Below are positions 1 through 56,913 of a DNA stretch of 56,913 nucleotides, one piece after another. Positions within the stretch are counted from its first letter, which is position 1. Every line of letters begins with the position of its first letter. The DNA lies in contig CALUVJ010000002.1 of the NCBI GenBank assembly GCA_944324195.1, positions 1 through 56,913 on the forward strand, in the 5' to 3' direction. The notes beneath the pieces are model-generated. The model worked only from the letters and a program-made list of their open reading frames with translations. It was not told where the DNA came from and did not search any database. The translations under genes and the position numbers were made by a program. Origin of the DNA: Candidatus Gastranaerophilales bacterium (GTDB taxonomy: Bacteria; Cyanobacteriota; Vampirovibrionia; Gastranaerophilales; Gastranaerophilaceae).

Positions 1-22
1 CACAGCTCATTAAGAAATCCTG

Positions 23-58
23 CCCTCTCCGCATTCCGCTCACGCTGCCCGGAGAGGG
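23..58 (-). other. Hairpin after korB, possible terminator or repeat element
   Basis: Nine-base inverted repeat CCCTCTCCG (23-31) and CGGAGAGGG (50-58) separated by 18 bases, immediately after the korB stop. It is much more GC-rich than its surroundings. Neither strand has a clear T-run after the stem, so a terminator is not secure. A possible ATG with an upstream AGGA lies at 8-10 on the minus strand, so a further gene of the operon may begin just past the edge. Confidence 0.4.
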
Positions 59-59
59 A

Positions 60-803
60 TTAGGCGCTTACATCTTTAAATACGCCGAGGGGGAATACAG
101 GAATCATTTCTTCTTTTACCCTCTTGTGAGCATCCTCAGGTGAAAGATGCCAGTTAGTAGGACAGGAAGAAAGGATTTCCACAAACCCGAAACCCAGCCC
201 GTCAAGCTGAACCTGAAAAGCTTTTTTGATAGCTTTTTTAGCCTCATTTATGTGAGGAACCGAATCCAGTGCAACCCTTGCGGAATATGCTGTTCCGTCG
301 CACAATGCGATATGCTCCGCAACCTTTATCGGATATCCGAAATACTCTTTGTTTCTTCCGGTTGGAGAAGTTGTCGTAACCTGTCCCATCATTGTTGTTG
401 GTCCGAGCTGACCGCCTGTCATTCCGTAAGTTGTGTTGTTTATACAAAAACTCGTTACTTTTTCCCCTCTCAAAGCCGTATGCATAGATTCCGCAAGCCC
501 GATTGAAGCGAAGTCGCCGTCACCGGAATATGTAAATACAACTTTATCAGGTCTTGCTCTCTTAACACCCGTTGCGGAAGCAAGCGCCCTTCCATGAGGA
601 GCTTCCACACAATCTATATCAATAAAGTCATACAAAAATACCGCACATCCTACAGAAGTTGAAGAAATAATATCCTCTCTGATTCCAAGCTCGTCAATAA
701 CTTCCGCCACCAACCTGATTGCAATACCGTGGTCACAGCCCGGACAAAAAGTATATCTGAAATTCTCTTTCATAGACTTAGGAATACTAAATACTTGCTG
801 CAT
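60..803 (-). CDS. korB: 2-oxoacid:ferredoxin oxidoreductase, beta subunit
   Basis: TPP-binding subunit of a 2-oxoacid:ferredoxin oxidoreductase, which oxidatively decarboxylates a 2-oxoacid to an acyl-CoA and reduces ferredoxin in the cytoplasm. Seen: an N-terminal CPGCDHG motif (residues 20-26), GDGDFA around residue 95 and NNTTYGMTGGQ, all typical of the Kor/Vor/Por beta family. I chose the ATG at 803 because AAGGAAAG lies 7-8 bases upstream and it leaves a 16-base gap after korA. The longer reading (start 857) would overlap korA by 38 bases. Last gene of the visible korD-korA-korB operon. Whether the substrate is 2-oxoglutarate, branched-chain oxoacids or pyruvate cannot be decided from sequence alone; a gamma subunit is not visible in the window. 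Confidence 0.9.
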   Translation of the reverse strand: MQQVFSIPKSMKENFRYTFCPGCDHGIAIRLVAEVIDELGIREDIISSTSVGCAVFLYDFIDIDCVEAPHGRALASATGVKRARPDKVVFTYSGDGDFASIGLAESMHTALRGEKVTSFCINNTTYGMTGGQLGPTTMMGQVTTTSPTGRNKEYFGYPIKVAEHIALCDGTAYSARVALDSVPHINEAKKAIKKAFQVQLDGLGFGFVEILSSCPTNWHLSPEDAHKRVKEEMIPVFPLGVFKDVSA

Positions 804-819
804 ATCTTTCTTTCCTTCT

Positions 820-1950
820 TTAAGCTCTTGCTGTAGCATAGCTTGCCTCCTTTGCACTGCCCGGTTGAATTGATTTAGAGGTATTAGAAGCCATAATATC
901 TTCTACAGCGTCAACAATTTCTTCCACACTCAACCACTCACCGCACGGTCTGCTAACAAAACTTACATTAACCTTGCCTTCTACCGCATACTTAACATCT
1001 TTAAGCATTTGTCCCATATTCATCTCTACAACGACAAGGTCTTTACCCTGATTTGCAAGAGATTTTAGAGCGTCATAAGGAAACGGCGAAAGTGTAATCG
1101 GTCTGAAGCACCCGACTTTCTTTCCTTTAGCTCTTAAAACATTCATAGCGGCTTTTATGTTTCTTGTCATTGAACCAAACGCAACAAGAACAATTTCTGC
1201 ATCTTCAGTATTAAATTCTTCATAAGTTGTCTCATTTTCAGCAATAACTTCAAATTTTTTATGCAAATCATAGATATGCTGAATTTGTTTTTTCTCATCA
1301 GTTGCAACGGAATAGATTTTTCTCGCCGACCTGCCTTTTGCTCCTGTTAAAGCCCACGAAGAGACGTCGACTTCCGGATACGGATACTCGCCGAAACTTG
1401 CCGGCTCCATCATCTGCCCCAGAAGCCCGTCGGCCAGAATCATGGTAGGATTTCTGTATTTTTGAGCCAGATAAAATGCCCGATATGTCAAATCTACACA
1501 TTCCTGAACCGTAGACGGAGCAAGGACTATGAGTTTGTAATCCCCGTTTCCGCCTCCGTATACAGCCTGATTATAATCTCCCTGAGCGGGGTAAATATAC
1601 CCTAATCCGGGGCCTGTTCTCATAACATTAACCAGCACTACCGGAAGTTCATCGGAAGCCGCGTAAGATAAAGCTTCCTGCATAAGTGATACGGCGCAGG
1701 AAGAAGATGAAGTCATAGCCTTCACTCCCGTAGATACGGCGCCCATAACCATATTAATCGCACCGAGTTCGCTTTCTGCACATACATAAGCCCTACCGAG
1801 CTCCTGCATTTTTCCGCTCAAATACTCGCCGATTTCTGTCTGCGGTGTTATCGGGTAACCGAAATAGCACTGACAGCCGGCATTGACAGCCGCCTGAGCG
1901 ATTGCATAATTACCTTTTATTAAAACTTTTTCGTTACTTTTATCTGTCAT
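820..1950 (-). CDS. korA: 2-oxoacid:ferredoxin oxidoreductase, alpha subunit
   Basis: Catalytic alpha subunit (376 aa) that pairs with the beta subunit encoded downstream. Seen: GYPITPQTE at residues 31-39, the hallmark of the family's pyrimidine-binding domain, and the run of small residues around ASSSSCAVSLMQEAL. Length matches the separate-subunit KorA/VorB type rather than the fused pyruvate enzymes. It is second in a minus-strand operon, 49 bases after korD. The intervening spacer contains four octamer repeats (see 1969-2000). An anaerobic role supplying reduced ferredoxin and acyl-CoA follows from the family. The exact substrate is not assigned. Confidence 0.92.
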   Translation of the reverse strand: MTDKSNEKVLIKGNYAIAQAAVNAGCQCYFGYPITPQTEIGEYLSGKMQELGRAYVCAESELGAINMVMGAVSTGVKAMTSSSSCAVSLMQEALSYAASDELPVVLVNVMRTGPGLGYIYPAQGDYNQAVYGGGNGDYKLIVLAPSTVQECVDLTYRAFYLAQKYRNPTMILADGLLGQMMEPASFGEYPYPEVDVSSWALTGAKGRSARKIYSVATDEKKQIQHIYDLHKKFEVIAENETTYEEFNTEDAEIVLVAFGSMTRNIKAAMNVLRAKGKKVGCFRPITLSPFPYDALKSLANQGKDLVVVEMNMGQMLKDVKYAVEGKVNVSFVSRPCGEWLSVEEIVDAVEDIMASNTSKSIQPGSAKEASYATARA

Positions 1951-1968
1951 TTATTCATCCTTAAACTC

Positions 1969-2000
1969 TTAGTCTCTTAGTCACCTAATCACTTAGTCAC
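1969..2000. repeat. Tandem octamer repeat, TTAGTCAC type, 4 units
   Basis: Four consecutive octamers: TTAGTCTC, TTAGTCAC, CTAATCAC and TTAGTCAC. They fill almost the whole korD-korA spacer. The same octamer occurs in tandem at 55837-55868. Confidence 0.8.
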
Positions 2001-2209
2001 TACCTGTAAACTTCCGTTATTGCTAAATCCGGGCATCTTTTGGCGCACATAGCGCAGCCAATGCACTCATTATTAGGATCGACAAATTCTACCATATAAT
2101 CCCCGAGACGGTTTGTCTTATCACTTTTCTTTATAAGTCCCTTTGGACAAGTCATTGTGCAAATATAACATGATTTGCAACGATTATTATCTATAACTAT
2201 CTTTCCCAT
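2000..2209 (-). CDS. korD: 2[4Fe-4S] ferredoxin-type subunit of oxoacid oxidoreductase
   Basis: A 69-aa ferredoxin-like delta subunit. Two CxxCxxCxxxC clusters are visible: Cys 11, 14, 17, 21 and Cys 49, 52, 55, 59, enough for two [4Fe-4S] clusters that carry electrons from the catalytic alpha/beta subunits to free ferredoxin. It is the first gene of the operon. An AGGAG ribosome site (2219-2223 on the opposite strand) precedes the ATG. An extended -10 box lies just upstream (2233-2241). Confidence 0.92.
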   Translation of the reverse strand: MGKIVIDNNRCKSCYICTMTCPKGLIKKSDKTNRLGDYMVEFVDPNNECIGCAMCAKRCPDLAITEVYR

Positions 2210-2232
2210 GTATCTCGACTCCTACTTTTACA

Positions 2233-2241
2233 ATTATAGCA
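2233..2241 (-). promoter_or_regulatory. Extended -10 promoter of kor operon
   Basis: On the minus strand TG-C-TATAAT, an extended -10, lies 24 bases before the korD ATG. No good -35 hexamer is seen at 17 bases, as is common for extended -10 promoters. Confidence 0.5.
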
Positions 2242-2390
2242 TTAACAAGTATTTTAGCCCCATAATGTAACAAATTGTAAATTTATTCTTCCAAAGTTGT
2301 TATAAATTTTCAAAGTGTGGAATTAAAACAATATGAGTAACAAATGCAAGGACGCATTCGTAGGATGTGATCGCCAGAAAGGAGTAAAAA

Positions 2391-3275
2391 ATGGCAATAA
2401 CAATTAACACAAACATTTCATCCCTCATCGTTCAGTCAAACTTGAACAAAGCGACAAATTCATTGAATCAGGCAATTGAGAGAATGACTACCGGCTACAA
2501 GATTAATCACGCAGCCGATAACGCAGCAGGTTATTCAATTGCAACAAACTGGGAAACTCAGTTGGGTTCATTGGATGTAGCAGCCGACAACGCAGCAACA
2601 GGTGCTGACATGTTAACAACCTTGGAAGATACTTATTCATTGGTATCATCCCACTTACAACGTGTAAGAGATTTGACAGAACAAGCTGCAAACGGAACTT
2701 ACGGTTCTGACTCATTAAAAGCAATTCAGTCTGAAATTACCGCAAGACTTGAAGAAATTGATCGTATTGCTGCTAACTGTGAATTTAACGGACTTCACAT
2801 GATGGATGGCACAATGGGAACAATTTCACTGCAAGTTGGTTTGTATAGTGATACTTCAAGCCAGATTGCACTTGATGAATCATTATTCAAAGAAGGAGAT
2901 GTTGCATCATTATTTACTGAATACGGTGACACTCCGGACGCTACAATTGAAGAAGTTGCACAGCTATGTTCCGGATATGACGGCACACAGATTACCGGCG
3001 GTCAAGCAGACATGTTGGATAAAATTGATAAAGTTATAAATGAAATTTCTGCAAGAACAACAACATTAGGTGCTGCTCAAAACAGAATAGATTCCGCAAT
3101 TGAATCAATTGCAGTTCAGTCTGAAAATATAACATCTTCTTTATCAACATTAAGAGATGCAGACGTAGCGGAAGAATCTTCAAATTATATACAAGCACAA
3201 ATCTTACAACAGGCTTCAGCAACATTACTTGCTACGGCAAACCAAACTCCAAGTATTGCCCTGAACTTGTTATAA
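2391..3275 (+). CDS. fliC: Flagellin (paralogue 1)
   Basis: Flagellar filament subunit, 294 aa, exported through the flagellar type III apparatus. The conserved D0/D1 N-terminal region (residues 1-140, starting MAITINTNISSL) and C-terminal region (about 210-294, ending in a NQTPSIALNLL tail) are complete. The hypervariable middle is only about 70 residues, so no large D2/D3 domain is present. AAAGGAG precedes the ATG. The D1 segment LQRVRDL and the later QSEIT match the part of enterobacterial flagellin seen by TLR5. It faces the sigma factor gene across a shared terminator. Its termini are nearly identical in protein to those of flagellin 2 (40599-41492). I see no clear sigma-28 promoter. 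Confidence 0.95.
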   Translation: MAITINTNISSLIVQSNLNKATNSLNQAIERMTTGYKINHAADNAAGYSIATNWETQLGSLDVAADNAATGADMLTTLEDTYSLVSSHLQRVRDLTEQAANGTYGSDSLKAIQSEITARLEEIDRIAANCEFNGLHMMDGTMGTISLQVGLYSDTSSQIALDESLFKEGDVASLFTEYGDTPDATIEEVAQLCSGYDGTQITGGQADMLDKIDKVINEISARTTTLGAAQNRIDSAIESIAVQSENITSSLSTLRDADVAEESSNYIQAQILQQASATLLATANQTPSIALNLL

Positions 3276-3304
3276 TGATAAAAATTTGGGAATACATTAC
3301 CCTG

Positions 3305-3358
3305 AAAAAAGCAAGGAGAGTTTACCCTAAAAGTTTACCCCTCCTTGCTTTTGTGTTT
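3305..3358. terminator. Bidirectional terminator, flagellin 1 / sigma factor
   Basis: GCAAGGAG (3311-3318) pairs with CTCCTTGC (3341-3348). A-run before and TTTTGTGTTTT after, so it can serve the flagellin on plus and the sigma gene on minus. The 22-base loop carries two GTTTACCC motifs. Confidence 0.75.
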
Positions 3359-3372
3359 TATAATTTTTATAT

Positions 3373-4071
3373 TTAATAATCTGTCCGCCCTTTAGTTTTT
3401 AAATATTCTCTGATTTGATTGAGCGAAAATTGAATAATTCTTGTTATTCTTGAAGGAGAAAGCCCAACCATTGTTGCAATATCTTTAGCCTGCATATTTC
3501 TGTAGAAACGATATTCAACAACAGTTCGCTCTTTTTGAGGCAGCCTGGCAATTGCCTGCTTTATTAACCGGCTCATCTCAACAATTTCAGCTTTCTCATC
3601 AGGCATTGCAGAAGGATCTTTGATAAAATCAAAAGGAGATGCGTTATCGGTTGCGGCAGCAGCAAGTCCGTCAATGGACAAAATGGTTTCATAAACCGCT
3701 TCCCGAACTTTTGTTGGTGAAATGGCAAATCCCATATCTTCAGAAGAGCCTTCATCGCCTGCTGCGACAGTATCGGAAACATAGCTGATATCTTCGCTGT
3801 CTTCTTCTTTTTTATGTTTAAGAGTATACCATTTATAGCGGTGTCTTAATTCATTACGTATAGCCCACTTAACGGCAGTTCCTATATAAGCGTCATTGTA
3901 TCGGGCCAATTGTTCTTCTGTCTTACCTTTAATCAAAGTTTGCACGGCTATAACACCTATACTAACCAATTCCTCATATTCAATCATATGGTTAGGTATA
4001 CGTCGTTGCTCTACTCTCGCTATTTTTTGTACAATACCGATATATTGTTTGATTAAAGTTTTATTATCCAT
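3373..4071 (-). CDS. RNA polymerase sigma factor, FliA/sigma-28-like
   Basis: A 232-aa sigma-70 family factor. Seen: a region-2-like block (YNDAYIGTAVKWAIRNELRHRY, about residues 59-80) and a region-4 helix-turn-helix near the C terminus (LPQKERTVVEYRFY followed by KDIATMVGLSPSRITRII). Size and architecture (no region 1.1) match the FliA/WhiG/SigB group. It lies 70 bases downstream of flhB and next to a flagellin, so control of late flagellar genes is the likely role, by context. A general alternative sigma cannot be excluded because I could not find matching sigma-28 boxes before the flagellin genes. Confidence 0.8.
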   Translation of the reverse strand: MDNKTLIKQYIGIVQKIARVEQRRIPNHMIEYEELVSIGVIAVQTLIKGKTEEQLARYNDAYIGTAVKWAIRNELRHRYKWYTLKHKKEEDSEDISYVSDTVAAGDEGSSEDMGFAISPTKVREAVYETILSIDGLAAAATDNASPFDFIKDPSAMPDEKAEIVEMSRLIKQAIARLPQKERTVVEYRFYRNMQAKDIATMVGLSPSRITRIIQFSLNQIREYLKTKGRTDY

Positions 4072-4141
4072 CTTTTCTAATTAAACTAACCTTATTTTAT
4101 CTTACCTTGATTTATACAAATTTTCAAGTTGTAACAATCTG

Positions 4142-5209
4142 TTAAATCTGCTGGTTCTTATTTTTCAAACCGTATACAAATAACAGGATTTCTGCAACGG
4201 CTTTGTATAATTCCGGCGGAATTTCTTGATTTAAATCCACCATTCTAAAAAGAGCTCTTGCAACTGGTGCGTTATCAATTACCGGGACGTTATGCTGAAT
4301 GGCAATATCAATAATTTTTTTAGCAATAAGTTCTGTTCCTTTAGCCGTAAGTGTAGGTGATTGCATAGTCTCTGCATCATATTTAAGAGCACAAGCAACG
4401 TGGGTAGGGTTTCTGACTACAAAATCCGCTTCGGGAACGGAATCCATTGCACCCTGCTGCAGCATTTGCATACGCCTTTGCCTTAATGCTGCTTTGACGT
4501 GCGGGTCTCCTTCCGAGTTTTTATATTCGTCTTTTATTTCTTTAAAAGACATTTTCTGGTCTTTTAAAAATTTCCATTTTGTAACGCCGTAGTCAGCTGC
4601 TGCAATTATTAAGAAAGCAATACACGCTTTGTAAATAAATTCAACAATTAATTTCCCGAATTCAATCATTACAGCAAAGTTGTTATCTATTGATGCAAGC
4701 ATAAGAATGCTTTCAAGGTGGTCTCTGTATACGCTCCAACCTACCAGTCCGAGGATTGTAACCTTTAAGATGTTTTTACCGAGTTCAAATAATGTTTTTA
4801 CCTGAAACAAGTTTTTAAAATATTTTGTAGGATTAAGTTTATCCAACTTCGGAACTAACGGCGCGGTTGCGACAAGCGGACCGACTTGAATGAAATCCCC
4901 AATTATGGAGACAAAAGCTGCAACAATTAATATTGAACCGATTATTGCAACAGTCGGAATTAAAGTAACAGTCAATATGTATGGATATCCGATATTTGAC
5001 AGATGCTGATTGGGAATTTGTTCATATAAAGCTCCAAACAGCCCTACAATGAGTTTCCATATAATTGGAGCCAGCATATTGATAAATGTGAACATTACCA
5101 ACAAAGACAGTGCTACCGACACGTCTTTTGATTTAACAACCTGCCCTTCTTTTCTTGCTCTTTCTAATTTCTGGGGCGTGGCATCAAATTGTTTATCTTC
5201 ATCACCCAT
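4142..5209 (-). CDS. flhB: Flagellar export switch protein FlhB
   Basis: Inner-membrane component of the flagellar type III export gate that switches substrate specificity from hook to filament. Full length at 355 aa. Seen: N-terminal DATPQKLERARKEGQV, four hydrophobic membrane spans over residues 30-220, then a cytoplasmic domain with the autocleavage motif NPTH at residues 267-270. Cleavage falls between the Asn and Pro of this motif in the family. The position matches the E. coli protein to within two residues. It probably forms an operon with the downstream sigma gene. The presence of flagellins and fliI in the window makes an injectisome homologue unlikely. Confidence 0.95.
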   Translation of the reverse strand: MGDEDKQFDATPQKLERARKEGQVVKSKDVSVALSLLVMFTFINMLAPIIWKLIVGLFGALYEQIPNQHLSNIGYPYILTVTLIPTVAIIGSILIVAAFVSIIGDFIQVGPLVATAPLVPKLDKLNPTKYFKNLFQVKTLFELGKNILKVTILGLVGWSVYRDHLESILMLASIDNNFAVMIEFGKLIVEFIYKACIAFLIIAAADYGVTKWKFLKDQKMSFKEIKDEYKNSEGDPHVKAALRQRRMQMLQQGAMDSVPEADFVVRNPTHVACALKYDAETMQSPTLTAKGTELIAKKIIDIAIQHNVPVIDNAPVARALFRMVDLNQEIPPELYKAVAEILLFVYGLKNKNQQI

Positions 5210-5297
5210 TGGTTACCTGTTGGATTTTCTACAATATAATATTATCATAAAATTATGGTTTATAGTACAATTAATTTTGTAAGTAAGGAGTTTGCCG

Positions 5298-5591
5298 ATG
5301 AGAAAATTTGTCTTAATACTGTTGTCAATACTATCTCTGTCAGGTGCATATTATGCATTTGAATTTGTCTCTGGTAAACCTGCAGTTATTTTAGCTTTTA
5401 TTTTGGGTTCGCTATTTGGTATTTTTATAATGAATATTATAATTTTTTCAAAGAATAAAAAAATTAATTCGTATGCCAGAGAATTGGAGAAAGAATCCGT
5501 ATTATCAGCGGAGAGTTCATCCAGAGTTAAGGTTTTGGAATCAAAAATTGAAGTTTTGGAGAAGGCTTTGGAAAATGCTTTAAAAAAGTAA
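5298..5591 (+). CDS. Small membrane protein with C-terminal coiled coil (LapA-like)
   Basis: A 97-aa protein with two predicted membrane helices (about residues 4-20 and 29-52) followed by a charged coiled coil rich in Leu/Glu/Lys to the C terminus. The layout resembles the LapA/DUF1049 family of small envelope proteins, but this is a fold-level guess. The ATG at 5298 is chosen over an in-frame TTG six bases earlier because AAGGAG ends 7 bases before it. Transcribed divergently from flhB; no functional partner is obvious. Confidence 0.7.
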   Translation: MRKFVLILLSILSLSGAYYAFEFVSGKPAVILAFILGSLFGIFIMNIIIFSKNKKINSYARELEKESVLSAESSSRVKVLESKIEVLEKALENALKK

Positions 5592-5828
5592 ATAGTGTTA
5601 TGTAAACAATTGTTGCTAATAATTATTAACACATGTTGACATAATTTGAATTAATATAATACGATAAAGTTGTAAGGGATATTTTAAAAACTGGACTTTT
5701 AATTTGAGAATTAATTGTATTAAAACAACTGATTATATTGTTCGCGTATCACTTAACAAAGTGCTTACTTCGTATTTGATGTATAACTCTGTTGAAGAAA
5801 ACCAACGTAGTTAAGAGCGGAGGAAATA

Positions 5829-6983
5829 ATGATTCAACCAATAATGCCAACAATGCACAGATACAAGAATTACAATATGACTTTTAAAAATTCAACTACA
5901 TCTGCGCCTTCAGCATCGAACGCGCTTCCTGCGGAAAAATCAGATTTGATGTTGTATTTGGAGTCAAAGGAAAAAAATGAAAAACAAAATCAGATTTTAT
6001 TGAGCGGATTGTCTCTGTTGTTAACAGCAGGGACTTTAGCTTTTTTATACACTCATAACAAAAAGAGTGCAAAAGTTCCAAAAGGAAAGATTGAAGAAAT
6101 AAGCGGGTTTAAATCATTGAAAAATGATGTCGAAATTCCGACACTGGAGACCTGCAACAGTATAAACCGCAAATTGAAAGAATTTTTACAAAATCAGGTG
6201 GATTTTGCAAAAGCAAAACCGGAAGATATAGCACACGCGGGAAATCCTAATGATGCAAAAAGGCTTCTTTTATACGGCGCTCCGGGCTCCGGTAAATCTT
6301 TCTTCGCTAAAGTCTATGCAAAAACCCTTGATGCCGAATACAAAGAAGTTAAATACTCCGATTTAAACTCAGTATGGGCGGGCGAACATCTTGATAATAT
6401 AAAAAAATGTTTTGAAGATGTTATAACCACCGCTCAAAAAGATAAAAACAAAAAGTACGTTGTAGTCCTGAATGAAATCGATTCTATGGTGCTTCCGGTA
6501 GAAAGAGTCGCCAGAGGGGACGGCGGTCATTCCGCATTTAAGGTCGAAGAACGCTCTGTGTTTTTGAATTATCTGGATGAAGTTGCGCACGAAGCTCCTA
6601 ACGTAACAATTATCGGCACAACGAATGTTTCTCCGAAAAACAGGGGACTTGACGGTGCCGCAATGAGCCGTTTTAAGAATATAATGGAGGTTTCTTATCC
6701 TGACAAAAAATGCTTGAATGAAGCTTTAAATGAACACCTGCTTGCAATGGGGGAAGGTAAAGAGTTTATTGACGCAAACAAGGATAAGCTTGAAGATTTC
6801 GCAGCCAGATTGGAAAAGAGAGGATGTTCTTACAGGGATTTAAACAATATTGCAAATACTTCTAAGAGTTATTACTTAAAAGATTATGTCAATGACAAAA
6901 ATACCAAGTTTACAATAGAATATTTGGAAAAAGCTCAGAAAGCCATTGATGCAACAGACGGTGAAATTGCCGGAGCGGTTTAA
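5829..6983 (+). CDS. Membrane-anchored AAA+ ATPase with N-terminal FKN motif
   Basis: A 384-aa AAA+ ATPase. Seen: Walker A GAPGSGKS with Lys156, Walker B VVVLNEIDS with Glu216, sensor-1-like IIGTTNVS and an arginine-finger-like MSRFKN. A single hydrophobic helix (about residues 55-75) precedes the ATPase domain, so it is probably membrane-anchored with the ATPase in the cytoplasm, as in the FtsH/spastin type. No protease domain is present. The N terminus contains MTFKN (17-21), a member of the recurring motif described in the findings. GGAGG lies 5 bases before the ATG. A 237-base AT-rich leader region precedes it and a small glycine-rich protein follows. Substrate unknown. Confidence 0.85.
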   Translation: MIQPIMPTMHRYKNYNMTFKNSTTSAPSASNALPAEKSDLMLYLESKEKNEKQNQILLSGLSLLLTAGTLAFLYTHNKKSAKVPKGKIEEISGFKSLKNDVEIPTLETCNSINRKLKEFLQNQVDFAKAKPEDIAHAGNPNDAKRLLLYGAPGSGKSFFAKVYAKTLDAEYKEVKYSDLNSVWAGEHLDNIKKCFEDVITTAQKDKNKKYVVVLNEIDSMVLPVERVARGDGGHSAFKVEERSVFLNYLDEVAHEAPNVTIIGTTNVSPKNRGLDGAAMSRFKNIMEVSYPDKKCLNEALNEHLLAMGEGKEFIDANKDKLEDFAARLEKRGCSYRDLNNIANTSKSYYLKDYVNDKNTKFTIEYLEKAQKAIDATDGEIAGAV

Positions 6984-7071
6984 GAAATATTAATATATAA
7001 AAAATAGTTATAAAGTATTATTGAAAATGGAACTCTTCTGTTTTAACATGTGTGTAAATTGGAGGTGTGTG

Positions 7072-7386
7072 ATGAGAGTTGGTTCTGTATCCAGTGTGTC
7101 TTATAATCCCCAGTGCCGGAAGGCATCTATGCAAAATAAAACAACGACAACCGTCCCGAAAGATACCGCTAATGTAAATTTTAAAGGCAAATTCGGACAA
7201 ATTGTCGGCGGAACAATCGGCGCAGGAGCTGTTCTGGTTGCATCTTTTGTTGCGGCCCCGGCAGCAGCCTGTCTTGCAGGTGCAGGTTTGATTGTCGGAC
7301 TTGTCGGCGGTGATATTGCAGAAGATGCGGTCAATAAAGAAGGCGACTTTAAAAAAGACAACAAAAAAGATAATAATAACAAATAA
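7072..7386 (+). CDS. Small glycine-zipper membrane protein with NVNFKG motif
   Basis: A 104-aa protein of unknown function. The N-terminal half is polar and contains VNFKG at residues 35-39. The middle (about 41-82) is a Gly/Ala-rich hydrophobic stretch resembling a glycine-zipper hairpin, and the tail is a charged Lys/Asp/Asn run. The ATG at 7072 has GGAGG six bases upstream, which rules out the longer reading from an upstream TTG. It begins with MRVGSV, much like the AAA+ protein at 19231 (MRVGAV). It lies 88 bases after the membrane AAA+ ATPase and may be co-transcribed with it. Confidence 0.75.
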   Translation: MRVGSVSSVSYNPQCRKASMQNKTTTTVPKDTANVNFKGKFGQIVGGTIGAGAVLVASFVAAPAAACLAGAGLIVGLVGGDIAEDAVNKEGDFKKDNKKDNNNK

Positions 7387-7399
7387 TTCGTACGGTTTA

Positions 7400-7428
7400 T
7401 TGCATACATCCGGACTTTATTATAAAAT
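7400..7428 (+). promoter_or_regulatory. Sigma-70 promoter of clpP
   Basis: TTGCAT (7400-7405), 17-base spacer, TAAAAT (7423-7428), 38 bases before the clpP start. Confidence 0.6.
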
Positions 7429-7466
7429 GTCATTAACAAATGTATTTTAAATAAAGGAAGAGATTT

Positions 7467-8081
7467 ATGACAACAGACTATAAAAAGATTTTGAGCTATG
7501 TTCCGACAGTTATAGAAGCTTCTTCAAGAGGAGAAAGGTCTTTTGATATTTTTTCGCGCTTGTTAAGAGAGCGTATTGTTTTCCTCGGAACAGAAATTGA
7601 TGACGATGTGGCAAATTCTGTTGTAGCCCAGCTTTTGCTGCTTGACAGCGAAAACCCTGAAAAAGATATTATGTTGTATATTAATTCTCCTGGCGGTGTT
7701 ATAACTGCCGGCATGGCAATTTATGATACAATGAATCTTATTAAAGCAGATGTTCAGACGATTTGTCTGGGCGAAGCTGCTTCAATGGGCGCATTTTTGC
7801 TCTCTGCAGGGGCAAAAGGAAAAAGAATGGCTCTTCCGAGTGCCAGAATAATGATACACCAGCCTTTAGGCGGAGCAAAAGGGCAGGCAACAGATATTGA
7901 ACTTGAAGCTAAAGAAATTTTAAGAATGAAAGATATGTTAATCGGTATTATGGCAGAAAATTCAGGTCAGCCTTTTGAAAAAGTAAAAGAGGACTGCGAA
8001 AGAGACCATTATCTTTCAGCTGCAGAAGCCGTTGAATACGGTTTGATTGACAAGGTTGTTACCTCTGCTTCGGCAGAATAA
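7467..8081 (+). CDS. clpP: ATP-dependent Clp protease proteolytic subunit
   Basis: Serine peptidase subunit of the Clp protease, a tetradecameric barrel fed by Clp ATPases. 204 aa, normal length. The catalytic triad is intact: Ser106 in EAASMGAF, His131 in MIHQPLGG and Asp180 in ERDHYLS. No clpX or clpA is adjacent. It has its own promoter and terminator and so looks monocistronic. AAGGAAGAG precedes the ATG. Confidence 0.97.
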
Positions 8082-8105
8082 GGGTAGCAAAAATATTGCA
8101 AATGT

Positions 8106-8136
8106 AACGGGAATAAAATATAATTCCCGTTTTTTG
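8106..8136 (+). terminator. clpP terminator
   Basis: AACGGGAAT (8106-8114) and ATTCCCGTT (8123-8131) form a stem with an 8-base loop followed by a run of T. Confidence 0.85.
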
Positions 8137-8165
8137 TTGCAAATTAAAATGATTCATACTAAAAT
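8137..8165 (+). promoter_or_regulatory. Sigma-70 promoter and short leader of metK
   Basis: TTGCAA (8137-8142), 17-base spacer, TAAAAT (8160-8165). The predicted leader of about 60 bases holds a weak hairpin (TACCGG at 8178-8183 with CCGG at 8203-8206). It shows no SAM-I core that I can recognise. Confidence 0.6.
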
Positions 8166-8234
8166 GTTGCTAATGTGTACCGGGTCGGAATTAAAAACCT
8201 TACCGGAGTAATATAAATTAAGGAGAAAATTATT

Positions 8235-9506
8235 ATGACATCAAAAAGATTTTTGTTTACTTCCGAATCAGTTACGGAAGGCCACCCCGACAAAGTATGT
8301 GATCAAATTTCAGATGCTATTCTGGATGAATTTTTAACAAAAGATCCGCAGGCAAGAGTAGCGGCTGAAACCACTGCTACAACAGGAATGGTACTGGTTT
8401 GCGGTGAAATTACATCAAATTGTTATGTTGATATTCCGCATGTTGTGAGAAGAACTGTTAGAAATATCGGTTACGCGGGTTCTGCAGGCGGCGGTTTTGA
8501 CTGCGATACTTGCGCCGTTCTTACTAGTATCGATGAGCAGTCTGTAGATATTGCAGGCGGTGTAAATAAAGCCCTTGAAAGCAGAAGTGAAAATTCAGAT
8601 ACTTCAGCTACGGAAACTTCTGATATTGGCGCCGGTGACCAGGGTATTATGTTCGGATTTGCTTGTAATGAAACTCCGGAGTTAATGCCGCTTCCTATAA
8701 GCTTAGCGCATAAACTTTCATATAGATTGGCACAGGTAAGAAAAGAAGGTATTTTAACATATTTGAGACCGGACGGAAAATCTCAGGTTACTGTCGAGTA
8801 CGTTGACGGAAAACCTTCAAGAATTCATACTATACTTATCTCTACCCAGCATTCGGCAGAGATTAACGGTATAAGTGATAATGCAAAAATTCAGGCTATA
8901 ATAAAGCAAGATTTGCAGCACTGTGTTATTGATTATGTTTTTGAAAAAGAACCGATTAAACCGGATTCTGAGACAATCATACTTATAAATCCATCAGGAA
9001 GATTTGTAGTAGGCGGTCCTCAGGGAGATTCAGGCTTGACGGGAAGAAAAATCATTGTTGATACATACGGCGGATATTCCCGTCACGGCGGCGGTGCTTT
9101 TTCCGGTAAAGATCCTACAAAAGTAGACAGATCAGCAGCTTATGCGGCAAGATACGTCGCCAAGAACGTTGTAGCTGCAGGCCTTGCAGATAAATGTGAA
9201 ATTGAGCTTGCCTATGCAATTGGTGTGGCGGAACCCGTATCAATATTTGTAGATACATTCGGAACAGGAAGAATTTCTGATGATGAAATTTCCGAGCTTG
9301 TTCGTAAAAACTTTGATTTACGTCCGGCAGCAATTATTTCAAACTTTGATTTGAGAAACTTACCGGCTAAGAATGGCGGTAAATTCTACCAAAAATTGGC
9401 AGCTTACGGGCATGTAGGAAGAACAGATATGGTTATTCCATGGGAACAGTTAGACAAGGTTGATGTCCTGAAAAAATCTTTATCAGGAGCCTGCGCTCTT
9501 TGCTAA
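8235..9506 (+). CDS. metK: S-adenosylmethionine synthetase
   Basis: Makes S-adenosylmethionine from methionine and ATP in the cytoplasm. 423 aa, somewhat longer than the usual 380-400. Seen: N-terminal [13 protein letters not shown] with the ATP-binding His, the loop [12 protein letters not shown], and the phosphate-binding [21 protein letters not shown]. The extra length lies mainly in internal loops (for example the Cys-containing [11 protein letters not shown]) and at the C terminus. AAGGAG lies 9 bases before the ATG. Flanked by its own promoter and terminator. It supplies the methyl donor for the RNA methyltransferases elsewhere in the window (rsmH, rlmN, tlyA). Confidence 0.97.
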
Positions 9507-9525
9507 ATGTGACTACATAATATCT

Positions 9526-9556
9526 AAAAGGGGGAACATTTAGTTCCCTCTTTTTG
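9526..9556 (+). terminator. metK terminator
   Basis: AAAAGGGGGAAC (9526-9537) pairs with GTTCCCTCTTTT (9543-9554), a strong stem with a short loop and T-run. Confidence 0.85.
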
Positions 9557-9649
9557 TGTTTAATATTGTAAATATTATCTGAAAGAGTAGTGACATTTTT
9601 TTCCTATTCATATAATATAGAAATATAGAGGGGAAAGGAGTTTGGATTC

Positions 9650-10126
9650 GTGATTAATAGGAAGATTGAAACTGTAAATCCAATACAGAGTACTTTATCA
9701 AGAGATGATGATTCATTTACAGCTTTATCCACATCAGCGTTGTTGGCAAAGAGTGCAGTACCATATTCTCATAGAAGAATTGCCGATAATTATGTAATCA
9801 TAAAAAAAGTCTACAAATTTCAAGCCGTTCAAAGCAGAATTACGAACGCTGATTTGCAGCTTCTAAAAAAATACGATTTCAATACTCTTGAATTTTCCAC
9901 AATAAAACAGATTAATGAAGAGTTATCATACTTGAAGAAATGGTCAACTTCAAGTAATGAGCTTTTGAGAAAAGATGCGGATAATTTGCTTCAAATCAGG
10001 AGTAAAGAACTGAAATATATTGTAGCAAGCAGATATTCTACAGTCACTAACGAAATATATAACGGATATAAAGCTTTAGAAAAGTATTTTGAAGAAATTT
10101 CAAAGTTCTACTCTCCGGTTTCTTAA
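9650..10126 (+). CDS. Hypothetical protein, helical, soluble
   Basis: A 158-aa protein I do not recognise. Start is GTG with AAAGGAG ending 9 bases upstream. Predicted mostly alpha-helical and basic, with no signal peptide or membrane span. The first 40 residues look disordered. It sits among lineage-specific genes and begins with a similar short polar N terminus (MINRKIETVNPIQS), but lacks the FKG motif. A TATAAT at 9611-9616 follows TGACAT at 9591 by only 14 bases, a poor spacer, so the promoter is uncertain. Confidence 0.6.
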   Translation: MINRKIETVNPIQSTLSRDDDSFTALSTSALLAKSAVPYSHRRIADNYVIIKKVYKFQAVQSRITNADLQLLKKYDFNTLEFSTIKQINEELSYLKKWSTSSNELLRKDADNLLQIRSKELKYIVASRYSTVTNEIYNGYKALEKYFEEISKFYSPVS

Positions 10127-10190
10127 TATTTTGTAATATTGGGGCAAATTTATTTTTTCAGAAGTTTTACTATATCCGGAAGGTAGTAGT

Positions 10191-10889
10191 ATGAATGTAA
10201 GTCCCGTAAATAGCATTTATCAAAAGACAGCTTTTACACATCATTCGTCAGGTGACAGAAAAAAGTGTACACCAAAAGAAAGAGCCATTGTTGCGGCAGC
10301 TTCGGCTGCCGGTATAGCCGCAAGCCTAGCAGTACTGGCAAAGACCTCTGGTTATTCTTTAAATCCGGCAAGAATGTTTAAGAATTTCAAAAAATCTTAT
10401 ATAGCGACAACTCCGTTTTTAGCAAAACAAATTATTTCAATGGGGGCAGGGACATGTTTGGGCGGTCTTGTCGGAGGTTTTATTATTGATAAAGATAAAA
10501 ATGACCGTAAAGCAAAAATGAGAGAAGCGGTAATGCAAATAGGCAATATTACCATCCCGATATCTACAGTGGATTTATTCCATCGTGTGAGTAAGAAGCA
10601 TGGCAAGCTTGCTCAATCAGTAGGCTCTCTTGCAGGTATATTTACCGGTGTTTATCTTGCAAACTTTTTAATGAATAAATTAAGCAATGTTTTGTTTAAC
10701 AGTAAGCAGGAACGCGGTGTTAAGCTGATAGACTTTTCAGCGCATTTAGATGATTTACTGGCCGGCGCGTCTTATATATCAACCTCTTCCTGGGTTCATA
10801 ATATTGCAAGAATTGTTCCGGCGATTCTGGTTCTTCCGGGTATGGAAGTAGGTACACGAAAAGCGCATCATCACACAGATGCATATTAG
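10191..10889 (+). CDS. Hypothetical multi-span membrane protein
   Basis: A 232-aa protein of unknown function. Hydrophobic, Gly/Ala-rich segments at about residues 30-50, 80-102, 140-165 and 205-220 suggest four membrane helices. A basic loop with DKDKNDRKAKMR follows the second. The N terminus (MNVSPVNSIYQKTAF) resembles the starts of the FKG-motif proteins, but the motif itself is weak here. GGAAGG lies 10 bases before the ATG. A good terminator follows. Confidence 0.65.
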   Translation: MNVSPVNSIYQKTAFTHHSSGDRKKCTPKERAIVAAASAAGIAASLAVLAKTSGYSLNPARMFKNFKKSYIATTPFLAKQIISMGAGTCLGGLVGGFIIDKDKNDRKAKMREAVMQIGNITIPISTVDLFHRVSKKHGKLAQSVGSLAGIFTGVYLANFLMNKLSNVLFNSKQERGVKLIDFSAHLDDLLAGASYISTSSWVHNIARIVPAILVLPGMEVGTRKAHHHTDAY

Positions 10890-10902
10890 CTTAAATTTAG
10901 CT

Positions 10903-10943
10903 AAAAGGACAAAACTACAAATTCCGTGCAGTTCTGTCCTTTT
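10903..10943 (+). terminator. Terminator after 10191 gene
   Basis: AAAAGGACA (10903-10911) pairs with TGTCCTTTT (10935-10943), followed by a T-rich stretch. Confidence 0.7.
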
Positions 10944-10984
10944 ATGGAAATTTTTTCATACTCCCGAAATCCCTGTTAAAACTC

Positions 10985-11137
10985 CTATGCTAATCCCAAA
11001 GCCTTTCTGTACCAAGAAAATGACTCAATTTCATAACCGTTGAATGTTGTTTTAATCTGCTGTTTTTTTAGATAGTTTTCAAACTCGTCATTGAATGCAG
11101 ATTTAACTGTTTTTGTTTCTTTAGAAATCAGTTTCAT
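10985..11137 (-). CDS. Small hypothetical protein, 50 aa
   Basis: A 50-codon minus-strand reading frame in an otherwise gene-free 507-base interval. ATG at 11137 follows AGGAG by 8 bases; the frame reads MKLISKETKTVKSAF and ends WYRKALGLA-stop. Composition is amphipathic and charged (many Lys/Glu), with aromatic residues near the C terminus, and looks like a small soluble protein or peptide. A palindrome (11177-11188) lies 40 bases upstream and could be its operator. No known family is recognised. The rest of the interval (11138-11396) holds only AT-rich promoter-like DNA. Confidence 0.6.
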   Translation of the reverse strand: MKLISKETKTVKSAFNDEFENYLKKQQIKTTFNGYEIESFSWYRKALGLA

Positions 11138-11176
11138 CTTTTTTCTCCTATTTTAGTAACACCACACATTTATAAT

Positions 11177-11188
11177 TGATAGCTATCA
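11177..11188. promoter_or_regulatory. Palindrome, possible operator
   Basis: Perfect 12-base palindrome TGATAGCTATCA in the spacer between the divergent 50-aa gene and the COG2509-type gene. Confidence 0.35.
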
Positions 11189-11396
11189 GTTTAAATCTAA
11201 CACCAATATTATGGGTTCATTTTACCATAAAATTATACTTTGCGCAATTGATATGTGAAGAAATGTAAGAGGATTTGACAAAAATTATTCTAAAGAATTA
11301 GGTGTATATAATCACAAAGAATATTAGTATATATTGATTTAATTACCTGTTTAAGCTATTTTATATAGGTAATAGGGTAAGTTAGGAGTAGGTTAG

Positions 11397-12773
11397 ATGT
11401 ACAATGTTGCAATAATTGGTGCCGGTCCGGCGGGAATTTTTTCTGCACTGGAGATAATAAAACTGCGTCCGGAGTGGAAAGTTGTTCTTATTGAGAAAGG
11501 GCAAAAAATTGAAAAAAGAAAGTGCCCGATTAGAGAAGGCGCTCCAAAGTGTGTGAATTGCAAGCGCTGCGGGCTTTTATGCGGATGGGGCGGAGCAGGT
11601 GCATTTTCTGACGGGAAATTAACCCTTACCCCTGATGTCGGCGGGCATTTAGTTGATTATATGTCCCGTGAAAAAGTAGAAGAACTTATTAAATATGCCG
11701 ATGACATGTACTTAGAGCATGGCGCTACAGATGAAGTGTTTGGTACAGATATGGAAGTCTTTAGAGAAATTGAACATAAAGCACTTCTTGCGGAATTAAA
11801 ACTTGTTCATTCGCCGGTAAGACATCTTGGTACGGAAAGAAGTCTTGATGTTTTGAAACATATGCAGGATTATTTGGACGATAGAATTACTATTCTAAAT
11901 AATGTTTCAGCTCAAAGTCTAATTGTTGAATGCGAACAGGTAAAAGGTATTGTACTGGATAACGGTGATACAATAAATGCGGAATATACTATTATTGCTC
12001 CGGGAAGAGAAGGAGCAGACTGGCTTACGCATGAATTTGCGAAAAATAAAATAGGCATGGTTAATAATGCCGTTGATGTCGGTGTAAGGGTCGAGTTACC
12101 GGCTCCTGTTTTTGCTCCGTTAACAGACAAATTGTATGAATCAAAACTCGTTTATTATTCTCCGACTTTTGGAGATGAAGTCAGAACTTTTTGTATGAAC
12201 CCTAACGGCGAAGTTGTTCAGGAGAATTATAACGGTATTGCAACTGTAAATGGTCATAGTTATGCTAATATCAAGACTAATAACACAAATTTTGCACTTC
12301 TTGTCAGCAAGAAATTTACGGAGCCGTTTAAAGAACCTATAGCATACGGACAACATATTGCAAGTCTGGCAAATATGCTAGCAGGCGGAATTCTTGTACA
12401 AAGGTTTGGAGATTTGCTTGAAGGCAGACGTTCAACTCCGGACAGGATTCAATCCAGTATTATTACTCCGACACTTGCCTGTGCTACTCCCGGTGATTTG
12501 AGCCTTGTAATACCTTACAGACAGATGAAAAGTATTATTGAAATGCTTTTTGCACTTGATAAAATTGCTCCCGGAACCGCTTCAAGATATACCCTGCTTT
12601 ACGGTATAGAAGTTAAATTTTATTCAGCAAGAGTAAAGCTGACAAATGAACTGGAAACTGAAGGGGTTAAAAACTTGTTTACAATCGGTGACGGTGCCGG
12701 TGTAACGCGCGGTTTAATTCAAGCTTCCGCATCCGGCGTTTATGTCGCAAGAACTATTTGCGCACGCGGTTAG
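11397..12773 (+). CDS. FAD-dependent dehydrogenase (COG2509 type)
   Basis: A 458-aa flavoprotein. Seen: the N-terminal Rossmann motif GAGPAGIFSALE at residues 8-19, a Cys-rich segment (KCVNCKRCGLLCGWGGAGAF) at about 50-69 typical of the uncharacterised COG2509 dehydrogenases, and a C-terminal FAD motif FTIGDGAGVTRGLIQASASG. The substrate is not known for the family. Cytoplasmic, with no signal peptide. AGGAG lies about 10 bases before the ATG. It is followed after 61 bases by fliI, which appears to have its own promoter. Confidence 0.85.
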   Translation: MYNVAIIGAGPAGIFSALEIIKLRPEWKVVLIEKGQKIEKRKCPIREGAPKCVNCKRCGLLCGWGGAGAFSDGKLTLTPDVGGHLVDYMSREKVEELIKYADDMYLEHGATDEVFGTDMEVFREIEHKALLAELKLVHSPVRHLGTERSLDVLKHMQDYLDDRITILNNVSAQSLIVECEQVKGIVLDNGDTINAEYTIIAPGREGADWLTHEFAKNKIGMVNNAVDVGVRVELPAPVFAPLTDKLYESKLVYYSPTFGDEVRTFCMNPNGEVVQENYNGIATVNGHSYANIKTNNTNFALLVSKKFTEPFKEPIAYGQHIASLANMLAGGILVQRFGDLLEGRRSTPDRIQSSIITPTLACATPGDLSLVIPYRQMKSIIEMLFALDKIAPGTASRYTLLYGIEVKFYSARVKLTNELETEGVKNLFTIGDGAGVTRGLIQASASGVYVARTICARG

Positions 12774-12818
12774 GGGGTAAATGTTAAGGGATAAATTATT
12801 TATAGAATGTTAAAAATG

Positions 12819-12827
12819 TGTTAAAAT
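12819..12827 (+). promoter_or_regulatory. Extended -10 of fliI, leaderless type
   Basis: TG-T-TAAAAT, with the hexamer at 12822-12827, lies seven bases before the fliI ATG. No ribosome-binding site is present, so the transcript probably starts at or next to the ATG. Confidence 0.5.
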
Positions 12828-12834
12828 AAATCGT

Positions 12835-14181
12835 ATGGAAGGTGTTGATCAGGAATTTATAGATAACCTGAAAACTCGGGTGAGCGATAAAATTGAGAAC
12901 CTTGAACTGTATCAGTACAAAGGCAGTGTATCTAAGCTTGTCGGATTAACGGTCGAAGTAAAGCTTCCCGGCCTAAAAATCGGCGATTTATGCTATATCG
13001 AGGCTGCTAACGGCGAAAAGAAGCCGGCAGAAGTTGTTGCGTTTAAAGGTGATGCGGCTCAATTGCTTTTGCTGTATGACGGTACAGGAATCGGGCAAGG
13101 AAGTCTTGTTACAACAACCGGTAAGCCTATTATAATTCCGGTTGGAGATTTTCTTCTCGGGCGTCTGATTAATCCGATGGGCGATCCGATAGATGGAAAG
13201 CCTATGGATATTGAAGGTGCACTTTGGCGTCCCGTCGAAGGGCCGCCGCCGGGGCCGTTTGAGAGACCTATTATAACAGAAATGTTTTCAACAGGGGTAA
13301 GGGCCATAGATTCATGTTTGACATTTGGCTGCGGACAGCGTATGGGATTGTTTGCCGGCTCCGGTGTCGGTAAAAGTACTTTGCTCGGCATGATTGCAAG
13401 GAATTCGGATGCAGATGTTAACGTTGTTGCACTAATCGGAGAACGTGGAAGAGAGGTTAAGGAATTCGTCGAGGACGCTTTAGGCCCTGAGGGCATGAAA
13501 AAATCCGTTCTCGTCTGTTCAACAGGTGATCAACCTCCTTTAATCAGACAAAAATGCCTTTTAACGGCAACTGCGGTATGTGAATATTTTAGAGACCAAG
13601 GGAAAAAAGTTTTCTTAATGACAGACACCGTAACCCGTTGTGCAATGGCAGGACGTGAAGTCGGACTTTCAATCGGAGAACCGCCTACTATGAAAGGGTA
13701 TCCTCCTTCAATCTTCTCTTGGCTTCAAAAGGTTCTTGAACGTGCGGGAAATAGTCAAAAAGGTTCAATTACCGCTTTTTACACAGTACTTATGGAGGGT
13801 GATGATATTAATGACCCTATTGTAGATACAGTTCGCGGTATTACGGACGGACACATATTTTTGTCAAGAAAGGTTGCGGAATCCAATCATTATCCTGCTA
13901 TTGATATTTTAGGAAGTATTTCAAGGCTTATGTCGGCAATTGCCAGCCAGCCGCATAAAGAGGCAGCTGCAAAACTCAGAAAAATTATGTCAATGTACCG
14001 TGAAAACAAAGATTTGATTGATGTCGGAATGTATCAGCGCGGAACAAATCCAAAGTTGGATATTGCAATTGATATGATGCCGAAAATTAATGCATTTTTG
14101 CAGCAGAGGACTACTGACAGTGTAAGTATGCAAAACACTATAGATACCCTTATAAATATGATGTCCGGTGTAGATGTGTAA
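12835..14181 (+). CDS. fliI: Flagellar export ATPase FliI
   Basis: Hexameric ATPase that energises the flagellar type III export apparatus. 448 aa, full length. Seen: P-loop GSGVGKST, the Walker B segment KVFLMTDTVTR, and a GERGREVKEF block shared with F1-beta. The REVGLSIGEPPTMKGYPPSIF stretch is typical of FliI/YscN. The start lacks a Shine-Dalgarno site but has an extended -10 seven bases upstream, consistent with leaderless translation. No fliH or fliJ neighbours are seen, so flagellar genes are scattered in this genome. Confidence 0.95.
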   Translation: MEGVDQEFIDNLKTRVSDKIENLELYQYKGSVSKLVGLTVEVKLPGLKIGDLCYIEAANGEKKPAEVVAFKGDAAQLLLLYDGTGIGQGSLVTTTGKPIIIPVGDFLLGRLINPMGDPIDGKPMDIEGALWRPVEGPPPGPFERPIITEMFSTGVRAIDSCLTFGCGQRMGLFAGSGVGKSTLLGMIARNSDADVNVVALIGERGREVKEFVEDALGPEGMKKSVLVCSTGDQPPLIRQKCLLTATAVCEYFRDQGKKVFLMTDTVTRCAMAGREVGLSIGEPPTMKGYPPSIFSWLQKVLERAGNSQKGSITAFYTVLMEGDDINDPIVDTVRGITDGHIFLSRKVAESNHYPAIDILGSISRLMSAIASQPHKEAAAKLRKIMSMYRENKDLIDVGMYQRGTNPKLDIAIDMMPKINAFLQQRTTDSVSMQNTIDTLINMMSGVDV

Positions 14182-14375
14182 ATTGTCTTGACGGCTAATT
14201 TTATATATAGTGCGATTGATATTTTATATTGATGTAATATAATTGTCTTAGCAAATTAGTGATAATGTGTATTATATGCAATATTAAATTTTGTAAAATT
14301 TTCAAATAGCATGCCGGAATTTTGGCAAAAAATATTTTTTTACATTCTTTATATATTTAGAAGGAGTTTCAGAAA

Positions 14376-17300
14376 GTGTTTGTAAATAAAATTAACGGTG
14401 TATCTAATATTGGATTCAAGGCTTATCAGCATGTTAAAAATGATGTCGGCGAAACAGTTATGAGGTTTAATTACCCTTATGACTATGAAAAGGAAAGCTG
14501 TGAGATACAGATATTCAGTGCAAAGCCGAATGAAAAATACAATTATCAACTTTCTGAAAAACCTGTTGCCGTTATTTATCTGAAACCGGAAGGGGTTAAT
14601 GTTAACCTGCAAGAAATTACAAACCTTGATAGAGATGAAGCTTTTGCATATAAAGTGGTAAGAAAAGATAAATCTACCGGAAAAGTTATTTGGGAAGGTG
14701 CTGATACCGGTATGAAAATAAAAAATGAAAACGGAGAATATGTTTTCAGAGTAATGAGCGGGCAGGGTATCAAAGAAGTAACCGATAGTGACGGAAAAGT
14801 TACTCATGAAGAGGATTTCAACGATTCCGTTAACAATTATCAATATACTCTTGTATCAAGAAAAGGTACAACACCGATGGTTCAAGGAGCCGGGTATTTG
14901 ATTACCCCGGATTCATTGATGCCGGGTGCAAAATTTAAAGATTTTAATGACGCAAGAACCGGCGGAATATATTATGACAAAGATTTTCAAAAAGAAATGG
15001 AAGGTGTAATAAAGAATTTTTCTAATGTTCATGGAGGCAGCATCGCAGGTGCCCAGAAAATTATACCTTACCTGAAAGAAAACGGTTACAAATATGTTTT
15101 CTCAACTCCAATGGCAAATGGTTCAAAAGCGTGGTCATTGGGTTACTGGAACAAAAATAATATGCAGGTTTCCCCAAATATAGGAAATACTGAAAACTTT
15201 GCTTCTTATTTCCGTGAATTGTACAAAAACGGCTTAAAATACGTTTACGACGGAACATTTACTTCAGAAGGTCTGGAAGGAATTCACTTCCAGTATGCTT
15301 TAAGATGGGCTCAGAGAAATCCTCAAACATATTACTGGTTTAGAATGACAGGTTTGAAAAATTCTAATCTGGGTTTAGGCACTGTTCCAAAGAATAAAGA
15401 AAACTTACGTCACAGAATTGTAAATGCACCATATAATTATGAGCTTCAGGCGGACGGTACTTACAAAAAGGTGGCAAACCCTCGTTATAATTCTCAAAAA
15501 GAAACTTTATTCCAGATTTATGATGCATCTCAGGCAAGTGACAGACAAATTCAAGATTTAGATAATGCTATTATTAATTATGAAAAGCTAACTGAAGGTA
15601 AAGCTCTGGATATTAACAATCATGACGATACGATTATTAACTTTATTTTCCAGATTAATCCAAAAGAATACGATAACAGGATTAAAGTTATAAATGAGCT
15701 TAATAAAAAATTCGGCAAGAATATAAATCTGGATACTGCAGACGGAACAATAATGGCAGCTCAATTTTCGAATTTCAAAATAGATAAGAAAAATGAGGGC
15801 GGTTTTGTAACTTGGGATGCAAACACGGATATGGCCAAAATGAATTATCATATTTCCGGCTATGATGAAAAAATTCTGCAGTCGATTGTAAGTCATTCTC
15901 AGAGAGAATACGAGAGAATGCTGACTGAACGCGGTTCAAAAGAGGTTCAGGATATGACTGTTCAAGCAGGCAAATATTGGACAGGAAAAGTTAAAAATAT
16001 ACAAACGATGTATACGGCTAAAACCATAGGTACAGCTAAGTCTGTTGAAGCAATTGAGAATCTCATTAAAGACGGGAAATTGCCGGAAGAAGCACGATTA
16101 GACAGCGCAACTTTAACAAATATTATTAACGGACACTATCTTTTGAAACCTAAGGGGGTTCTTGCAAAGGATGATGTCACTATCAAAGCATTGATGAATT
16201 TACCGCTGGATACTCTTGAGTTGGGTGAAAATACGGTTGGGGTCCTTTCTACTTCTTATTTCTCAAATAGAGCAACAACGGATGATACAATTGGCGTATC
16301 AAGGTTTGATTTGATGAAACAAAACAATCCTCACCTTGTAGAACCTTATACAAAAATTTATAACAAGGTAAACAGTCTGTTTAATAATGAACTTAAAGAC
16401 TTTGCAGATGCTGTAATTAAGAAAGCAAATGAAACTGCCAATGAAAAACTTTTAGATAATTCCGGTGATTATACGGAATACGGCGAATATGTAATGGAAC
16501 TCGTCGGACAGGATATTGCAAAATATGCTTTCTTAAAGGCACTGGGCGGTGAAAGTTTTAAAACAAAAATTTTGCCTTCCGGCGAAATGACATATGATTA
16601 CGCTGCCTTAAGAGACGGCACAACATTAAAAGGTCTGGGCATAAATGGTTACAGTCCGGAAGATGAAGCTTCCAAGCTTGAAAAGAAAATGGAAAAGGGG
16701 TTAGCATCACTTTCAGAGAGCGACATTGCTTACGTAGCAGAATCAGTTTCCCAAAGAATTGCCGGAACGGATACTTCAAGTTTCAGAATTGCAGAAGCTC
16801 TTGTTGATAGAACCGGCTTAGGTCTGGATTGGAGACTGGATGCGGCAAAAGATGTTATGGATATGGATGCGGTTCGTAATGAAGATGATGCTTTTGATGA
16901 CAATTGGGATGATGCAATAAAATTCTGGGCAAGATTTGTTCAGGCAGTTAAATCTGAAAACCCGAATGCATATGTAGTTGCTGAAATTACAGATATTCCG
17001 GATTTAATGGCAGATACTTACGGGCTGGACTCTTGTCCTTATGATGGTTTAACAAATATTGGGCAAAAATTTAACGGTGAACCGGATGCGTTTGCAAAAT
17101 TCTTTAATGAAACCGGTATAACCTCGGAAGCAGGATATTCATATTTCTTTACAGATTTGTTAACAAACTTTGCTCCGTCTTTTGATGAAGGCAATGGTTT
17201 GAGTGAAAGCCATGACAGATACGTTCCTCGATTTGAGCTCTTGATGCAGACAAGAAGTGCAGATTATTTGAGAAATTTGTATACTTTTATGGGAAACCAC

Positions 17301-19214
17301 GATAAACCGAGAACGCTTCACGGACTTGCCGTAGATATGGAATTATTCCATTCTAATCTTTTGAATGATTACAAAGATTTCTCTCAAAACCATAAATACA
17401 GACAGGATGCAATAAGAGTTCTTTCAGGTGCTAAGTCTGATGCGGATATTCCTATAGAACTCAGGTTAAATGTTGACAATAACAACTACTTTTTAACAGT
17501 AAGCCCGAGAGCAATTGCAAACGGTAAGCTTTTGATTCCTGTAATTTATGAAGATAAAACACTTTCTGATGAAGATAAAAAATCTCTCGTTGATGCAATT
17601 ATAGATTTAACATACGGCAATTATCTCGGTGAGGGTGCAACAGAGAATATGCAAAAAATCAGAATCAAAGAAATTTCATCACTTAACAATGCTTTTGATG
17701 AAGTTCTTTACCTTGCTGAAAATAACGGTTTGAAGCTTTCAGCAGATGAAAAAGCAAAGTTAAAAGAAGCTGTTGTAAAGCAAGCAAATGCAGCGGATTT
17801 GTCCGGTTACCTTGTTCATGGTGATTTTGACTGGCAGGATATTCCGGCAAACATTAAAAGCAAAAATGAAAAAGCTGCAGCGGAAATTGTCGGAAATCAA
17901 CCGAATTATTCCGGCTATAGTCTGTATATAATCCAGCTTGCACGACTTTTGAAAGATTCTTATGAAAAAACCGGGCTTAATGTAAGTGCAAAAGAACAAT
18001 TAGATAAAGCATTCAAAGATTTTGCGGAAAAATATAATAAAGATACTATAGTTTCTCATACAGAAGATTTTAATAAAATTGAAGATCCAGTAACTGCTAT
18101 GAGAAAGAACGGTTATGCTGCAAGAGATTTAAAAGTTGCTATTGATATGGCATTTAAGCAGGCAGAGTACAAGTCAGGTAAAACAATTGCCAATAAGAAA
18201 GATTCAATAGACAGACTTTATCAAAGCGCTACGGAACCGGCAGTCGCAAAAGAAGCAATGCTTATGGAATTTTTGAAAGCTCTTCCGGGTATTCCGACTG
18301 TTTATTCAGGTGATGAGTTTGGTATGACCGGTTATGAAGAAAAAGCTAAAAACGTTTATTTACAAAACAGAAATGTTTTGCCTTGGACAGAATTAGATGA
18401 AGATTCAGTAATCGGGAATTACAGAAGAGCGGTAAGAGATGCAATAAACGGAACGTTAAAAGACAGATCTAATCCTGAACTTTCGCCATTGAATAACGGT
18501 ACGCCTTATCCTCTGGAGGTTGCGGCAAATTCTAAAACAAGAAGTGAAATAAAATATAGAATAAATCAGATTAATGGTGAATTCGGAGAAATTGATAAAA
18601 AACAAGGCGATGGACAAATTACTAAACAAGAAGCTGACAAGCAAAAATCAGCTTTAAGTGAAGAGCGCAGAAAACTCACTAAGGACCTTGCAAAATATGC
18701 TTATCTTATGCAGAATGCCAACGGTGACGTAACGATTTCTATTATGAATGCAGGTGATGTTAATTTCTCTAACAGATTTAATTACTTCAAAGAATACGGT
18801 CTTGATACTGAAGAAAAGCGCAAAAAGTTCATGCAAGAAAATAACATAGAATCCATAAATCCGGACAATCCGTATGTTCCGATTTTACCAAAATCAGAGC
18901 TGGATATGATATTATTAGGAGCAGGGATTGCGCTTCCGGTCGGAACGGTATTTATGAATGCCAATGCTAAAGATAAGACTGAATATGTTGTAAAAGAAGT
19001 CGGAAGCAAGAAAGCAATCGTAAGAAAAGATGGCGGCAAAATTGTAATGGATGGTATGACTGCGAAAAACGGTGTTATGATATTGAAGAAGATTAAGAAT
19101 ATAATATTTAAGGGGCATCAGAATAAATATTCTCAATATAATTTTGTGTCAAATCCTTACAAGCACAGTGAGCCGGCAGTAGAGGGACAAAATTTGTCCA
19201 TAATTTCAAAATAA
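14376..19214 (+). CDS. Giant GH13 (alpha-amylase family) glycosidase
   Basis: A 1612-aa protein with a GH13 catalytic core. Start is GTG, with AAGGAG 9 bases upstream. Seen: N-terminal FKA motif (residues 12-16, IGFKA), a beta-rich amylase N-domain, nucleophile Asp822 in LDWRLDAAKD, acid/base Glu870 in VVAEITD, transition-state Asp976 in GNHDKPR, and GIPTVYSGDEFG at 1305. About 270 extra, mostly helical, residues lie between Asp976 and that motif, and some 800 residues precede the nucleophile. A hydrophobic segment (about 1510-1528) and a second motif, IIFKG, occur near the C terminus. No signal peptide, so an intracellular or membrane-attached alpha-glucan enzyme is inferred. The next gene, an AAA+ ATPase, begins 16 bases later. 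It could be a glucan hydrolase or a transferase. Confidence 0.88.
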   Translation: MFVNKINGVSNIGFKAYQHVKNDVGETVMRFNYPYDYEKESCEIQIFSAKPNEKYNYQLSEKPVAVIYLKPEGVNVNLQEITNLDRDEAFAYKVVRKDKSTGKVIWEGADTGMKIKNENGEYVFRVMSGQGIKEVTDSDGKVTHEEDFNDSVNNYQYTLVSRKGTTPMVQGAGYLITPDSLMPGAKFKDFNDARTGGIYYDKDFQKEMEGVIKNFSNVHGGSIAGAQKIIPYLKENGYKYVFSTPMANGSKAWSLGYWNKNNMQVSPNIGNTENFASYFRELYKNGLKYVYDGTFTSEGLEGIHFQYALRWAQRNPQTYYWFRMTGLKNSNLGLGTVPKNKENLRHRIVNAPYNYELQADGTYKKVANPRYNSQKETLFQIYDASQASDRQIQDLDNAIINYEKLTEGKALDINNHDDTIINFIFQINPKEYDNRIKVINELNKKFGKNINLDTADGTIMAAQFSNFKIDKKNEGGFVTWDANTDMAKMNYHISGYDEKILQSIVSHSQREYERMLTERGSKEVQDMTVQAGKYWTGKVKNIQTMYTAKTIGTAKSVEAIENLIKDGKLPEEARLDSATLTNIINGHYLLKPKGVLAKDDVTIKALMNLPLDTLELGENTVGVLSTSYFSNRATTDDTIGVSRFDLMKQNNPHLVEPYTKIYNKVNSLFNNELKDFADAVIKKANETANEKLLDNSGDYTEYGEYVMELVGQDIAKYAFLKALGGESFKTKILPSGEMTYDYAALRDGTTLKGLGINGYSPEDEASKLEKKMEKGLASLSESDIAYVAESVSQRIAGTDTSSFRIAEALVDRTGLGLDWRLDAAKDVMDMDAVRNEDDAFDDNWDDAIKFWARFVQAVKSENPNAYVVAEITDIPDLMADTYGLDSCPYDGLTNIGQKFNGEPDAFAKFFNETGITSEAGYSYFFTDLLTNFAPSFDEGNGLSESHDRYVPRFELLMQTRSADYLRNLYTFMGNHDKPRTLHGLAVDMELFHSNLLNDYKDFSQNHKYRQDAIRVLSGAKSDADIPIELRLNVDNNNYFLTVSPRAIANGKLLIPVIYEDKTLSDEDKKSLVDAIIDLTYGNYLGEGATENMQKIRIKEISSLNNAFDEVLYLAENNGLKLSADEKAKLKEAVVKQANAADLSGYLVHGDFDWQDIPANIKSKNEKAAAEIVGNQPNYSGYSLYIIQLARLLKDSYEKTGLNVSAKEQLDKAFKDFAEKYNKDTIVSHTEDFNKIEDPVTAMRKNGYAARDLKVAIDMAFKQAEYKSGKTIANKKDSIDRLYQSATEPAVAKEAMLMEFLKALPGIPTVYSGDEFGMTGYEEKAKNVYLQNRNVLPWTELDEDSVIGNYRRAVRDAINGTLKDRSNPELSPLNNGTPYPLEVAANSKTRSEIKYRINQINGEFGEIDKKQGDGQITKQEADKQKSALSEERRKLTKDLAKYAYLMQNANGDVTISIMNAGDVNFSNRFNYFKEYGLDTEEKRKKFMQENNIESINPDNPYVPILPKSELDMILLGAGIALPVGTVFMNANAKDKTEYVVKEVGSKKAIVRKDGGKIVMDGMTAKNGVMILKKIKNIIFKGHQNKYSQYNFVSNPYKHSEPAVEGQNLSIISK

Positions 19215-19230
19215 TAAAAGGTAAGAGAGT

Positions 19231-20691
19231 ATGAGAGTCGGTGCAGTAGGTATAAACTGCGGTTATTATAGTAAAAGCCGGAATATAAAACAGTATAGAA
19301 ATAATTTGATAAACAAAACTGATACAGTGTCTTTTAGGGGGCTATTCAGTTCCGGGCCGGATTTGTCAACACGGTTTGCATATGGGCTGGAAGCATTGGA
19401 CGGACAATCTGTTCTGGTTGTAACCTCCAATGAAGAAAGTTCTAATATGATGCTTGAACTTTATGCGGATAAAATTGACATTCCGGTGATGAAAAAATAT
19501 ACTCTGCTTGTAAAGCCGGGAGAGTTGAAAAACCGCGACGATTTGAGTGCAAATTTTGCTATATTTAAAAAAGATAAAGATTATAATATTCTCTCTCTTG
19601 CGGATAATCCTATCATAGGAATACAAGTTGCAAATCCAAAAGACGAATTTAATGAAAAAAACCGGATTTTTTCCGGAGAGAAAAAAGTTCTAATAGACGG
19701 TGTTGCTATAGATACAGGTGAATTATTTTATTCGGAAAAACCAAAGTTTGTATTTAATACTCCGAAAAATTACTATGCAGATAGTGCAAAAAGATATTTG
19801 ACCCTAAATACCGTAAATGAGTTTAAGGACTTCAACAAAAGAACGATTTCAGCTCTGAACTCTTCTAAGAAAGTTGAGCCCAAAACAGGATTTAGATTTA
19901 GTGATATTGGCGGTTTGGATAGTGTAATAGAGACCCTGAAAAAATATGTAGTAAGACCTATTAATTATCCGCAGGTGTTTGAAAATATAAGATTAAATAA
20001 GGGGATTCTTTTGTGGGGGCCGCCGAGGTGCGGGAAAACTCTTCTTGGTAAAGCTTTAGCTAATGAAACCGGAGCAAAATACAGCGAATATAATGCAAAT
20101 GAATTTAAATCATCAACGCTCGGCTCTTCAGAAGCTTCTATACGTGAGATGTTTAAAAAAGCTGTTGCGAACGCTCCTTCGATAACATTTATTGATGAAA
20201 TTGATTCTATTGCAAAGAAGCGTGACGGCTCTTCCAATTCCAGATTTGATGATCCGATGGTGAACCAGCTTTTGGGCTGCATGAGCGATTTAGAAAAAAC
20301 TAAAACTCCGGCATTTATTATTGCAGCCACAAACAGAAAGGATTTACTGGATCCGGCTCTTGTTGCTTCCGGAAGATTCGGCTTGCATCTGGAAGTCCCT
20401 ATACCTGATGAGAAAGGGTTAAAACAAATTTTCAATATACATATAAAAGACAAGCCGGTTATGCAAAATGTATCAGTAGATGAACTTACGAGGATGATGT
20501 CGTTGCACAAATTTAACGGCTCTGATGTCGCAGAGGCAATCACAAATGCTTATTTTAACGCGCTTGAACGATTGAGCATGTTTGAAAAGATGGATAACAG
20601 AACCTTTACTTATGCTGATTTACAAAAAATTGCAATCAGTAAAGAGGATTTTCACTTAGCAATGCAAAAAATCGTCAGACAGAAGATTTAA
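19231..20691 (+). CDS. AAA+ ATPase (Cdc48/FtsH-like) with VSFRG motif
   Basis: A 486-aa AAA+ ATPase. The N-terminal 210 residues form a domain I do not recognise, with VSFRG at 33-37. The ATPase domain follows: Walker A GPPRCGKT (263-270, Lys269), Walker B ITFIDEIDS, sensor FIIAATNR, and SGRFGLHLEV with an arginine finger, all close to the Cdc48/PAN/FtsH group. The usual Walker A Gly-Thr is replaced by Arg-Cys, which is unusual but keeps GK[ST]. No transmembrane span or protease domain. Begins 16 bases after the giant GH13 gene, so likely the same transcript. Overlaps ldpA tail to tail by 17 bases. Confidence 0.85.
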   Translation: MRVGAVGINCGYYSKSRNIKQYRNNLINKTDTVSFRGLFSSGPDLSTRFAYGLEALDGQSVLVVTSNEESSNMMLELYADKIDIPVMKKYTLLVKPGELKNRDDLSANFAIFKKDKDYNILSLADNPIIGIQVANPKDEFNEKNRIFSGEKKVLIDGVAIDTGELFYSEKPKFVFNTPKNYYADSAKRYLTLNTVNEFKDFNKRTISALNSSKKVEPKTGFRFSDIGGLDSVIETLKKYVVRPINYPQVFENIRLNKGILLWGPPRCGKTLLGKALANETGAKYSEYNANEFKSSTLGSSEASIREMFKKAVANAPSITFIDEIDSIAKKRDGSSNSRFDDPMVNQLLGCMSDLEKTKTPAFIIAATNRKDLLDPALVASGRFGLHLEVPIPDEKGLKQIFNIHIKDKPVMQNVSVDELTRMMSLHKFNGSDVAEAITNAYFNALERLSMFEKMDNRTFTYADLQKIAISKEDFHLAMQKIVRQKI

Positions 20692-21589
20692 CAAGTTCTT
20701 TCGCTGCTTCTATCGCTTCATGTTGACACTCCAGACAATCCCAGAAGTCATTAGAATTTATGTATGGTTTAACAATTTTTCTCGCCCATGAACCGATTGC
20801 TATACCCCAGTAATTGATTCCGCAAAGCTTTGCAAGTTCTGCGGTTTTTGAGTTTGTACCGCCGGAAAGAACTATATGTACAGGTAAATTCGCATTTTGT
20901 ATGATTTCTGCCATTGCAACAGCCTGCAGAGTAGTTTTATAGCTGTCGTCTGAGCCGCTCATAGGAATGCCGTCCGCTTGTACAATTGTTGTGTAAGGTT
21001 TTCTGTGCGCAATCATGCTTCTTATACGGCTTATTACTTCTTTGTTTCCAAAATATTCGCGGTCTATGCAAATTGAAGCATATTTTGGATTACACTCATT
21101 AATTACTCCCCATTTGTAGTCAAGATCTTGTCTATCTTGCCCCATAGCATGAAGCTCCAGCATCTCAACGCCGTTTTCTACCATATACGGCAAAATTTCT
21201 TTTACGTTAACATCCTTTTCATACATTGTCATGGCGCCTGTCGGACATTTCTTGGCACAAGTTCCGCAGCCGACACATCTTTTATCATTAATCATTATCG
21301 AAGGATAAATTGCATCATTCGGGCAATTCCTCAGGCAGTTTCCGCATTTTATACAGACACTTTCTTTAATTCGGGCTTTTGTAATATGCGGGTCGCCTTT
21401 AATACCTACGCTTACGCAAAAGTGAGCATCCTTAAGTCCGGCAAGTTCAACAGCTTCTTTTGCGGCGTCTAAAACATCTTTTCTGGCTGATATATCAAAA
21501 TACTCACATCCGGCTTTTGCATAAATATAAACCAGACGTTTTACACTTTCACAATCTTCATTCCCGGCACCGCAGACAATTTTAAGCAT
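20675..21589 (-). CDS. ldpA: LdpA-like iron-sulfur protein
   Basis: A 304-aa protein matching cyanobacterial LdpA, a redox-sensing input component of the circadian clock. Seen: N-terminal KIVCGAGN, then two ferredoxin-like clusters (Cys 79, 82, 85, 89 and Cys 105, 108, 111, 115). A C-terminal domain with the IVQADGIPMSGSDDSYKTT segment, which recalls the IWQTDGRPMSGD region of cyanobacterial LdpA, completes it. The match is from memory of the family and not a search. It ends a seven-gene operon after the rsmH and ftsL-like genes. No kai genes are visible. A general Fe-S redox role is more likely than a clock role here. Confidence 0.75.
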   Translation of the reverse strand: MLKIVCGAGNEDCESVKRLVYIYAKAGCEYFDISARKDVLDAAKEAVELAGLKDAHFCVSVGIKGDPHITKARIKESVCIKCGNCLRNCPNDAIYPSIMINDKRCVGCGTCAKKCPTGAMTMYEKDVNVKEILPYMVENGVEMLELHAMGQDRQDLDYKWGVINECNPKYASICIDREYFGNKEVISRIRSMIAHRKPYTTIVQADGIPMSGSDDSYKTTLQAVAMAEIIQNANLPVHIVLSGGTNSKTAELAKLCGINYWGIAIGSWARKIVKPYINSNDFWDCLECQHEAIEAAKELVKSSV

Positions 21590-21592
21590 ATT

Positions 21593-22117
21593 TTAAAATC
21601 CTATAGCATAATTAAATATTTTCTTTTTTGCTGAGTGCTGAGTTGATGCAGCTTTATCAATAGTAATTTCCGGTGTTTCTATTACCTGGCCGGCTCTTTG
21701 GAGCATGTTATTTTCTTGTAATGTTTTATCAACATTATTAAAAGATTTTAATGCATCCAATTTATTTTGAAGTTCTTCATTTTCGTTGTTTAAAATAACA
21801 GTCTGCCTGCTTAAGTCATTTAATTTCATTTCACAGGAAATAACAAAATAATAGCTTACAATAACAATACCTATTAATAAGCTCAGCATAACACATAGCA
21901 TTTTATTTACTTTTTTTATTGCCATATCTTTGACCAGATTTTCTTTTGGAAAGTACCCTTCTATTATACTATTAACAGCTAAATTTTGAACAGATTTATC
22001 AACAAAAGATTTTTTTGTATTTTCCTTAACCTGATACTCTTTTTTATATTCTCCAGAAAACTTTTTAATAAAACTATCTAACCCTGATTTATTGTTGATT
22101 TTTAAAGCCGAAACCAA
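21593..22117 (-). CDS. ftsL: FtsL-like cell division protein
   Basis: A 174-aa single-pass membrane protein. A 70-residue cytoplasmic N terminus is followed by one membrane helix (about 73-95) and then a short extracytoplasmic coiled coil (97-125, LSRQTVILNNENEELQNKL). This is the architecture of FtsL/FtsB of the division complex. Sequence similarity in this family is always low, so the call rests on topology and on its place 42 bases downstream of rsmH, the usual rsmH-ftsL order. The N-terminal extension is longer than in E. coli FtsL (121 aa). Confidence 0.65.
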   Translation of the reverse strand: MVSALKINNKSGLDSFIKKFSGEYKKEYQVKENTKKSFVDKSVQNLAVNSIIEGYFPKENLVKDMAIKKVNKMLCVMLSLLIGIVIVSYYFVISCEMKLNDLSRQTVILNNENEELQNKLDALKSFNNVDKTLQENNMLQRAGQVIETPEITIDKAASTQHSAKKKIFNYAIGF

Positions 22118-22159
22118 AATATATACTCCTCTGCTCCCCGAATTCGGCCGTCATTTTTA

Positions 22160-23083
22160 CTAAATAGCTTTTACAATCCTCAACTTTGCACTTCTTGACG
22201 GCGGATTCTCCAAAATCTCCTTTTCGCTTGCCATTATTGGTTTTTTGTTTACCAATTCTATTTTTGGCGGCGGGCATTTGCAAATCATATCATTGCATCT
22301 GCACTTCTGGCTTTCAAATTTGAAGAATTGTTTTACAATTCTGTCCTCCAAAGAATGAAAACTTATTACAGAAATTATACCATCTTTGTCCAATAAATCC
22401 AATATGTCATGCAGTACAATATTTACATTTTTTAACTCATTGTTAACTTCTATCCTAATAGCCTGAAACACTCTTGTAGCAGGGTGTATATGAGACTTAA
22501 CCCGAGGAGTCGCACTGATAATGAGATCAGCAAGTTCTTTCGTTGTTCTAATCGGCTTAGCCCTTCTAGTTTCAATAATCTTTTTTGCAATTCTTTTTGA
22601 AAAACGTTCTTCTCCATACTCGCTGAATATCCTTACTAAATCTGCTTCTGAATAATTATTAACGACATCATAGGCGGAGAAATCGCTTTCCATGTCAAAT
22701 CTCATGTCTAAAGGAGCGTCTTTTGAGAATGAAAACCCTCTTTCAGTTTTTGTAAGCTGATGATAAGATGCCCCCAAATCAAGAATTACGCCGCCTGTAA
22801 TTTTTTCTATACCGAGTTTGTGCAACTCTTCTTTAATATTTGTGTAAGATGATTTTACTATGGTTAGGTTGGGGTAATCTTTAAGCCTTTCTTCTGCATG
22901 CCGGATAGCTTCGTCATCGATATCGAACGCGATAAGTCTGCCGTTTGGCGAAATTCTTTTCAAGATTAATTCGCTGTGGCCGCCGCCGCCAAGTGTGCAG
23001 TCGACATAAATCTTGCCGTCTTGGCACTCCAGAGCATCAACTGCTTCATTCAGCATTACCGTATAATGTTTAAAATCATCCAT
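22160..23083 (-). CDS. rsmH: 16S rRNA m4C1402 methyltransferase RsmH
   Basis: SAM-dependent N4-methylation of C1402 of 16S rRNA. 307 aa, normal length. Seen: N-terminal YTVMLNEAVDAL, the SAM motif DCTLGGGGHSELIL, DLGASYHQL and the C-terminal FHSLEDRIVKQFF. Part of the minus-strand operon with dtd upstream and the ftsL-like gene downstream, the conserved start of the division/cell-wall cluster. Confidence 0.96.
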   Translation of the reverse strand: MDDFKHYTVMLNEAVDALECQDGKIYVDCTLGGGGHSELILKRISPNGRLIAFDIDDEAIRHAEERLKDYPNLTIVKSSYTNIKEELHKLGIEKITGGVILDLGASYHQLTKTERGFSFSKDAPLDMRFDMESDFSAYDVVNNYSEADLVRIFSEYGEERFSKRIAKKIIETRRAKPIRTTKELADLIISATPRVKSHIHPATRVFQAIRIEVNNELKNVNIVLHDILDLLDKDGIISVISFHSLEDRIVKQFFKFESQKCRCNDMICKCPPPKIELVNKKPIMASEKEILENPPSRSAKLRIVKAI

Positions 23084-23118
23084 AATAAGATTTTAGCATA
23101 TAAAGATTTTTACAAAAT

Positions 23119-23556
23119 CTACATTTCCAGCATAAACGTAACCGGTCCGTCATTGATTAATGCGACGTCCATCATTGCTCCGAATTTTCCTGTTCCGACA
23201 TTAATTCCATGTGACTTAATTTTTTCTACAAAATTTTCATATAGTTTATCGGCAATTTCAGGCGGAGCGGAGCCGTCAAAACTCGGCCTGGTTCCCTTTT
23301 TACAATTCCCGCACAGTGTAAATTGCGAAACGATAAGCATGTCTCCCTGAATATCAAGAATTGATTTATTCATCTTGTCGTTTTCATCCGGAAAAATTCT
23401 CAAATTTACAAGCTTAACCGCCATTTTTTCTATTTTTTCTTCGGAATCTCCCTTTTCAATGCCGACGAGTGCCAGTATTCCGGTATTAATTTGTGAATAT
23501 AGACTGTTATCAATTGTAACGGAAGCCTTTTTTACTCTCTGAATCAAAACTTTCAT
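23119..23556 (-). CDS. dtd: D-aminoacyl-tRNA deacylase
   Basis: Hydrolyses D-aminoacyl-tRNAs, including D-Tyr-tRNA. 145 aa. Seen: N-terminal MKVLIQRVKKASV, the SQFTLCGN motif and the C-terminal NDGPVTF motif, both part of the active site, with the cross-subunit Gly-Pro. Start overlaps the stop of the Maf gene by 4 bases (ATGA), so translation is coupled. Confidence 0.95.
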   Translation of the reverse strand: MKVLIQRVKKASVTIDNSLYSQINTGILALVGIEKGDSEEKIEKMAVKLVNLRIFPDENDKMNKSILDIQGDMLIVSQFTLCGNCKKGTRPSFDGSAPPEIADKLYENFVEKIKSHGINVGTGKFGAMMDVALINDGPVTFMLEM

Positions 23557-25448
23557 TTAATTTCACCTATTGCCTTATTTATATAAGCGTTAACAACTTT
23601 TACGGCTTTTTCTGAATTATCAAAATATTCATTAAATTTTGTGATTAATGTTGACATATTTTTAGTATCAAAGCTTCTTGACATTTTCATTGTATAATCC
23701 AAGTCAATACGTTCTTTAGCGGTTATAAAGTCGTAAAGAGTGTTTGAGTTTGACGTACTTAATTGTAAAAAGATTGAAGATACTTTTTTTAAATCTTTTA
23801 GAACTTCAACTGTAGCATTTTTGTATCTTTTGAAATCGTTATTTAGGGATTTTACTGCACTTTGGCCGTTCTTTACTTCGTTTAATATTTTGTTTAATAA
23901 GCTTGTTTCAAGTTTTAGTTTTTCTTCAATATCATTAATATCAAATTTGTAATCACAATTTAACTCTCTGTTTTGTATAGGTTTTGTATCTTTGAGAGCT
24001 TCTTCAAGCGGAATGTTTTCATATCCGTCAATTTGGGCACCGACTAAGGAGGTGTTTATAAATTTCCTGTCACTAAATTTTTGCGCAAATTCGCTTAAAG
24101 GTCTTATAAATGCCGCATAAACAGATTCTGTCGGAATTTGTTCTCCTTTAATGCTTTTCACGTAATAAAGAGAATTGTTAAGATTTTTTAATCTGGTCTT
24201 TGCTGCCTTAATTCGAGTTTCTTCATCGGGATAGTTGCTCAAAGATCTTACAAAATTATCAAAATCTTTTGCTGTTATTTCCCATTTGTTTCCCTCTTTA
24301 TTAAACCGACACTCCAAATCCTTATAGGCAGAGTCTTTGCTATAGCATTGTCCGTCTATATAAGCAAGATCCTGTCCGACCATTACAATCTTTGAGCAGC
24401 CTAAAATCCTTGCAACGTTTAGCGCGGTGTAAGAAACTGTTCCTTTGGAAAGATATTCGTCTGTCTTTTCGTTAATTATTTTGCTCCAAAAAGAATTCAC
24501 AGGCATGTTATCTGAAATATGGGAATAAATTTGCTTAAATTTGAACTTTCTGAGGTTGATATTTGAATAAGGCTCCGTTACAAAATTAACCTGTGAAAGG
24601 TCAAGTCCTTCGAGCTGTTTAGATGAGTCAAAAGTCTCAATTATACATAAAAAATCCGGCGTAATTCCGTGTTTAGCAATGGTTTTCATTGCCGTTCCGA
24701 CAACTATTAATACGATATTATCTCTGTATTTTTTAATAGTTTCAATGTTTCTGTCAAGTGTAGGGCCTGCCGAGACGACAACTGCAGTCTGCCCTTTATA
24801 GAAATCTTTTATTGAACTTAAAGGCGGTTCTTTTATAAGATTTGGTATGTTTTGAATGATTGTGCGAGTTATAGGGTAGAACTTTTGTTGTGTATATTTT
24901 AAATCCAGTGAATATGAGCCGACCAGACGTTGAAGTTTTTCCACCATTTCGTTAAATTTTTCCGGAGCCATTTCCCGATATGCTGCAGTTGTAAGCATGA
25001 GCGGTGTATTTTTAACGTTTGATTTTTGATAAATGTACTCACCTGCTTTTTCAATATTATCTGTAATAAATACATTGTTTTTTAGAATATCATTGGAAAA
25101 ATCAACGAGTGAGAAGGCTGTCTTAATTATATTTAAATCCGGTTCATACAAAATCACTGTTCCGGAAGAATTTGCTGATGCCACCTGAAACAGATAACCC
25201 AACCCAAGCCCGTAAATAAGATGTATCGAAACAGGCGTATTTGCGGCCATTGAAAATATTTCTTTTGCTTCGGCAAGCGGATTTTGTCTGTTGTGAAGAT
25301 ATGTATTTTTATATGCCAGATTATAAAATCCGTTTTCATTTACAAGCTGCGGTATATTGTCTACAATATGCCTGTTAATTTTTTCAGCAAGTTCTCTGTT
25401 ATTTTTGGCAAGCGAAACTAAATTTTTTTCAAGTAAATTCACACACAA
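23553..25448 (-). CDS. Motility accessory factor (Maf, DUF115) glycosyltransferase-like
   Basis: A 631-aa DUF115/MptE-like protein of the motility accessory factor family, implicated in flagellin glycosylation with nonulosonic acids in Campylobacter, Helicobacter and Clostridium. Seen: the conserved TAVVVSAGPTLDRNI loop, the block TPDFLCIIETFDSS, and SKIVMVGQDLAY, which belong to the central domain. No membrane spans, so cytoplasmic, as expected for modification before export. It lies in an operon with rlmN (7-base gap) and dtd (4-base overlap) and not beside a flagellin gene. The three flagellins in this window are natural candidate substrates, an inference. Confidence 0.85.
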   Translation of the reverse strand: MCVNLLEKNLVSLAKNNRELAEKINRHIVDNIPQLVNENGFYNLAYKNTYLHNRQNPLAEAKEIFSMAANTPVSIHLIYGLGLGYLFQVASANSSGTVILYEPDLNIIKTAFSLVDFSNDILKNNVFITDNIEKAGEYIYQKSNVKNTPLMLTTAAYREMAPEKFNEMVEKLQRLVGSYSLDLKYTQQKFYPITRTIIQNIPNLIKEPPLSSIKDFYKGQTAVVVSAGPTLDRNIETIKKYRDNIVLIVVGTAMKTIAKHGITPDFLCIIETFDSSKQLEGLDLSQVNFVTEPYSNINLRKFKFKQIYSHISDNMPVNSFWSKIINEKTDEYLSKGTVSYTALNVARILGCSKIVMVGQDLAYIDGQCYSKDSAYKDLECRFNKEGNKWEITAKDFDNFVRSLSNYPDEETRIKAAKTRLKNLNNSLYYVKSIKGEQIPTESVYAAFIRPLSEFAQKFSDRKFINTSLVGAQIDGYENIPLEEALKDTKPIQNRELNCDYKFDINDIEEKLKLETSLLNKILNEVKNGQSAVKSLNNDFKRYKNATVEVLKDLKKVSSIFLQLSTSNSNTLYDFITAKERIDLDYTMKMSRSFDTKNMSTLITKFNEYFDNSEKAVKVVNAYINKAIGEIK

Positions 25449-25455
25449 ACTCCCT

Positions 25456-26475
25456 TTATTTTGTCGTTTTTCCTCTTAACTGGCCGCAGGCCGCATCTAT
25501 ATCCGCTCCGCGCTCGAGTCTTACAGTAACCTTTTTCCCCGAATGTTCAAGCAGGTACTTAAATTTCATAATATCACCGCTGGACGGTTTTTTGTAATCA
25601 TTTTCAATTACTGAATTATATGGAATAAGGTTTATATTGCATTTCAAGTCTTTAAGCCAGTGAGCAAGCTCTTTTGCAACTTCAAATGTGTCATTAAAAT
25701 TGTGGATAAGAATATATTCAATGGTAATTCTTCTTCCCGTCTTTTCGACATAATTTAAAAGAGCCTTTTTGAGCTCATCGAGCGGATATTTGTTCTCTAT
25801 AGGCATAATTTCTGCCCTTAATTTGTGATTAGGCGCATGAAGTGATATTGCAAGCGTAGATTGCAAATCCATATCAGCAAGTCTGTTTATTCCCGGAATA
25901 ATGCCGCTTGTTGATATTGTGATTCTTCTGGCCCCTATTTGGAAATCATTATTAAAAATTTCTAATGCCTTAAGTACGTTATCTAAGTTCAAAAGAGGTT
26001 CGCCCTGCCCCATAAATACTATATTTGTGACTTTTAAACCTGTATCTCTTTGAATAGTTAAAACCTGCTCAATGATTTCTTTGTAATTAAGATTTCTTTT
26101 AAACCCGCCTTTTCCTGTTGCGCAAAAAGAACAATTAACAGCGCAGCCGACCTGTGAACTTACACAGGCAGTGAGGTTTGCCCTGTTATCAAATCTCATC
26201 AGAACAGTTTCAACGCATTCTCCGTCAGAGTATTCGACTAAATACTTTAAAGTCCCGTCTTTGCTTGTCTGCTTAACTTTAATTTTTGTCTCCGTAACAG
26301 AAGCAACTTCTTTTAATTGTTCGCGGAAATCCTTAGATAAATTTGTCATCTCATCAATAGTAGAGACCGATTTTGTATAAATCCAGTTATGAATTTGTTT
26401 CGCCCGGAATTTTGTGGCACCCAGCTCTGACATTAAATTTTCGAGTTCTTCAAGACTCATTCCCGATAAAATCAT
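25456..26475 (-). CDS. rlmN: 23S rRNA/tRNA m2A methyltransferase RlmN
   Basis: Radical-SAM enzyme making 2-methyladenosine at A2503 of 23S rRNA and A37 of some tRNAs. 339 aa. Seen: the radical-SAM CxxxCxxC motif within CAVNCSFCATG, GQGEPLLN, and the C-terminal RGADIDAACGQL with the catalytic Cys. Shares its first base with the stop of the upstream YkgJ-type gene, a tight operon. Confidence 0.96.
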   Translation of the reverse strand: MILSGMSLEELENLMSELGATKFRAKQIHNWIYTKSVSTIDEMTNLSKDFREQLKEVASVTETKIKVKQTSKDGTLKYLVEYSDGECVETVLMRFDNRANLTACVSSQVGCAVNCSFCATGKGGFKRNLNYKEIIEQVLTIQRDTGLKVTNIVFMGQGEPLLNLDNVLKALEIFNNDFQIGARRITISTSGIIPGINRLADMDLQSTLAISLHAPNHKLRAEIMPIENKYPLDELKKALLNYVEKTGRRITIEYILIHNFNDTFEVAKELAHWLKDLKCNINLIPYNSVIENDYKKPSSGDIMKFKYLLEHSGKKVTVRLERGADIDAACGQLRGKTTK

Positions 26476-27227
26476 TACTGGAGCTTCTCCTTGTAAAAAT
26501 CAATAATATCAACTTTTGCTTTTAAAAGCATTGCATCATGTGCAATTTCATTTTTCCATTCATTAAAAGAACAGGTTGACGGAAGGAGTTTGAGCGGATT
26601 ATGCGGAAAATCCTTACAAATATCAGGTCTGTTTTCATAATCAGAACACAAATTGTCTTTTAATTTCGGGCAATAATAGTAATAAATTTTTTCATCCTCA
26701 ACAAGTTCATTAAGGAGCTTGAAGTATTCAGGATTAGCTTTTTTAGCTTCTTCTTCTGTTTCATACGGAACAAAAACCGATACAAAATCTTCCGAAAACT
26801 TGTCGCCTCTCATAGCTCTTTGTTTAAGCTGATTGTAAGAATATTCGCTGGTTGCAAGTTTGCAGCAGGCAGCACATTTTGAGCAGGAATAATTGCTCTT
26901 TTTATCCATCATGTTTTTGTAAATGGTTTTTAACTTCTGTCTGTAATCTCCTGAGAGGAAGGTTAAAATCTTTAATTGCCAGTCTCTGTACCCGCAGTTT
27001 TGAGGGTATGGTGTAAATACATCTTTCTTTTCTATCTTGCAGTCCTTAACACTGCATTTTGCACAGGGATTTTCAGGCTTGAATTTGTTAACTTCGCGTC
27101 TTATACTTTCTGCAGCTTCAATAAAAATAGTTTCATAGTTATCTTTTATATTATTAAACTGCGAGTTTAAAGAATTATCAGAATTGTTATTATTGCTGCT
27201 TTGCCCTGTTGCGAAAAAATTATTCAT
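26475..27227 (-). CDS. CxxCxxCC-domain protein (YkgJ/FliB family)
   Basis: A 250-aa protein with the zinc/iron-chelating CxxCxxCC domain. Seen: an N-terminal Cys group (CAKCSVKDCKI at about 37-47 and a later PQNCG), the core CSKCAACCKL, then CPKL, NLCSDYENRPDICKDFP. The Pfam family includes YkgJ and the FeS domain of the flagellin lysine methylase FliB, so it might modify a protein or simply bind a metal cluster. First gene of a seven-gene operon, with a good promoter whose -10 lies seven bases before the ATG. No Shine-Dalgarno is present, so leaderless start is likely. Confidence 0.8.
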   Translation of the reverse strand: MNNFFATGQSSNNNNSDNSLNSQFNNIKDNYETIFIEAAESIRREVNKFKPENPCAKCSVKDCKIEKKDVFTPYPQNCGYRDWQLKILTFLSGDYRQKLKTIYKNMMDKKSNYSCSKCAACCKLATSEYSYNQLKQRAMRGDKFSEDFVSVFVPYETEEEAKKANPEYFKLLNELVEDEKIYYYYCPKLKDNLCSDYENRPDICKDFPHNPLKLLPSTCSFNEWKNEIAHDAMLLKAKVDIIDFYKEKLQ

Positions 27228-27234
27228 ACCCTAG

Positions 27235-27263
27235 ATAATATCACAAATAGCCTGCCGGGGCAA
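27235..27263 (-). promoter_or_regulatory. Sigma-70 promoter of the ykgJ-rlmN-ldpA operon
   Basis: On the minus strand TTGCCC (27263-27258), 17 bases, then TG-A-TATTAT (hexamer 27240-27235). Seven bases separate it from the ATG. An ATGATAATC stretch (27263-27271), reminiscent of a Fur box, touches the -35. Confidence 0.65.
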
Positions 27264-27320
27264 TGATAATCGTGAATTAATAAATAGAATAAATAAGTAA
27301 TAAAAAGGAAGGGGTAATTT

Positions 27321-27713
27321 ATGGCAACAGAAAAATTGCAAATTTATAAATGCGAAATCTGCGGAAATATAGTTCAGATTCTAATCCCGAGCTATGGTGA
27401 ACTTGTTTGCTGCAATCAGCCGATGAAGCTTCAGGAAATTCAACATGATAAATCAGAGGTCGGAGAAAAACATGCACCTGTTATTGAGATGAAAGAGGAT
27501 AAAAAGTTTGTAACAGTAAAAACTCATCCGATGTTAAAAGAACATTATATTCAGTTTATTGAAGTCTATAAAAAAGACAAATCCGAACTTCACCTAAAAT
27601 ACTTAAATCCGGGAGATATTGCCGAATTTGATATAAATTGTATTCCTGAAGAAATTGATGCAATTGAATATTGTAATATACACGGTTTGTGGGGAGAAAA
27701 TAAAAATGATTAG
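27321..27713 (+). CDS. dfx: Desulfoferrodoxin (superoxide reductase)
   Basis: Reduces superoxide to hydrogen peroxide without making oxygen, a typical defence of strict anaerobes. 130 aa. Seen: an N-terminal desulforedoxin-like Fe centre (CEICG then VCCNQPM) and a C-terminal superoxide reductase domain with the ligands His in KHAPVIE, His in HPMLKEHY and the CNIHGLW Cys/His. So it is the two-iron type. GGAAGGGG precedes the ATG. The ferritin gene overlaps its end by 8 bases. Confidence 0.95.
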   Translation: MATEKLQIYKCEICGNIVQILIPSYGELVCCNQPMKLQEIQHDKSEVGEKHAPVIEMKEDKKFVTVKTHPMLKEHYIQFIEVYKKDKSELHLKYLNPGDIAEFDINCIPEEIDAIEYCNIHGLWGENKND

Positions 27714-28194
27714 TGATAAAATTAATGAAATTATAAATGAGCAGATTAATAAAGAGTTCTATTCCGGTTACTTGTACCTTTCAATGTCCGCGCATATGAA
27801 AGAACTGGGACTGTTTGGTTTTTCATCCTGGTTAAAACATCAGGCTAAAGAAGAAGTTGAACACGGACTTAAATTATTTGATTATTTAATTTCCAGAAAC
27901 AGTTTTGTAACACTTAAGCAAATCAGAACGCCTGAATTTGAATTTCATGGCATAATTTCTGTATTCAATGAAATATACGAACACGAAAAATGTATAACCG
28001 AATCAGTAATGAAGGTTGCAAAACAGGCAGAAGAGGAGTGTGACAGAACAACGCTTTCTTTTATCGACTGGTTTATTAACGAACAGATTGAAGAGGAACA
28101 GAATGTTAAAGATATAATTAAGCGTTTGGAACTTTTTGGGGATGACAAGGTCTCTCTCTATCTTATGGATAAAGAATTAGGAGAACGACAATAG
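27706..28194 (+). CDS. ftnA: Bacterial non-heme ferritin
   Basis: Iron-storage ferritin, 162 aa, normal length. Seen: ferroxidase residues in EFYSGYLYL, EEVEHG, and EEQNVKD-type helices, with Glu and His in the usual spacing. The ATG at 27706 is chosen because GGGGAGAA lies 8-15 bases upstream; longer in-frame readings run through the end of dfx. It overlaps the dfx stop by 8 bases, so the two are co-translated: superoxide reduction releases iron chemistry that ferritin can buffer. Confidence 0.94.
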   Translation: MISDKINEIINEQINKEFYSGYLYLSMSAHMKELGLFGFSSWLKHQAKEEVEHGLKLFDYLISRNSFVTLKQIRTPEFEFHGIISVFNEIYEHEKCITESVMKVAKQAEEECDRTTLSFIDWFINEQIEEEQNVKDIIKRLELFGDDKVSLYLMDKELGERQ

Positions 28195-28197
28195 ATG

Positions 28198-28224
28198 AAA
28201 AAGGACTATATTAGTCCTTTTTTC
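28198..28224 (+). terminator. dfx-ftnA terminator
   Basis: AAAAAGGACTA and TAGTCCTTTTT form a near-perfect hairpin with a 3-base loop and T-run. Confidence 0.9.
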
Positions 28225-28371
28225 TTGTATTATTTTTTTGTTTTTGATAAATTAATTGTGTGTGTTTTATATTTCTAAAACATTGTAAATAAATGTAAAG
28301 TTCATGCTTTTTTAATAGCAAAAAATATTTTTTTAGGAACTTTTAATATATAGGTACCAGATGGGGTTCGT

Positions 28372-29451
28372 ATGATTAAAGCAGTTAGTTCAGCAGATAA
28401 AAATGTAATGTTTGGGGCTAAGTCCGAAAAGGAGAATAATTTCGAGATGGAATCTCGAATATTGCCAAATACATTAAAAACAAGGCTGCAGCAAAAATAT
28501 CAAAAAACAACAAATGCTTTTTTGCAATATCCTGTAAAAGGTTTAAAGGGAGATGTAAATTCCGATTTTTATGAATTTTTATCTATGGGAATTATACCGT
28601 ATGTAATCGGAAGCGGTATGTTCATGGGCTTGTTTAATCTTGTAAACAAACATCTTTCAAACCCTAAATCAAGGGTTCTGGCCGGCATAAACGGGAAAAA
28701 AATGGCTCTTGGGGTTGTATTATACGGTTTAATGAAAACCCTGTCTCCAGATTTGGTTACCCGCCCGGTATACTGGGGGACGGGCGTTGATATTGAACTT
28801 CCGATAGAACACGTATACTATCCGCTTCCTAAAGAACCGGGTGAATCTGCCAGAATTATACCGCAGGTTCAGCAGAGAAAAGTTTACGACAGCAGAGAGT
28901 TCTTCAGAAAAGATTTGATACAAAAAGATATCGGCGTTTCTTATTATGACAATGTTGCAAAAAAACTGGGACTGGGTGAGGATTTAAATGACTCAGTAAC
29001 AGAAACGACACCGATTATCCAAAACATTGTTTCCACGACAAAAACTGCCAAAAGCTTGTCATCTTATGCTTGGGCAGGCTTAGGTGTCGGATTGGCTGCT
29101 CAGGATTGTTGGGAAGATTTCTTCACATCAATTACAAATAGAAAACGCCATATAGCAAAACCAGGAGAAGGTTTTGGAACTAAAATGGCTTCAAGAATGA
29201 AAAACTTTGGTACAAATACCGCAGAAATTTCTAAAACATTCCTGAAATCATTTGGTAAATCCTTTAAAACTTTGTGGACCGGTGATCCCGGTAAATCAGG
29301 ATTTATGAAGCATGCCGGTAAAGCTTGGATGCTCTTTACGGCAGCGCTGACGGTAGGTACAACAGCTAATGTAATATACAAAGCAAGACATATGGGAAAA
29401 TTGGCAAATAAAGACATTATGGATAAGTCCAAAGAAAGTACGGTGATTTAG
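28372..29451 (+). CDS. Unknown membrane protein with VMFGA motif
   Basis: A 359-aa protein I do not recognise. Possible membrane helices at about residues 68-88, 103-117 and 322-342, with a basic central region and a negatively charged linker. The N terminus carries VMFGA at 12-16, a variant of the recurring motif without Lys. It is followed after one base by the 856-aa gene, so translation is probably coupled. No Shine-Dalgarno is clear. It shows no signal peptide; it may be an integral membrane scaffold, but that is only inference. Confidence 0.65.
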   Translation: MIKAVSSADKNVMFGAKSEKENNFEMESRILPNTLKTRLQQKYQKTTNAFLQYPVKGLKGDVNSDFYEFLSMGIIPYVIGSGMFMGLFNLVNKHLSNPKSRVLAGINGKKMALGVVLYGLMKTLSPDLVTRPVYWGTGVDIELPIEHVYYPLPKEPGESARIIPQVQQRKVYDSREFFRKDLIQKDIGVSYYDNVAKKLGLGEDLNDSVTETTPIIQNIVSTTKTAKSLSSYAWAGLGVGLAAQDCWEDFFTSITNRKRHIAKPGEGFGTKMASRMKNFGTNTAEISKTFLKSFGKSFKTLWTGDPGKSGFMKHAGKAWMLFTAALTVGTTANVIYKARHMGKLANKDIMDKSKESTVI

Positions 29452-29452
29452 T

Positions 29453-32023
29453 ATGGCTATAACTCCTATACAATCTAATATCGAAAATACTAAGTCTCAC
29501 CATAAACCTTATAAGGATGCAAAAGGTGAAGTAAAAACTACTAACAATGCAAAGCCGCTGGCACCGGAAGGGCATCTTGTTCATGATTCAATTGTGACTA
29601 TTCCAAAATACTTTATAAAAGACAGAGCGTATGATATTAATGCCGTAAAAGACGGGTTAAAAGGGAATGCCAATGACCATCAACTCGGCAGAATTAATGA
29701 TGTAGGCCTTGTAGTAGGCGGTTTGGGTATTGCAACCATGCTTGCCGCACGAACAAAAAATCCGATGCTTCGTATAATGGAATATACGGGACTGGGTGCT
29801 TTCATCGCATCTATGTCTTTATTCCCTCTGTTAGCAATCAAGGCTCCTTCAAGAATTATTCAAGGTTTTGATGTAGGCAAAGAGTATATTGATGATCAGG
29901 GACGTAAAAAATCTGTTCTGCAAGATCCTAATTATATTCCGTTTGATATGTATCAAGGAGATTATCCGGGTGAAGATTTAGATGTTATCGGCGATAGAAT
30001 GGGAATTCCAAGAGGTATCAAAAACCGTCACGACTTAATCAAAGAACAAATGAGAAAAGTAGGGATTCAGACAAATACTCTCTGGATGCTTATGGCAGGC
30101 GGTGCAACACCTGTACTTGCAGCTTTAATGTGCTGCGGACTTGAAAAACTTATTGCACCGGCTCTCGAAAAGGCAAGAAATTCCCGTTATAACTCTAAAA
30201 TAAGTAATCTGCTCGACAAAACAAACGGAATGTCTGAACTTGCGTCTGATGTAAAGCCAAATAAACTTAGCAAAGATGTAGAAAAAATTCTTGTCAATTA
30301 TAAAGGAAAAGAGCTTCCGCAAGTAGAATATGACAATTTATTAAAGTTGTTAACGAAAGATATGGACGCAAATGCCGCGGAAGGTATTCGTGCCGATTTT
30401 GCATCAATATTTAAAAGAACAGGTAAAGGCGAGTACGCTATTAATGATGATTTTGCAGATGATGTAGTAAAATCAATAAAGGCAACTATTCCGTCAAGAA
30501 ACAGGGCAACTTTAGAAAGAGTTTTTGTTCCGACTACTGCAGAGATAAATGACATTCTTAAAAATATTAATGCGGACGGTATAACTGATGATGAGTTAAA
30601 GACTTTTAAAGACGAGTTGAAAAAACTTTTTGCAGGTAAAATTGAAAATGAAACCGGCATGCCTAAAGATGCATTAAAGGCTTATCAAAATCAGGTTATT
30701 GATAATATAACCGCCAAAATCAAAAAATCTCCGGCAAAATATGTTGATGAGAATAATATCAAAGAGGTTACAGATTTTGCAAAGGTTTTAGGTGAATTTA
30801 AAGAAAATCAAAAGGCTTTAGATAAGTGTAAGTCTTTCAAAGTGGAATATGCGCCTGAAACAGTTATTGCACGCTCCTACAGCAAGTTTGAAAATACGCT
30901 TTTGGATGTGTTAGGTATTAAATATAAAGATTTGAAACAAATAAGAGAATCTGACAAATATGCTGTTGAAATTGTAGAAAGACAACTCAATGATTTAACG
31001 AAAAATGAAGCAAAATATCAGGAAGCAATTTCTAAACTCGCAAAAGTTATGTCAGAGATGGAAATCGACTTGAATGGTAAAGATACGGAAAAATCTCACC
31101 TGAAAGATTTAATCTCAGGTATAGAAAACAATTACAATAAAACCGCAAAACGACTTCATTCAATCGGTAAATTTAATAATACAATTGACAGGCTTGTAAA
31201 GGAAGATGTCACAACACTTTCAAATTCTCTAAGTTCAAGAGAAGATTTGTTTGATGTTTTGGATGGTGTTCAGCAAAATAAATATGAGAAACTGGACTAC
31301 TGGAGCGGCTTGAAATCAACAAAAGAACGTATAGATTATGCAAAACATAATTCCAGAGGGGTAGGTTCTTCTAAAAATCAGGAAATTTCAAGAATTGTAG
31401 AAAGATATCAAGGTGCTAAGAACTCCTTCAACAGAATTTTGCACCTATTTGATACTTACAAACGTCCGCTTCCGGAAGGTGAATACGCCAGAGAAGTCGC
31501 AAAGTTTGGCAGAGAAGCAATTATGGGCGCTTCTTGTCCGGATCATACGATGAAACTTAATACTCCTAATAATCCGGAGTTTTATAAGGACGTAATGAGA
31601 AATACTTGGAACAGTGAAGCTATTACTGAAGGTACAAAGAAAGGTTTGAGCGTTTCAAGTGATTTGGCAACCGGTGATGTGTCCGGAAGATTCTCTAAAT
31701 ATATAACAAGATTTAGAGATATTATGGGTAATAATAATATTGATTTTACGAAACCGCAGCATAAATTAAATCCAGCAGATTTGAATAAATATACAAAATC
31801 AGCTAAAACCAGAATGGCAAAGTTTAATCTTGTTGCACAAAGCTCAGTAGATTTGATAATGCAGGCCGCACAAAGAAGATACGGAAACCAAAAATGGTTA
31901 AGAATAGCTTCTGCAATCGGGGGCAGCGTAATAGGTGCAACAATAGTATCACAATTCGGATTTGGTAAGATAAGAAATCCGCAAAATATCTTTAGGAAGG
32001 TGAGCGATGATGGAAATAAGTAA
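29453..32023 (+). CDS. Unknown large membrane/coiled-coil protein
   Basis: An 856-aa protein of unknown function. Hydrophobic helices occur at about residues 82-98, 108-128 and 208-232, and a terminal one at about 828-846. The middle 550 residues are charged and helical, rich in Lys/Glu, consistent with coiled coil. The start ATG lies one base after the preceding stop and its end overlaps the GH13 gene by 17 bases. This makes a three-gene unit: membrane protein, large membrane/coiled-coil protein, GlgE-like glycosidase. It lacks the FKG motif at its N terminus (MAITPIQSNIENTKSHH). Confidence 0.65.
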   Translation: MAITPIQSNIENTKSHHKPYKDAKGEVKTTNNAKPLAPEGHLVHDSIVTIPKYFIKDRAYDINAVKDGLKGNANDHQLGRINDVGLVVGGLGIATMLAARTKNPMLRIMEYTGLGAFIASMSLFPLLAIKAPSRIIQGFDVGKEYIDDQGRKKSVLQDPNYIPFDMYQGDYPGEDLDVIGDRMGIPRGIKNRHDLIKEQMRKVGIQTNTLWMLMAGGATPVLAALMCCGLEKLIAPALEKARNSRYNSKISNLLDKTNGMSELASDVKPNKLSKDVEKILVNYKGKELPQVEYDNLLKLLTKDMDANAAEGIRADFASIFKRTGKGEYAINDDFADDVVKSIKATIPSRNRATLERVFVPTTAEINDILKNINADGITDDELKTFKDELKKLFAGKIENETGMPKDALKAYQNQVIDNITAKIKKSPAKYVDENNIKEVTDFAKVLGEFKENQKALDKCKSFKVEYAPETVIARSYSKFENTLLDVLGIKYKDLKQIRESDKYAVEIVERQLNDLTKNEAKYQEAISKLAKVMSEMEIDLNGKDTEKSHLKDLISGIENNYNKTAKRLHSIGKFNNTIDRLVKEDVTTLSNSLSSREDLFDVLDGVQQNKYEKLDYWSGLKSTKERIDYAKHNSRGVGSSKNQEISRIVERYQGAKNSFNRILHLFDTYKRPLPEGEYAREVAKFGREAIMGASCPDHTMKLNTPNNPEFYKDVMRNTWNSEAITEGTKKGLSVSSDLATGDVSGRFSKYITRFRDIMGNNNIDFTKPQHKLNPADLNKYTKSAKTRMAKFNLVAQSSVDLIMQAAQRRYGNQKWLRIASAIGGSVIGATIVSQFGFGKIRNPQNIFRKVSDDGNK

Positions 32024-33767
32024 AATAATACCTGTTAATTTTAAAGCACCGGCGCAGAATGCTTCTGTTACAACTCCTTCTGATAAAAGAATAGAAAACA
32101 GGGAAAGCTGTGTTACTTCTGCTTACCTTGAAAATCTTGCAAGGATTAATGTTCCTCAGGTAAAAAAGGTTGACTTAGCTTCTAAAGAGGTAAAACCATA
32201 TAAAAACAATTTGAGAACAATGATTCGTAACAATCAATCCGTAATGCTTGCAATTGTTCCAAGAACATTTACCGCTCAGGATTTGAATGGTGATGACAAA
32301 GTAACTTTGTCTACCGGAGAAAAAAACGGGACTTTGCTGAGCGCAATATCCAGATTAGATGAATTAAAAGCAGATGGCATAAATACAATTCATATTTTAC
32401 CTATTCATCCTACCGGCAAGAAAAATGCTATGGGAACAGCTGGTTCAATTTATTCTCCTGCAAAGTATGTAACAGAGGACGGGCATTTGGCTATTGATCC
32501 TATGCTTATTGATAAAAATGATCCGCGAACTCCGGACGAACAATTTAAGGCACTGATAGATGAATGTCACAAACGCGGAATCAGAGTAATGTTAGACTTG
32601 CCGAGCTGCGCATCTGTAGATATGTTTGAAGCTGAACCTGAATTGATGGCTTACGGTAGAAACGGGGAAGACAAGACGCCGCAAGGCTGGGCTGATATCA
32701 GAATGTTTGAGCCTTGGGCTGATGAAGCTGACAGAACCCTGAATCCAAAATTATTAGAAATGCATAAACAATACGTTGATGCCTGTATAGATTTGGGTAT
32801 TGACGGTATAAGAGCTGATGTGGCAAGAGCGAAACCGCCTGAATTCTGGGATATTCTAATAAAACATTCTCATAAGCGCGACCCTGAATTTGGCTGGCTG
32901 GCAGAAAGCTATACATATGAATGTGCTTCGCCAATGGTCAATATGCCTTACGACAGGCCGGAGGATTTGCTAAAAGCAGGATTTGACGAATATTACGGAC
33001 AATATCATATATTCCATGACTGGAAAAATGCCGCCGAATTTAATGATTATATAAAATTAAATTTGGATATGTCTCACAGGTTGCCTGCAGGAAAGAGCGT
33101 AATAGGTTCATTCCTTACACATGATGACAGCTCTTCAATGATACACGGAGGTGAGAATTTCTGTAAATTAACGACTATTCTTCAAGCAACAATACCTATG
33201 TGTAATCCTTATTTTATTGACGGTTTCCAAACCGGAGACTATTATGATTACAAATACAGAAATACAGATAATATTGAAACTTATACCGGTAAAACTCTGA
33301 TGAACGAACATCGCTACCGTTTAGCACTGTTTAACTTATCGAGAAAACCCGGCGGTGAACATCCTGATATTGAACGCGTTATGAGAGGCGTTCTAAAAAT
33401 GAGAAGTGAAAATCTTGATGTTTTGGCAGACAGAAACAGTAGTTTCATAGAGTTTGATAAACGTGGAGATAAAAATAATCAGATAATTACATATGCAAGG
33501 CATAACAACGGAAGAACTATTCTTGTTGTAGCAAACAAAAATCCTAACAGAAATGTAACAGGTATCATAGAAATTCCGGGTTTAAAAGAAGAACAAAAAT
33601 TAAAAAATATGGTTCCTGAATATGGTGATACCAGCGAATTTCAAGTTTCTAAAAACGAATTAAAGGTAAATCTGGCTCCTGCTGATGCTTACGTGTTTGA
33701 AATTGATACTCCTAATATCGAGAAAGACAGAAAAGGACACGTATATAAACAAAAAGCCCAAGACTAA
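32007..33767 (+). CDS. GH13 glycosidase/transferase, GlgE-like
   Basis: A 586-aa GH13 enzyme. Seen: VNFKA at residues 10-14, nucleophile Asp271 in GIRADVARAKPPEFWD, acid/base Glu300 in WLAESY, and Asp373 in FLTHDDSSS. Spacings of 29 and 73 match canonical GH13. The block GFDEYYGQYHIFHDWKNAAEF and the region-I-like LDLPSCASVD recall GlgE (maltosyltransferase), but HDD keeps the standard third carboxylate. No signal peptide, so intracellular alpha-glucan metabolism is inferred. Start at 32007 or the adjacent ATG at 32010 (AGGAAGG upstream). Overlaps the preceding gene by 17 bases. Confidence 0.85.
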   Translation: MMEISKIIPVNFKAPAQNASVTTPSDKRIENRESCVTSAYLENLARINVPQVKKVDLASKEVKPYKNNLRTMIRNNQSVMLAIVPRTFTAQDLNGDDKVTLSTGEKNGTLLSAISRLDELKADGINTIHILPIHPTGKKNAMGTAGSIYSPAKYVTEDGHLAIDPMLIDKNDPRTPDEQFKALIDECHKRGIRVMLDLPSCASVDMFEAEPELMAYGRNGEDKTPQGWADIRMFEPWADEADRTLNPKLLEMHKQYVDACIDLGIDGIRADVARAKPPEFWDILIKHSHKRDPEFGWLAESYTYECASPMVNMPYDRPEDLLKAGFDEYYGQYHIFHDWKNAAEFNDYIKLNLDMSHRLPAGKSVIGSFLTHDDSSSMIHGGENFCKLTTILQATIPMCNPYFIDGFQTGDYYDYKYRNTDNIETYTGKTLMNEHRYRLALFNLSRKPGGEHPDIERVMRGVLKMRSENLDVLADRNSSFIEFDKRGDKNNQIITYARHNNGRTILVVANKNPNRNVTGIIEIPGLKEEQKLKNMVPEYGDTSEFQVSKNELKVNLAPADAYVFEIDTPNIEKDRKGHVYKQKAQD

Positions 33768-33807
33768 TAAAAGCAAACATTAAATAAATTGCGAAAATAG
33801 AGCCGGT

Positions 33808-34374
33808 TTATATGCCGGTTTTATTTTGGTCAATAGTTCTTATGACTTTTGCAGGATTTCCGACAGCAAGCGAGTTTTCCGGTATATCTTTAGTAACAAC
33901 CGCACCGGCTCCTATAACGCAGCCATCACCGATAGTAACTCCGGGTAAAATAACAACACTGCCGCCAAGCCAGCAATTTTTCCCTATTGATATTGGCTTT
34001 GCTGATTCTATAAAAGTATTTCTTGTTTTGTAATCAAGCGGGTGGATTGGTGTGTAAAATTGGGTGTTCGGGCCGACAAAAGTATTGTCGCCAATTGTAA
34101 CTTTTGCGCAATCCAAGACTACACAATTAGCGTTAAAATAAACCCCGTTGCCTAATTCCAAATTGCACCCGTAGTCACAAAATAAATTTGGTGTAATGTA
34201 GCAATCTTTACCCATTTTCCCAACAAGGCTTTTAAGGATTTCTTCTCTTTTTTCTTTGTCCTGCTCGACATTAAAAGCTCTTGTTTTTTCAAGTGAATAT
34301 TTACGCAGCTCTAACAGTTCTTCATCATTAGGATTGTAAGCCAATCCGTTAATCATTTTTTCGAATTCTCTCAT
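33808..34374 (-). CDS. Maltose/galactoside O-acetyltransferase-like protein
   Basis: Hexapeptide-repeat acetyltransferase, about 188 aa, of the Maa/LacA group, transferring acetyl from acetyl-CoA to sugars. Seen: the N-terminal MINGLAYNPNDEELLELR helix region, left-handed beta-helix repeats through the protein, and the catalytic His in THP/PIHPLDY. The ATG at 34374 is chosen over an in-frame TTG five codons upstream because a perfect TATAAT lies six bases before it, which implies a leaderless transcript. A weak CCGG hairpin marks the 3' end. Confidence 0.88.
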   Translation of the reverse strand: MREFEKMINGLAYNPNDEELLELRKYSLEKTRAFNVEQDKEKREEILKSLVGKMGKDCYITPNLFCDYGCNLELGNGVYFNANCVVLDCAKVTIGDNTFVGPNTQFYTPIHPLDYKTRNTFIESAKPISIGKNCWLGGSVVILPGVTIGDGCVIGAGAVVTKDIPENSLAVGNPAKVIRTIDQNKTGI

Positions 34375-34380
34375 ATCGTC

Positions 34381-34386
34381 ATTATA
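34381..34386 (-). promoter_or_regulatory. -10 box of acetyltransferase gene
   Basis: TATAAT on the minus strand, six bases before the ATG and immediately behind the terminator of the upstream small gene. The -35 region is poor (GTTTAT at 17 bases). Confidence 0.5.
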
Positions 34387-34387
34387 C

Positions 34388-34418
34388 AATAAAAAAGCTG
34401 AAGATAAACTTCAGCTTT
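34388..34418 (-). terminator. Terminator of the 54-aa gene
   Basis: AAAGCTGAAG and CTTCAGCTTT (34409-34418 and 34394-34403) with 5-base loop; six T on the minus strand follow. Confidence 0.85.
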
Positions 34419-34441
34419 CAAATTTGTCAGAGCTCATATAT

Positions 34442-34606
34442 TTAACTCATATATGCGCCTGCCTGCATAGCATTAGCATAGTCCCAGACATTACCTTTAT
34501 GCAGTTTCTCTTTTTCTGTTTCTGCAGGTGCAGTGTTGTTATTTACACCACCAAACCATGTCTGTTGTGTGCTATAAGCTCTTGCTTCACCAACTTCGCC
34601 TGCCAT
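34442..34606 (-). CDS. Small hypothetical protein, 54 aa
   Basis: A 54-codon minus-strand gene ending 24 bases before a strong terminator. AAAGGA lies about 10 bases before the ATG. It reads MAGEVGEARAYSTQQTWFGG then a polar, charged stretch and WDYANAMQAGAYMS. No membrane helix, signal peptide or Cys. No known family recognised. Having its own ribosome site and terminator makes it a real gene in my view. Confidence 0.65.
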   Translation of the reverse strand: MAGEVGEARAYSTQQTWFGGVNNNTAPAETEKEKLHKGNVWDYANAMQAGAYMS

Positions 34607-34708
34607 ATATTGCCGTCCTTTCTTATATCATCGCATCTAAAACTTATATACTAATAAAGTATTTTTTTTAGTTGCAATTTCAGAAGTAAGAAAATTCTTT
34701 ACAAAAGT

Positions 34709-36250
34709 TTACACATCTTTTTTCTTTTTTTGTTTATTTTGGAGCAGAATAGTAAGAAAGATCGCAACTCCCATTAATAGTGCAAGCATTGCAAAAATGT
34801 CAAAAAATGAAGCAAGACGTGCTTGTGACAATAACTGTTTATAAAGTGTGCCTTCGGCTTTTCTGGCTGCAACTACAGAAGGATAATAGATGGCAAATTT
34901 ATGCTGCAGAGCGGCCAATTTTACCTGATACATATGATTATGCGGTGCGAGATTGCTGACAAAATATCCTTGATAAACTTGTGAAACTCTTGCGATAAAA
35001 GTTGAAGCAGCTGAGGTTGAGACGGCTGTCAGGATGTTTTTAAACAGAGCGTGCAGTGATGCGGCATCAGCATTTTTTGAAGCCGGCAGAGTTTGAAAAG
35101 ATAGTGCTGTTATCGGTACAAATGCAGTAGGAACACCAATACAAAGTAGTATATTGGGCAGAATAATGCTTTCCATTGAAGAAGAAGGATTCATTTGCGT
35201 AAGCATTAATAGTGATGCCGCAATAATGAGGAATCCGATAATTGCAAGAATTCTTCCTTCCACATATTTTGAAATTTCACCTACTACAAGGAGCATGATT
35301 AAACAAATTACTGCTCTTGGAAACATCAAAAGTCCTGACATAGAAGGACTGTAGCCGATAAGACTCTGTACAAACATCGGAACGAGAAGCAATGTTGAAT
35401 ATATAATTACATTTATAAAAGAGCTTGCAAATGTTCCGAAAAGAAAGTTTCTATCTTTAAAAACTCTGATATCAATTACGGGATATTTGTATTCAAGCTC
35501 CCACACATAGAAAAAAACGAAGGAAAAAATACAAATTCCCGTAAGCCAGCATATCCAGGTTTCGTCAAACCAGTTGTGCTGCTGTCCTTTATCTAAAACG
35601 ACTTGCATGCAAGCCATTGCTATAACAATAGAAAGATATCCGGCATAATCAAATTTTTTGTTATACTTAGCTTTTTCTGTCGGCTTATCGTCAGGAACAA
35701 GAAATTTAATCATAATTAATGACAATATACACAGAGGAATGTTAACTATAAAAATCCATTGCCATGAATAATAATCAGTAAGATAACCGCCAATAAAAGG
35801 TCCTGCAAGAGGTGAGAACATTGCTGCAACTCCGAATAAGCCCATTGCAACACCACGCTGCTCCGGCGGAAAAACTTCCAACAAGACGGCTTGGCACAGT
35901 GGTAATATACTTCCGCTTCCGATACCTTGTATAAGTCTTGCGGCAATCAGTGCCTGCAGGTTTGGTGCAACAATACAAAGAAAGCATCCAAGCGCAAATA
36001 CTATAATACTGTATATAAACAGAAGCTTTTTGCCTATATAGCGAACAAGGTAGCCTGTTATAGGGAGCATAAGACCGCCTGATATAATATAACAAGTAAT
36101 AACGGTATTTGTTTCATATTGTGTAGCACCATAAAAGCCCGCAATGTGCGGCTGGCTTACATTAGTACCTGATGATGCCGCGAGAGAAAGAAATGACGGC
36201 AACAGTACTGCTATTGCTATGATATACGGGTTAATTTTCTTTTCTTCCAT
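34709..36250 (-). CDS. emrB: MFS drug efflux transporter (DHA2/EmrB type)
   Basis: A 513-aa transporter with 14 predicted helices, of the EmrB/QacA DHA2 group. Proton-driven efflux through the tripartite pump with the EmrA-like adaptor and TolC-like channel beside it. Seen: YGATQYETNTVITCYIISGGL and motif-C-like GAMFSP/LAGPFIGGYL. The ATG at 36250 is favoured over a TTG eight codons earlier (AAAGG 11 bases upstream). It overlaps the emrA stop by 20 bases. Confidence 0.92.
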   Translation of the reverse strand: MEEKKINPYIIAIAVLLPSFLSLAASSGTNVSQPHIAGFYGATQYETNTVITCYIISGGLMLPITGYLVRYIGKKLLFIYSIIVFALGCFLCIVAPNLQALIAARLIQGIGSGSILPLCQAVLLEVFPPEQRGVAMGLFGVAAMFSPLAGPFIGGYLTDYYSWQWIFIVNIPLCILSLIMIKFLVPDDKPTEKAKYNKKFDYAGYLSIVIAMACMQVVLDKGQQHNWFDETWICWLTGICIFSFVFFYVWELEYKYPVIDIRVFKDRNFLFGTFASSFINVIIYSTLLLVPMFVQSLIGYSPSMSGLLMFPRAVICLIMLLVVGEISKYVEGRILAIIGFLIIAASLLMLTQMNPSSSMESIILPNILLCIGVPTAFVPITALSFQTLPASKNADAASLHALFKNILTAVSTSAASTFIARVSQVYQGYFVSNLAPHNHMYQVKLAALQHKFAIYYPSVVAARKAEGTLYKQLLSQARLASFFDIFAMLALLMGVAIFLTILLQNKQKKKKDV

Positions 36251-37340
36251 CTTTGATTCTAACCTTTGGAACAACTGACATACCCGGAACTATATTATAA
36301 TTTGAGATATCTTCGTCAAAAAGAATTTTGACAGGCACTCTCTGTACAATTTTTACGTAACTGCCGACAGCATTCTCAGGCGGGAAAAGGCTGGATTTTG
36401 CACCTGTTGCTCTTTGAATACTTTCAACATGTCCTTTAAATCTTTTTCCCGGATAAGTATCAACTTTGATTCTAACCGGCTGCCCTTCATGCATGTGCGT
36501 CAGCTGCACTTCTTTAAAGTTCGCAACAACCCAAACTTGTTCCGGAACAATATTCATAAGCGGCTGTCCGATGTTTACATAATTCCCTTTTTCAACGCTT
36601 CTGGCAGCAACTTTACCATCCTGCGGCGCATAAATTTTTGTATATTGCAGGTTAAGTTTTGCCTGCTCAACTTCTGCTTCCAATCTTTTTATAAGGGCAG
36701 CGTCTGCCTCTGTTTTTGCTTTGCTTGAATCAAGAGCGTGCTGCGTAGCCTGAGATGTTTCCATTGCTGCATTATAGTCTGCTTCTGCTACTTCCAAGGC
36801 AGTCTTGCTTTTTTCATATGCCTGCTTGGAGACAATGCCATCCTTGTATAAATCTTTATATCTTGCGAAATCTTTTTGTGCAAAATCAAGCCTGGAAGAA
36901 GCTGAAGTTATATCTTCAAAAGATTTGTTAACTCTTGAAGTGCTTTCATCAACTTGCTTTTCTGCAATATTTAAACTTGCTTTTGCTTCCGCAAGTTTTG
37001 CTTCTGCCTGTGCAAGCGCAACCTCAAAGTCTTTAGGGTCTAATTCAACAAGCAGCTGTCCGGCTTTAACCTCCTGATTATCGTCAACCAGCAGGCTAAT
37101 AACAGGTGCTGCAACTCTCGGGGCCACGGAAACTAAACGACCTTCCACAAATGCGTCATCTGTTGACTGATAGTATGTGGAATGAATTGCGGCAACAATA
37201 CCCGTTATTGTCAGGATTATTGCAGTAAGTGTCGGAACTATAACTCTTTTCTTTTTATATTCCGGTCGTCTCTTTTTTAGTCTTGCTTTTGCTTCTTTTA
37301 TAAATTCTTTATCATGTTTGTCTTCGTGTCTCTTTGCCAT
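36231..37340 (-). CDS. emrA: Membrane fusion protein (EmrA/HlyD family)
   Basis: A 369-aa periplasmic adaptor. Seen: one N-terminal membrane helix (about 31-53), the biotinyl-lipoyl halves (STDDAFVEGRLVSVAPRV and YAPQDGKVAARSVEKGN) around a long coiled-coil hairpin (residues 100-220). Typical EmrA layout linking the MFS pump to TolC. Starts 8 bases after marR. Confidence 0.93.
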   Translation of the reverse strand: MAKRHEDKHDKEFIKEAKARLKKRRPEYKKKRVIVPTLTAIILTITGIVAAIHSTYYQSTDDAFVEGRLVSVAPRVAAPVISLLVDDNQEVKAGQLLVELDPKDFEVALAQAEAKLAEAKASLNIAEKQVDESTSRVNKSFEDITSASSRLDFAQKDFARYKDLYKDGIVSKQAYEKSKTALEVAEADYNAAMETSQATQHALDSSKAKTEADAALIKRLEAEVEQAKLNLQYTKIYAPQDGKVAARSVEKGNYVNIGQPLMNIVPEQVWVVANFKEVQLTHMHEGQPVRIKVDTYPGKRFKGHVESIQRATGAKSSLFPPENAVGSYVKIVQRVPVKILFDEDISNYNIVPGMSVVPKVRIKDGRKEN

Positions 37341-37348
37341 AATTTCAC

Positions 37349-37810
37349 CTAGTTTTGCATTATTACCTTTTCTTTTAAATTATCTTCTATTTTGTTTAGT
37401 GTTTCTAAAAATTTATCAAGTTCTTCTGTTGAAATGTTTTTTCCTATATACTCCCACATTTCTAAAACTGTCGGCAGAGCTTTATTGCAAACTTTGATTC
37501 CGGATTTAGTAATGTATAATTTTTTTACCATTCGTCCTTCTTCTTTATCAGTTTCGACTGTTAAGTAGTTTTTTGCTTCCAGAATTGATACAATTCTTGT
37601 CATATTCGGTCTGTCTTTTAAGGTTTCCTGAGCAAGCTGTCTTAAATACATTCCGTTATTCTCTTTAAGTGTATTTAGTACAGTAAATTGTTCCGGTGTT
37701 ATCTCAAATTTGTTCAACACAAAGGTCTGTATTGCGAAAATCTTTGATAGAAGCCCAATACGGGATAACCTCAACCCTATTTTTTGTCTTGATAAAATTT
37801 CTTGTTCCAT
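37349..37810 (-). CDS. MarR family regulator
   Basis: A 153-aa winged-helix MarR-type repressor. Seen: recognition-region LKENNGMYLRQLAQETLKDRPNMTRIVSILEAKNYL and wing TDKEEGRMVKKLYIT. I use the ATG at 37810 since longer readings run across the operator palindrome. First gene of marR-emrA-emrB, divergent from the tolC-like gene; by context it represses both and is released by toxic compounds. Confidence 0.9.
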   Translation of the reverse strand: MEQEILSRQKIGLRLSRIGLLSKIFAIQTFVLNKFEITPEQFTVLNTLKENNGMYLRQLAQETLKDRPNMTRIVSILEAKNYLTVETDKEEGRMVKKLYITKSGIKVCNKALPTVLEMWEYIGKNISTEELDKFLETLNKIEDNLKEKVIMQN

Positions 37811-37818
37811 AATTTTCT

Positions 37819-37840
37819 TTGTGTTATCATGATAACACAA
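37819..37840. promoter_or_regulatory. MarR operator palindrome
   Basis: A perfect 22-base palindrome (half-site TTGTGTTATCA) between divergent marR and tolC-like genes, 9 bases before marR and 17 before the tolC start. TATCAT at its centre could act as -10 in both directions. Its size and place fit a MarR dimer site. Confidence 0.75.
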
Positions 37841-37857
37841 GAAGGATAAGTGTAAAT

Positions 37858-39222
37858 ATGACATTTAAAAAAATTTTAACAATTTTGATTTTAATTATGG
37901 CGCTACCTTGTTATGCCAAAGAATCTATAGATAAATTTAACTATGTAAATATTGATTGGTGGAAAAATTATAATGACGAAATATTGGTAGAACATTTGCA
38001 AACATTATATAATAATAACCACGACTTAAAAATAGCTGCCCTGAAGGCAAAACAAGCCGAGGAAAACGTTCGTCTTGCAGGTGCAAATCAATTACCGCAA
38101 GTAGGATTTGACGGAACTTTTTCAAGGGTTTTCAGAGGACCAAGAACCCAGTTTGGAAATACCGTTATTCCTAAATATATTCAAAACGAAATATTTTTGC
38201 CTTTGAATGCTTCTTATGAAATAGATATCTGGGGACAGAATTATTTGAACAGGAAGAGTGCAAAAAAACAAAAGGAAATTATTGACCAGCAGGAAAGAGC
38301 TGCTTATATTTATTTGACTTCAAGTTTCGCAGCAAATTATTATAACTTGATTAAGACTGATGAGATGAAAAAAACTCTTGAAAAAATAATAGAACTGCAA
38401 ACCGATATTGTAAGCATGACCGAAAGAAAATACAATGCCGGTCTTGCTTCAATTAATGAAGTATTAGAAGAAAAACAGGCACTTGTAAATTTTGAAAAAG
38501 AATTAAATAAACTCAATGAAAACAAAAAGGTTTTGAGTGACGAAATAAATGTTCTTTTAGGACTGAATACGGATAAAGAAATCGAGCATGCAAGTTATGA
38601 AACGGTATCTTCACCGGAAACTCCTGATTCAATTTCTACAGTTGTTGTTCAGTATCGTCCTGATTTAATTTCTGCGGAAAGCTACATTAAAAAAGTCGGT
38701 CTGGATGTAAGAGTTGCAAGAAGAGAATTCTTGCCAAAATTTATTTTGTTCGGAAATATCGGGTTTAATGCCTATAACTGGAACAGAATTTTTGCCGGTG
38801 AAACTTTCCTTGCTAATGCTGGTATTGCGCCTACCTGGGACATTTTTTCAGGCGGGGCAAAGCTTGCAAGATACAGAATAAATAAATATGAATACAAAAA
38901 AGCTGTCGAAGAATATGAAAAAACTGTTTTAACCTCTATACAGGAAGTAAATGATGCTCTTATTGAATCAAAAACAACCAGAGCAAATTTGGCAAAAACT
39001 AACGAAGAGTTTGATATTGAAAAAGAAAAACATTTGCTTTCGGAAAAACAATTTAATATCGGTGATTCTTCAAAGTTGGATGAGATGAAGTCTCAGGTTA
39101 ATTTATATCTCATAAAACAGAGAAACATTGCCGCTAAAATCGACAATGTTATCTCTACAATTTCATTATATAATGCAGTTGGCGGTATTGATTACACCAA
39201 TAGCGAAACTTTTAATTTATAA
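37858..39222 (+). CDS. Outer-membrane efflux protein (TolC family)
   Basis: A 454-aa outer-membrane channel. Seen: signal peptide (MTFKKILTILILIMALPCYA with probable cleavage after YA), then two repeats of helices with the OEP signatures LKAKQAEENVRLAGANQLPQ-type and, in the second half, RPDLISAESYIKKVGLDVRVARREFLPKF. The ATG at 37858 has AAGGATAAG upstream. An outer membrane is implied, consistent with a diderm cell. Completes the pump with EmrA/EmrB. Confidence 0.92.
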   Translation: MTFKKILTILILIMALPCYAKESIDKFNYVNIDWWKNYNDEILVEHLQTLYNNNHDLKIAALKAKQAEENVRLAGANQLPQVGFDGTFSRVFRGPRTQFGNTVIPKYIQNEIFLPLNASYEIDIWGQNYLNRKSAKKQKEIIDQQERAAYIYLTSSFAANYYNLIKTDEMKKTLEKIIELQTDIVSMTERKYNAGLASINEVLEEKQALVNFEKELNKLNENKKVLSDEINVLLGLNTDKEIEHASYETVSSPETPDSISTVVVQYRPDLISAESYIKKVGLDVRVARREFLPKFILFGNIGFNAYNWNRIFAGETFLANAGIAPTWDIFSGGAKLARYRINKYEYKKAVEEYEKTVLTSIQEVNDALIESKTTRANLAKTNEEFDIEKEKHLLSEKQFNIGDSSKLDEMKSQVNLYLIKQRNIAAKIDNVISTISLYNAVGGIDYTNSETFNL

Positions 39223-39595
39223 ACAAATTGAGTCTTTGAGAAAAACAAGCTTTGTCTTGCAAGCAATCAGACAAAATGTTTCTGGTAATTTTACCATTTT
39301 CTCTGGAAAGAAGTACGTATGGTAAATTCGGATAAATATAATATTTTTTATTAAATTCTTTTGTATCAGCAGATGCAATATCTAACATTACAAAATTAAA
39401 AGTATCTCCATTCTGTTGTTGCAGCTCTGTGAAGTTTTTAGAAATTGCATCTAAATTGTCAGCCCAGCTTGCATAAACAAGAATCGCCATAGGTTTACTA
39501 TCTTTCACGGCTTCTGCATAAGTAGCAGCTTTGACAGCTTGGACAGAGCTTGCTACCGTAAAAATAGCCATTAACATTAATAAAATTTTTTTCAT
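39212..39595 (-). CDS. Exported thioredoxin-fold protein lacking CxxC
   Basis: A 127-aa protein with a signal peptide (residues 1-22, ending VQAVKA). The mature domain resembles thioredoxin (ILVYASWADNLDAISKNFTELQQQ, FNFVMLDIAS, YPNLPYVLL with the cis-Pro), but the active site reads WADNLD where WCxxC is expected, so no disulfide exchange. Two late Cys may form a structural bond. ATG at 39595 follows AAGGAG. Overlaps the tolC-like gene end by 11 bases. Confidence 0.7.
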   Translation of the reverse strand: MKKILLMLMAIFTVASSVQAVKAATYAEAVKDSKPMAILVYASWADNLDAISKNFTELQQQNGDTFNFVMLDIASADTKEFNKKYYIYPNLPYVLLSRENGKITRNILSDCLQDKACFSQRLNLFIN

Positions 39596-39614
39596 ATTTT
39601 CTCCTTGTAAATAT

Positions 39615-40418
39615 TTATTCAGCCTTAGACAATATGTCCATTTCTTCTGCTGATGCATAAGCTGAATGACAGCCGCAATCGCAATAAATTACTTCACCGG
39701 TAGTACCGCTTGAAAGGTCAGAAGCCAAATATAAGCCGGCTCTTCCGACATCTTCTAATGATACGTTTCTCTTCATAGGAGCTCTTAAAGTTGCTGCCTT
39801 AAGCATTTTAGAGAATCCGCTTATACCCATAGAAGCAAGTGTTTTAACAGGTCCTGATGATAAGCAGTTAACACGAATGCCTTTGCTTCCTAAATCAACC
39901 GCCAAAAATCTCATTGCGGACTCTAATGCTGCTTTTGCAACACCCATTACATTATAGCTTGGAACAGAAAGAACTGAGCCAAGATAAGTAAGAGCAAAAA
40001 TAGAACTTCCTTCATTCATAATCGGTTCTGCATGTCTGCATACAGTAACCAGTGAATAAGCGCTTACACCAAGAGCAATATCCCAGCCTTCTTTTGAAGT
40101 ATCTACAAATCTGCCCATTAAATCTTCTTTCGGAGCAAAAGCAACAGCATGAACAACAAAGTCCAATTTCCCGTATATTTTTTCACATTCTTTAAAAACC
40201 GCTTCAACTTCATCTTCTTTTGTAACGTCGCAGCTCATAATGAGTTTAGCATTCATACTTTCAGCAATAGGCTTAACCCTTTTTTCCATAGCTTCACCTG
40301 CATACGTAAAAGCAATATCTGCGCCTTCGTCAAATAATTGTTTTGCAATACCGTATGCAATACCGTGGGTGTTTGAAACTCCAAAGATTATACCCTTTTT
40401 CCCCTTCATTAAATCCAT
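39615..40418 (-). CDS. fabI: Enoyl-ACP reductase (NADH)
   Basis: Last reduction step of each fatty-acid elongation cycle. 267 aa. Seen: NAD-binding GVSNTHGIAYGIAKQL, and the catalytic Tyr/Lys pair in SYNVMGVAKAALES. A longer reading from 40481 lacks the family start, and GAGG precedes the ATG at 40418. Stands 19 bases upstream of the thioredoxin-fold gene. Confidence 0.94.
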   Translation of the reverse strand: MDLMKGKKGIIFGVSNTHGIAYGIAKQLFDEGADIAFTYAGEAMEKRVKPIAESMNAKLIMSCDVTKEDEVEAVFKECEKIYGKLDFVVHAVAFAPKEDLMGRFVDTSKEGWDIALGVSAYSLVTVCRHAEPIMNEGSSIFALTYLGSVLSVPSYNVMGVAKAALESAMRFLAVDLGSKGIRVNCLSSGPVKTLASMGISGFSKMLKAATLRAPMKRNVSLEDVGRAGLYLASDLSSGTTGEVIYCDCGCHSAYASAEEMDILSKAE

Positions 40419-40532
40419 AATAAAACTCCTCTTTAAATTAACTAACATTAAAATAGTATCAAAAAAATAAATTGATATCAATACCGGCGGACCTTACATG
40501 CTTATATACAACCCCGTACATTAAATATAAAA

Positions 40533-40562
40533 TAAAAGAGCTTGATTTTATCAAGCTCATAT
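40533..40562 (-). terminator. Flagellin 2 terminator
   Basis: GAGCTTGAT (40538-40546) and ATCAAGCTC (40550-40558), followed on the minus strand by TTTTATTTT. Confidence 0.85.
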
Positions 40563-40598
40563 ATAAGTACATATCCCAATCAACAACAAATTAATAAA

Positions 40599-41492
40599 CT
40601 ATATTAAGTTCAAAGCTATACTAGGCAGCTGGTTAGCAGTTGCGAGCAATGTCGCGGATGCCTGCTGCAGAATTTGCGCCTGTATATAGTTTGAAGATTC
40701 TTCCGCTACGTCAGCATCTCTAAGTGTAGAAAGTGATGACGTTATATTTTCTGACTGTACGCTTATTGACTCAATTGCAGAGTCAATTCTGTTTTGCGCA
40801 GCACCGAGAGTGGTTGTTCTTGCGGAAATCTCATTTAAAACCTTATCAATTTCATCAAGCATAACTGCTTGATTGCCTACGATTTGCGAGGCATCAGAAT
40901 CATATCCGGAACATAGTTCCGCAATATCATCAACGGTTGCAACTGTTTGACCTGTATTTTCGTCAAACAAAGTAACCGTATCTGCCGGTGCAAAAAGAGT
41001 TTGGCTCAGTACGATTTGGCTGTTTACATCACTGTATAAACCGACTTGCAGTGCAATATCTTCTGCTACATCACCGTTCATCATGTTTATACCGTTAAAT
41101 TCACAATTTGCAGCAATACGATCAATTTCTTCTAACCTTGCGGTAATTTCTGATTTAATTGCTTTCAACGAATCAGAGCCGTAAGTTCCGTTTGCAGCTT
41201 GCTCTGTTAAATCTCGTACACGCTGAAGGTGCGAAGATATAAGAGAGTAAGTATCTTCTAATGTCGTAAGCATGTCTGCTCCGGTAGCTGCATTGTCAGC
41301 TGCAACATCTAAAGAGCCTAGTTGCGTTTCCCAATTTGTGGAAATAGAATAACCTGCAGCATTATCAGCAGCATGATTTATTTTATAACCGGTAGTCATC
41401 CTCTCAATTGCTTGATTTAAACTGTTTGTTGCAGCATTGAGGTTTCTTTGTACAATCAAAGACGAAATGTTTGTATTAATTGTAAGAGCCAT
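40599..41492 (-). CDS. fliC: Flagellin (paralogue 2)
   Basis: A 297-aa flagellin with D0/D1 halves nearly identical in protein to flagellin 1, differing mostly in the short middle (about residues 140-205). At the nucleotide level the third codon positions of the two genes differ widely, so this is an old duplication kept by selection. Ribosome site AAAGG about 10 bases before ATG. Upstream (41493-41640) there are two short hairpins (GTGC/GCAC and a GCAAATAA-type inverted repeat) but no clear sigma-28 boxes. Confidence 0.95.
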   Translation of the reverse strand: MALTINTNISSLIVQRNLNAATNSLNQAIERMTTGYKINHAADNAAGYSISTNWETQLGSLDVAADNAATGADMLTTLEDTYSLISSHLQRVRDLTEQAANGTYGSDSLKAIKSEITARLEEIDRIAANCEFNGINMMNGDVAEDIALQVGLYSDVNSQIVLSQTLFAPADTVTLFDENTGQTVATVDDIAELCSGYDSDASQIVGNQAVMLDEIDKVLNEISARTTTLGAAQNRIDSAIESISVQSENITSSLSTLRDADVAEESSNYIQAQILQQASATLLATANQLPSIALNLI

Positions 41493-41665
41493 TCCCTAAC
41501 CTTTCTGACTCTGTGCACTTGGCACAAATATCCCTAACTAAGAGCGTTTTTGCAAAATAAAATCCGTTATTTGCTTTATATACCGCTCACATATCCCTGT
41601 ATACAAACATTATAGAATAACTAAATAAATTTTACACCATGCTTGTCTTAGATTTTTACAAATTT

Positions 41666-42070
41666 TTACATTTTAATTGCATTTATAAAGTTTTGAACGC
41701 CTGCTTTGCATTGCTCTGTCTTTTTTGAGACGGCTTCTTGAATACCTTCAGAAAACACTTTTAATGGGTTAATTTTACCAAAAGGAACTGAGGCTGGCTG
41801 TAACACATCTTTAAAAAATCCTGCCGTAAGTTTTTCTGATGCAAGATCGCCGATTGTTTTTGCAAAGGATTCGTCATTTGCTGCCATATCTAAATAGGCA
41901 TTCATTTTGCCTTCACTCTTGTTTATTAAATGCTCAAGGTGCATCGGATGCGGTCCAAAAGCATGCGAACGATTTATTTCTATGTTGTATGCTTCCTGTG
42001 CAGCTTTTCTGAGTCCGTACACAACCTCTTTCCTGCCGTTAAAATTTACATTTGTTGCTGAAATATTCAT
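41666..42070 (-). CDS. Unknown protein with VNFNG motif
   Basis: A 134-aa soluble helical protein of unknown function. VNFNG at residues 8-12 is a variant of the recurring N-terminal motif. Contains several His (SHAFGPHPMHLEHL) between residues 35 and 48. GGAGG precedes the ATG. Divergent from the PfkB gene across an AAAAAATATTTTTTT spacer. Confidence 0.65.
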   Translation of the reverse strand: MNISATNVNFNGRKEVVYGLRKAAQEAYNIEINRSHAFGPHPMHLEHLINKSEGKMNAYLDMAANDESFAKTIGDLASEKLTAGFFKDVLQPASVPFGKINPLKVFSEGIQEAVSKKTEQCKAGVQNFINAIKM

Positions 42071-42158
42071 TTTAGTACCTCCATTTCAATAATATTAAAA
42101 ACAAAAAATATTTTTTTTGCTATTTGTATTAAAATATATATTAACAGGAGGATGATGT

Positions 42159-43202
42159 ATGACAAAGGTTTTAACAATTGGAAGTGCAACAATGGATGTT
42201 TTTGTCGAGTGTGATGATGCAAATATTGTATCTGTATGCTCCAAAACTAAAGATTCAGAATTTATGAGTTATCCGTATGGCGCTAAAATAGATATTACAA
42301 CTTTTTCGTCAAATGTTGGCGGCGGGGGAGTTAATACCGCTTGTAATTTCGCAAATTTAGGATTGGAGACTTCCGCTATATTTAAGATAGGAAAAGATAT
42401 TTATTCTGATGGTATTTTAGAATCTTTTAAAAGTAAAAAAGTAAATCTTGATAATATAATTCAAGACAAAAGTACTTCTACCGGTTTCTCAATTATTCTG
42501 GTAAGTTTCCAGGGTGACAGAACTGTATTGGCTCATAGGGGGGCAAATGCTTTAATTAGAGAAAGCGAAATAAATTTCGAAGCTATAAAAGATGTGGACT
42601 TGTTGTACGTAGCACCACTCAATGGGGAATCAAATCAGGTTCTGGAATCAATTGTCAGCTTTGCGCATAAGCATGGTACCAAAATCTGTTTCAATGCAGG
42701 CTCAACAAGTTTAAAAAGAGGTTTTGAACATATTAAAACAATACTTAAATCGGCGCATATCGTTGTGATGAATAAAGAAGAAGCTACGATGGCAACGGGT
42801 ATTCAAGTAAGACCTGATACTAAGACTGAAAAATTTTCTCATGAACTCATTCATCAGGATATCAAAAAAATGCTTACAACCTTAAAGGTCATGGATTATC
42901 AGGTAATTGTAATTACAGATGGCGGTGATGGAGCTTATGCATATGACGGTACAAAGTTCTACTATTGTCCGGTATTTCCGTCTCCAGTCGTTTCAACACT
43001 GGGTGCAGGAGACGCTTTTGCCTCTACCTTCTGTGCCGCTTTAGAAAGAACGCGGCTTAATGTCGGCAAGTCATTGATGTATGCATCTGTTAACTCGGCG
43101 TCGGTAGTTTCTCAGTTTGGCGCAACAGAAGGGCAAATAACTTTTGAGCAAATTGAAGAGGAATTAAATAAAAATCCTGATTATACATATCTTGAGGGAT
43201 AA
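42159..43202 (+). CDS. PfkB-family carbohydrate kinase
   Basis: A 347-aa ribokinase-like kinase. Seen: N-terminal GSATMDVF, the di-Gly GGGGVNTACNFANLG motif, and C-terminal TLGAGDAFASTFCAAL with the catalytic Asp. Substrate (ribose, fructose-6-P or nucleoside) is not clear; there is a 30-residue insertion after about residue 205. AGGAG 8 bases upstream. The next gene starts 1 base past its stop. Confidence 0.88.
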   Translation: MTKVLTIGSATMDVFVECDDANIVSVCSKTKDSEFMSYPYGAKIDITTFSSNVGGGGVNTACNFANLGLETSAIFKIGKDIYSDGILESFKSKKVNLDNIIQDKSTSTGFSIILVSFQGDRTVLAHRGANALIRESEINFEAIKDVDLLYVAPLNGESNQVLESIVSFAHKHGTKICFNAGSTSLKRGFEHIKTILKSAHIVVMNKEEATMATGIQVRPDTKTEKFSHELIHQDIKKMLTTLKVMDYQVIVITDGGDGAYAYDGTKFYYCPVFPSPVVSTLGAGDAFASTFCAALERTRLNVGKSLMYASVNSASVVSQFGATEGQITFEQIEEELNKNPDYTYLEG

Positions 43203-43203
43203 T

Positions 43204-43827
43204 ATGTTTTCGCAGCTTTCGCCCAATATGCTTAAAACATATGAAGCATGTCCGAGAAAATTCTATTTCAGATATGTGAAAAATATTAACATGCCGGTAA
43301 ATGATAATATTTTTGAATTCGGTAAAAATATTCATGCCATGGCATCATATTATTTAAGAAATGAAAATATATCCAGACTGGAAGCTTCACTTACGGAAAA
43401 AGAACTTTCAGTCTGGATATATTTAAAAAGTATTATATACTTTTCTTATGAAGTAGTAAATACGGAATATAGTTTGGCCGTGAAGCTGGGAGAAATGTTT
43501 TTTGGCGGAAGAATAGATGCCCTGGTCAAAAATAATGATGAATATTATATTCTGGATTATAAAACCGGAGCAATTCCAAAAAATTCCAAATATGATTTCC
43601 AAACAATGATATATATATTGGCGGTAAGAGAGTTTTTTAAAACAGAAAAAATTCATTTTATTTATATAGATTTAAAAAACAAAAATGAAGAAAATATTAC
43701 GTATACTCCGGAATTAGGTGATGTATATAAAATGAAATTACTCGAAACATCATCTAAAATTTGTGCGGAAGAATTTTCTAAAAAACGCAAGGATTGCGCT
43801 TGCGAATACTCACTTATTTGCTATTAG
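43204..43827 (+). CDS. PD-(D/E)XK nuclease, Cas4/AddB-like with possible Fe-S site
   Basis: A 207-aa stand-alone RecB-family nuclease domain. Seen: N-terminal YEACPRKFYFRY typical of AddB/Cas4 types, the catalytic D...LDYKTG (RIDALV then ILDYKTG, PD-(D/E)XK) and a C-terminal CACEYSLIC group. With the N-terminal Cys this gives four Cys, as in the iron-staple of AddB/Cas4. ATG at 43204 is preferred to an upstream TTG. Co-transcribed with the PfkB gene. No CRISPR array is nearby. Confidence 0.78.
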   Translation: MFSQLSPNMLKTYEACPRKFYFRYVKNINMPVNDNIFEFGKNIHAMASYYLRNENISRLEASLTEKELSVWIYLKSIIYFSYEVVNTEYSLAVKLGEMFFGGRIDALVKNNDEYYILDYKTGAIPKNSKYDFQTMIYILAVREFFKTEKIHFIYIDLKNKNEENITYTPELGDVYKMKLLETSSKICAEEFSKKRKDCACEYSLICY

Positions 43828-43828
43828 C

Positions 43829-43838
43829 GTGATATAAT
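43829..43838 (+). promoter_or_regulatory. Extended -10 of tatD, leaderless type
   Basis: TG-A-TATAAT with the hexamer at 43833-43838, seven bases before the tatD ATG, no Shine-Dalgarno. Confidence 0.5.
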
Positions 43839-43845
43839 TTCTATT

Positions 43846-44610
43846 ATGAAAGATTATTTGATAGATACGCATGCTCATGTTGATATGTTGGAACTTCCTG
43901 CCGAACAAGTTTTAAGTCAAATGAATGCTTGCGGAGTAAAAAAAGTAATAATTCCGTCTGTAGAAGCAAATTTAATGGAAAAAATTGTTTCAATTGCAGA
44001 AAGAAATGAAAATGTTTGGGCTATGGCAGGAGTTTATCCTTCCGAAGCCAAAACTTATACCGATGAAGTTGAGAATCATATTATTGAATTGGCAAAAAAT
44101 CCAAAAGTTGTTGCTCTTGGAGAAATAGGGCTTGACTATTACTGGGACAAATCTTTTGCCGAATTACAAAAGGATGTTTTCGCAAAGCAGATAAGACTTG
44201 CGAATAAATTAAATCTTCCTATTGTGGTGCATGACAGGGACGCTCATAAAGATACATTTGATATTCTTATGGAAAATAATGACGGCTCAAATGTATTATT
44301 TCATTGCTTTTCCGGCAGCGTAGAATTTATGCGCGAATGTGTAAAGCAGGGGTGGTATATTGCATTAGGCGGCGTTGTAACTTTCAAAAATGCAATAAAA
44401 GTAAAGGATGTCGCCAGAGAAGTTCCGTTGGACAAACTGGTGCTGGAGACAGATTCACCTTACCTGACACCGGTTCCGTTCAGAGGTAAGACAAATTATC
44501 CTGCTTACGTTAAATATGTTGCTGAAGAAATTGCTAAATTAAGACAGATGCCTCTTGAAGAATTAATTGATATTACTACTGAAAATGCGGAAAGGTTTTT
44601 TAAGATTTGA
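43846..44610 (+). CDS. tatD: TatD family metal-dependent hydrolase/DNase
   Basis: A 254-aa TIM-barrel hydrolase. Seen: the metal motif DTHAHVD at residues 7-13, GEIGLDYYW, HDRDAH, FHCFSGS and ETDSPYL, all in family order. Probably acts as 3'-5' DNase/RNase on damaged nucleic acid. Leaderless-type promoter; its stop overlaps the tlyA TTG start by 4 bases. Confidence 0.94.
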   Translation: MKDYLIDTHAHVDMLELPAEQVLSQMNACGVKKVIIPSVEANLMEKIVSIAERNENVWAMAGVYPSEAKTYTDEVENHIIELAKNPKVVALGEIGLDYYWDKSFAELQKDVFAKQIRLANKLNLPIVVHDRDAHKDTFDILMENNDGSNVLFHCFSGSVEFMRECVKQGWYIALGGVVTFKNAIKVKDVAREVPLDKLVLETDSPYLTPVPFRGKTNYPAYVKYVAEEIAKLRQMPLEELIDITTENAERFFKI

Positions 44611-45416
44611 AAAAAGAGCGGTTAGACAAATATCTTGTCGATTTGGGATATTTTGAAAATAAAAGTAAAGCAGCTGCGGCAATTCTTGCCGGCAATGTTA
44701 TGATTGGAACGGAAGTGGTTACCAAAGCCGGATTTCAGATAAATCCTGAAAAAGAGTATGATTTTAAAGTAAAATCAATGCCTTTTGTATCACGCGGCGG
44801 TTTTAAGCTGAAAAAAGCTTTAGAAACTTTTGACGTAACGGTAAAAGACAGAGTTTGTTTCGATGCAGGAGCTTCTACCGGCGGGTTTACAGATTGTCTC
44901 TTGCAAAACGGCGCCAAGTTTGTTTATGCAGTCGATGTAGGTTACGGTCAATTGGACTGGAAAATAAGAAGTTCCAAACAAGTAAAAACAATTGAAAAAA
45001 CTAATCTAAAAACTTGTTCTTTTTCAGATATTTATTCCGAAAGTGAACCTGTTGCGGATTTACTTGTTTCGGATTTGTCGTTTATATCACTTGAAAAAGT
45101 TTTACCAAACCTTAAGACTCTTATGAAACCTGAGTTTCATGAAATGATTTGTCTTATAAAACCGCAGTTTGAAGCGGGGAAAGAACTCGTTGAAAAGGGC
45201 GGGGTCGTAAGAGATAAAAATACTCATAAAATGGTTATTGAAAGTGTCTTGAACTGTATTCACTCTCTTCAATATTATATAAAAGGGTTAACTTTTTCCT
45301 CAATTAAAGGCCCTGCCGGAAACATTGAATACCTCATATGGTTTTCAACAAATGGCGCAGGTATTGAAGTCGACGTAAGTTCTGTAGTAGAAGAGGCGCA
45401 TAAAATTTTGGACTAA
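44607..45416 (+). CDS. tlyA: TlyA family rRNA 2'-O-methyltransferase
   Basis: A 269-aa RNA methyltransferase with an N-terminal S4 RNA-binding domain (residues 1-60) and a Rossmann methyltransferase domain (VCFDAGASTGGFTDCLL SAM site). Family members 2'-O-methylate 16S/23S rRNA (C1409/C1920) and are often mis-called hemolysin. The TTG start overlaps the tatD stop (TTGA), so translation is coupled. Confidence 0.92.
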   Translation: MKKERLDKYLVDLGYFENKSKAAAAILAGNVMIGTEVVTKAGFQINPEKEYDFKVKSMPFVSRGGFKLKKALETFDVTVKDRVCFDAGASTGGFTDCLLQNGAKFVYAVDVGYGQLDWKIRSSKQVKTIEKTNLKTCSFSDIYSESEPVADLLVSDLSFISLEKVLPNLKTLMKPEFHEMICLIKPQFEAGKELVEKGGVVRDKNTHKMVIESVLNCIHSLQYYIKGLTFSSIKGPAGNIEYLIWFSTNGAGIEVDVSSVVEEAHKILD

Positions 45417-45446
45417 AAAAGAACCGGTATAAACCGGTTCTTTTTT
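45415..45446. terminator. Bidirectional terminator tlyA / rpmB
   Basis: AAAAAAGAACCGGT and ACCGGTTCTTTTTT with a 4-base loop, between convergent genes. Confidence 0.92.
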
Positions 45447-45466
45447 AATTAAATTTAAAAACAATT

Positions 45467-45658
45467 CTAAACAGCCTTTTGAACTTTACCTGCTCTTAAG
45501 CAAGAAGTACAAACTGTCATTTTCTTAGCTTGACCGTTTACATTAACTCTGATTTCTTGTAAATTAGGTGACTGTCTTTTTACAATTTGTTTATGAGAGA
45601 ATGTTAATTTAGCAGCTTTTAAAGGTGTTTTACCACATACTTCACATTTTTTAGACAT
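45467..45658 (-). CDS. rpmB: 50S ribosomal protein L28
   Basis: A 63-aa L28 with CEVCGK near the N terminus and CTSCLRAGKV near the C terminus (two zinc-ribbon CxxC pairs), giving a zinc-type L28. Own promoter (45692-45720) and shared terminator. Confidence 0.96.
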   Translation of the reverse strand: MSKKCEVCGKTPLKAAKLTFSHKQIVKRQSPNLQEIRVNVNGQAKKMTVCTSCLRAGKVQKAV

Positions 45659-45691
45659 AATTATATTCCTTCTTTCTACCAGTGTAATTCA

Positions 45692-45720
45692 AGTTTACAT
45701 TAAACTTTTTTATTTGACAA
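45692..45720 (-). promoter_or_regulatory. Sigma-70 promoter of rpmB
   Basis: TTGTCA (45720-45715) and TAAACT (45697-45692) with 17 bases between, on the minus strand. Confidence 0.55.
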
Positions 45721-45787
45721 GACTTATTGTAAAGATTTTGTTACTATTTAATAAGCAAATTTTATATTTACAAACGTTATCTATGAT

Positions 45788-46438
45788 ATGAAAGTTACTG
45801 ACAGCTCGTTTACACCAAATTTTAAGGCAATATCGATTGCCAAAACAAAAAATAAATTCAACGGAATTACAACCAAAATAGATTTATATGAACTAACAAA
45901 ATCTGACAGAAAATTTATTGAGGGTCTGGCAGAAAGGTTGGATTTTACCGGTAATATTGCCAAAATGGATGAATTTGACAGAAATAGGTGGAAAAAAGTT
46001 TTTGATTATACTATTGAAGCGGTTAAGAATAATGATAATCAATCAATTATAGCTTTTTGTGAACAGAAACCTTGCGGCATCCTGTCTTTTTTTGATGAAA
46101 TGAATTCACTTTTTTTGGATGCAGTCTGTGCAATTCCCCGCTCAGGCGGGAAAAAAGTGAACTTGTGCGGAACAACACTTATCTATCAGTTATTTAAATT
46201 TGCAGAAAGTTATAAAGTTAAAAATATAACATTGTCAGCAATAACAGACGGCCCTTTTGATGTAATTTCAAAATACAAAAAACTTGGCTTTAAAGATTTG
46301 GGAATGACGGGTAATTATGTAAAGATGAGCTGCAATCAATTCAAAATCAAGGAAAAACTAAAAGAGCTTTCCTCAATAATTGATTATAAGCCGGTTAATA
46401 ATGCTGAAAGGATTAATCTTGAAAACTTAATAGTCTGA
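45788..46438 (+). CDS. GNAT-like acetyltransferase with NFKA motif
   Basis: A 216-aa protein with a probable GNAT fold: the central strand SIIAFCEQKPCGILSFF, a segment IPRSGGKKVNLCGTTLIYQLFKFAE that fits the acetyl-CoA-binding loop and helix, and the C-terminal YKKLGFKDLG end motif. N-terminal NFKA at 11-14 after MKVTDSSFTP places it with the motif group. No Shine-Dalgarno site. Converges with and overlaps (12 bases) the pentapeptide gene. Substrate unknown. Confidence 0.7.
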   Translation: MKVTDSSFTPNFKAISIAKTKNKFNGITTKIDLYELTKSDRKFIEGLAERLDFTGNIAKMDEFDRNRWKKVFDYTIEAVKNNDNQSIIAFCEQKPCGILSFFDEMNSLFLDAVCAIPRSGGKKVNLCGTTLIYQLFKFAESYKVKNITLSAITDGPFDVISKYKKLGFKDLGMTGNYVKMSCNQFKIKEKLKELSSIIDYKPVNNAERINLENLIV

Positions 46439-46954
46439 TTGCTGATAATCGTCATCATCCTGCAATGATGATAAATCGGAAGAATAATTAGTATCAAAAT
46501 CCTCCGGCAAATATTCATTATCCGGCCATACAGTATCTTCGTCAAACCTGCAGGCACTTAAATTTTCCGCCATTGATAAATCCGAATTAGTCAATTCTGC
46601 ACCCTGAAAAATTGCTCCTGCCATATCTGTATCCGAAAAATTACAATAATCAACTTTTGCATAACTAAAATCAGTTCCGTTTAAAACAGATTCATTAAAT
46701 GAGCATTCCACAATTTCTGCTCTCGTAAAATCGACGGATGTTAAATCACAAGCTTCAAATTTAACTTCTGAAAGATGAGTATCGGAGAATGTTGATGACG
46801 TTAAATCGGCATTAACAAATTCTGCTCCTTCAATACTTAAACTGCTAAAGTCTGTTTCACTAAGGTCTAAACTGCCGTTAGCATTTTTGATTTCTTTGTT
46901 AAATGCCTGGACATCAGTCGAGATAAGGTTTACTAATTCTTCTTTTGTTAACAT
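46427..46954 (-). CDS. Pentapeptide-repeat protein
   Basis: A 175-aa protein with about 20 pentapeptide repeats (A[DN]LxX-like, for example FVNADLTSSTFSD, ACDLTSVDFTRAEI) forming a right-handed beta-helix, residues 25-140, then an acidic tail rich in Asp. Function of this class is mostly unknown; some mimic DNA (gyrase protection), and the acidic charge would fit. Last gene of the signalling operon, 19 bases after the second regulator. Confidence 0.82.
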   Translation of the reverse strand: MLTKEELVNLISTDVQAFNKEIKNANGSLDLSETDFSSLSIEGAEFVNADLTSSTFSDTHLSEVKFEACDLTSVDFTRAEIVECSFNESVLNGTDFSYAKVDYCNFSDTDMAGAIFQGAELTNSDLSMAENLSACRFDEDTVWPDNEYLPEDFDTNYSSDLSSLQDDDDYQQSDY

Positions 46955-46973
46955 TAAACTATGAACTCCTATT

Positions 46974-47600
46974 TTAGCTGACTAAATTTATTTGCATGGC
47001 AAGCAGCACGGCCTGTGTTCTGTTTGCTACTTTTAACTTTTTGAAAATACTGTTTAAGTGAGTTTTAACGGTCACGTCTCTTACGCATAATTTATCCGCA
47101 ATTTGTTGATTGCTGGCGCCTTTTGCTAATAATTCCAGAACTTCTTTTTCTTTAGGTGTAAGCAGATCTATATTAACATCTTTATTTAAAGTTATTCCTG
47201 TTTTTTGCGAAGTTTCACTTTGCCATTTGCAGCGTCGCAATACTGCTTCAATTCTTGCAAGCAGGTTAGGAAGAATAAACGGTTTTACGATATAATCGTC
47301 AGCTCCTATTCTGAGTCCGGAAACGACCTTTTGATCTTCGCTTACAGCAGTTATCATAATAACAGGAATATATTTATAATTCTTATTATTTCTGATTGCT
47401 TTGAGAGTATCCCAGCCATCCATATTCGGCATCATTACATCTAAAAGTATTAAATCATAAGCTTTATTATTCTTATCAAGAATTTTTAATGCTTCCAACC
47501 CGTCTTTTGCAACAGTTACCTCATAACCATACATGGGAAGGGCATCTGCTAAATACTTGGGATTATCATCTACTATTAATATTGAAGCTATTCCGTCCAT
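46974..47600 (-). CDS. Response regulator, receiver plus LuxR-type HTH
   Basis: A 208-aa NarL/FixJ-type regulator. Seen: receiver domain with acidic pair DD (11-12) and phospho-Asp in LILLDVMMP, KPF at the end of the domain, then LTPKEKEVLELLAKGASNQQIADKLCVRDVTVKTHL. Four bases after the other regulator gene, so co-transcribed. No histidine kinase is in the window. Confidence 0.93.
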   Translation of the reverse strand: MDGIASILIVDDNPKYLADALPMYGYEVTVAKDGLEALKILDKNNKAYDLILLDVMMPNMDGWDTLKAIRNNKNYKYIPVIMITAVSEDQKVVSGLRIGADDYIVKPFILPNLLARIEAVLRRCKWQSETSQKTGITLNKDVNIDLLTPKEKEVLELLAKGASNQQIADKLCVRDVTVKTHLNSIFKKLKVANRTQAVLLAMQINLVS

Positions 47601-47604
47601 TCTG

Positions 47605-48252
47605 TTATACCAATCTTTCTTTTAAAGCTTTTAGTGCTGCTTGTAGTCTATCATCTACTTCAAGTTTTTGCAATATGCTGGCAACATGAGCTTTTGTTGT
47701 ATTAATACTTACAAAAAGTTCTTTCGCGATTTCTATGTTACTGTAACCCTCTGTAATTAACTTAAGAATTTGTGTTTCTCTCGTCGTAAGACCGTAATTT
47801 CTTTCAGGTTTGGTTTGAATAATATTTTGTGATTTTGTTGCGGCATTCAGTACAATATGGGAAATTGAAGGATCAAACCAAGCCGCACCATCCAGCACGG
47901 ATTGAACAACCTGGACAAGCCTTTTGGGGTTTATTTCCTTTGAACAGTATGCATTTGCTCCTGCTTTAAGACTGTTTAACACCTCTTGTTCATCATTGTG
48001 AGATGTCAGGATTACAATTTTTATATCTTTTTTCAAATCCTTTATTTGTTTGGTGGCTTCAATTCCGTTCATTCCCGGCAAGCCTAAATCCATAATTATT
48101 AAATTTATTGGGTTATTTGTAACTATTTCTATCCCCTTTTCGGCAGATTCCGCTTCAAAAATTTCCCCTACATAATCACAAGACTCAAAAGCCGTTTTGA
48201 GCCCGAATCTTGTTAGTTCATGATCTTCAATGATTAAAATGTTACTCTTCAT
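47605..48252 (-). CDS. Response regulator, NarL/FixJ type
   Basis: A 215-aa regulator. Seen: receiver with ED pair in LIIEDHE, phospho-Asp in LIIMDLGLPG, then LuxR-type HTH LTTRETQILKLITEGYSNIEIAKELFVSINTTKAHV. ATG at 48252 (a GTG 6 bases earlier is possible) overlaps the TPR gene stop. Orphan, without a kinase neighbour. Confidence 0.93.
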   Translation of the reverse strand: MKSNILIIEDHELTRFGLKTAFESCDYVGEIFEAESAEKGIEIVTNNPINLIIMDLGLPGMNGIEATKQIKDLKKDIKIVILTSHNDEQEVLNSLKAGANAYCSKEINPKRLVQVVQSVLDGAAWFDPSISHIVLNAATKSQNIIQTKPERNYGLTTRETQILKLITEGYSNIEIAKELFVSINTTKAHVASILQKLEVDDRLQAALKALKERLV

Positions 48253-49759
48253 ACACACTATGCCCCGGATTTACGTCTGCTGCATAATCAGAATTTAACC
48301 TTGAACATCTGATTAAAGACTGATTTGCAAGTTCTATGTCCCCTTTAGCTCTAAGTACCAGACTTAGATAATAATAATATTTAAAGTTATTTGCGTCAAT
48401 ATAATATGAATTATTTAAATATGTTGCTGCCATATTAAAATTATTATCTCTTATGGCCAAATTTGCGAGACCCAGCCATATATCATTATTAGAAATGTCA
48501 ATTGATGCAACTTTCGGCAGATAGTAATCTGCTTTTTGAGGGAACACCTGCAGAGATTCTACCAGGAGTTCTTCATTTGTACTATGTTTTTTTAAGAGTT
48601 TTTCATAAAGTTTTTTTGATTTTTTATCTTTTTCCAATGCCAGATATGTTTTTGCAACACCGACATCAGGTTCGGCATCTTTAGTTAATTTTTGCGCTTT
48701 TTTGTAATATTTTAAAGCTTCTTCATATTTTCTGTTATCATAACTGATATCTGCTAAAGTTATTACGGCAAGATAATTGTCTTTATCTTCCCGATAAGCC
48801 CGTGACGCAAATTCCTGTGCTTTTAACGGTTCGTCATTTTCGTAGTAAATTTTTCCCAAAAGTGAGAAAATCATTGGACTATATTGCTTTGCTTGCAAGA
48901 CAGAGGATTGAAGAACTTTTGTCGCTAAAAGGCTTTTATCTTGCAAATGATAGTAATACGCAAGATGATAATCCTTTAAAGGCTCATCCTTAGCTGTTTT
49001 GTAAAGAATATATTCTTCTGCCGCTCTGACTTTGTTTTGGAAATCAACGGTCAAAAATTCAGTTTTTTTAATTCTATTGAACACTTTTAAGGCTTGCTTA
49101 GGTTTGTTTAAATCTGCAAGAATCTTTGCTTTAAGTGTCAAATAATTTATATTATTATCGTTTTCCACAATTGCATTATTAATGTACTTTAAAGCTTGCT
49201 GCAAATTATTTGATTTATAGTACCCGAGTGAAATCAAGTAATTTTTATAATCGCTTTCACTTGCCTGATTGCTGTTTAACAATTCTGAAGTAGTTTCTAT
49301 CGCCATATTGTTATACATAATATTGGAATATGCATCGGCAAGGTATATTATGTCTTTTTGATTTACAAGTGCAGAAGGGTAATAATATTTTTTTAAGTCT
49401 TTGACATATGATGCGGTAAATACATTTGAATCAAGTTTATTTATCAAAGAATCCGATAAATCAAAAAATCCGTATTCTGCCATTTTCATTGCGTATACAA
49501 GAAAAACATAGTCATCATGAGATGCCCTTTGAATTAAATCATTAAAGTCATCATAAGAAGCTTTTATATTATTTTGCGCAAACCTGTTTTCGGCGGAAGC
49601 GTATTTTGATTTAACAAAATTGTCTTTAATAACCATATCCATATTAGCAACATTTGTTTCAGCTTTAACTTTAAGCTGCTTAACTTCTTCAGCATTAGCA
49701 ACTGTTACGGAAGCTAACATTAAAGTGGATATTAGTAATGTTTTGAACGCTTTACTCAT
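48242..49759 (-). CDS. Exported TPR-repeat protein
   Basis: A 505-aa protein with a signal peptide (cleavage near VTVANA, residue 23) and TPR-like helices across residues 60-480. TPR blocks include YLAVITLADISYDNRKYEEALKYYKKAQK. Periplasmic or envelope scaffold by inference. Its start overlaps the HD-GYP gene stop by 8 bases. Confidence 0.85.
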   Translation of the reverse strand: MSKAFKTLLISTLMLASVTVANAEEVKQLKVKAETNVANMDMVIKDNFVKSKYASAENRFAQNNIKASYDDFNDLIQRASHDDYVFLVYAMKMAEYGFFDLSDSLINKLDSNVFTASYVKDLKKYYYPSALVNQKDIIYLADAYSNIMYNNMAIETTSELLNSNQASESDYKNYLISLGYYKSNNLQQALKYINNAIVENDNNINYLTLKAKILADLNKPKQALKVFNRIKKTEFLTVDFQNKVRAAEEYILYKTAKDEPLKDYHLAYYYHLQDKSLLATKVLQSSVLQAKQYSPMIFSLLGKIYYENDEPLKAQEFASRAYREDKDNYLAVITLADISYDNRKYEEALKYYKKAQKLTKDAEPDVGVAKTYLALEKDKKSKKLYEKLLKKHSTNEELLVESLQVFPQKADYYLPKVASIDISNNDIWLGLANLAIRDNNFNMAATYLNNSYYIDANNFKYYYYLSLVLRAKGDIELANQSLIRCSRLNSDYAADVNPGHSVYEE

Positions 49760-51419
49760 GCTCTAAATCTATACCTACATAATATTTATTAAACACTTGT
49801 AATAACTTGTTACTACAATTATTTACTATTGAGTAATATAAATCAAGTAGGTTGTATTTTTCCAGTGTAATTAAATCTTCAGGATCAATTGTCATGTGGT
49901 TTTCCGTAATAAATACACCTACGATTTTATTAAGCTTAATTGCTAAAAATTTATCAACAACTTTAGGGTCAAAATGAGTCCCCGCACCATTTTTAATAAT
50001 ATCTATAACTTTTTCAATAGGCATTTTGTCACGATAGTGTCTTTTTGATGTAATAGCATCAAAAACGTCAGACACTGCTAAAATTCTTCCGCCAAAAGGA
50101 ATTTCTTCTCCCTTTAAGTGCCTGTAATATCCCGTTCCGTCATACTTTTCATGGTGCGAGCAGGCAATTTCAGTTATTTCCTGAAAGTCTTTAGACATGT
50201 GAATCTTCTCTAATATGTGATGCGTAATTTCAACGTGCTGTTGAATATGCTTATATTCTTCCGGAGTCAGCTTCCCTTCTTTTTGTAAAACGGAATCCTT
50301 AATGCCGATTTTCCCGATATCGTGTAACGCGGCAGCTTTTTCAAGAATATAAATGTCTTTCTTTTCCATGCCAAATTCCTGAGCAATTAAAGAAGAGTAC
50401 ATTTTTACTCTTGACGAGTGACCGGAAGTAATTTTATCACGTGCGTCAATAGAAGTTGCTAATGTTTCTATAAAACTGTCAAGTACGATTTTTTGCTCTT
50501 CCAGTAATTTCCTCTGACGCTCAAATAACTGAGCATTCTCTAAAGAAATACCGGCGCTTGAAGCTATTGCGACCAAAAGGTCCTCGTCATCAGGCGAAAA
50601 ATACTCATCAAACTTATTTAGCACCTGAAAAACTCCGATTATTTCCTGGTTGAAATTCTTAATCGGCATGCACAAAATAGTTTTTGTTCTGTACCCGGTT
50701 TTTTTATCGACATCAGGGTTAAAACGTTTGTCAGCATAAGCATCTTTTATGTTTATCGTTTCTCCCGTACACAAAACATGTCCGGCAAGTCCTTTGTCAG
50801 CAGGGATTCGAAGTTCTTTCGTATCCAGCCCCGTTGCGACTTTTGAATACAATTCGTTGTGCTCTTTATCATACATATAAACAGTACATCTGTCGGCATT
50901 TAAAGCTGTTTTAGTTTCCTCTGCAATTTTTTTTATTAGTAAATCTATATTTTTTTCGGCAGCAACGGCCTGCCCTATGTTTACTAATGCAATCAGCGGA
51001 TCTTTCGTCTGATTATGATTGTTATAATGAGTTATAGGCGGGCATTTTAACAGAGAATTTAATCTCTCAAAAAATTCGGTTTTTTGGTTTTTAATAGATA
51101 ATTTTCTTGCTTGGTTATAGTTAATAGCGTAAAGCGTTGTATTTTTTTCCGTAAAATTTACAAAACCAAGAACCATTTCATGCAAAATACGGGTAATTGG
51201 CTCAGAAGTTTGTTCTACAAGAAAGGTAGCATCATTCATGAATTGGTAAAAACTGTTATAATCTTTCTTTAAAAATGATGCAAGCGCCAGCATGCTAAGA
51301 CATATTGCCGTATCATCTTTGTAGATTTCTTTATGTTTTTCTATGCTATCTTTTACTTCTTCATACCCGCCGTTGAGTATTTCTGAAATTGACTCATAAA
51401 TAAAATTTTCTAAAGTCAT
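49752..51419 (-). CDS. GAF-HD-GYP cyclic-di-GMP phosphodiesterase-like protein
   Basis: A 555-aa protein with an N-terminal helical region, a GAF domain (about residues 150-300, CTVYMYDKEHNELY to QVLNKFDEYFSPDDE) and a C-terminal HD-GYP domain. Seen: HDIGKIGI and HHEKYDGTGYYRHLKGEEIPFGGRILAVSDVFDA. The usual GYP is GYY, so the third signature residue is not Pro. The metal-binding HD, HH, H and D residues remain, so phosphodiesterase activity is plausible. First gene of the signalling operon, with a promoter at 51443-51471. Confidence 0.9.
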   Translation of the reverse strand: MTLENFIYESISEILNGGYEEVKDSIEKHKEIYKDDTAICLSMLALASFLKKDYNSFYQFMNDATFLVEQTSEPITRILHEMVLGFVNFTEKNTTLYAINYNQARKLSIKNQKTEFFERLNSLLKCPPITHYNNHNQTKDPLIALVNIGQAVAAEKNIDLLIKKIAEETKTALNADRCTVYMYDKEHNELYSKVATGLDTKELRIPADKGLAGHVLCTGETINIKDAYADKRFNPDVDKKTGYRTKTILCMPIKNFNQEIIGVFQVLNKFDEYFSPDDEDLLVAIASSAGISLENAQLFERQRKLLEEQKIVLDSFIETLATSIDARDKITSGHSSRVKMYSSLIAQEFGMEKKDIYILEKAAALHDIGKIGIKDSVLQKEGKLTPEEYKHIQQHVEITHHILEKIHMSKDFQEITEIACSHHEKYDGTGYYRHLKGEEIPFGGRILAVSDVFDAITSKRHYRDKMPIEKVIDIIKNGAGTHFDPKVVDKFLAIKLNKIVGVFITENHMTIDPEDLITLEKYNLLDLYYSIVNNCSNKLLQVFNKYYVGIDLEHE

Positions 51420-51442
51420 TTCACCCTCTCTTATTAAGTATT

Positions 51443-51471
51443 ATAATATAATAAAATTGGTTTTTTGGCAA
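51443..51471 (-). promoter_or_regulatory. Sigma-70 promoter of the HD-GYP operon
   Basis: TTGCCA (51471-51466), 17 bases, TATTAT (51448-51443) on the minus strand. The -35 box sits on the edge of the 53-bp repeat array. Confidence 0.6.
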
Positions 51472-51473
51472 AG

Positions 51474-51579
51474 GGAGGGGTAAATATATTTGGTTGGTCG
51501 GTCTAGCTTCCTCGCCCTTTGCAAGAGGAGGGGTAAATGTATTCGGTTGGTCGGTCTAGCTTCCTCGCCCTTTGCAAGA
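51474..51579. repeat. Two tandem copies of a 53-bp repeat
   Basis: Units 51474-51526 and 51527-51579 differ at only two positions. Each begins GGAGGGGTAAAT and ends CGCCCTTTGCAAGA. Internal inverted motifs CTTCCTC and GAGGAGG, and GCAAAGGG with CCCTTTGC, allow hairpins. The element is non-coding and lies between divergent genes (HD-GYP operon and GT2). Confidence 0.85.
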
Positions 51580-51666
51580 TTTATTTGTCTGGTAGTAAAA
51601 TTTCACGATAATTTTCAAGCGTAGCATTTTTGTGTATAATATAATAGGGTTTAAAGAAGGGGAAAT

Positions 51667-52350
51667 ATGAATAAGATATCTATACTTATACCGGTATATA
51701 ATGAGAAGGATTTATTATTAGAAATTTTAAAACAAGTTGAAGCAGTTGATTTTGGTCTGGAAAAAGAGATTATTTTAGTTGATGATTGTTCTACTGACGG
51801 TACTAAAGATTTGTACGAAAAAATTCCGTATAAAGTCCTTTTTCACCAATGCAATATGGGAAAAGGCGCCGCATTAAGAACCGGGCTTAAAGCTGCAACG
51901 GGTGATATTATAATAATTCAGGATGCTGATTTGGAATATAATCCCGCGGATTATAAACCGCTGGTCCGTTTAATAGAAACAAATGCTGCCGATGTAGTAT
52001 ACGGTTCACGACTTGCAGATACCAGAAACAGCGGCAACTTCTTAATGCTGAGCTATCTTGCAAATGTTTTTTTGACACAGATGACAAGAATTTTATACGG
52101 TACCTATATGACGGATATGGAAACTTGTTATAAGGCGTTCAGAGCGGATATTTTAAAAGATATTACAATAAAATCTAATCGTTTTGACTTTGAACCTGAA
52201 ATTACTGCAAAAGTATTGAAAAAGAACTCCCGTTTTATGGAAGTTCCGATTTCTTATAATGCAAGGAAATCTTCCGAGGGTAAAAAAATCGGCTGGAAAG
52301 ACGGGGTTCAAGCGGTATTTACCCTCTTAAAATATCGCTTTTTTGATTAA
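51667..52350 (+). CDS. Family 2 glycosyltransferase (dolichol-phosphate mannosyltransferase-like)
   Basis: A 227-aa GT2 enzyme. Seen: N-terminal LIPVYNEKDLL, DDCSTDGT, and the metal-binding DAD (IIIIQDADLEY), then GSR and a C-terminal ETCYKAFRAD loop. Like DPM1/GtrB type, it likely makes a polyprenyl-phosphate sugar for envelope glycans. No membrane anchor is seen within 227 aa. AAGGGGAA precedes the ATG. Its terminator is shared with glmU. Confidence 0.88.
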   Translation: MNKISILIPVYNEKDLLLEILKQVEAVDFGLEKEIILVDDCSTDGTKDLYEKIPYKVLFHQCNMGKGAALRTGLKAATGDIIIIQDADLEYNPADYKPLVRLIETNAADVVYGSRLADTRNSGNFLMLSYLANVFLTQMTRILYGTYMTDMETCYKAFRADILKDITIKSNRFDFEPEITAKVLKKNSRFMEVPISYNARKSSEGKKIGWKDGVQAVFTLLKYRFFD

Positions 52351-52376
52351 AATAAAGCGGTATACACCGCTTTATT
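52348..52376. terminator. Terminator between GT2 and glmU
   Basis: AATAAAGCGGT and ACCGCTTTATT around a 4-base loop, followed by T-rich sequence on plus. It extends over the glmU stop. Confidence 0.75.
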
Positions 52377-53649
52377 TATTTCTTGTAACCCAGTTTTCAA
52401 TTATTCTTAGAGGGGCTCTTGTTATTGCCAGTGCCCATGCCGGAATACTTTTGGTTATAACACCGACGGCTCCTACATTAGCACCCTCTTCAATTGTAAC
52501 CGGTGCTACTAAAACTGAATTAGAGCCAATTTTAACGTTATCCTTAATTATAGTTTTGCTTTTGACTTTGGTTAAAGGATTGTAGTTCGCAGTAATTGTT
52601 CCCGCTCCGATATTGACATTTGTACCAATTTCACTGTCGCCGAGATAAGTTAAATGGCAAGCATTTGTATGTGACTTGATTGTTGTTTTTTTAACTTCAA
52701 CAAAATTACCGATTTTTACATAATCTTCAAGAATAACATCCCCTCTTAAATGCGCAAAAGGTCCTATTTTGCAATGTCTGCCTATTTTATTTTTGCCGTT
52801 TATGTAACAAGACGGGTATATTATAGTATCCGTATCTATTTCTGTTTCGGGACTTATCCAGGTCGATGCCGGATCTACAATTGTTACCCCGCTTGCCATA
52901 AGCTTATCCAGTGAACGTTTGTTGAGTAGTTTTGCTGCTTCTGCCAGATTGGCACGTGAATTTATACCGTAAATTTCATTATTATCTGTAAGTGTATATG
53001 CATTTACACATAAATGCTGTTCATTCCCCCATTTGATAATGTCTGTTAAGTAATATTCACCTTGAGCATTATTATTTTTTAGGTCAGAAAAGGCGCTTTG
53101 TACCTTGCTCCAATTAATGCAATATATACCGGCATTGATTTCTTTTATAGTTTTTTGTATCTCATCAGCATCTTTTTCTTCTACAATAGAATTTACTGTA
53201 TCATCAGCGTTTCGTACGATTCTCCCGTAGTTTTGCGGGTTGTCAAATACAGCACTCATGACAGTGATATCAGATTTTTTTTCTTCATGGAACTGCAGGA
53301 ATTTTTTCAGGGTATCGGAGGTTATAAGCGGTGTATCTCCGCATAAAATAATAACATTTCCGGTATAATCTTTTAAATATGGTATAACCATACTGACAGC
53401 ATGCCCTGTGCCAAGCTGAGGTTCTTGTTTAATACAAGTTGATTGTTTATAATTCTCGTGTATGTATTTTTCAACCAATTCGGCCTGATGCCCTACGATT
53501 ACAAAGTTTTCAGAAATACTTCCGGTTTTGCAAACGGAATCAAGAACGTAGCCGATAAGCGGCTTGTCAAATATGGAATGAAGAACTTTTGGCATGTCTG
53601 ACTTCATTCTGGTGCCTTTTCCGGCAGCTAGTATAATTGATTTAATCAT
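52372..53649 (-). CDS. glmU: Bifunctional N-acetylglucosamine-1-P uridyltransferase / glucosamine-1-P acetyltransferase
   Basis: Makes UDP-GlcNAc for peptidoglycan and LPS. 425 aa, slightly shorter than the usual 450-460. Seen: N-terminal LAAGKGTRMKSDMPKVLH uridyltransferase signature, GDTPLI, and the C-terminal left-handed beta-helix with the family VTNTHACHLTYLGD-like and NIGAGTITANYN motifs. GGAGGG precedes the ATG. Both domains look intact; the missing residues fall at the C-terminal tail. Confidence 0.95.
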   Translation of the reverse strand: MIKSIILAAGKGTRMKSDMPKVLHSIFDKPLIGYVLDSVCKTGSISENFVIVGHQAELVEKYIHENYKQSTCIKQEPQLGTGHAVSMVIPYLKDYTGNVIILCGDTPLITSDTLKKFLQFHEEKKSDITVMSAVFDNPQNYGRIVRNADDTVNSIVEEKDADEIQKTIKEINAGIYCINWSKVQSAFSDLKNNNAQGEYYLTDIIKWGNEQHLCVNAYTLTDNNEIYGINSRANLAEAAKLLNKRSLDKLMASGVTIVDPASTWISPETEIDTDTIIYPSCYINGKNKIGRHCKIGPFAHLRGDVILEDYVKIGNFVEVKKTTIKSHTNACHLTYLGDSEIGTNVNIGAGTITANYNPLTKVKSKTIIKDNVKIGSNSVLVAPVTIEEGANVGAVGVITKSIPAWALAITRAPLRIIENWVTRNK

Positions 53650-53694
53650 TTTCCCTCCAGATTTTACTTTATGCTACCACAAATATTACAATGA

Positions 53695-53722
53695 TTGACA
53701 AATTTTTTATATAGTATATAAT
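53695..53722 (+). promoter_or_regulatory. Near-consensus sigma-70 promoter of flagellin 3
   Basis: TTGACA (53695-53700), 16 bases, TATAAT (53717-53722), both perfect hexamers, 22 bases before the TTG start. Confidence 0.75.
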
Positions 53723-53744
53723 AAATATATAAGGATATGTTGAT

Positions 53745-55421
53745 TTGTCATTTTCGTTAAATACAAACTATTTAAGTAATTTAGTGCAAAAAAGCCTTGC
53801 CGATTCTACTGCGGGCTTAAATCTTGCTATAGAGCGTTTAACAAGCGGGTTTAAGATAAATCACGCAAAAGATAATGCAGCCGGATATTCGATTTCTACT
53901 AAGTATTCAAGCCAGCTTTCTTCGTATATGGTAGCACAGGATAATGCTGCTACAGGTTTAGATTTAGTAACGACGGCAAGTGACAGTTTAAGCCTTGTGT
54001 CATCTCATTTACAGCGTATGAGGGATTTGGCGGAACAAGCTTCCAACGGAACCTATTCCTCGCAATCACTTCAGGCGTTACAGGCGGAATTTAATCAACG
54101 CATGTATGAGATAGAACGTACAATGTCCAATACTGAGTACAACGGAGTAAAACTATTTAATGAATCAGGCAGCCGATTTATAGAAGATGTAGAGAGTTTA
54201 TCATATAATGAAGCCGTTGCGGAAGGGTATACCGTAATAACTTCTGCAGAAGATTTACAGGCTATGCAAGATAATCTCGCCGGAAAATATATTTTAATGG
54301 CAGATATTGATTTGGCCGGTGAGAATTGGACTCCTATAGGAGATATAAGAGATCCGTTTACGGGAGAGTTTAATGGCAATGGTTATACAATAAGTAATTT
54401 AACTCTGGATAATAATACCAGGGATTATTACGGATTTTTTGGAAGAGTTGAGGGGGCTGAAATTTCTAACGCAGGCTTTGAAAATGCAATTGTCAGAGGG
54501 AAAATGTGGGTAGGAATTTTAGCCGGATACAGTTATAATACAAGTATATCAAATTGTTATATAACAGGAAGTGTTTCTGGGTATAGCGATGTAGGAGCTC
54601 TTGTGGGCGATAATATACACGGCTCTTCCATAGACAGTTGTTATTCAATTGCTGATGTAACAGGAACCCGTTACCGAGTGGGCGGACTTGTAGGGTATAA
54701 TAACGACAATTCATCCATAAATTACAGTTATGCACAAAGCAGTGTGAACGGAGACTTAAATGTAGGCGGCTTGGTCGGGCAAAACACTTCAAGTACGGTT
54801 TCAAATTCTTTTTCAGAAGGCGATATCTCCGGGAATTCTCAGATTGGAGCTTTTGCAGGTTTTAATGAAAACGGAACAATATCTTCCTGTTATTGGAACA
54901 ATCAAATCTCTCAAACACTTCCTGGTATTGCACAAGGAACTGATACCGGAGCCTCAGGAGCTACTTCGGCAGAGATAGAAGAACAAAAATTTGAAAAGAA
55001 TTTACCGGGCTACAACGTAATGCTAGAAGAGGAAGAAACTGAAATTTATTTTCAGGTGGGAATATACAGTGCGGATTCTTCAAAAATTTCAATAAATACC
55101 GAATTTAATATGCGTTTGTCAGCCCTGAATATCTCTACCTCCGATGCTGCAAGAAAAACTTTGGCCAAATTGGATAATCTGCTTTCAATTGTAAGCTCTA
55201 AACAGACTGAATATGGTGCTGCATACAATAGAATGGAATCTGCAATAGAGAGTATAGGTGTAAGCATCAATAATTTAACATCCTCCTTATCAACTTTACG
55301 CGATGCTGATATATCGGAGGTTTCAAGCGATTATATAAAAAATCAAATTTTACAACAGGCTTCTTCTACATTGCTGGCTACAGCAAATCAAACACCTGCA
55401 ATGGCATTACAGTTAATATAA
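53745..55421 (+). CDS. Flagellin with GLUG-repeat insert (paralogue 3)
   Basis: A 558-aa flagellin-like protein. Residues 1-140 are a D0/D1 N-terminal half (AIERLTSGFKINHAKDNAAGYSI, LQRMRDLAEQASNGT), and 430-558 the C-terminal half ending NQTPAMALQLI. The middle (about 150-420) carries at least five GLUG-like repeats (VGGLVG, VGALVG, FAGF type) with N/S/T-rich turns, the motif family seen in adhesin and IgA-peptidase surface proteins. The open frame is continuous. TTG start, AAGGA 9 bases upstream. The near-consensus promoter suggests independent expression from the other flagellins. It could be a minor filament or surface adhesin subunit. Confidence 0.9.
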   Translation: MSFSLNTNYLSNLVQKSLADSTAGLNLAIERLTSGFKINHAKDNAAGYSISTKYSSQLSSYMVAQDNAATGLDLVTTASDSLSLVSSHLQRMRDLAEQASNGTYSSQSLQALQAEFNQRMYEIERTMSNTEYNGVKLFNESGSRFIEDVESLSYNEAVAEGYTVITSAEDLQAMQDNLAGKYILMADIDLAGENWTPIGDIRDPFTGEFNGNGYTISNLTLDNNTRDYYGFFGRVEGAEISNAGFENAIVRGKMWVGILAGYSYNTSISNCYITGSVSGYSDVGALVGDNIHGSSIDSCYSIADVTGTRYRVGGLVGYNNDNSSINYSYAQSSVNGDLNVGGLVGQNTSSTVSNSFSEGDISGNSQIGAFAGFNENGTISSCYWNNQISQTLPGIAQGTDTGASGATSAEIEEQKFEKNLPGYNVMLEEEETEIYFQVGIYSADSSKISINTEFNMRLSALNISTSDAARKTLAKLDNLLSIVSSKQTEYGAAYNRMESAIESIGVSINNLTSSLSTLRDADISEVSSDYIKNQILQQASSTLLATANQTPAMALQLI

Positions 55422-55497
55422 GCGCTTATTAAATCTTCACAATTATTTGCAATTTATTTATGTTTATTTTAGTATTATGTCAAACGCCGATTTAAAA

Positions 55498-55526
55498 GAA
55501 AGAATGTGTTCAGCACATTCTTTTTA
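55498..55526 (+). terminator. Flagellin 3 terminator
   Basis: AAAGAATGTG and CACATTCTTT around a 5-base loop with T-run. Confidence 0.85.
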
Positions 55527-55613
55527 AAAAGGGTAAAAAAGGGGTAAATTTAAGAATTACACTAGATTACTCCAAAATAGCATTGAAACGAAGTTATATA
55601 AAGGAAAGTCAAA

Positions 55614-55781
55614 ATGGGTATCAAAGGTAAAAATGACAGAATGGTAGTTCTTGCTTGTGAAGATTGTAAAGAAAGAAACTATACAACAGTAAAAAACAAA
55701 AAGAACACTAAGGACAGATTAGAACTTAGCAAATATTGTCCAACTTGTAAAAAACATACAACTCACAAGGAAACAAAATAA
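55614..55781 (+). CDS. rpmG: 50S ribosomal protein L33
   Basis: A 55-aa ribosomal protein. Seen: [12 protein letters not shown] and YCPTCKKHT, two CxxC pairs of the zinc-binding L33 type. AAGGAAAG precedes the ATG. It leads the rpmG-tRNA-Trp-secE-nusG-rplK order that is widely conserved. Confidence 0.95.
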
Positions 55782-55836
55782 TAGTGAATGGTGACTCGGT
55801 GATATGTGGCTGAAAATTTAAGTAACGGAATAATTC

Positions 55837-55868
55837 TTAGTCACTTAGTCACTTAGTCACACAATCAC
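55837..55868. repeat. Tandem octamer repeat, TTAGTCAC type, 3-4 units
   Basis: Three exact copies of TTAGTCAC (55837-55860) then ACAATCAC. Same orientation as the array at 1969-2000. It lies between rpmG and tRNA-Trp. An inverted GTGACTCGGTGAT at about 55793-55805 could pair with it. Confidence 0.85.
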
Positions 55869-55876
55869 ATTACTAA

Positions 55877-55949
55877 GCGTCCTTAGTTCAGTTGGTAGAA
55901 CGTCGGTCTCCAAAACCGGATGTCGAGGGTTCGAGTCCTTCAGGGCGCG
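55877..55949 (+). tRNA. trnW: tRNA-Trp (CCA anticodon)
   Basis: Cloverleaf by eye: acceptor GCGTCCT/AGGGCGC, D arm GTTC/GAAC, anticodon loop CTCCAAA with CCA, T arm GAGGG/CCTTC with a TTCGAGT loop, discriminator G. The CCA end is not encoded. Confidence 0.96.
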
Positions 55950-55975
55950 AATTATAAACATATAGGTAATTTAAA

Positions 55976-56176
55976 ATGAATGATACTTTTGAAACAGCAA
56001 AGAAGAATATAGTTACATATTTTAAAGGCGTAAGAACAGAATGGGGCAAAATAACCTGGCCGGAAAAACATCAGGTTATTGTAGAAACCGGATTTGTTGT
56101 TGCAATAGTGTTTATATTCACTGTTTTTATTTATGTTGTGGATATCATTTTTAATGCATTGTTATCAAAGTTATAA
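55976..56176 (+). CDS. secE: Preprotein translocase subunit SecE
   Basis: A 66-aa single-pass membrane subunit of SecYEG. Seen: VRTEWGKITWP, the conserved amphipathic helix, then a transmembrane helix (about 38-62). Immediately upstream of nusG with a 17-base gap, the standard arrangement. Confidence 0.95.
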   Translation: MNDTFETAKKNIVTYFKGVRTEWGKITWPEKHQVIVETGFVVAIVFIFTVFIYVVDIIFNALLSKL

Positions 56177-56193
56177 TTTGAAGGGTAAGAATA

Positions 56194-56805
56194 ATGACTG
56201 AAAAAGACGAAAATATTATGAATGAAGGAACAGCGGAAGAAAATTTGGAAGCTGAAAGTAATAAATCTTCAGACAAGAAAAATCAGAAGCGCTGGTATAT
56301 CGTTCACACATATTCAGGTTATGAAAACAAGGTAAAAAGTAATCTTGAAAAACGTATTGAATACATGAATATGGGCGACAAGATTTTCAGAGTAGAAGTT
56401 CCTCAGAAAACTATTACCCAGATTAAAGGCGGAAGAAAGCAGGAAAAAGAAGAAAAAATATTCCCGGGTTATGTTCTTGTGGAAATGATAATGGATGAGG
56501 ACAGCTGGTATGTTGTTCGCCACACTGCAGGTGTTACAAAATTCGTGGGTTCCGCTAAAAAACCTATTCCTGCAAAAGACAGTGAAATTAAGAAGATTAT
56601 TCACAGATCAACTACACAAACTCAAAAAGTTGAAATGGACGTTAAAGTCGGCGAAAAAGTCAGAATTATATCCGGTCCGTTTGCAGAGTTTGTCGGTGAT
56701 ATTACAGAAGTTTATCCGGATAAGGCTAAACTCAGAGCAATGGTTTCAATTTTCGGACGTGAAACTCCGGTTGAATTAGAATACAAGCAAATTCAAAAAT
56801 TATAG
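56194..56805 (+). CDS. nusG: Transcription antitermination factor NusG
   Basis: A 203-aa NusG with an acidic N-terminal tail of about 30 residues, the NGN domain (RWYIVHTYSGYENKV, IFPGYVLVEM) and a C-terminal KOW domain (KVGEKVRIISGPFAEFVGDI). Binds RNA polymerase and Rho/ribosome in the family. Confidence 0.96.
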   Translation: MTEKDENIMNEGTAEENLEAESNKSSDKKNQKRWYIVHTYSGYENKVKSNLEKRIEYMNMGDKIFRVEVPQKTITQIKGGRKQEKEEKIFPGYVLVEMIMDEDSWYVVRHTAGVTKFVGSAKKPIPAKDSEIKKIIHRSTTQTQKVEMDVKVGEKVRIISGPFAEFVGDITEVYPDKAKLRAMVSIFGRETPVELEYKQIQKL

Positions 56806-56821
56806 GCGGTAAATGTAAAGA

Positions 56822-56847
56822 GTCAGTTTTGAAAATACAATTCTGAC
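56822..56847 (+). other. Short hairpin after nusG
   Basis: GTCAG (56822-56826) and CTGAC (56843-56847) form a small stem in the nusG-rplK spacer. No T-run follows. Confidence 0.3.
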
Positions 56848-56879
56848 GATACAATAACCCTTTAGTAAAACAACACTAA

Positions 56880-56913
56880 GACCGTGGAAGGGGATGCCCC
56901 CCGTTAGTACCAC
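56880..56913 (+). promoter_or_regulatory. Probable L1-binding leader of rplK (truncated)
   Basis: GTGG (56884-56887) pairs with CCAC (56910-56913), and GGGG (56890-56893) pairs with CCCC (56897-56900). Between them is an asymmetric internal loop that contains GTTAGTA. This matches, from memory, the L1 protein binding site upstream of rplK-rplA, which represses translation. The pairing GTGG/CCAC stops exactly at the window edge, so the rest is unseen. Confidence 0.6.

Follow-up and report, generated by a model that had tools for sequence, protein, structure and literature searches.

Intracellular glucan enzymes are usually regarded as soluble, and we know of no membrane partners for the maltosyltransferase of Thermotoga maritima (1GJU), a GH13 enzyme without the histidine of conserved region I. 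That histidine has also been lost in GlgE (GH13_3), for which the available text of PMC4526890 gives N352, K355, Y357 and N395 as the phosphate ligands for maltose 1-phosphate. The maltogenic amylases of Thermotoga neapolitana (4GKL) and Lactiplantibacillus plantarum (3DHU) are both GH13_48 according to PMC11239784, and the accessible part of that paper also describes the role of Asp135, a residue preceding conserved region V. Here we describe a three-gene unit in which a GH13 enzyme is encoded next to two membrane-type proteins; a literature search, covering sources other than subscription papers and CAZy, did not find the trio described.

The unit lies within a window of 56,913 nucleotides (the whole stretch of DNA that was analysed) from a Candidatus Gastranaerophilales genome, G000 in our sample, with 115 contigs, 1.84 Mb and 84.5% completeness. 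All on the + strand, its genes are g1 (28372..29451, 359 aa), g2 (29453..32023, 856 aa) and g3 (32007..33767, 586 aa); a single base (29452) separates the first two, and the last two overlap by 17 bases (32007-32023). Coordinates, lengths and spacing all confirm the three-gene unit of an earlier note on this DNA, which had read g1 and g2 as membrane proteins, g3 as a GlgE-like GH13 enzyme and the three together as a glucan-handling complex. A pattern scan placed a two-way terminator-like hairpin between the upstream ferritin gene and the unit (28197..28223) and a promoter-like site ahead of g1 (28244..28273, + strand, 10/12 matches), promoter-like sites being no more numerous in this region than in shuffles.

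The GH13 identity of g3 holds: Pfam PF00128 is matched at 26.6 bits (cut-off 22), and the catalytic triad is intact, with the nucleophile Asp271 (32817..32819) and the acid/base Glu300 (32904..32906) kept in 33/33 aligned homologues and the transition-state Asp373 (33123..33125) in 32/33. Judged by its sequence, g3 is a member of the GH13 alpha-amylase family. Among solved structures its profile ranks 4GKL first (95.0 bits), followed by 1GJU (74.6), 3DHU (62.7) and GlgE (<=56.8), and the GH13_48 maltogenic amylases appear nearest to it. Besides the triad, g3 has in common with them the equivalent of Asp135, kept as Asp230 in 33/33 homologues, whereas the equivalent of their His103 (conserved region I) is Cys201 in 21/21 sequences from within the taxonomic order; outside the order this position is Cys in 8/12 and His in 0/12. 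Also unlike 4GKL and 3DHU, g3 has the linked partners g1 and g2, and its N-terminal end is either long and disordered or joined in one frame to a membrane-type protein. The missing region-I His recalls the Thermotoga maritima maltosyltransferase, although identity to that enzyme is low.

With GlgE, g3 shares the GH13 barrel, the lost region-I His and the equivalent of Asp359, and GlgE chains are matched by its profile at E about 1e-14. However, the counterparts of N352, K355, Y357 and N395 in the g3 profile are K, Q, W and V (0/4 conserved), and those of K264/N268 are L/G, the chain numbering of 3ZSS having been offset by 20 so as to agree with Asp394 and Glu423; W228 and V272 of g3 are invariant or nearly so among the aligned homologues. 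The sequence before the barrel is far shorter in g3, the match starting at residue 107 as against 229-250 in GlgE chains. A search for maltokinase (PF18085), which covers the TreS-Pep2 route to the donor and had Corynebacterium as positive control, returned 0/19 genomes; GlgM is the other route to maltose 1-phosphate. With the phosphate site absent and no maltokinase found in these genomes, we rejected membership of g3 in GlgE, and what is left of the GlgE-like label is a distant GH13 kinship, behind that to the maltogenic amylases and the Thermotoga enzyme.

g1 and g2 are paralogues, homologous to each other over their N-terminal part (the N-terminal half of g1; hhalign 97.4%, E 1.5e-11, 179 columns), and their families are homologous to each other only. 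In alignment-wide averages, the hydrophobic segments have their peaks near residues 78, about 118-120, 234 and 327 in g1 and near 90, 120, 221 and 828 in g2. Because these peaks correspond, the two alignments suggest a shared four-segment plan, expanded in g2 by an insert of ~580 aa (residues 233-812, 30149..31888, + strand), helical and not hydrophobic, between the third and fourth segments; homologues from the other order have a much shorter one. Homology between the fourth segments of g1 and g2 is not significant (hhalign 25%), and cross-hits between them occur in two proteins from the other order (L234, L241). The claim that both are membrane proteins is kept in a weaker form than the earlier note implied, since each has four hydrophobic segments but of marginal hydrophobicity (median best 19-residue Kyte-Doolittle means 0.9-1.7). 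Most segments are basic on both flanks, and the charges give no clear positive-inside topology. AlphaFold2 models of g1 and g2 are helical with disordered N-termini (pLDDT 78.3 and 84.3). Neither protein has a credible family match in Pfam, NCBIfam or PHROG, and when 63 g1 and 57 g2 members were scanned against Pfam, the hits were scattered and pointed to no consistent family. Fold searches against the PDB likewise returned no usable match for g1 and g2 (best Foldseek E 0.074 and 0.047, none < 0.001; best VIA Z 5.8 and 7.9).

A g3 match was found in 51/57 related genomes, and the gene order g1-g2-g3 is kept in 36/40 loci fetched around these matches; three of the remaining four are cut by contig ends (L040, L048, L075) and one is reordered (L049). 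In that single exception, the sole reordered unit seen, the genes run g3-g1-g2 and are still adjacent, so that the refuting outcome named in the earlier note, separation of the genes in close relatives, did not come about. All three genes stand in order in 71/79 g1-anchored loci from the genome collection, a set that has some genomes in common with the first; the other eight stop before g3 (L087, L101, L112, L119, L123, L135, L141, L144). The spacing recurs across the collection loci, with a median g1-g2 gap of 1 base (71 pairs) and a g2-g3 overlap in 52/69 pairs (median -17), which argues that it is not due to chance. Split g3 genes, each giving two matches, were seen in L053, G008:C60 and G033:C6 and possibly reflect frameshifts or assembly errors.

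Within the class, 205/289 genomes match the g2 profile, and 13 of these, from families f9 and f15, do not belong to the order. Twelve of these 13 were sampled (G133 was left out), and in 12/12 (13 loci) g3 adjoins g2 and g1 lies ahead of g2; at L246 the contig start cuts g3. Among 38 genomes checked for both genes, a strong g3 accompanies g2 in 12/12, and of the 26 without g2 only G306 has a strong g3 match, within a 520-aa frame. Six genomes inside the order (G034, G040, G042, G045, G050 and G051, from f2, f3 and f4) have neither g2 nor a strong g3, and the unit is therefore dispensable. Outside the class, a phylum sample of 292 genomes gave one weak g2 match (G412, E 2e-6), which we take as chance.

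In three genomes, G057, G069 and G081 (locus C26), g2 and g3 form a single open frame of 1030, 1082 and 986 aa, respectively, lengths that depend on the chosen start codon; G057 is a single-contig genome. Since all three belong to family f9, the fusions may represent a single event in one lineage. The GH13 part of the fused frames starts within some tens of residues past the last hydrophobic segment; unfused neighbours have a long N-terminus rich in Pro, Tyr and Gln, and this is gone. The fusion is the strongest evidence for g2 and g3 acting as one machine. G081 also has a second, unfused g3 copy (L237:6599-8227) whose third catalytic motif looks altered.

The reading that we favour, and consider somewhat probable, is that of a complex for alpha-glucan remodelling, intracellular, tethered to the membrane and confined to Vampirovibrionia. 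In it, g1 and g2 would be a duplicated membrane-associated pair forming a hetero-oligomeric platform, with the long helical insert of g2 as an arm or spacer, and g3 would be an active retaining GH13 docked on this platform at the cytoplasmic side via its disordered N-terminus. The fused frames show it covalently joined to the end of g2 in some relatives, with that N-terminus lost. Most likely, g3 would cut or transfer maltosyl or maltodextrin units on glycogen or imported maltodextrin. Conserved linkage in two orders and the fusions bear out well the earlier proposal of a complex that handles glucan and has membrane-type partners. Weighing against the favoured reading are the marginal hydrophobicity and unclear charge pattern of g1 and g2, the weak match of their fourth segments, the possible single origin of the fusions, the six genomes of the order that have no unit and the sub-threshold GT5 match of G000 (see below). 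The reading would offer, for the first time, a function open to test for two protein families that most of the sampled class genomes encode; these gut bacteria, relatives of cyanobacteria, form a lineage about whose biology very little is known. If true, a membrane platform with an enzyme fused to it would be a new way of organising alpha-glucan metabolism.

Operon linkage alone never proves binding, and g1 and g2 match no known fold, so that the three genes might merely be co-regulated, g3 being a free cytosolic amylase while g1 and g2 do other membrane work such as shaping or transport. Against such an arrangement stand the single g2-g3 frames of three genomes and the presence of g3 beside g2 in every genome examined outside the order, and we regard it as unlikely.

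Regarding location, a second GH13 of the genus, ~40% identical to g3, has a Sec-type N-terminus in 20/20 sequences read (20 loci were fetched, of which L261 had no complete hit, and L180 was added). g3 of the window has no Sec signal peptide, and a crude Sec rule, which only counts hydrophobic residues, is passed by 7/69 g3, 0/78 g1 and 0/71 g2 homologues. Since the Sec-type signal sits on the paralogue while g3 mostly fails the same rule, g3 is probably intracellular, and tethered at the membrane; an ordinary secreted amylase was rejected on the same grounds. In another set, the rule-passing g3 N-termini of L061, L063 and L066 show an F-R-A segment and not a signal core. Alpha-glucan is itself likely to be found inside the cell, since most relatives match the GT5 glycogen-synthase family (E < 1e-50 in 15/19) and the phosphorylase family (17/19), a combination that would fit ordinary intracellular glycogen. 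In G000, about 84% complete, the GT5 match is sub-threshold only. Starch or glycogen use was inferred by Soo et al. 2014 (PMC4040986) and likewise by Di Rienzi et al. 2013 (PMC3787301), this unit going unmentioned in the available portions of both papers.

The FKG-type motifs reported earlier for g1 and g3 are present, as F-G-A at residues 14-16 of g1 (28411..28419, + strand) and F-K-A at residues 12-14 of g3 (32040..32048, + strand). A strict F[KRGS][GAS] near the N-terminus was found in 38/78 g1 and 37/69 g3 homologues, but values of up to 0.46 occur in some of the control windows of g3, and the N-terminal motif is for this reason only moderately supported. Of 351 ORFs, 11 carry the strict motif, the average in 500 shuffles being 3.7 (sd 1.8, maximum 12), and two other motif forms fall inside the shuffle range (17 vs 11.8; 9 vs 6.0). 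The idea that an F-K-G tag stands out strongly across the genome, only ~3-fold enriched over shuffles as it is, was thus not upheld, and a literature search on an N-terminal tag of this kind found nothing relevant. Within the window, similar N-termini occur on a 1612-aa GH13 protein (14376) and on two AAA ATPases (5829, 19231); elsewhere they are seen on AAA proteins at L158:5629 and L171:17516 and, at L180:15379, on a GlgB-like GH13/CBM48 enzyme.

Such N-termini could instead be signals for the flagellar-type type III export gates of these genomes, through which the whole trio would be exported, g1 and g2 inserting late into the membrane and g3 working outside the cell as an amylase. FlhA (PF00771) is indeed present in 56/57 relatives, mostly in two full-length copies, and families f8 and f13 are without both the trio and full-length FlhA; the disordered N-termini of the g1 and g2 models, their weakly hydrophobic segments and the absent Sec signal are also compatible with export. 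On the other hand, genomes of f10 and f14 have FlhA without the trio, the tag is enriched only about threefold, and g3, where fused, lacks a separate N-terminus. Because AAA ATPases and the GlgB-like enzyme, which require the cytosol, bear similar N-termini, our estimate of type III export was lowered to a rather improbable explanation.

The same N-termini allow us to speculate about an undescribed membrane-bound glucan body, in which the g1/g2 platform would receive g3, the 1612-aa GH13, the GlgB-like enzyme and the AAA ATPases, all addressed there by the shared F-[KRGS]-[GAS] motif. We know of no counterpart to an intracellular zip code of this kind, and hold this extension of the membrane-tethered complex to be quite doubtful. 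As for g3 extending a glucan from maltose 1-phosphate at the membrane in the manner of GlgE, the profile match to GlgE chains and the lost region-I His (Cys201), as in GlgE and the Thermotoga maltosyltransferase, speak for it, but with none of the phosphate-ligand or K264/N268 equivalents kept and maltokinase found in none of the 19 genomes it is very improbable.

The 1612-aa GH13 protein (14376..19214, + strand) is a probable partner of the membrane-tethered complex. Its homologues lie beside the trio, in divergent orientation, in 7/13 loci of the other order (BLAST E 5e-12 to 7e-26), thereby linking to the unit a second GH13 whose C-terminal part has a hydrophobic segment. Its catalytic regions are spread out, with Asp near 817, Glu near 868 and NHD near 973, the hydrophobic C-terminal segment is near residue 1518 and the N-terminus is tag-like; a FliI/SctN-type ATPase gene lies directly before it and an AAA ATPase gene after.

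The AAA ATPases are of the CDC48/proteasome type (5829-6983 and 19231-20691; L158:5629-7146; L171:17516-18688), with S/N-rich N-termini ending in F-[KR]-[GASN], and to our knowledge such a number of them is unusual for a bacterium. Two full-length FlhA genes sit in separate clusters (L177, L178), and FlhB-type genes are seen in L177 and in the window; judging from these genes, together with 4142-5209 and 12835-14181 of the window, two type III export gates are possibly present. A 492-aa protein at L179:204-1682 (G000:C108) has the C-terminal, cytosolic part of FlhA only (FHIPEP 321-655) behind an unrelated N-terminus, and many of the 57 genomes show a similar partial match. The window also holds three flagellin-type genes (2391, 40599 and 53745), the last with a large insert, and at L159:755-19156 (G000:C4) there is an open frame of 6133 aa, whose N-terminus resembles, by eye, that of a FliD-like flagellar cap protein.

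Follow-up and report, generated by a model that had tools for sequence, protein, structure and literature searches.

A Gastranaerophilales flagellin with a GLUG beta-helix insert, and related modules in giant FliD caps

The gene at positions 53745–55421 on the forward strand encodes a flagellin of 558 amino acids (P0001) in a single intact open frame. It lies in a window of 56,913 nucleotides, the whole stretch of DNA that was analysed, which is the entire contig C2 of a MAG that is 84% complete and split into 115 contigs. The genome belongs to the Gastranaerophilales, gut bacteria that are non-photosynthetic relatives of the cyanobacteria. The start codon is TTG, placed 8 nt downstream of a ribosome-binding site AAGGA (53732–53736, forward strand; TATATAAGGAT is kept upstream of the orthologues), and this start is backed by orthologues that carry GTG or TTG at the same position and by the promoter kept upstream in four of them. 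The promoter, TTGACA-N16-TATAAT at 53695–53722 on the same strand, is of the sigma-70 type and matches the consensus at 12 of 12 positions. Promoter-like sites in the region are as numerous as expected by chance, and we accept this one because it is kept: TTGACA-N16/17-TATAAT, with a spacing of 16–17 nt, precedes four of five orthologues (L047, L048, L049 and L021), and the same scan upstream of the fifth (L052, genome G062) found none. Downstream of the gene, a palindromic stem-loop of 10 pairs at 55499–55523, reported on the reverse strand, is a possible transcript end; terminator-like sites around the gene also occur at a number expected by chance.

The two ends of the protein, its domain order and its C-terminal end are those of a bacterial flagellin (FliC/Hag). 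The N-terminal D0/D1 part (residues 1–141, 53745–54167, forward strand as for all parts of the gene) matches Flagellin_N (PF00669) over residues 6–141 with an E-value of 3.6e-29, and the C-terminal D1/D0 part (residues 466–558, 55140–55418) matches Flagellin_C (PF00700) over residues 474–558 with an E-value of 8.3e-16, both above the curated cut-off, so that both of the regions by which a flagellin is recognised lie within one frame. Among NCBIfam models, flagellin scores 187 bits, far more than FlgL (71.5 bits, short of the FlgL cut-off of 127). Between the ends, GLUG (PF07581) matches five stretches, with a whole-protein E-value of 5.8e-16 and 58.2 bits (cut-off 20.5); two of the motifs, at 54672–54749 and 54756–54830, are significant singly in a genome-wide GLUG search. 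The earlier note on this DNA, written from the sequence alone, had described flagellin ends flanking a GLUG insert in one open frame at these coordinates and had proposed the PF07581 search; the profiles bear out both the architecture and the position. Its figure of about 270 residues fits the beta-helix proper, which has 265 (residues 159–423, 54219–55013), and falls short of the roughly 290 residues counted with the linkers. The N-terminal linker is residues 142–158 (54168–54218); on the other side of the insert, residues 424–465 (55014–55139) comprise the second linker and, displaced to this side, the D1 beta-hairpin FQVGIYSADSSKISIN. As far as architecture alone is concerned, we regard it as practically certain that P0001 is a genuine flagellin with a GLUG insert.

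Orthologues in four other MAGs match P0001 over its whole length at 77, 73, 70 and 58% identity, and because of this full-length identity chance or a frameshift is excluded for P0001. The gene glmU upstream and rpmG downstream are kept in all four, as are secE and nusG where the contigs extend far enough. In L052 the frame is split into two pieces, a break or an assembly error in one of six genes. This split and the incompleteness of the MAG are what can be said for an assembly chimera or a decayed gene, an origin that is barely conceivable given that four independent MAGs have the frame open at this position, that 47 frames share the architecture and that dN/dS is low. A chimera or frameshift seen in other strains, which the earlier note had held would count against the gene, was thus ruled out by the intact orthologues and their kept neighbours. 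Comparison of P0001 with L047 gave NG86 dN values of 0.13 for the N-terminal core, 0.18 for the solenoid and 0.12 for the C-terminal core, with a saturated dS of 1.8–2.7; within the limits set by this saturation, the direction of divergence is purifying in all parts.

An AlphaFold2 model built with an alignment of 18 relatives predicts the insert to be beta-rich and folded as a beta-helix, with pLDDT values of 87–97 in most 10-residue blocks. At both junctions the confidence falls below 50 (residues 132–134 and 136–142, and residues 424–431), so both linkers are probably flexible and the model does not set the orientation of the insert. Against solved flagellins, the D1 part of the model gives Z scores of about 17–19. 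The top solved match of the insert is 3n6z (Z 32.9, model residues 158–427), a putative IgA1 protease fragment from Bacteroides ovatus, followed by the beta-helix of M26 IgA1 proteases (Streptococcus pneumoniae 6xja, residues 776–1087, Z 28.2; 7uvk, Z 29.4). The beta-solenoid that had been expected from the repeats is therefore recovered by structure prediction, with Z scores of 28–33 to these proteins. The likeness extends to sequence, as a profile of the insert also retrieves 3n6z (E 3.1e-28); a single-sequence search for solved relatives of the insert found none, and only the profile and the fold comparison brought them out. At the DNA level the insert shows no evident slippage between coils: tandem arrays are absent, and its sole repeat is a pair of 22-nt copies at 77%.

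Two matches could be taken to mean that the insert is an enzyme, either a protease of the M26 type or a polysaccharide lyase with a beta-helix fold: Peptidase_M26_N (PF05342) aligns with residues 164–275 (E 3.3e-5, 23.7 bits, below the cut-off of 27.7), and the fold resembles the capsule lyase 7w1c (Z 16.5, 8% identity). However, P0001 has no HExxH motif and only three histidines in its whole length, and its likeness in fold and sequence profile is to the non-catalytic NTD2 (6xja 776–1087); the middle and C-terminal catalytic domains of M26 IgA1 proteases are absent, and the beta-helix is carried by a flagellin instead. In those proteases NTD2 is a beta-helix gating domain that repositions upon IgA1 binding and has a part in substrate entry; it does not contain the zinc site (PMC9637739). 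Because the homology is to NTD2 without the zinc site and HExxH is lacking, the insert is the non-catalytic beta-helix of IgA1 proteases alone. The protease reading of the M26 match, which falls on the wrong domain, was ruled out, and an enzymatic insert of either kind is very improbable. Flagellinolysin (PMC5595980) resembles P0001 in bearing a functional domain in the hypervariable region of a flagellin, but it is a gluzincin HExxH protease, and its model (NF033876) gives P0001 33 bits (cut-off 205), over 39 residues (112–150) that lie outside the insert.

The insert is also placed differently from the outer domains of a typical flagellin. In four plain flagellins of the lineage, a D1 beta-hairpin with the pattern LQVGLYSD..S.I follows 10–20 aa after the N-terminal domain, whereas in all 37 GLUG flagellins in which the motif was recognised the same hairpin lies C-terminal to the solenoid. 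Where solved flagellins have outer domains, the hairpin falls at about residues 148–161, ahead of D2, according to the domain layout of Salmonella FliC, which we take as the reference. Since the hairpin precedes D2 there and follows the solenoid here, the GLUG domain enters at the turn before the D1 hairpin, and the Salmonella-type D2/D3 sits after it. P0001 thus carries a GLUG beta-helix in place of D2/D3, at an insertion point other than theirs, which would add another fold of the surface-binding type to those found on flagella.

Insertion of domains into flagellins is itself well documented. Among 26,587 flagellins surveyed in 2017, 61 domains were recorded in the hypervariable region and one protease flagellin was proven; Table 1 of that survey contains 17 flagellins with a 'Peptidase_M26' match, presented as possible proteases (PMC5595980). 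Because PF05342 matches the GLUG region of P0001 weakly, and the relative L022 above the cut-off, some of the 17 are probably GLUG flagellins of the same architecture rather than proteases, to judge by these profile matches. The earlier note knew of no described GLUG flagellin; our literature search, outside which most subscription journals lay, likewise returned none described as such, and the statement needs amending for those of the 17 that probably share the architecture. Related flagellins have probably been glimpsed before as 'Peptidase_M26' flagellins.

The same architecture recurs in related genomes, as the earlier note had suggested checking. Among the fetched loci, 47 frames combine a flagellin N-terminal domain, a solenoid and a flagellin C-terminal domain; within the genus, at least 24 of the 65 genomes contribute GLUG flagellin frames, as do five other genera of the family, and at least 40 of the 65 carry GLUG motifs, figures that are lower bounds, with a limited number of candidates taken per genome. 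The GLUG flagellin probably extends to another family of the order, where a frame of 602 aa aligns with residues 3–550 of P0001 at 33% identity. In roughly half of the genus, plain flagellins were detected and GLUG flagellins were not, and for this reason the trait is dispensable. In a tree of the D0/D1 core, a minimum of three switches between the plain and the GLUG state is counted, but the strongly supported branches force only one; a single origin of the insert may therefore be compatible with the tree, and multiple origins, considered on the same branches, were not retained. Two further frames differ in size. This genome encodes another GLUG flagellin (1514–5215 of L102, contig C51), which has intact N- and C-terminal flagellin ends and measures 1234 aa when counted from the likely ATG, and a 1481-aa frame from a Melainabacteria MAG (L070, 5992–10434) matches Flagellin_N and GLUG with no match to Flagellin_C. 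Giant flagellins of more than 1000 aa are known (PMC6248924), and share with the proteins considered here a very large, surface-exposed part of the flagellum.

The more surprising part of our findings is the presence of giant, GLUG-bearing FliD caps, which are encoded outside the window and lay beyond the view of the earlier note. Contig C4 of this genome holds a FliD frame of 6148 codons (710–19153 of L103), within which most of the other strong GLUG matches of the genome fall: FliD_N matches at the start (3.5e-14), GLUG inside (1.7e-35) and FliD_C at the end (2e-36). A normal FliD is encoded as well, in a frame of 590 codons, about ten times smaller. A profile of the flagellin insert finds 14 stretches in the 6148-aa protein and, at almost matching positions, 13 in a relative of 6137 codons (L138, genome G039). 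Frames with FliD_C reach at least 1000 aa in 45 of the 65 genomes of the genus and at least 3000 aa in 22. As the insert profile found no solenoid match in some giant FliDs (e.g. that of G035), not all of them are GLUG-built alike. A blastp self-comparison of the giant FliD gave no off-diagonal rows, and the profile search was used instead. We found no description of FliDs of thousands of residues in the same literature search, again with most subscription journals outside it. How a FliD of up to 6148 aa passes through the export channel and yet lets flagellin fold beneath the cap is a testable mechanical question.

In a tree of the modules, starred branches place the flagellin inserts of L030, L032 and L055 inside groups of FliD modules, which suggests, with moderate support (49 of the 105 inner branches are poorly supported), that modules have been exchanged between filament flagellin and FliD cap. 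Two further contigs of this genome with FliD_C and GLUG modules (L104 and L105, contigs C46 and C39) have frames that start or end at the contig ends in near-identical repeats (SVDENTTLGDLINLIKAEGGNASLDANGVLTVTGG), so their assembly is doubtful. In another genus, a frame of 11061 codons (L136 and L137, contig C5 of G126) contains solenoid modules and a weak FliD_C match (2.6e-8), with a start unlike that of FliD.

Taken together, on a modest balance of probability, P0001 is a paralogue of the filament flagellins that would display a binding or adhesion beta-helix. The flagellar apparatus would export the protein, whose normal D0/D1 ends would let it join the filament; the GLUG beta-helix, replacing D2/D3 on two flexible linkers, would face the medium in many copies and could bind a host glycoprotein, mucin, IgA, a gut polysaccharide or another cell. 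We infer assembly and adhesion alike, the latter because of the homology to IgA1-protease NTD2, the same modules in FliD and the gut lineage. The occurrence of these solenoid modules between FliD_N and FliD_C of the 6148-aa protein speaks for adhesion and recalls the tip-borne adhesion of Pseudomonas, where FliC and FliD bind mucins (PMC8306008); adhesion was also suggested for GLUG proteins of a gut archaeon, in a paper that calls the motif one of unknown function (PMC9723798). The proposal of the earlier note, a filament-displayed adhesin for mucus or host surfaces, is thus partly supported: the flagellin ends, the insert and its fold are confirmed, and an adhesive function with mucus or a host surface as target would be one way to read them. 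GLUG filament and GLUG-bearing cap together would make an adhesive flagellum. More tentatively, and as a possibility that we would stop short of calling probable, the Gastranaerophilales flagellum could be adhesive along its whole length, with GLUG flagellins studding the filament, giant FliD caps crowning the tip, modules exchanged between them and both diversifying together.

Against a binding role stands the fact that the beta-helix is also a frequent passive scaffold, and expression of P0001 from a non-AUG start and a one-gene transcript may be low; the split frame of L052 and the dispensability of the trait weigh on the same side. The insert could thus be an outer layer with no specific ligand, serving as spacer, stabiliser or variable coat, altering stiffness or hiding D1 from phages, IgA or TLR5. 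Outer flagellin domains are in general variable and often structural (PMC8306008), and among paralogues the insert varies in length and number of coils and diverges faster than the core (31–46% against 46–74% identity). Among orthologues, however, the solenoid lags little behind the core in conservation (67–75% against 76–82%), and the same module type at the filament tip would be needless for a coat; we consider a passive layer rather unlikely. Should the beta-helix of P0001 have IgA, mucin, or a plant or insect polymer as its ligand, this would give a handle on gut retention of uncultured bacteria, in a lineage that is widespread in the gut and whose interaction with the host is almost unknown.

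The promoter bears on whether P0001 belongs to the motility filament at all. The sigma-70-type site kept in the orthologues would place the gene outside the flagellar regulon, as an adhesive subunit of a separate, non-motility filament or as a minor subunit; the four plain flagellins examined yielded no such upstream site, and the window encodes a FliA/WhiG-like sigma factor. Yet the normal FliD has a near-consensus sigma-70-type site upstream, no sigma-28-like site was found for the four plain flagellin genes either, and the N-terminal domain of P0001 is 54–57% identical to those of plain flagellins, close enough to co-assemble. A separate filament is accordingly a distinctly improbable destination, compared with display on the flagellar filament.

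Flagellar genes are known in Gastranaerophilales (PMC5877343). This genome encodes FlhA and FliD, and FlhB and FliI lie within the window. Matches to the FlhA family occur three times (contigs C64, C38 and C108, with E-values of 6.5e-261, 2.0e-217 and 7.2e-47), which suggests either a second export apparatus or contamination. The window also encodes two plain flagellins, of 294 aa (2391–3275) and 297 aa (40599–41492), the former adjoining the sigma factor gene (3373–4071) and FlhB (4142–5209). Elsewhere in the window, positions 14376–19214 encode a 1612-aa protein with alpha-amylase matches, with an AAA ATPase downstream at 19231–20691.
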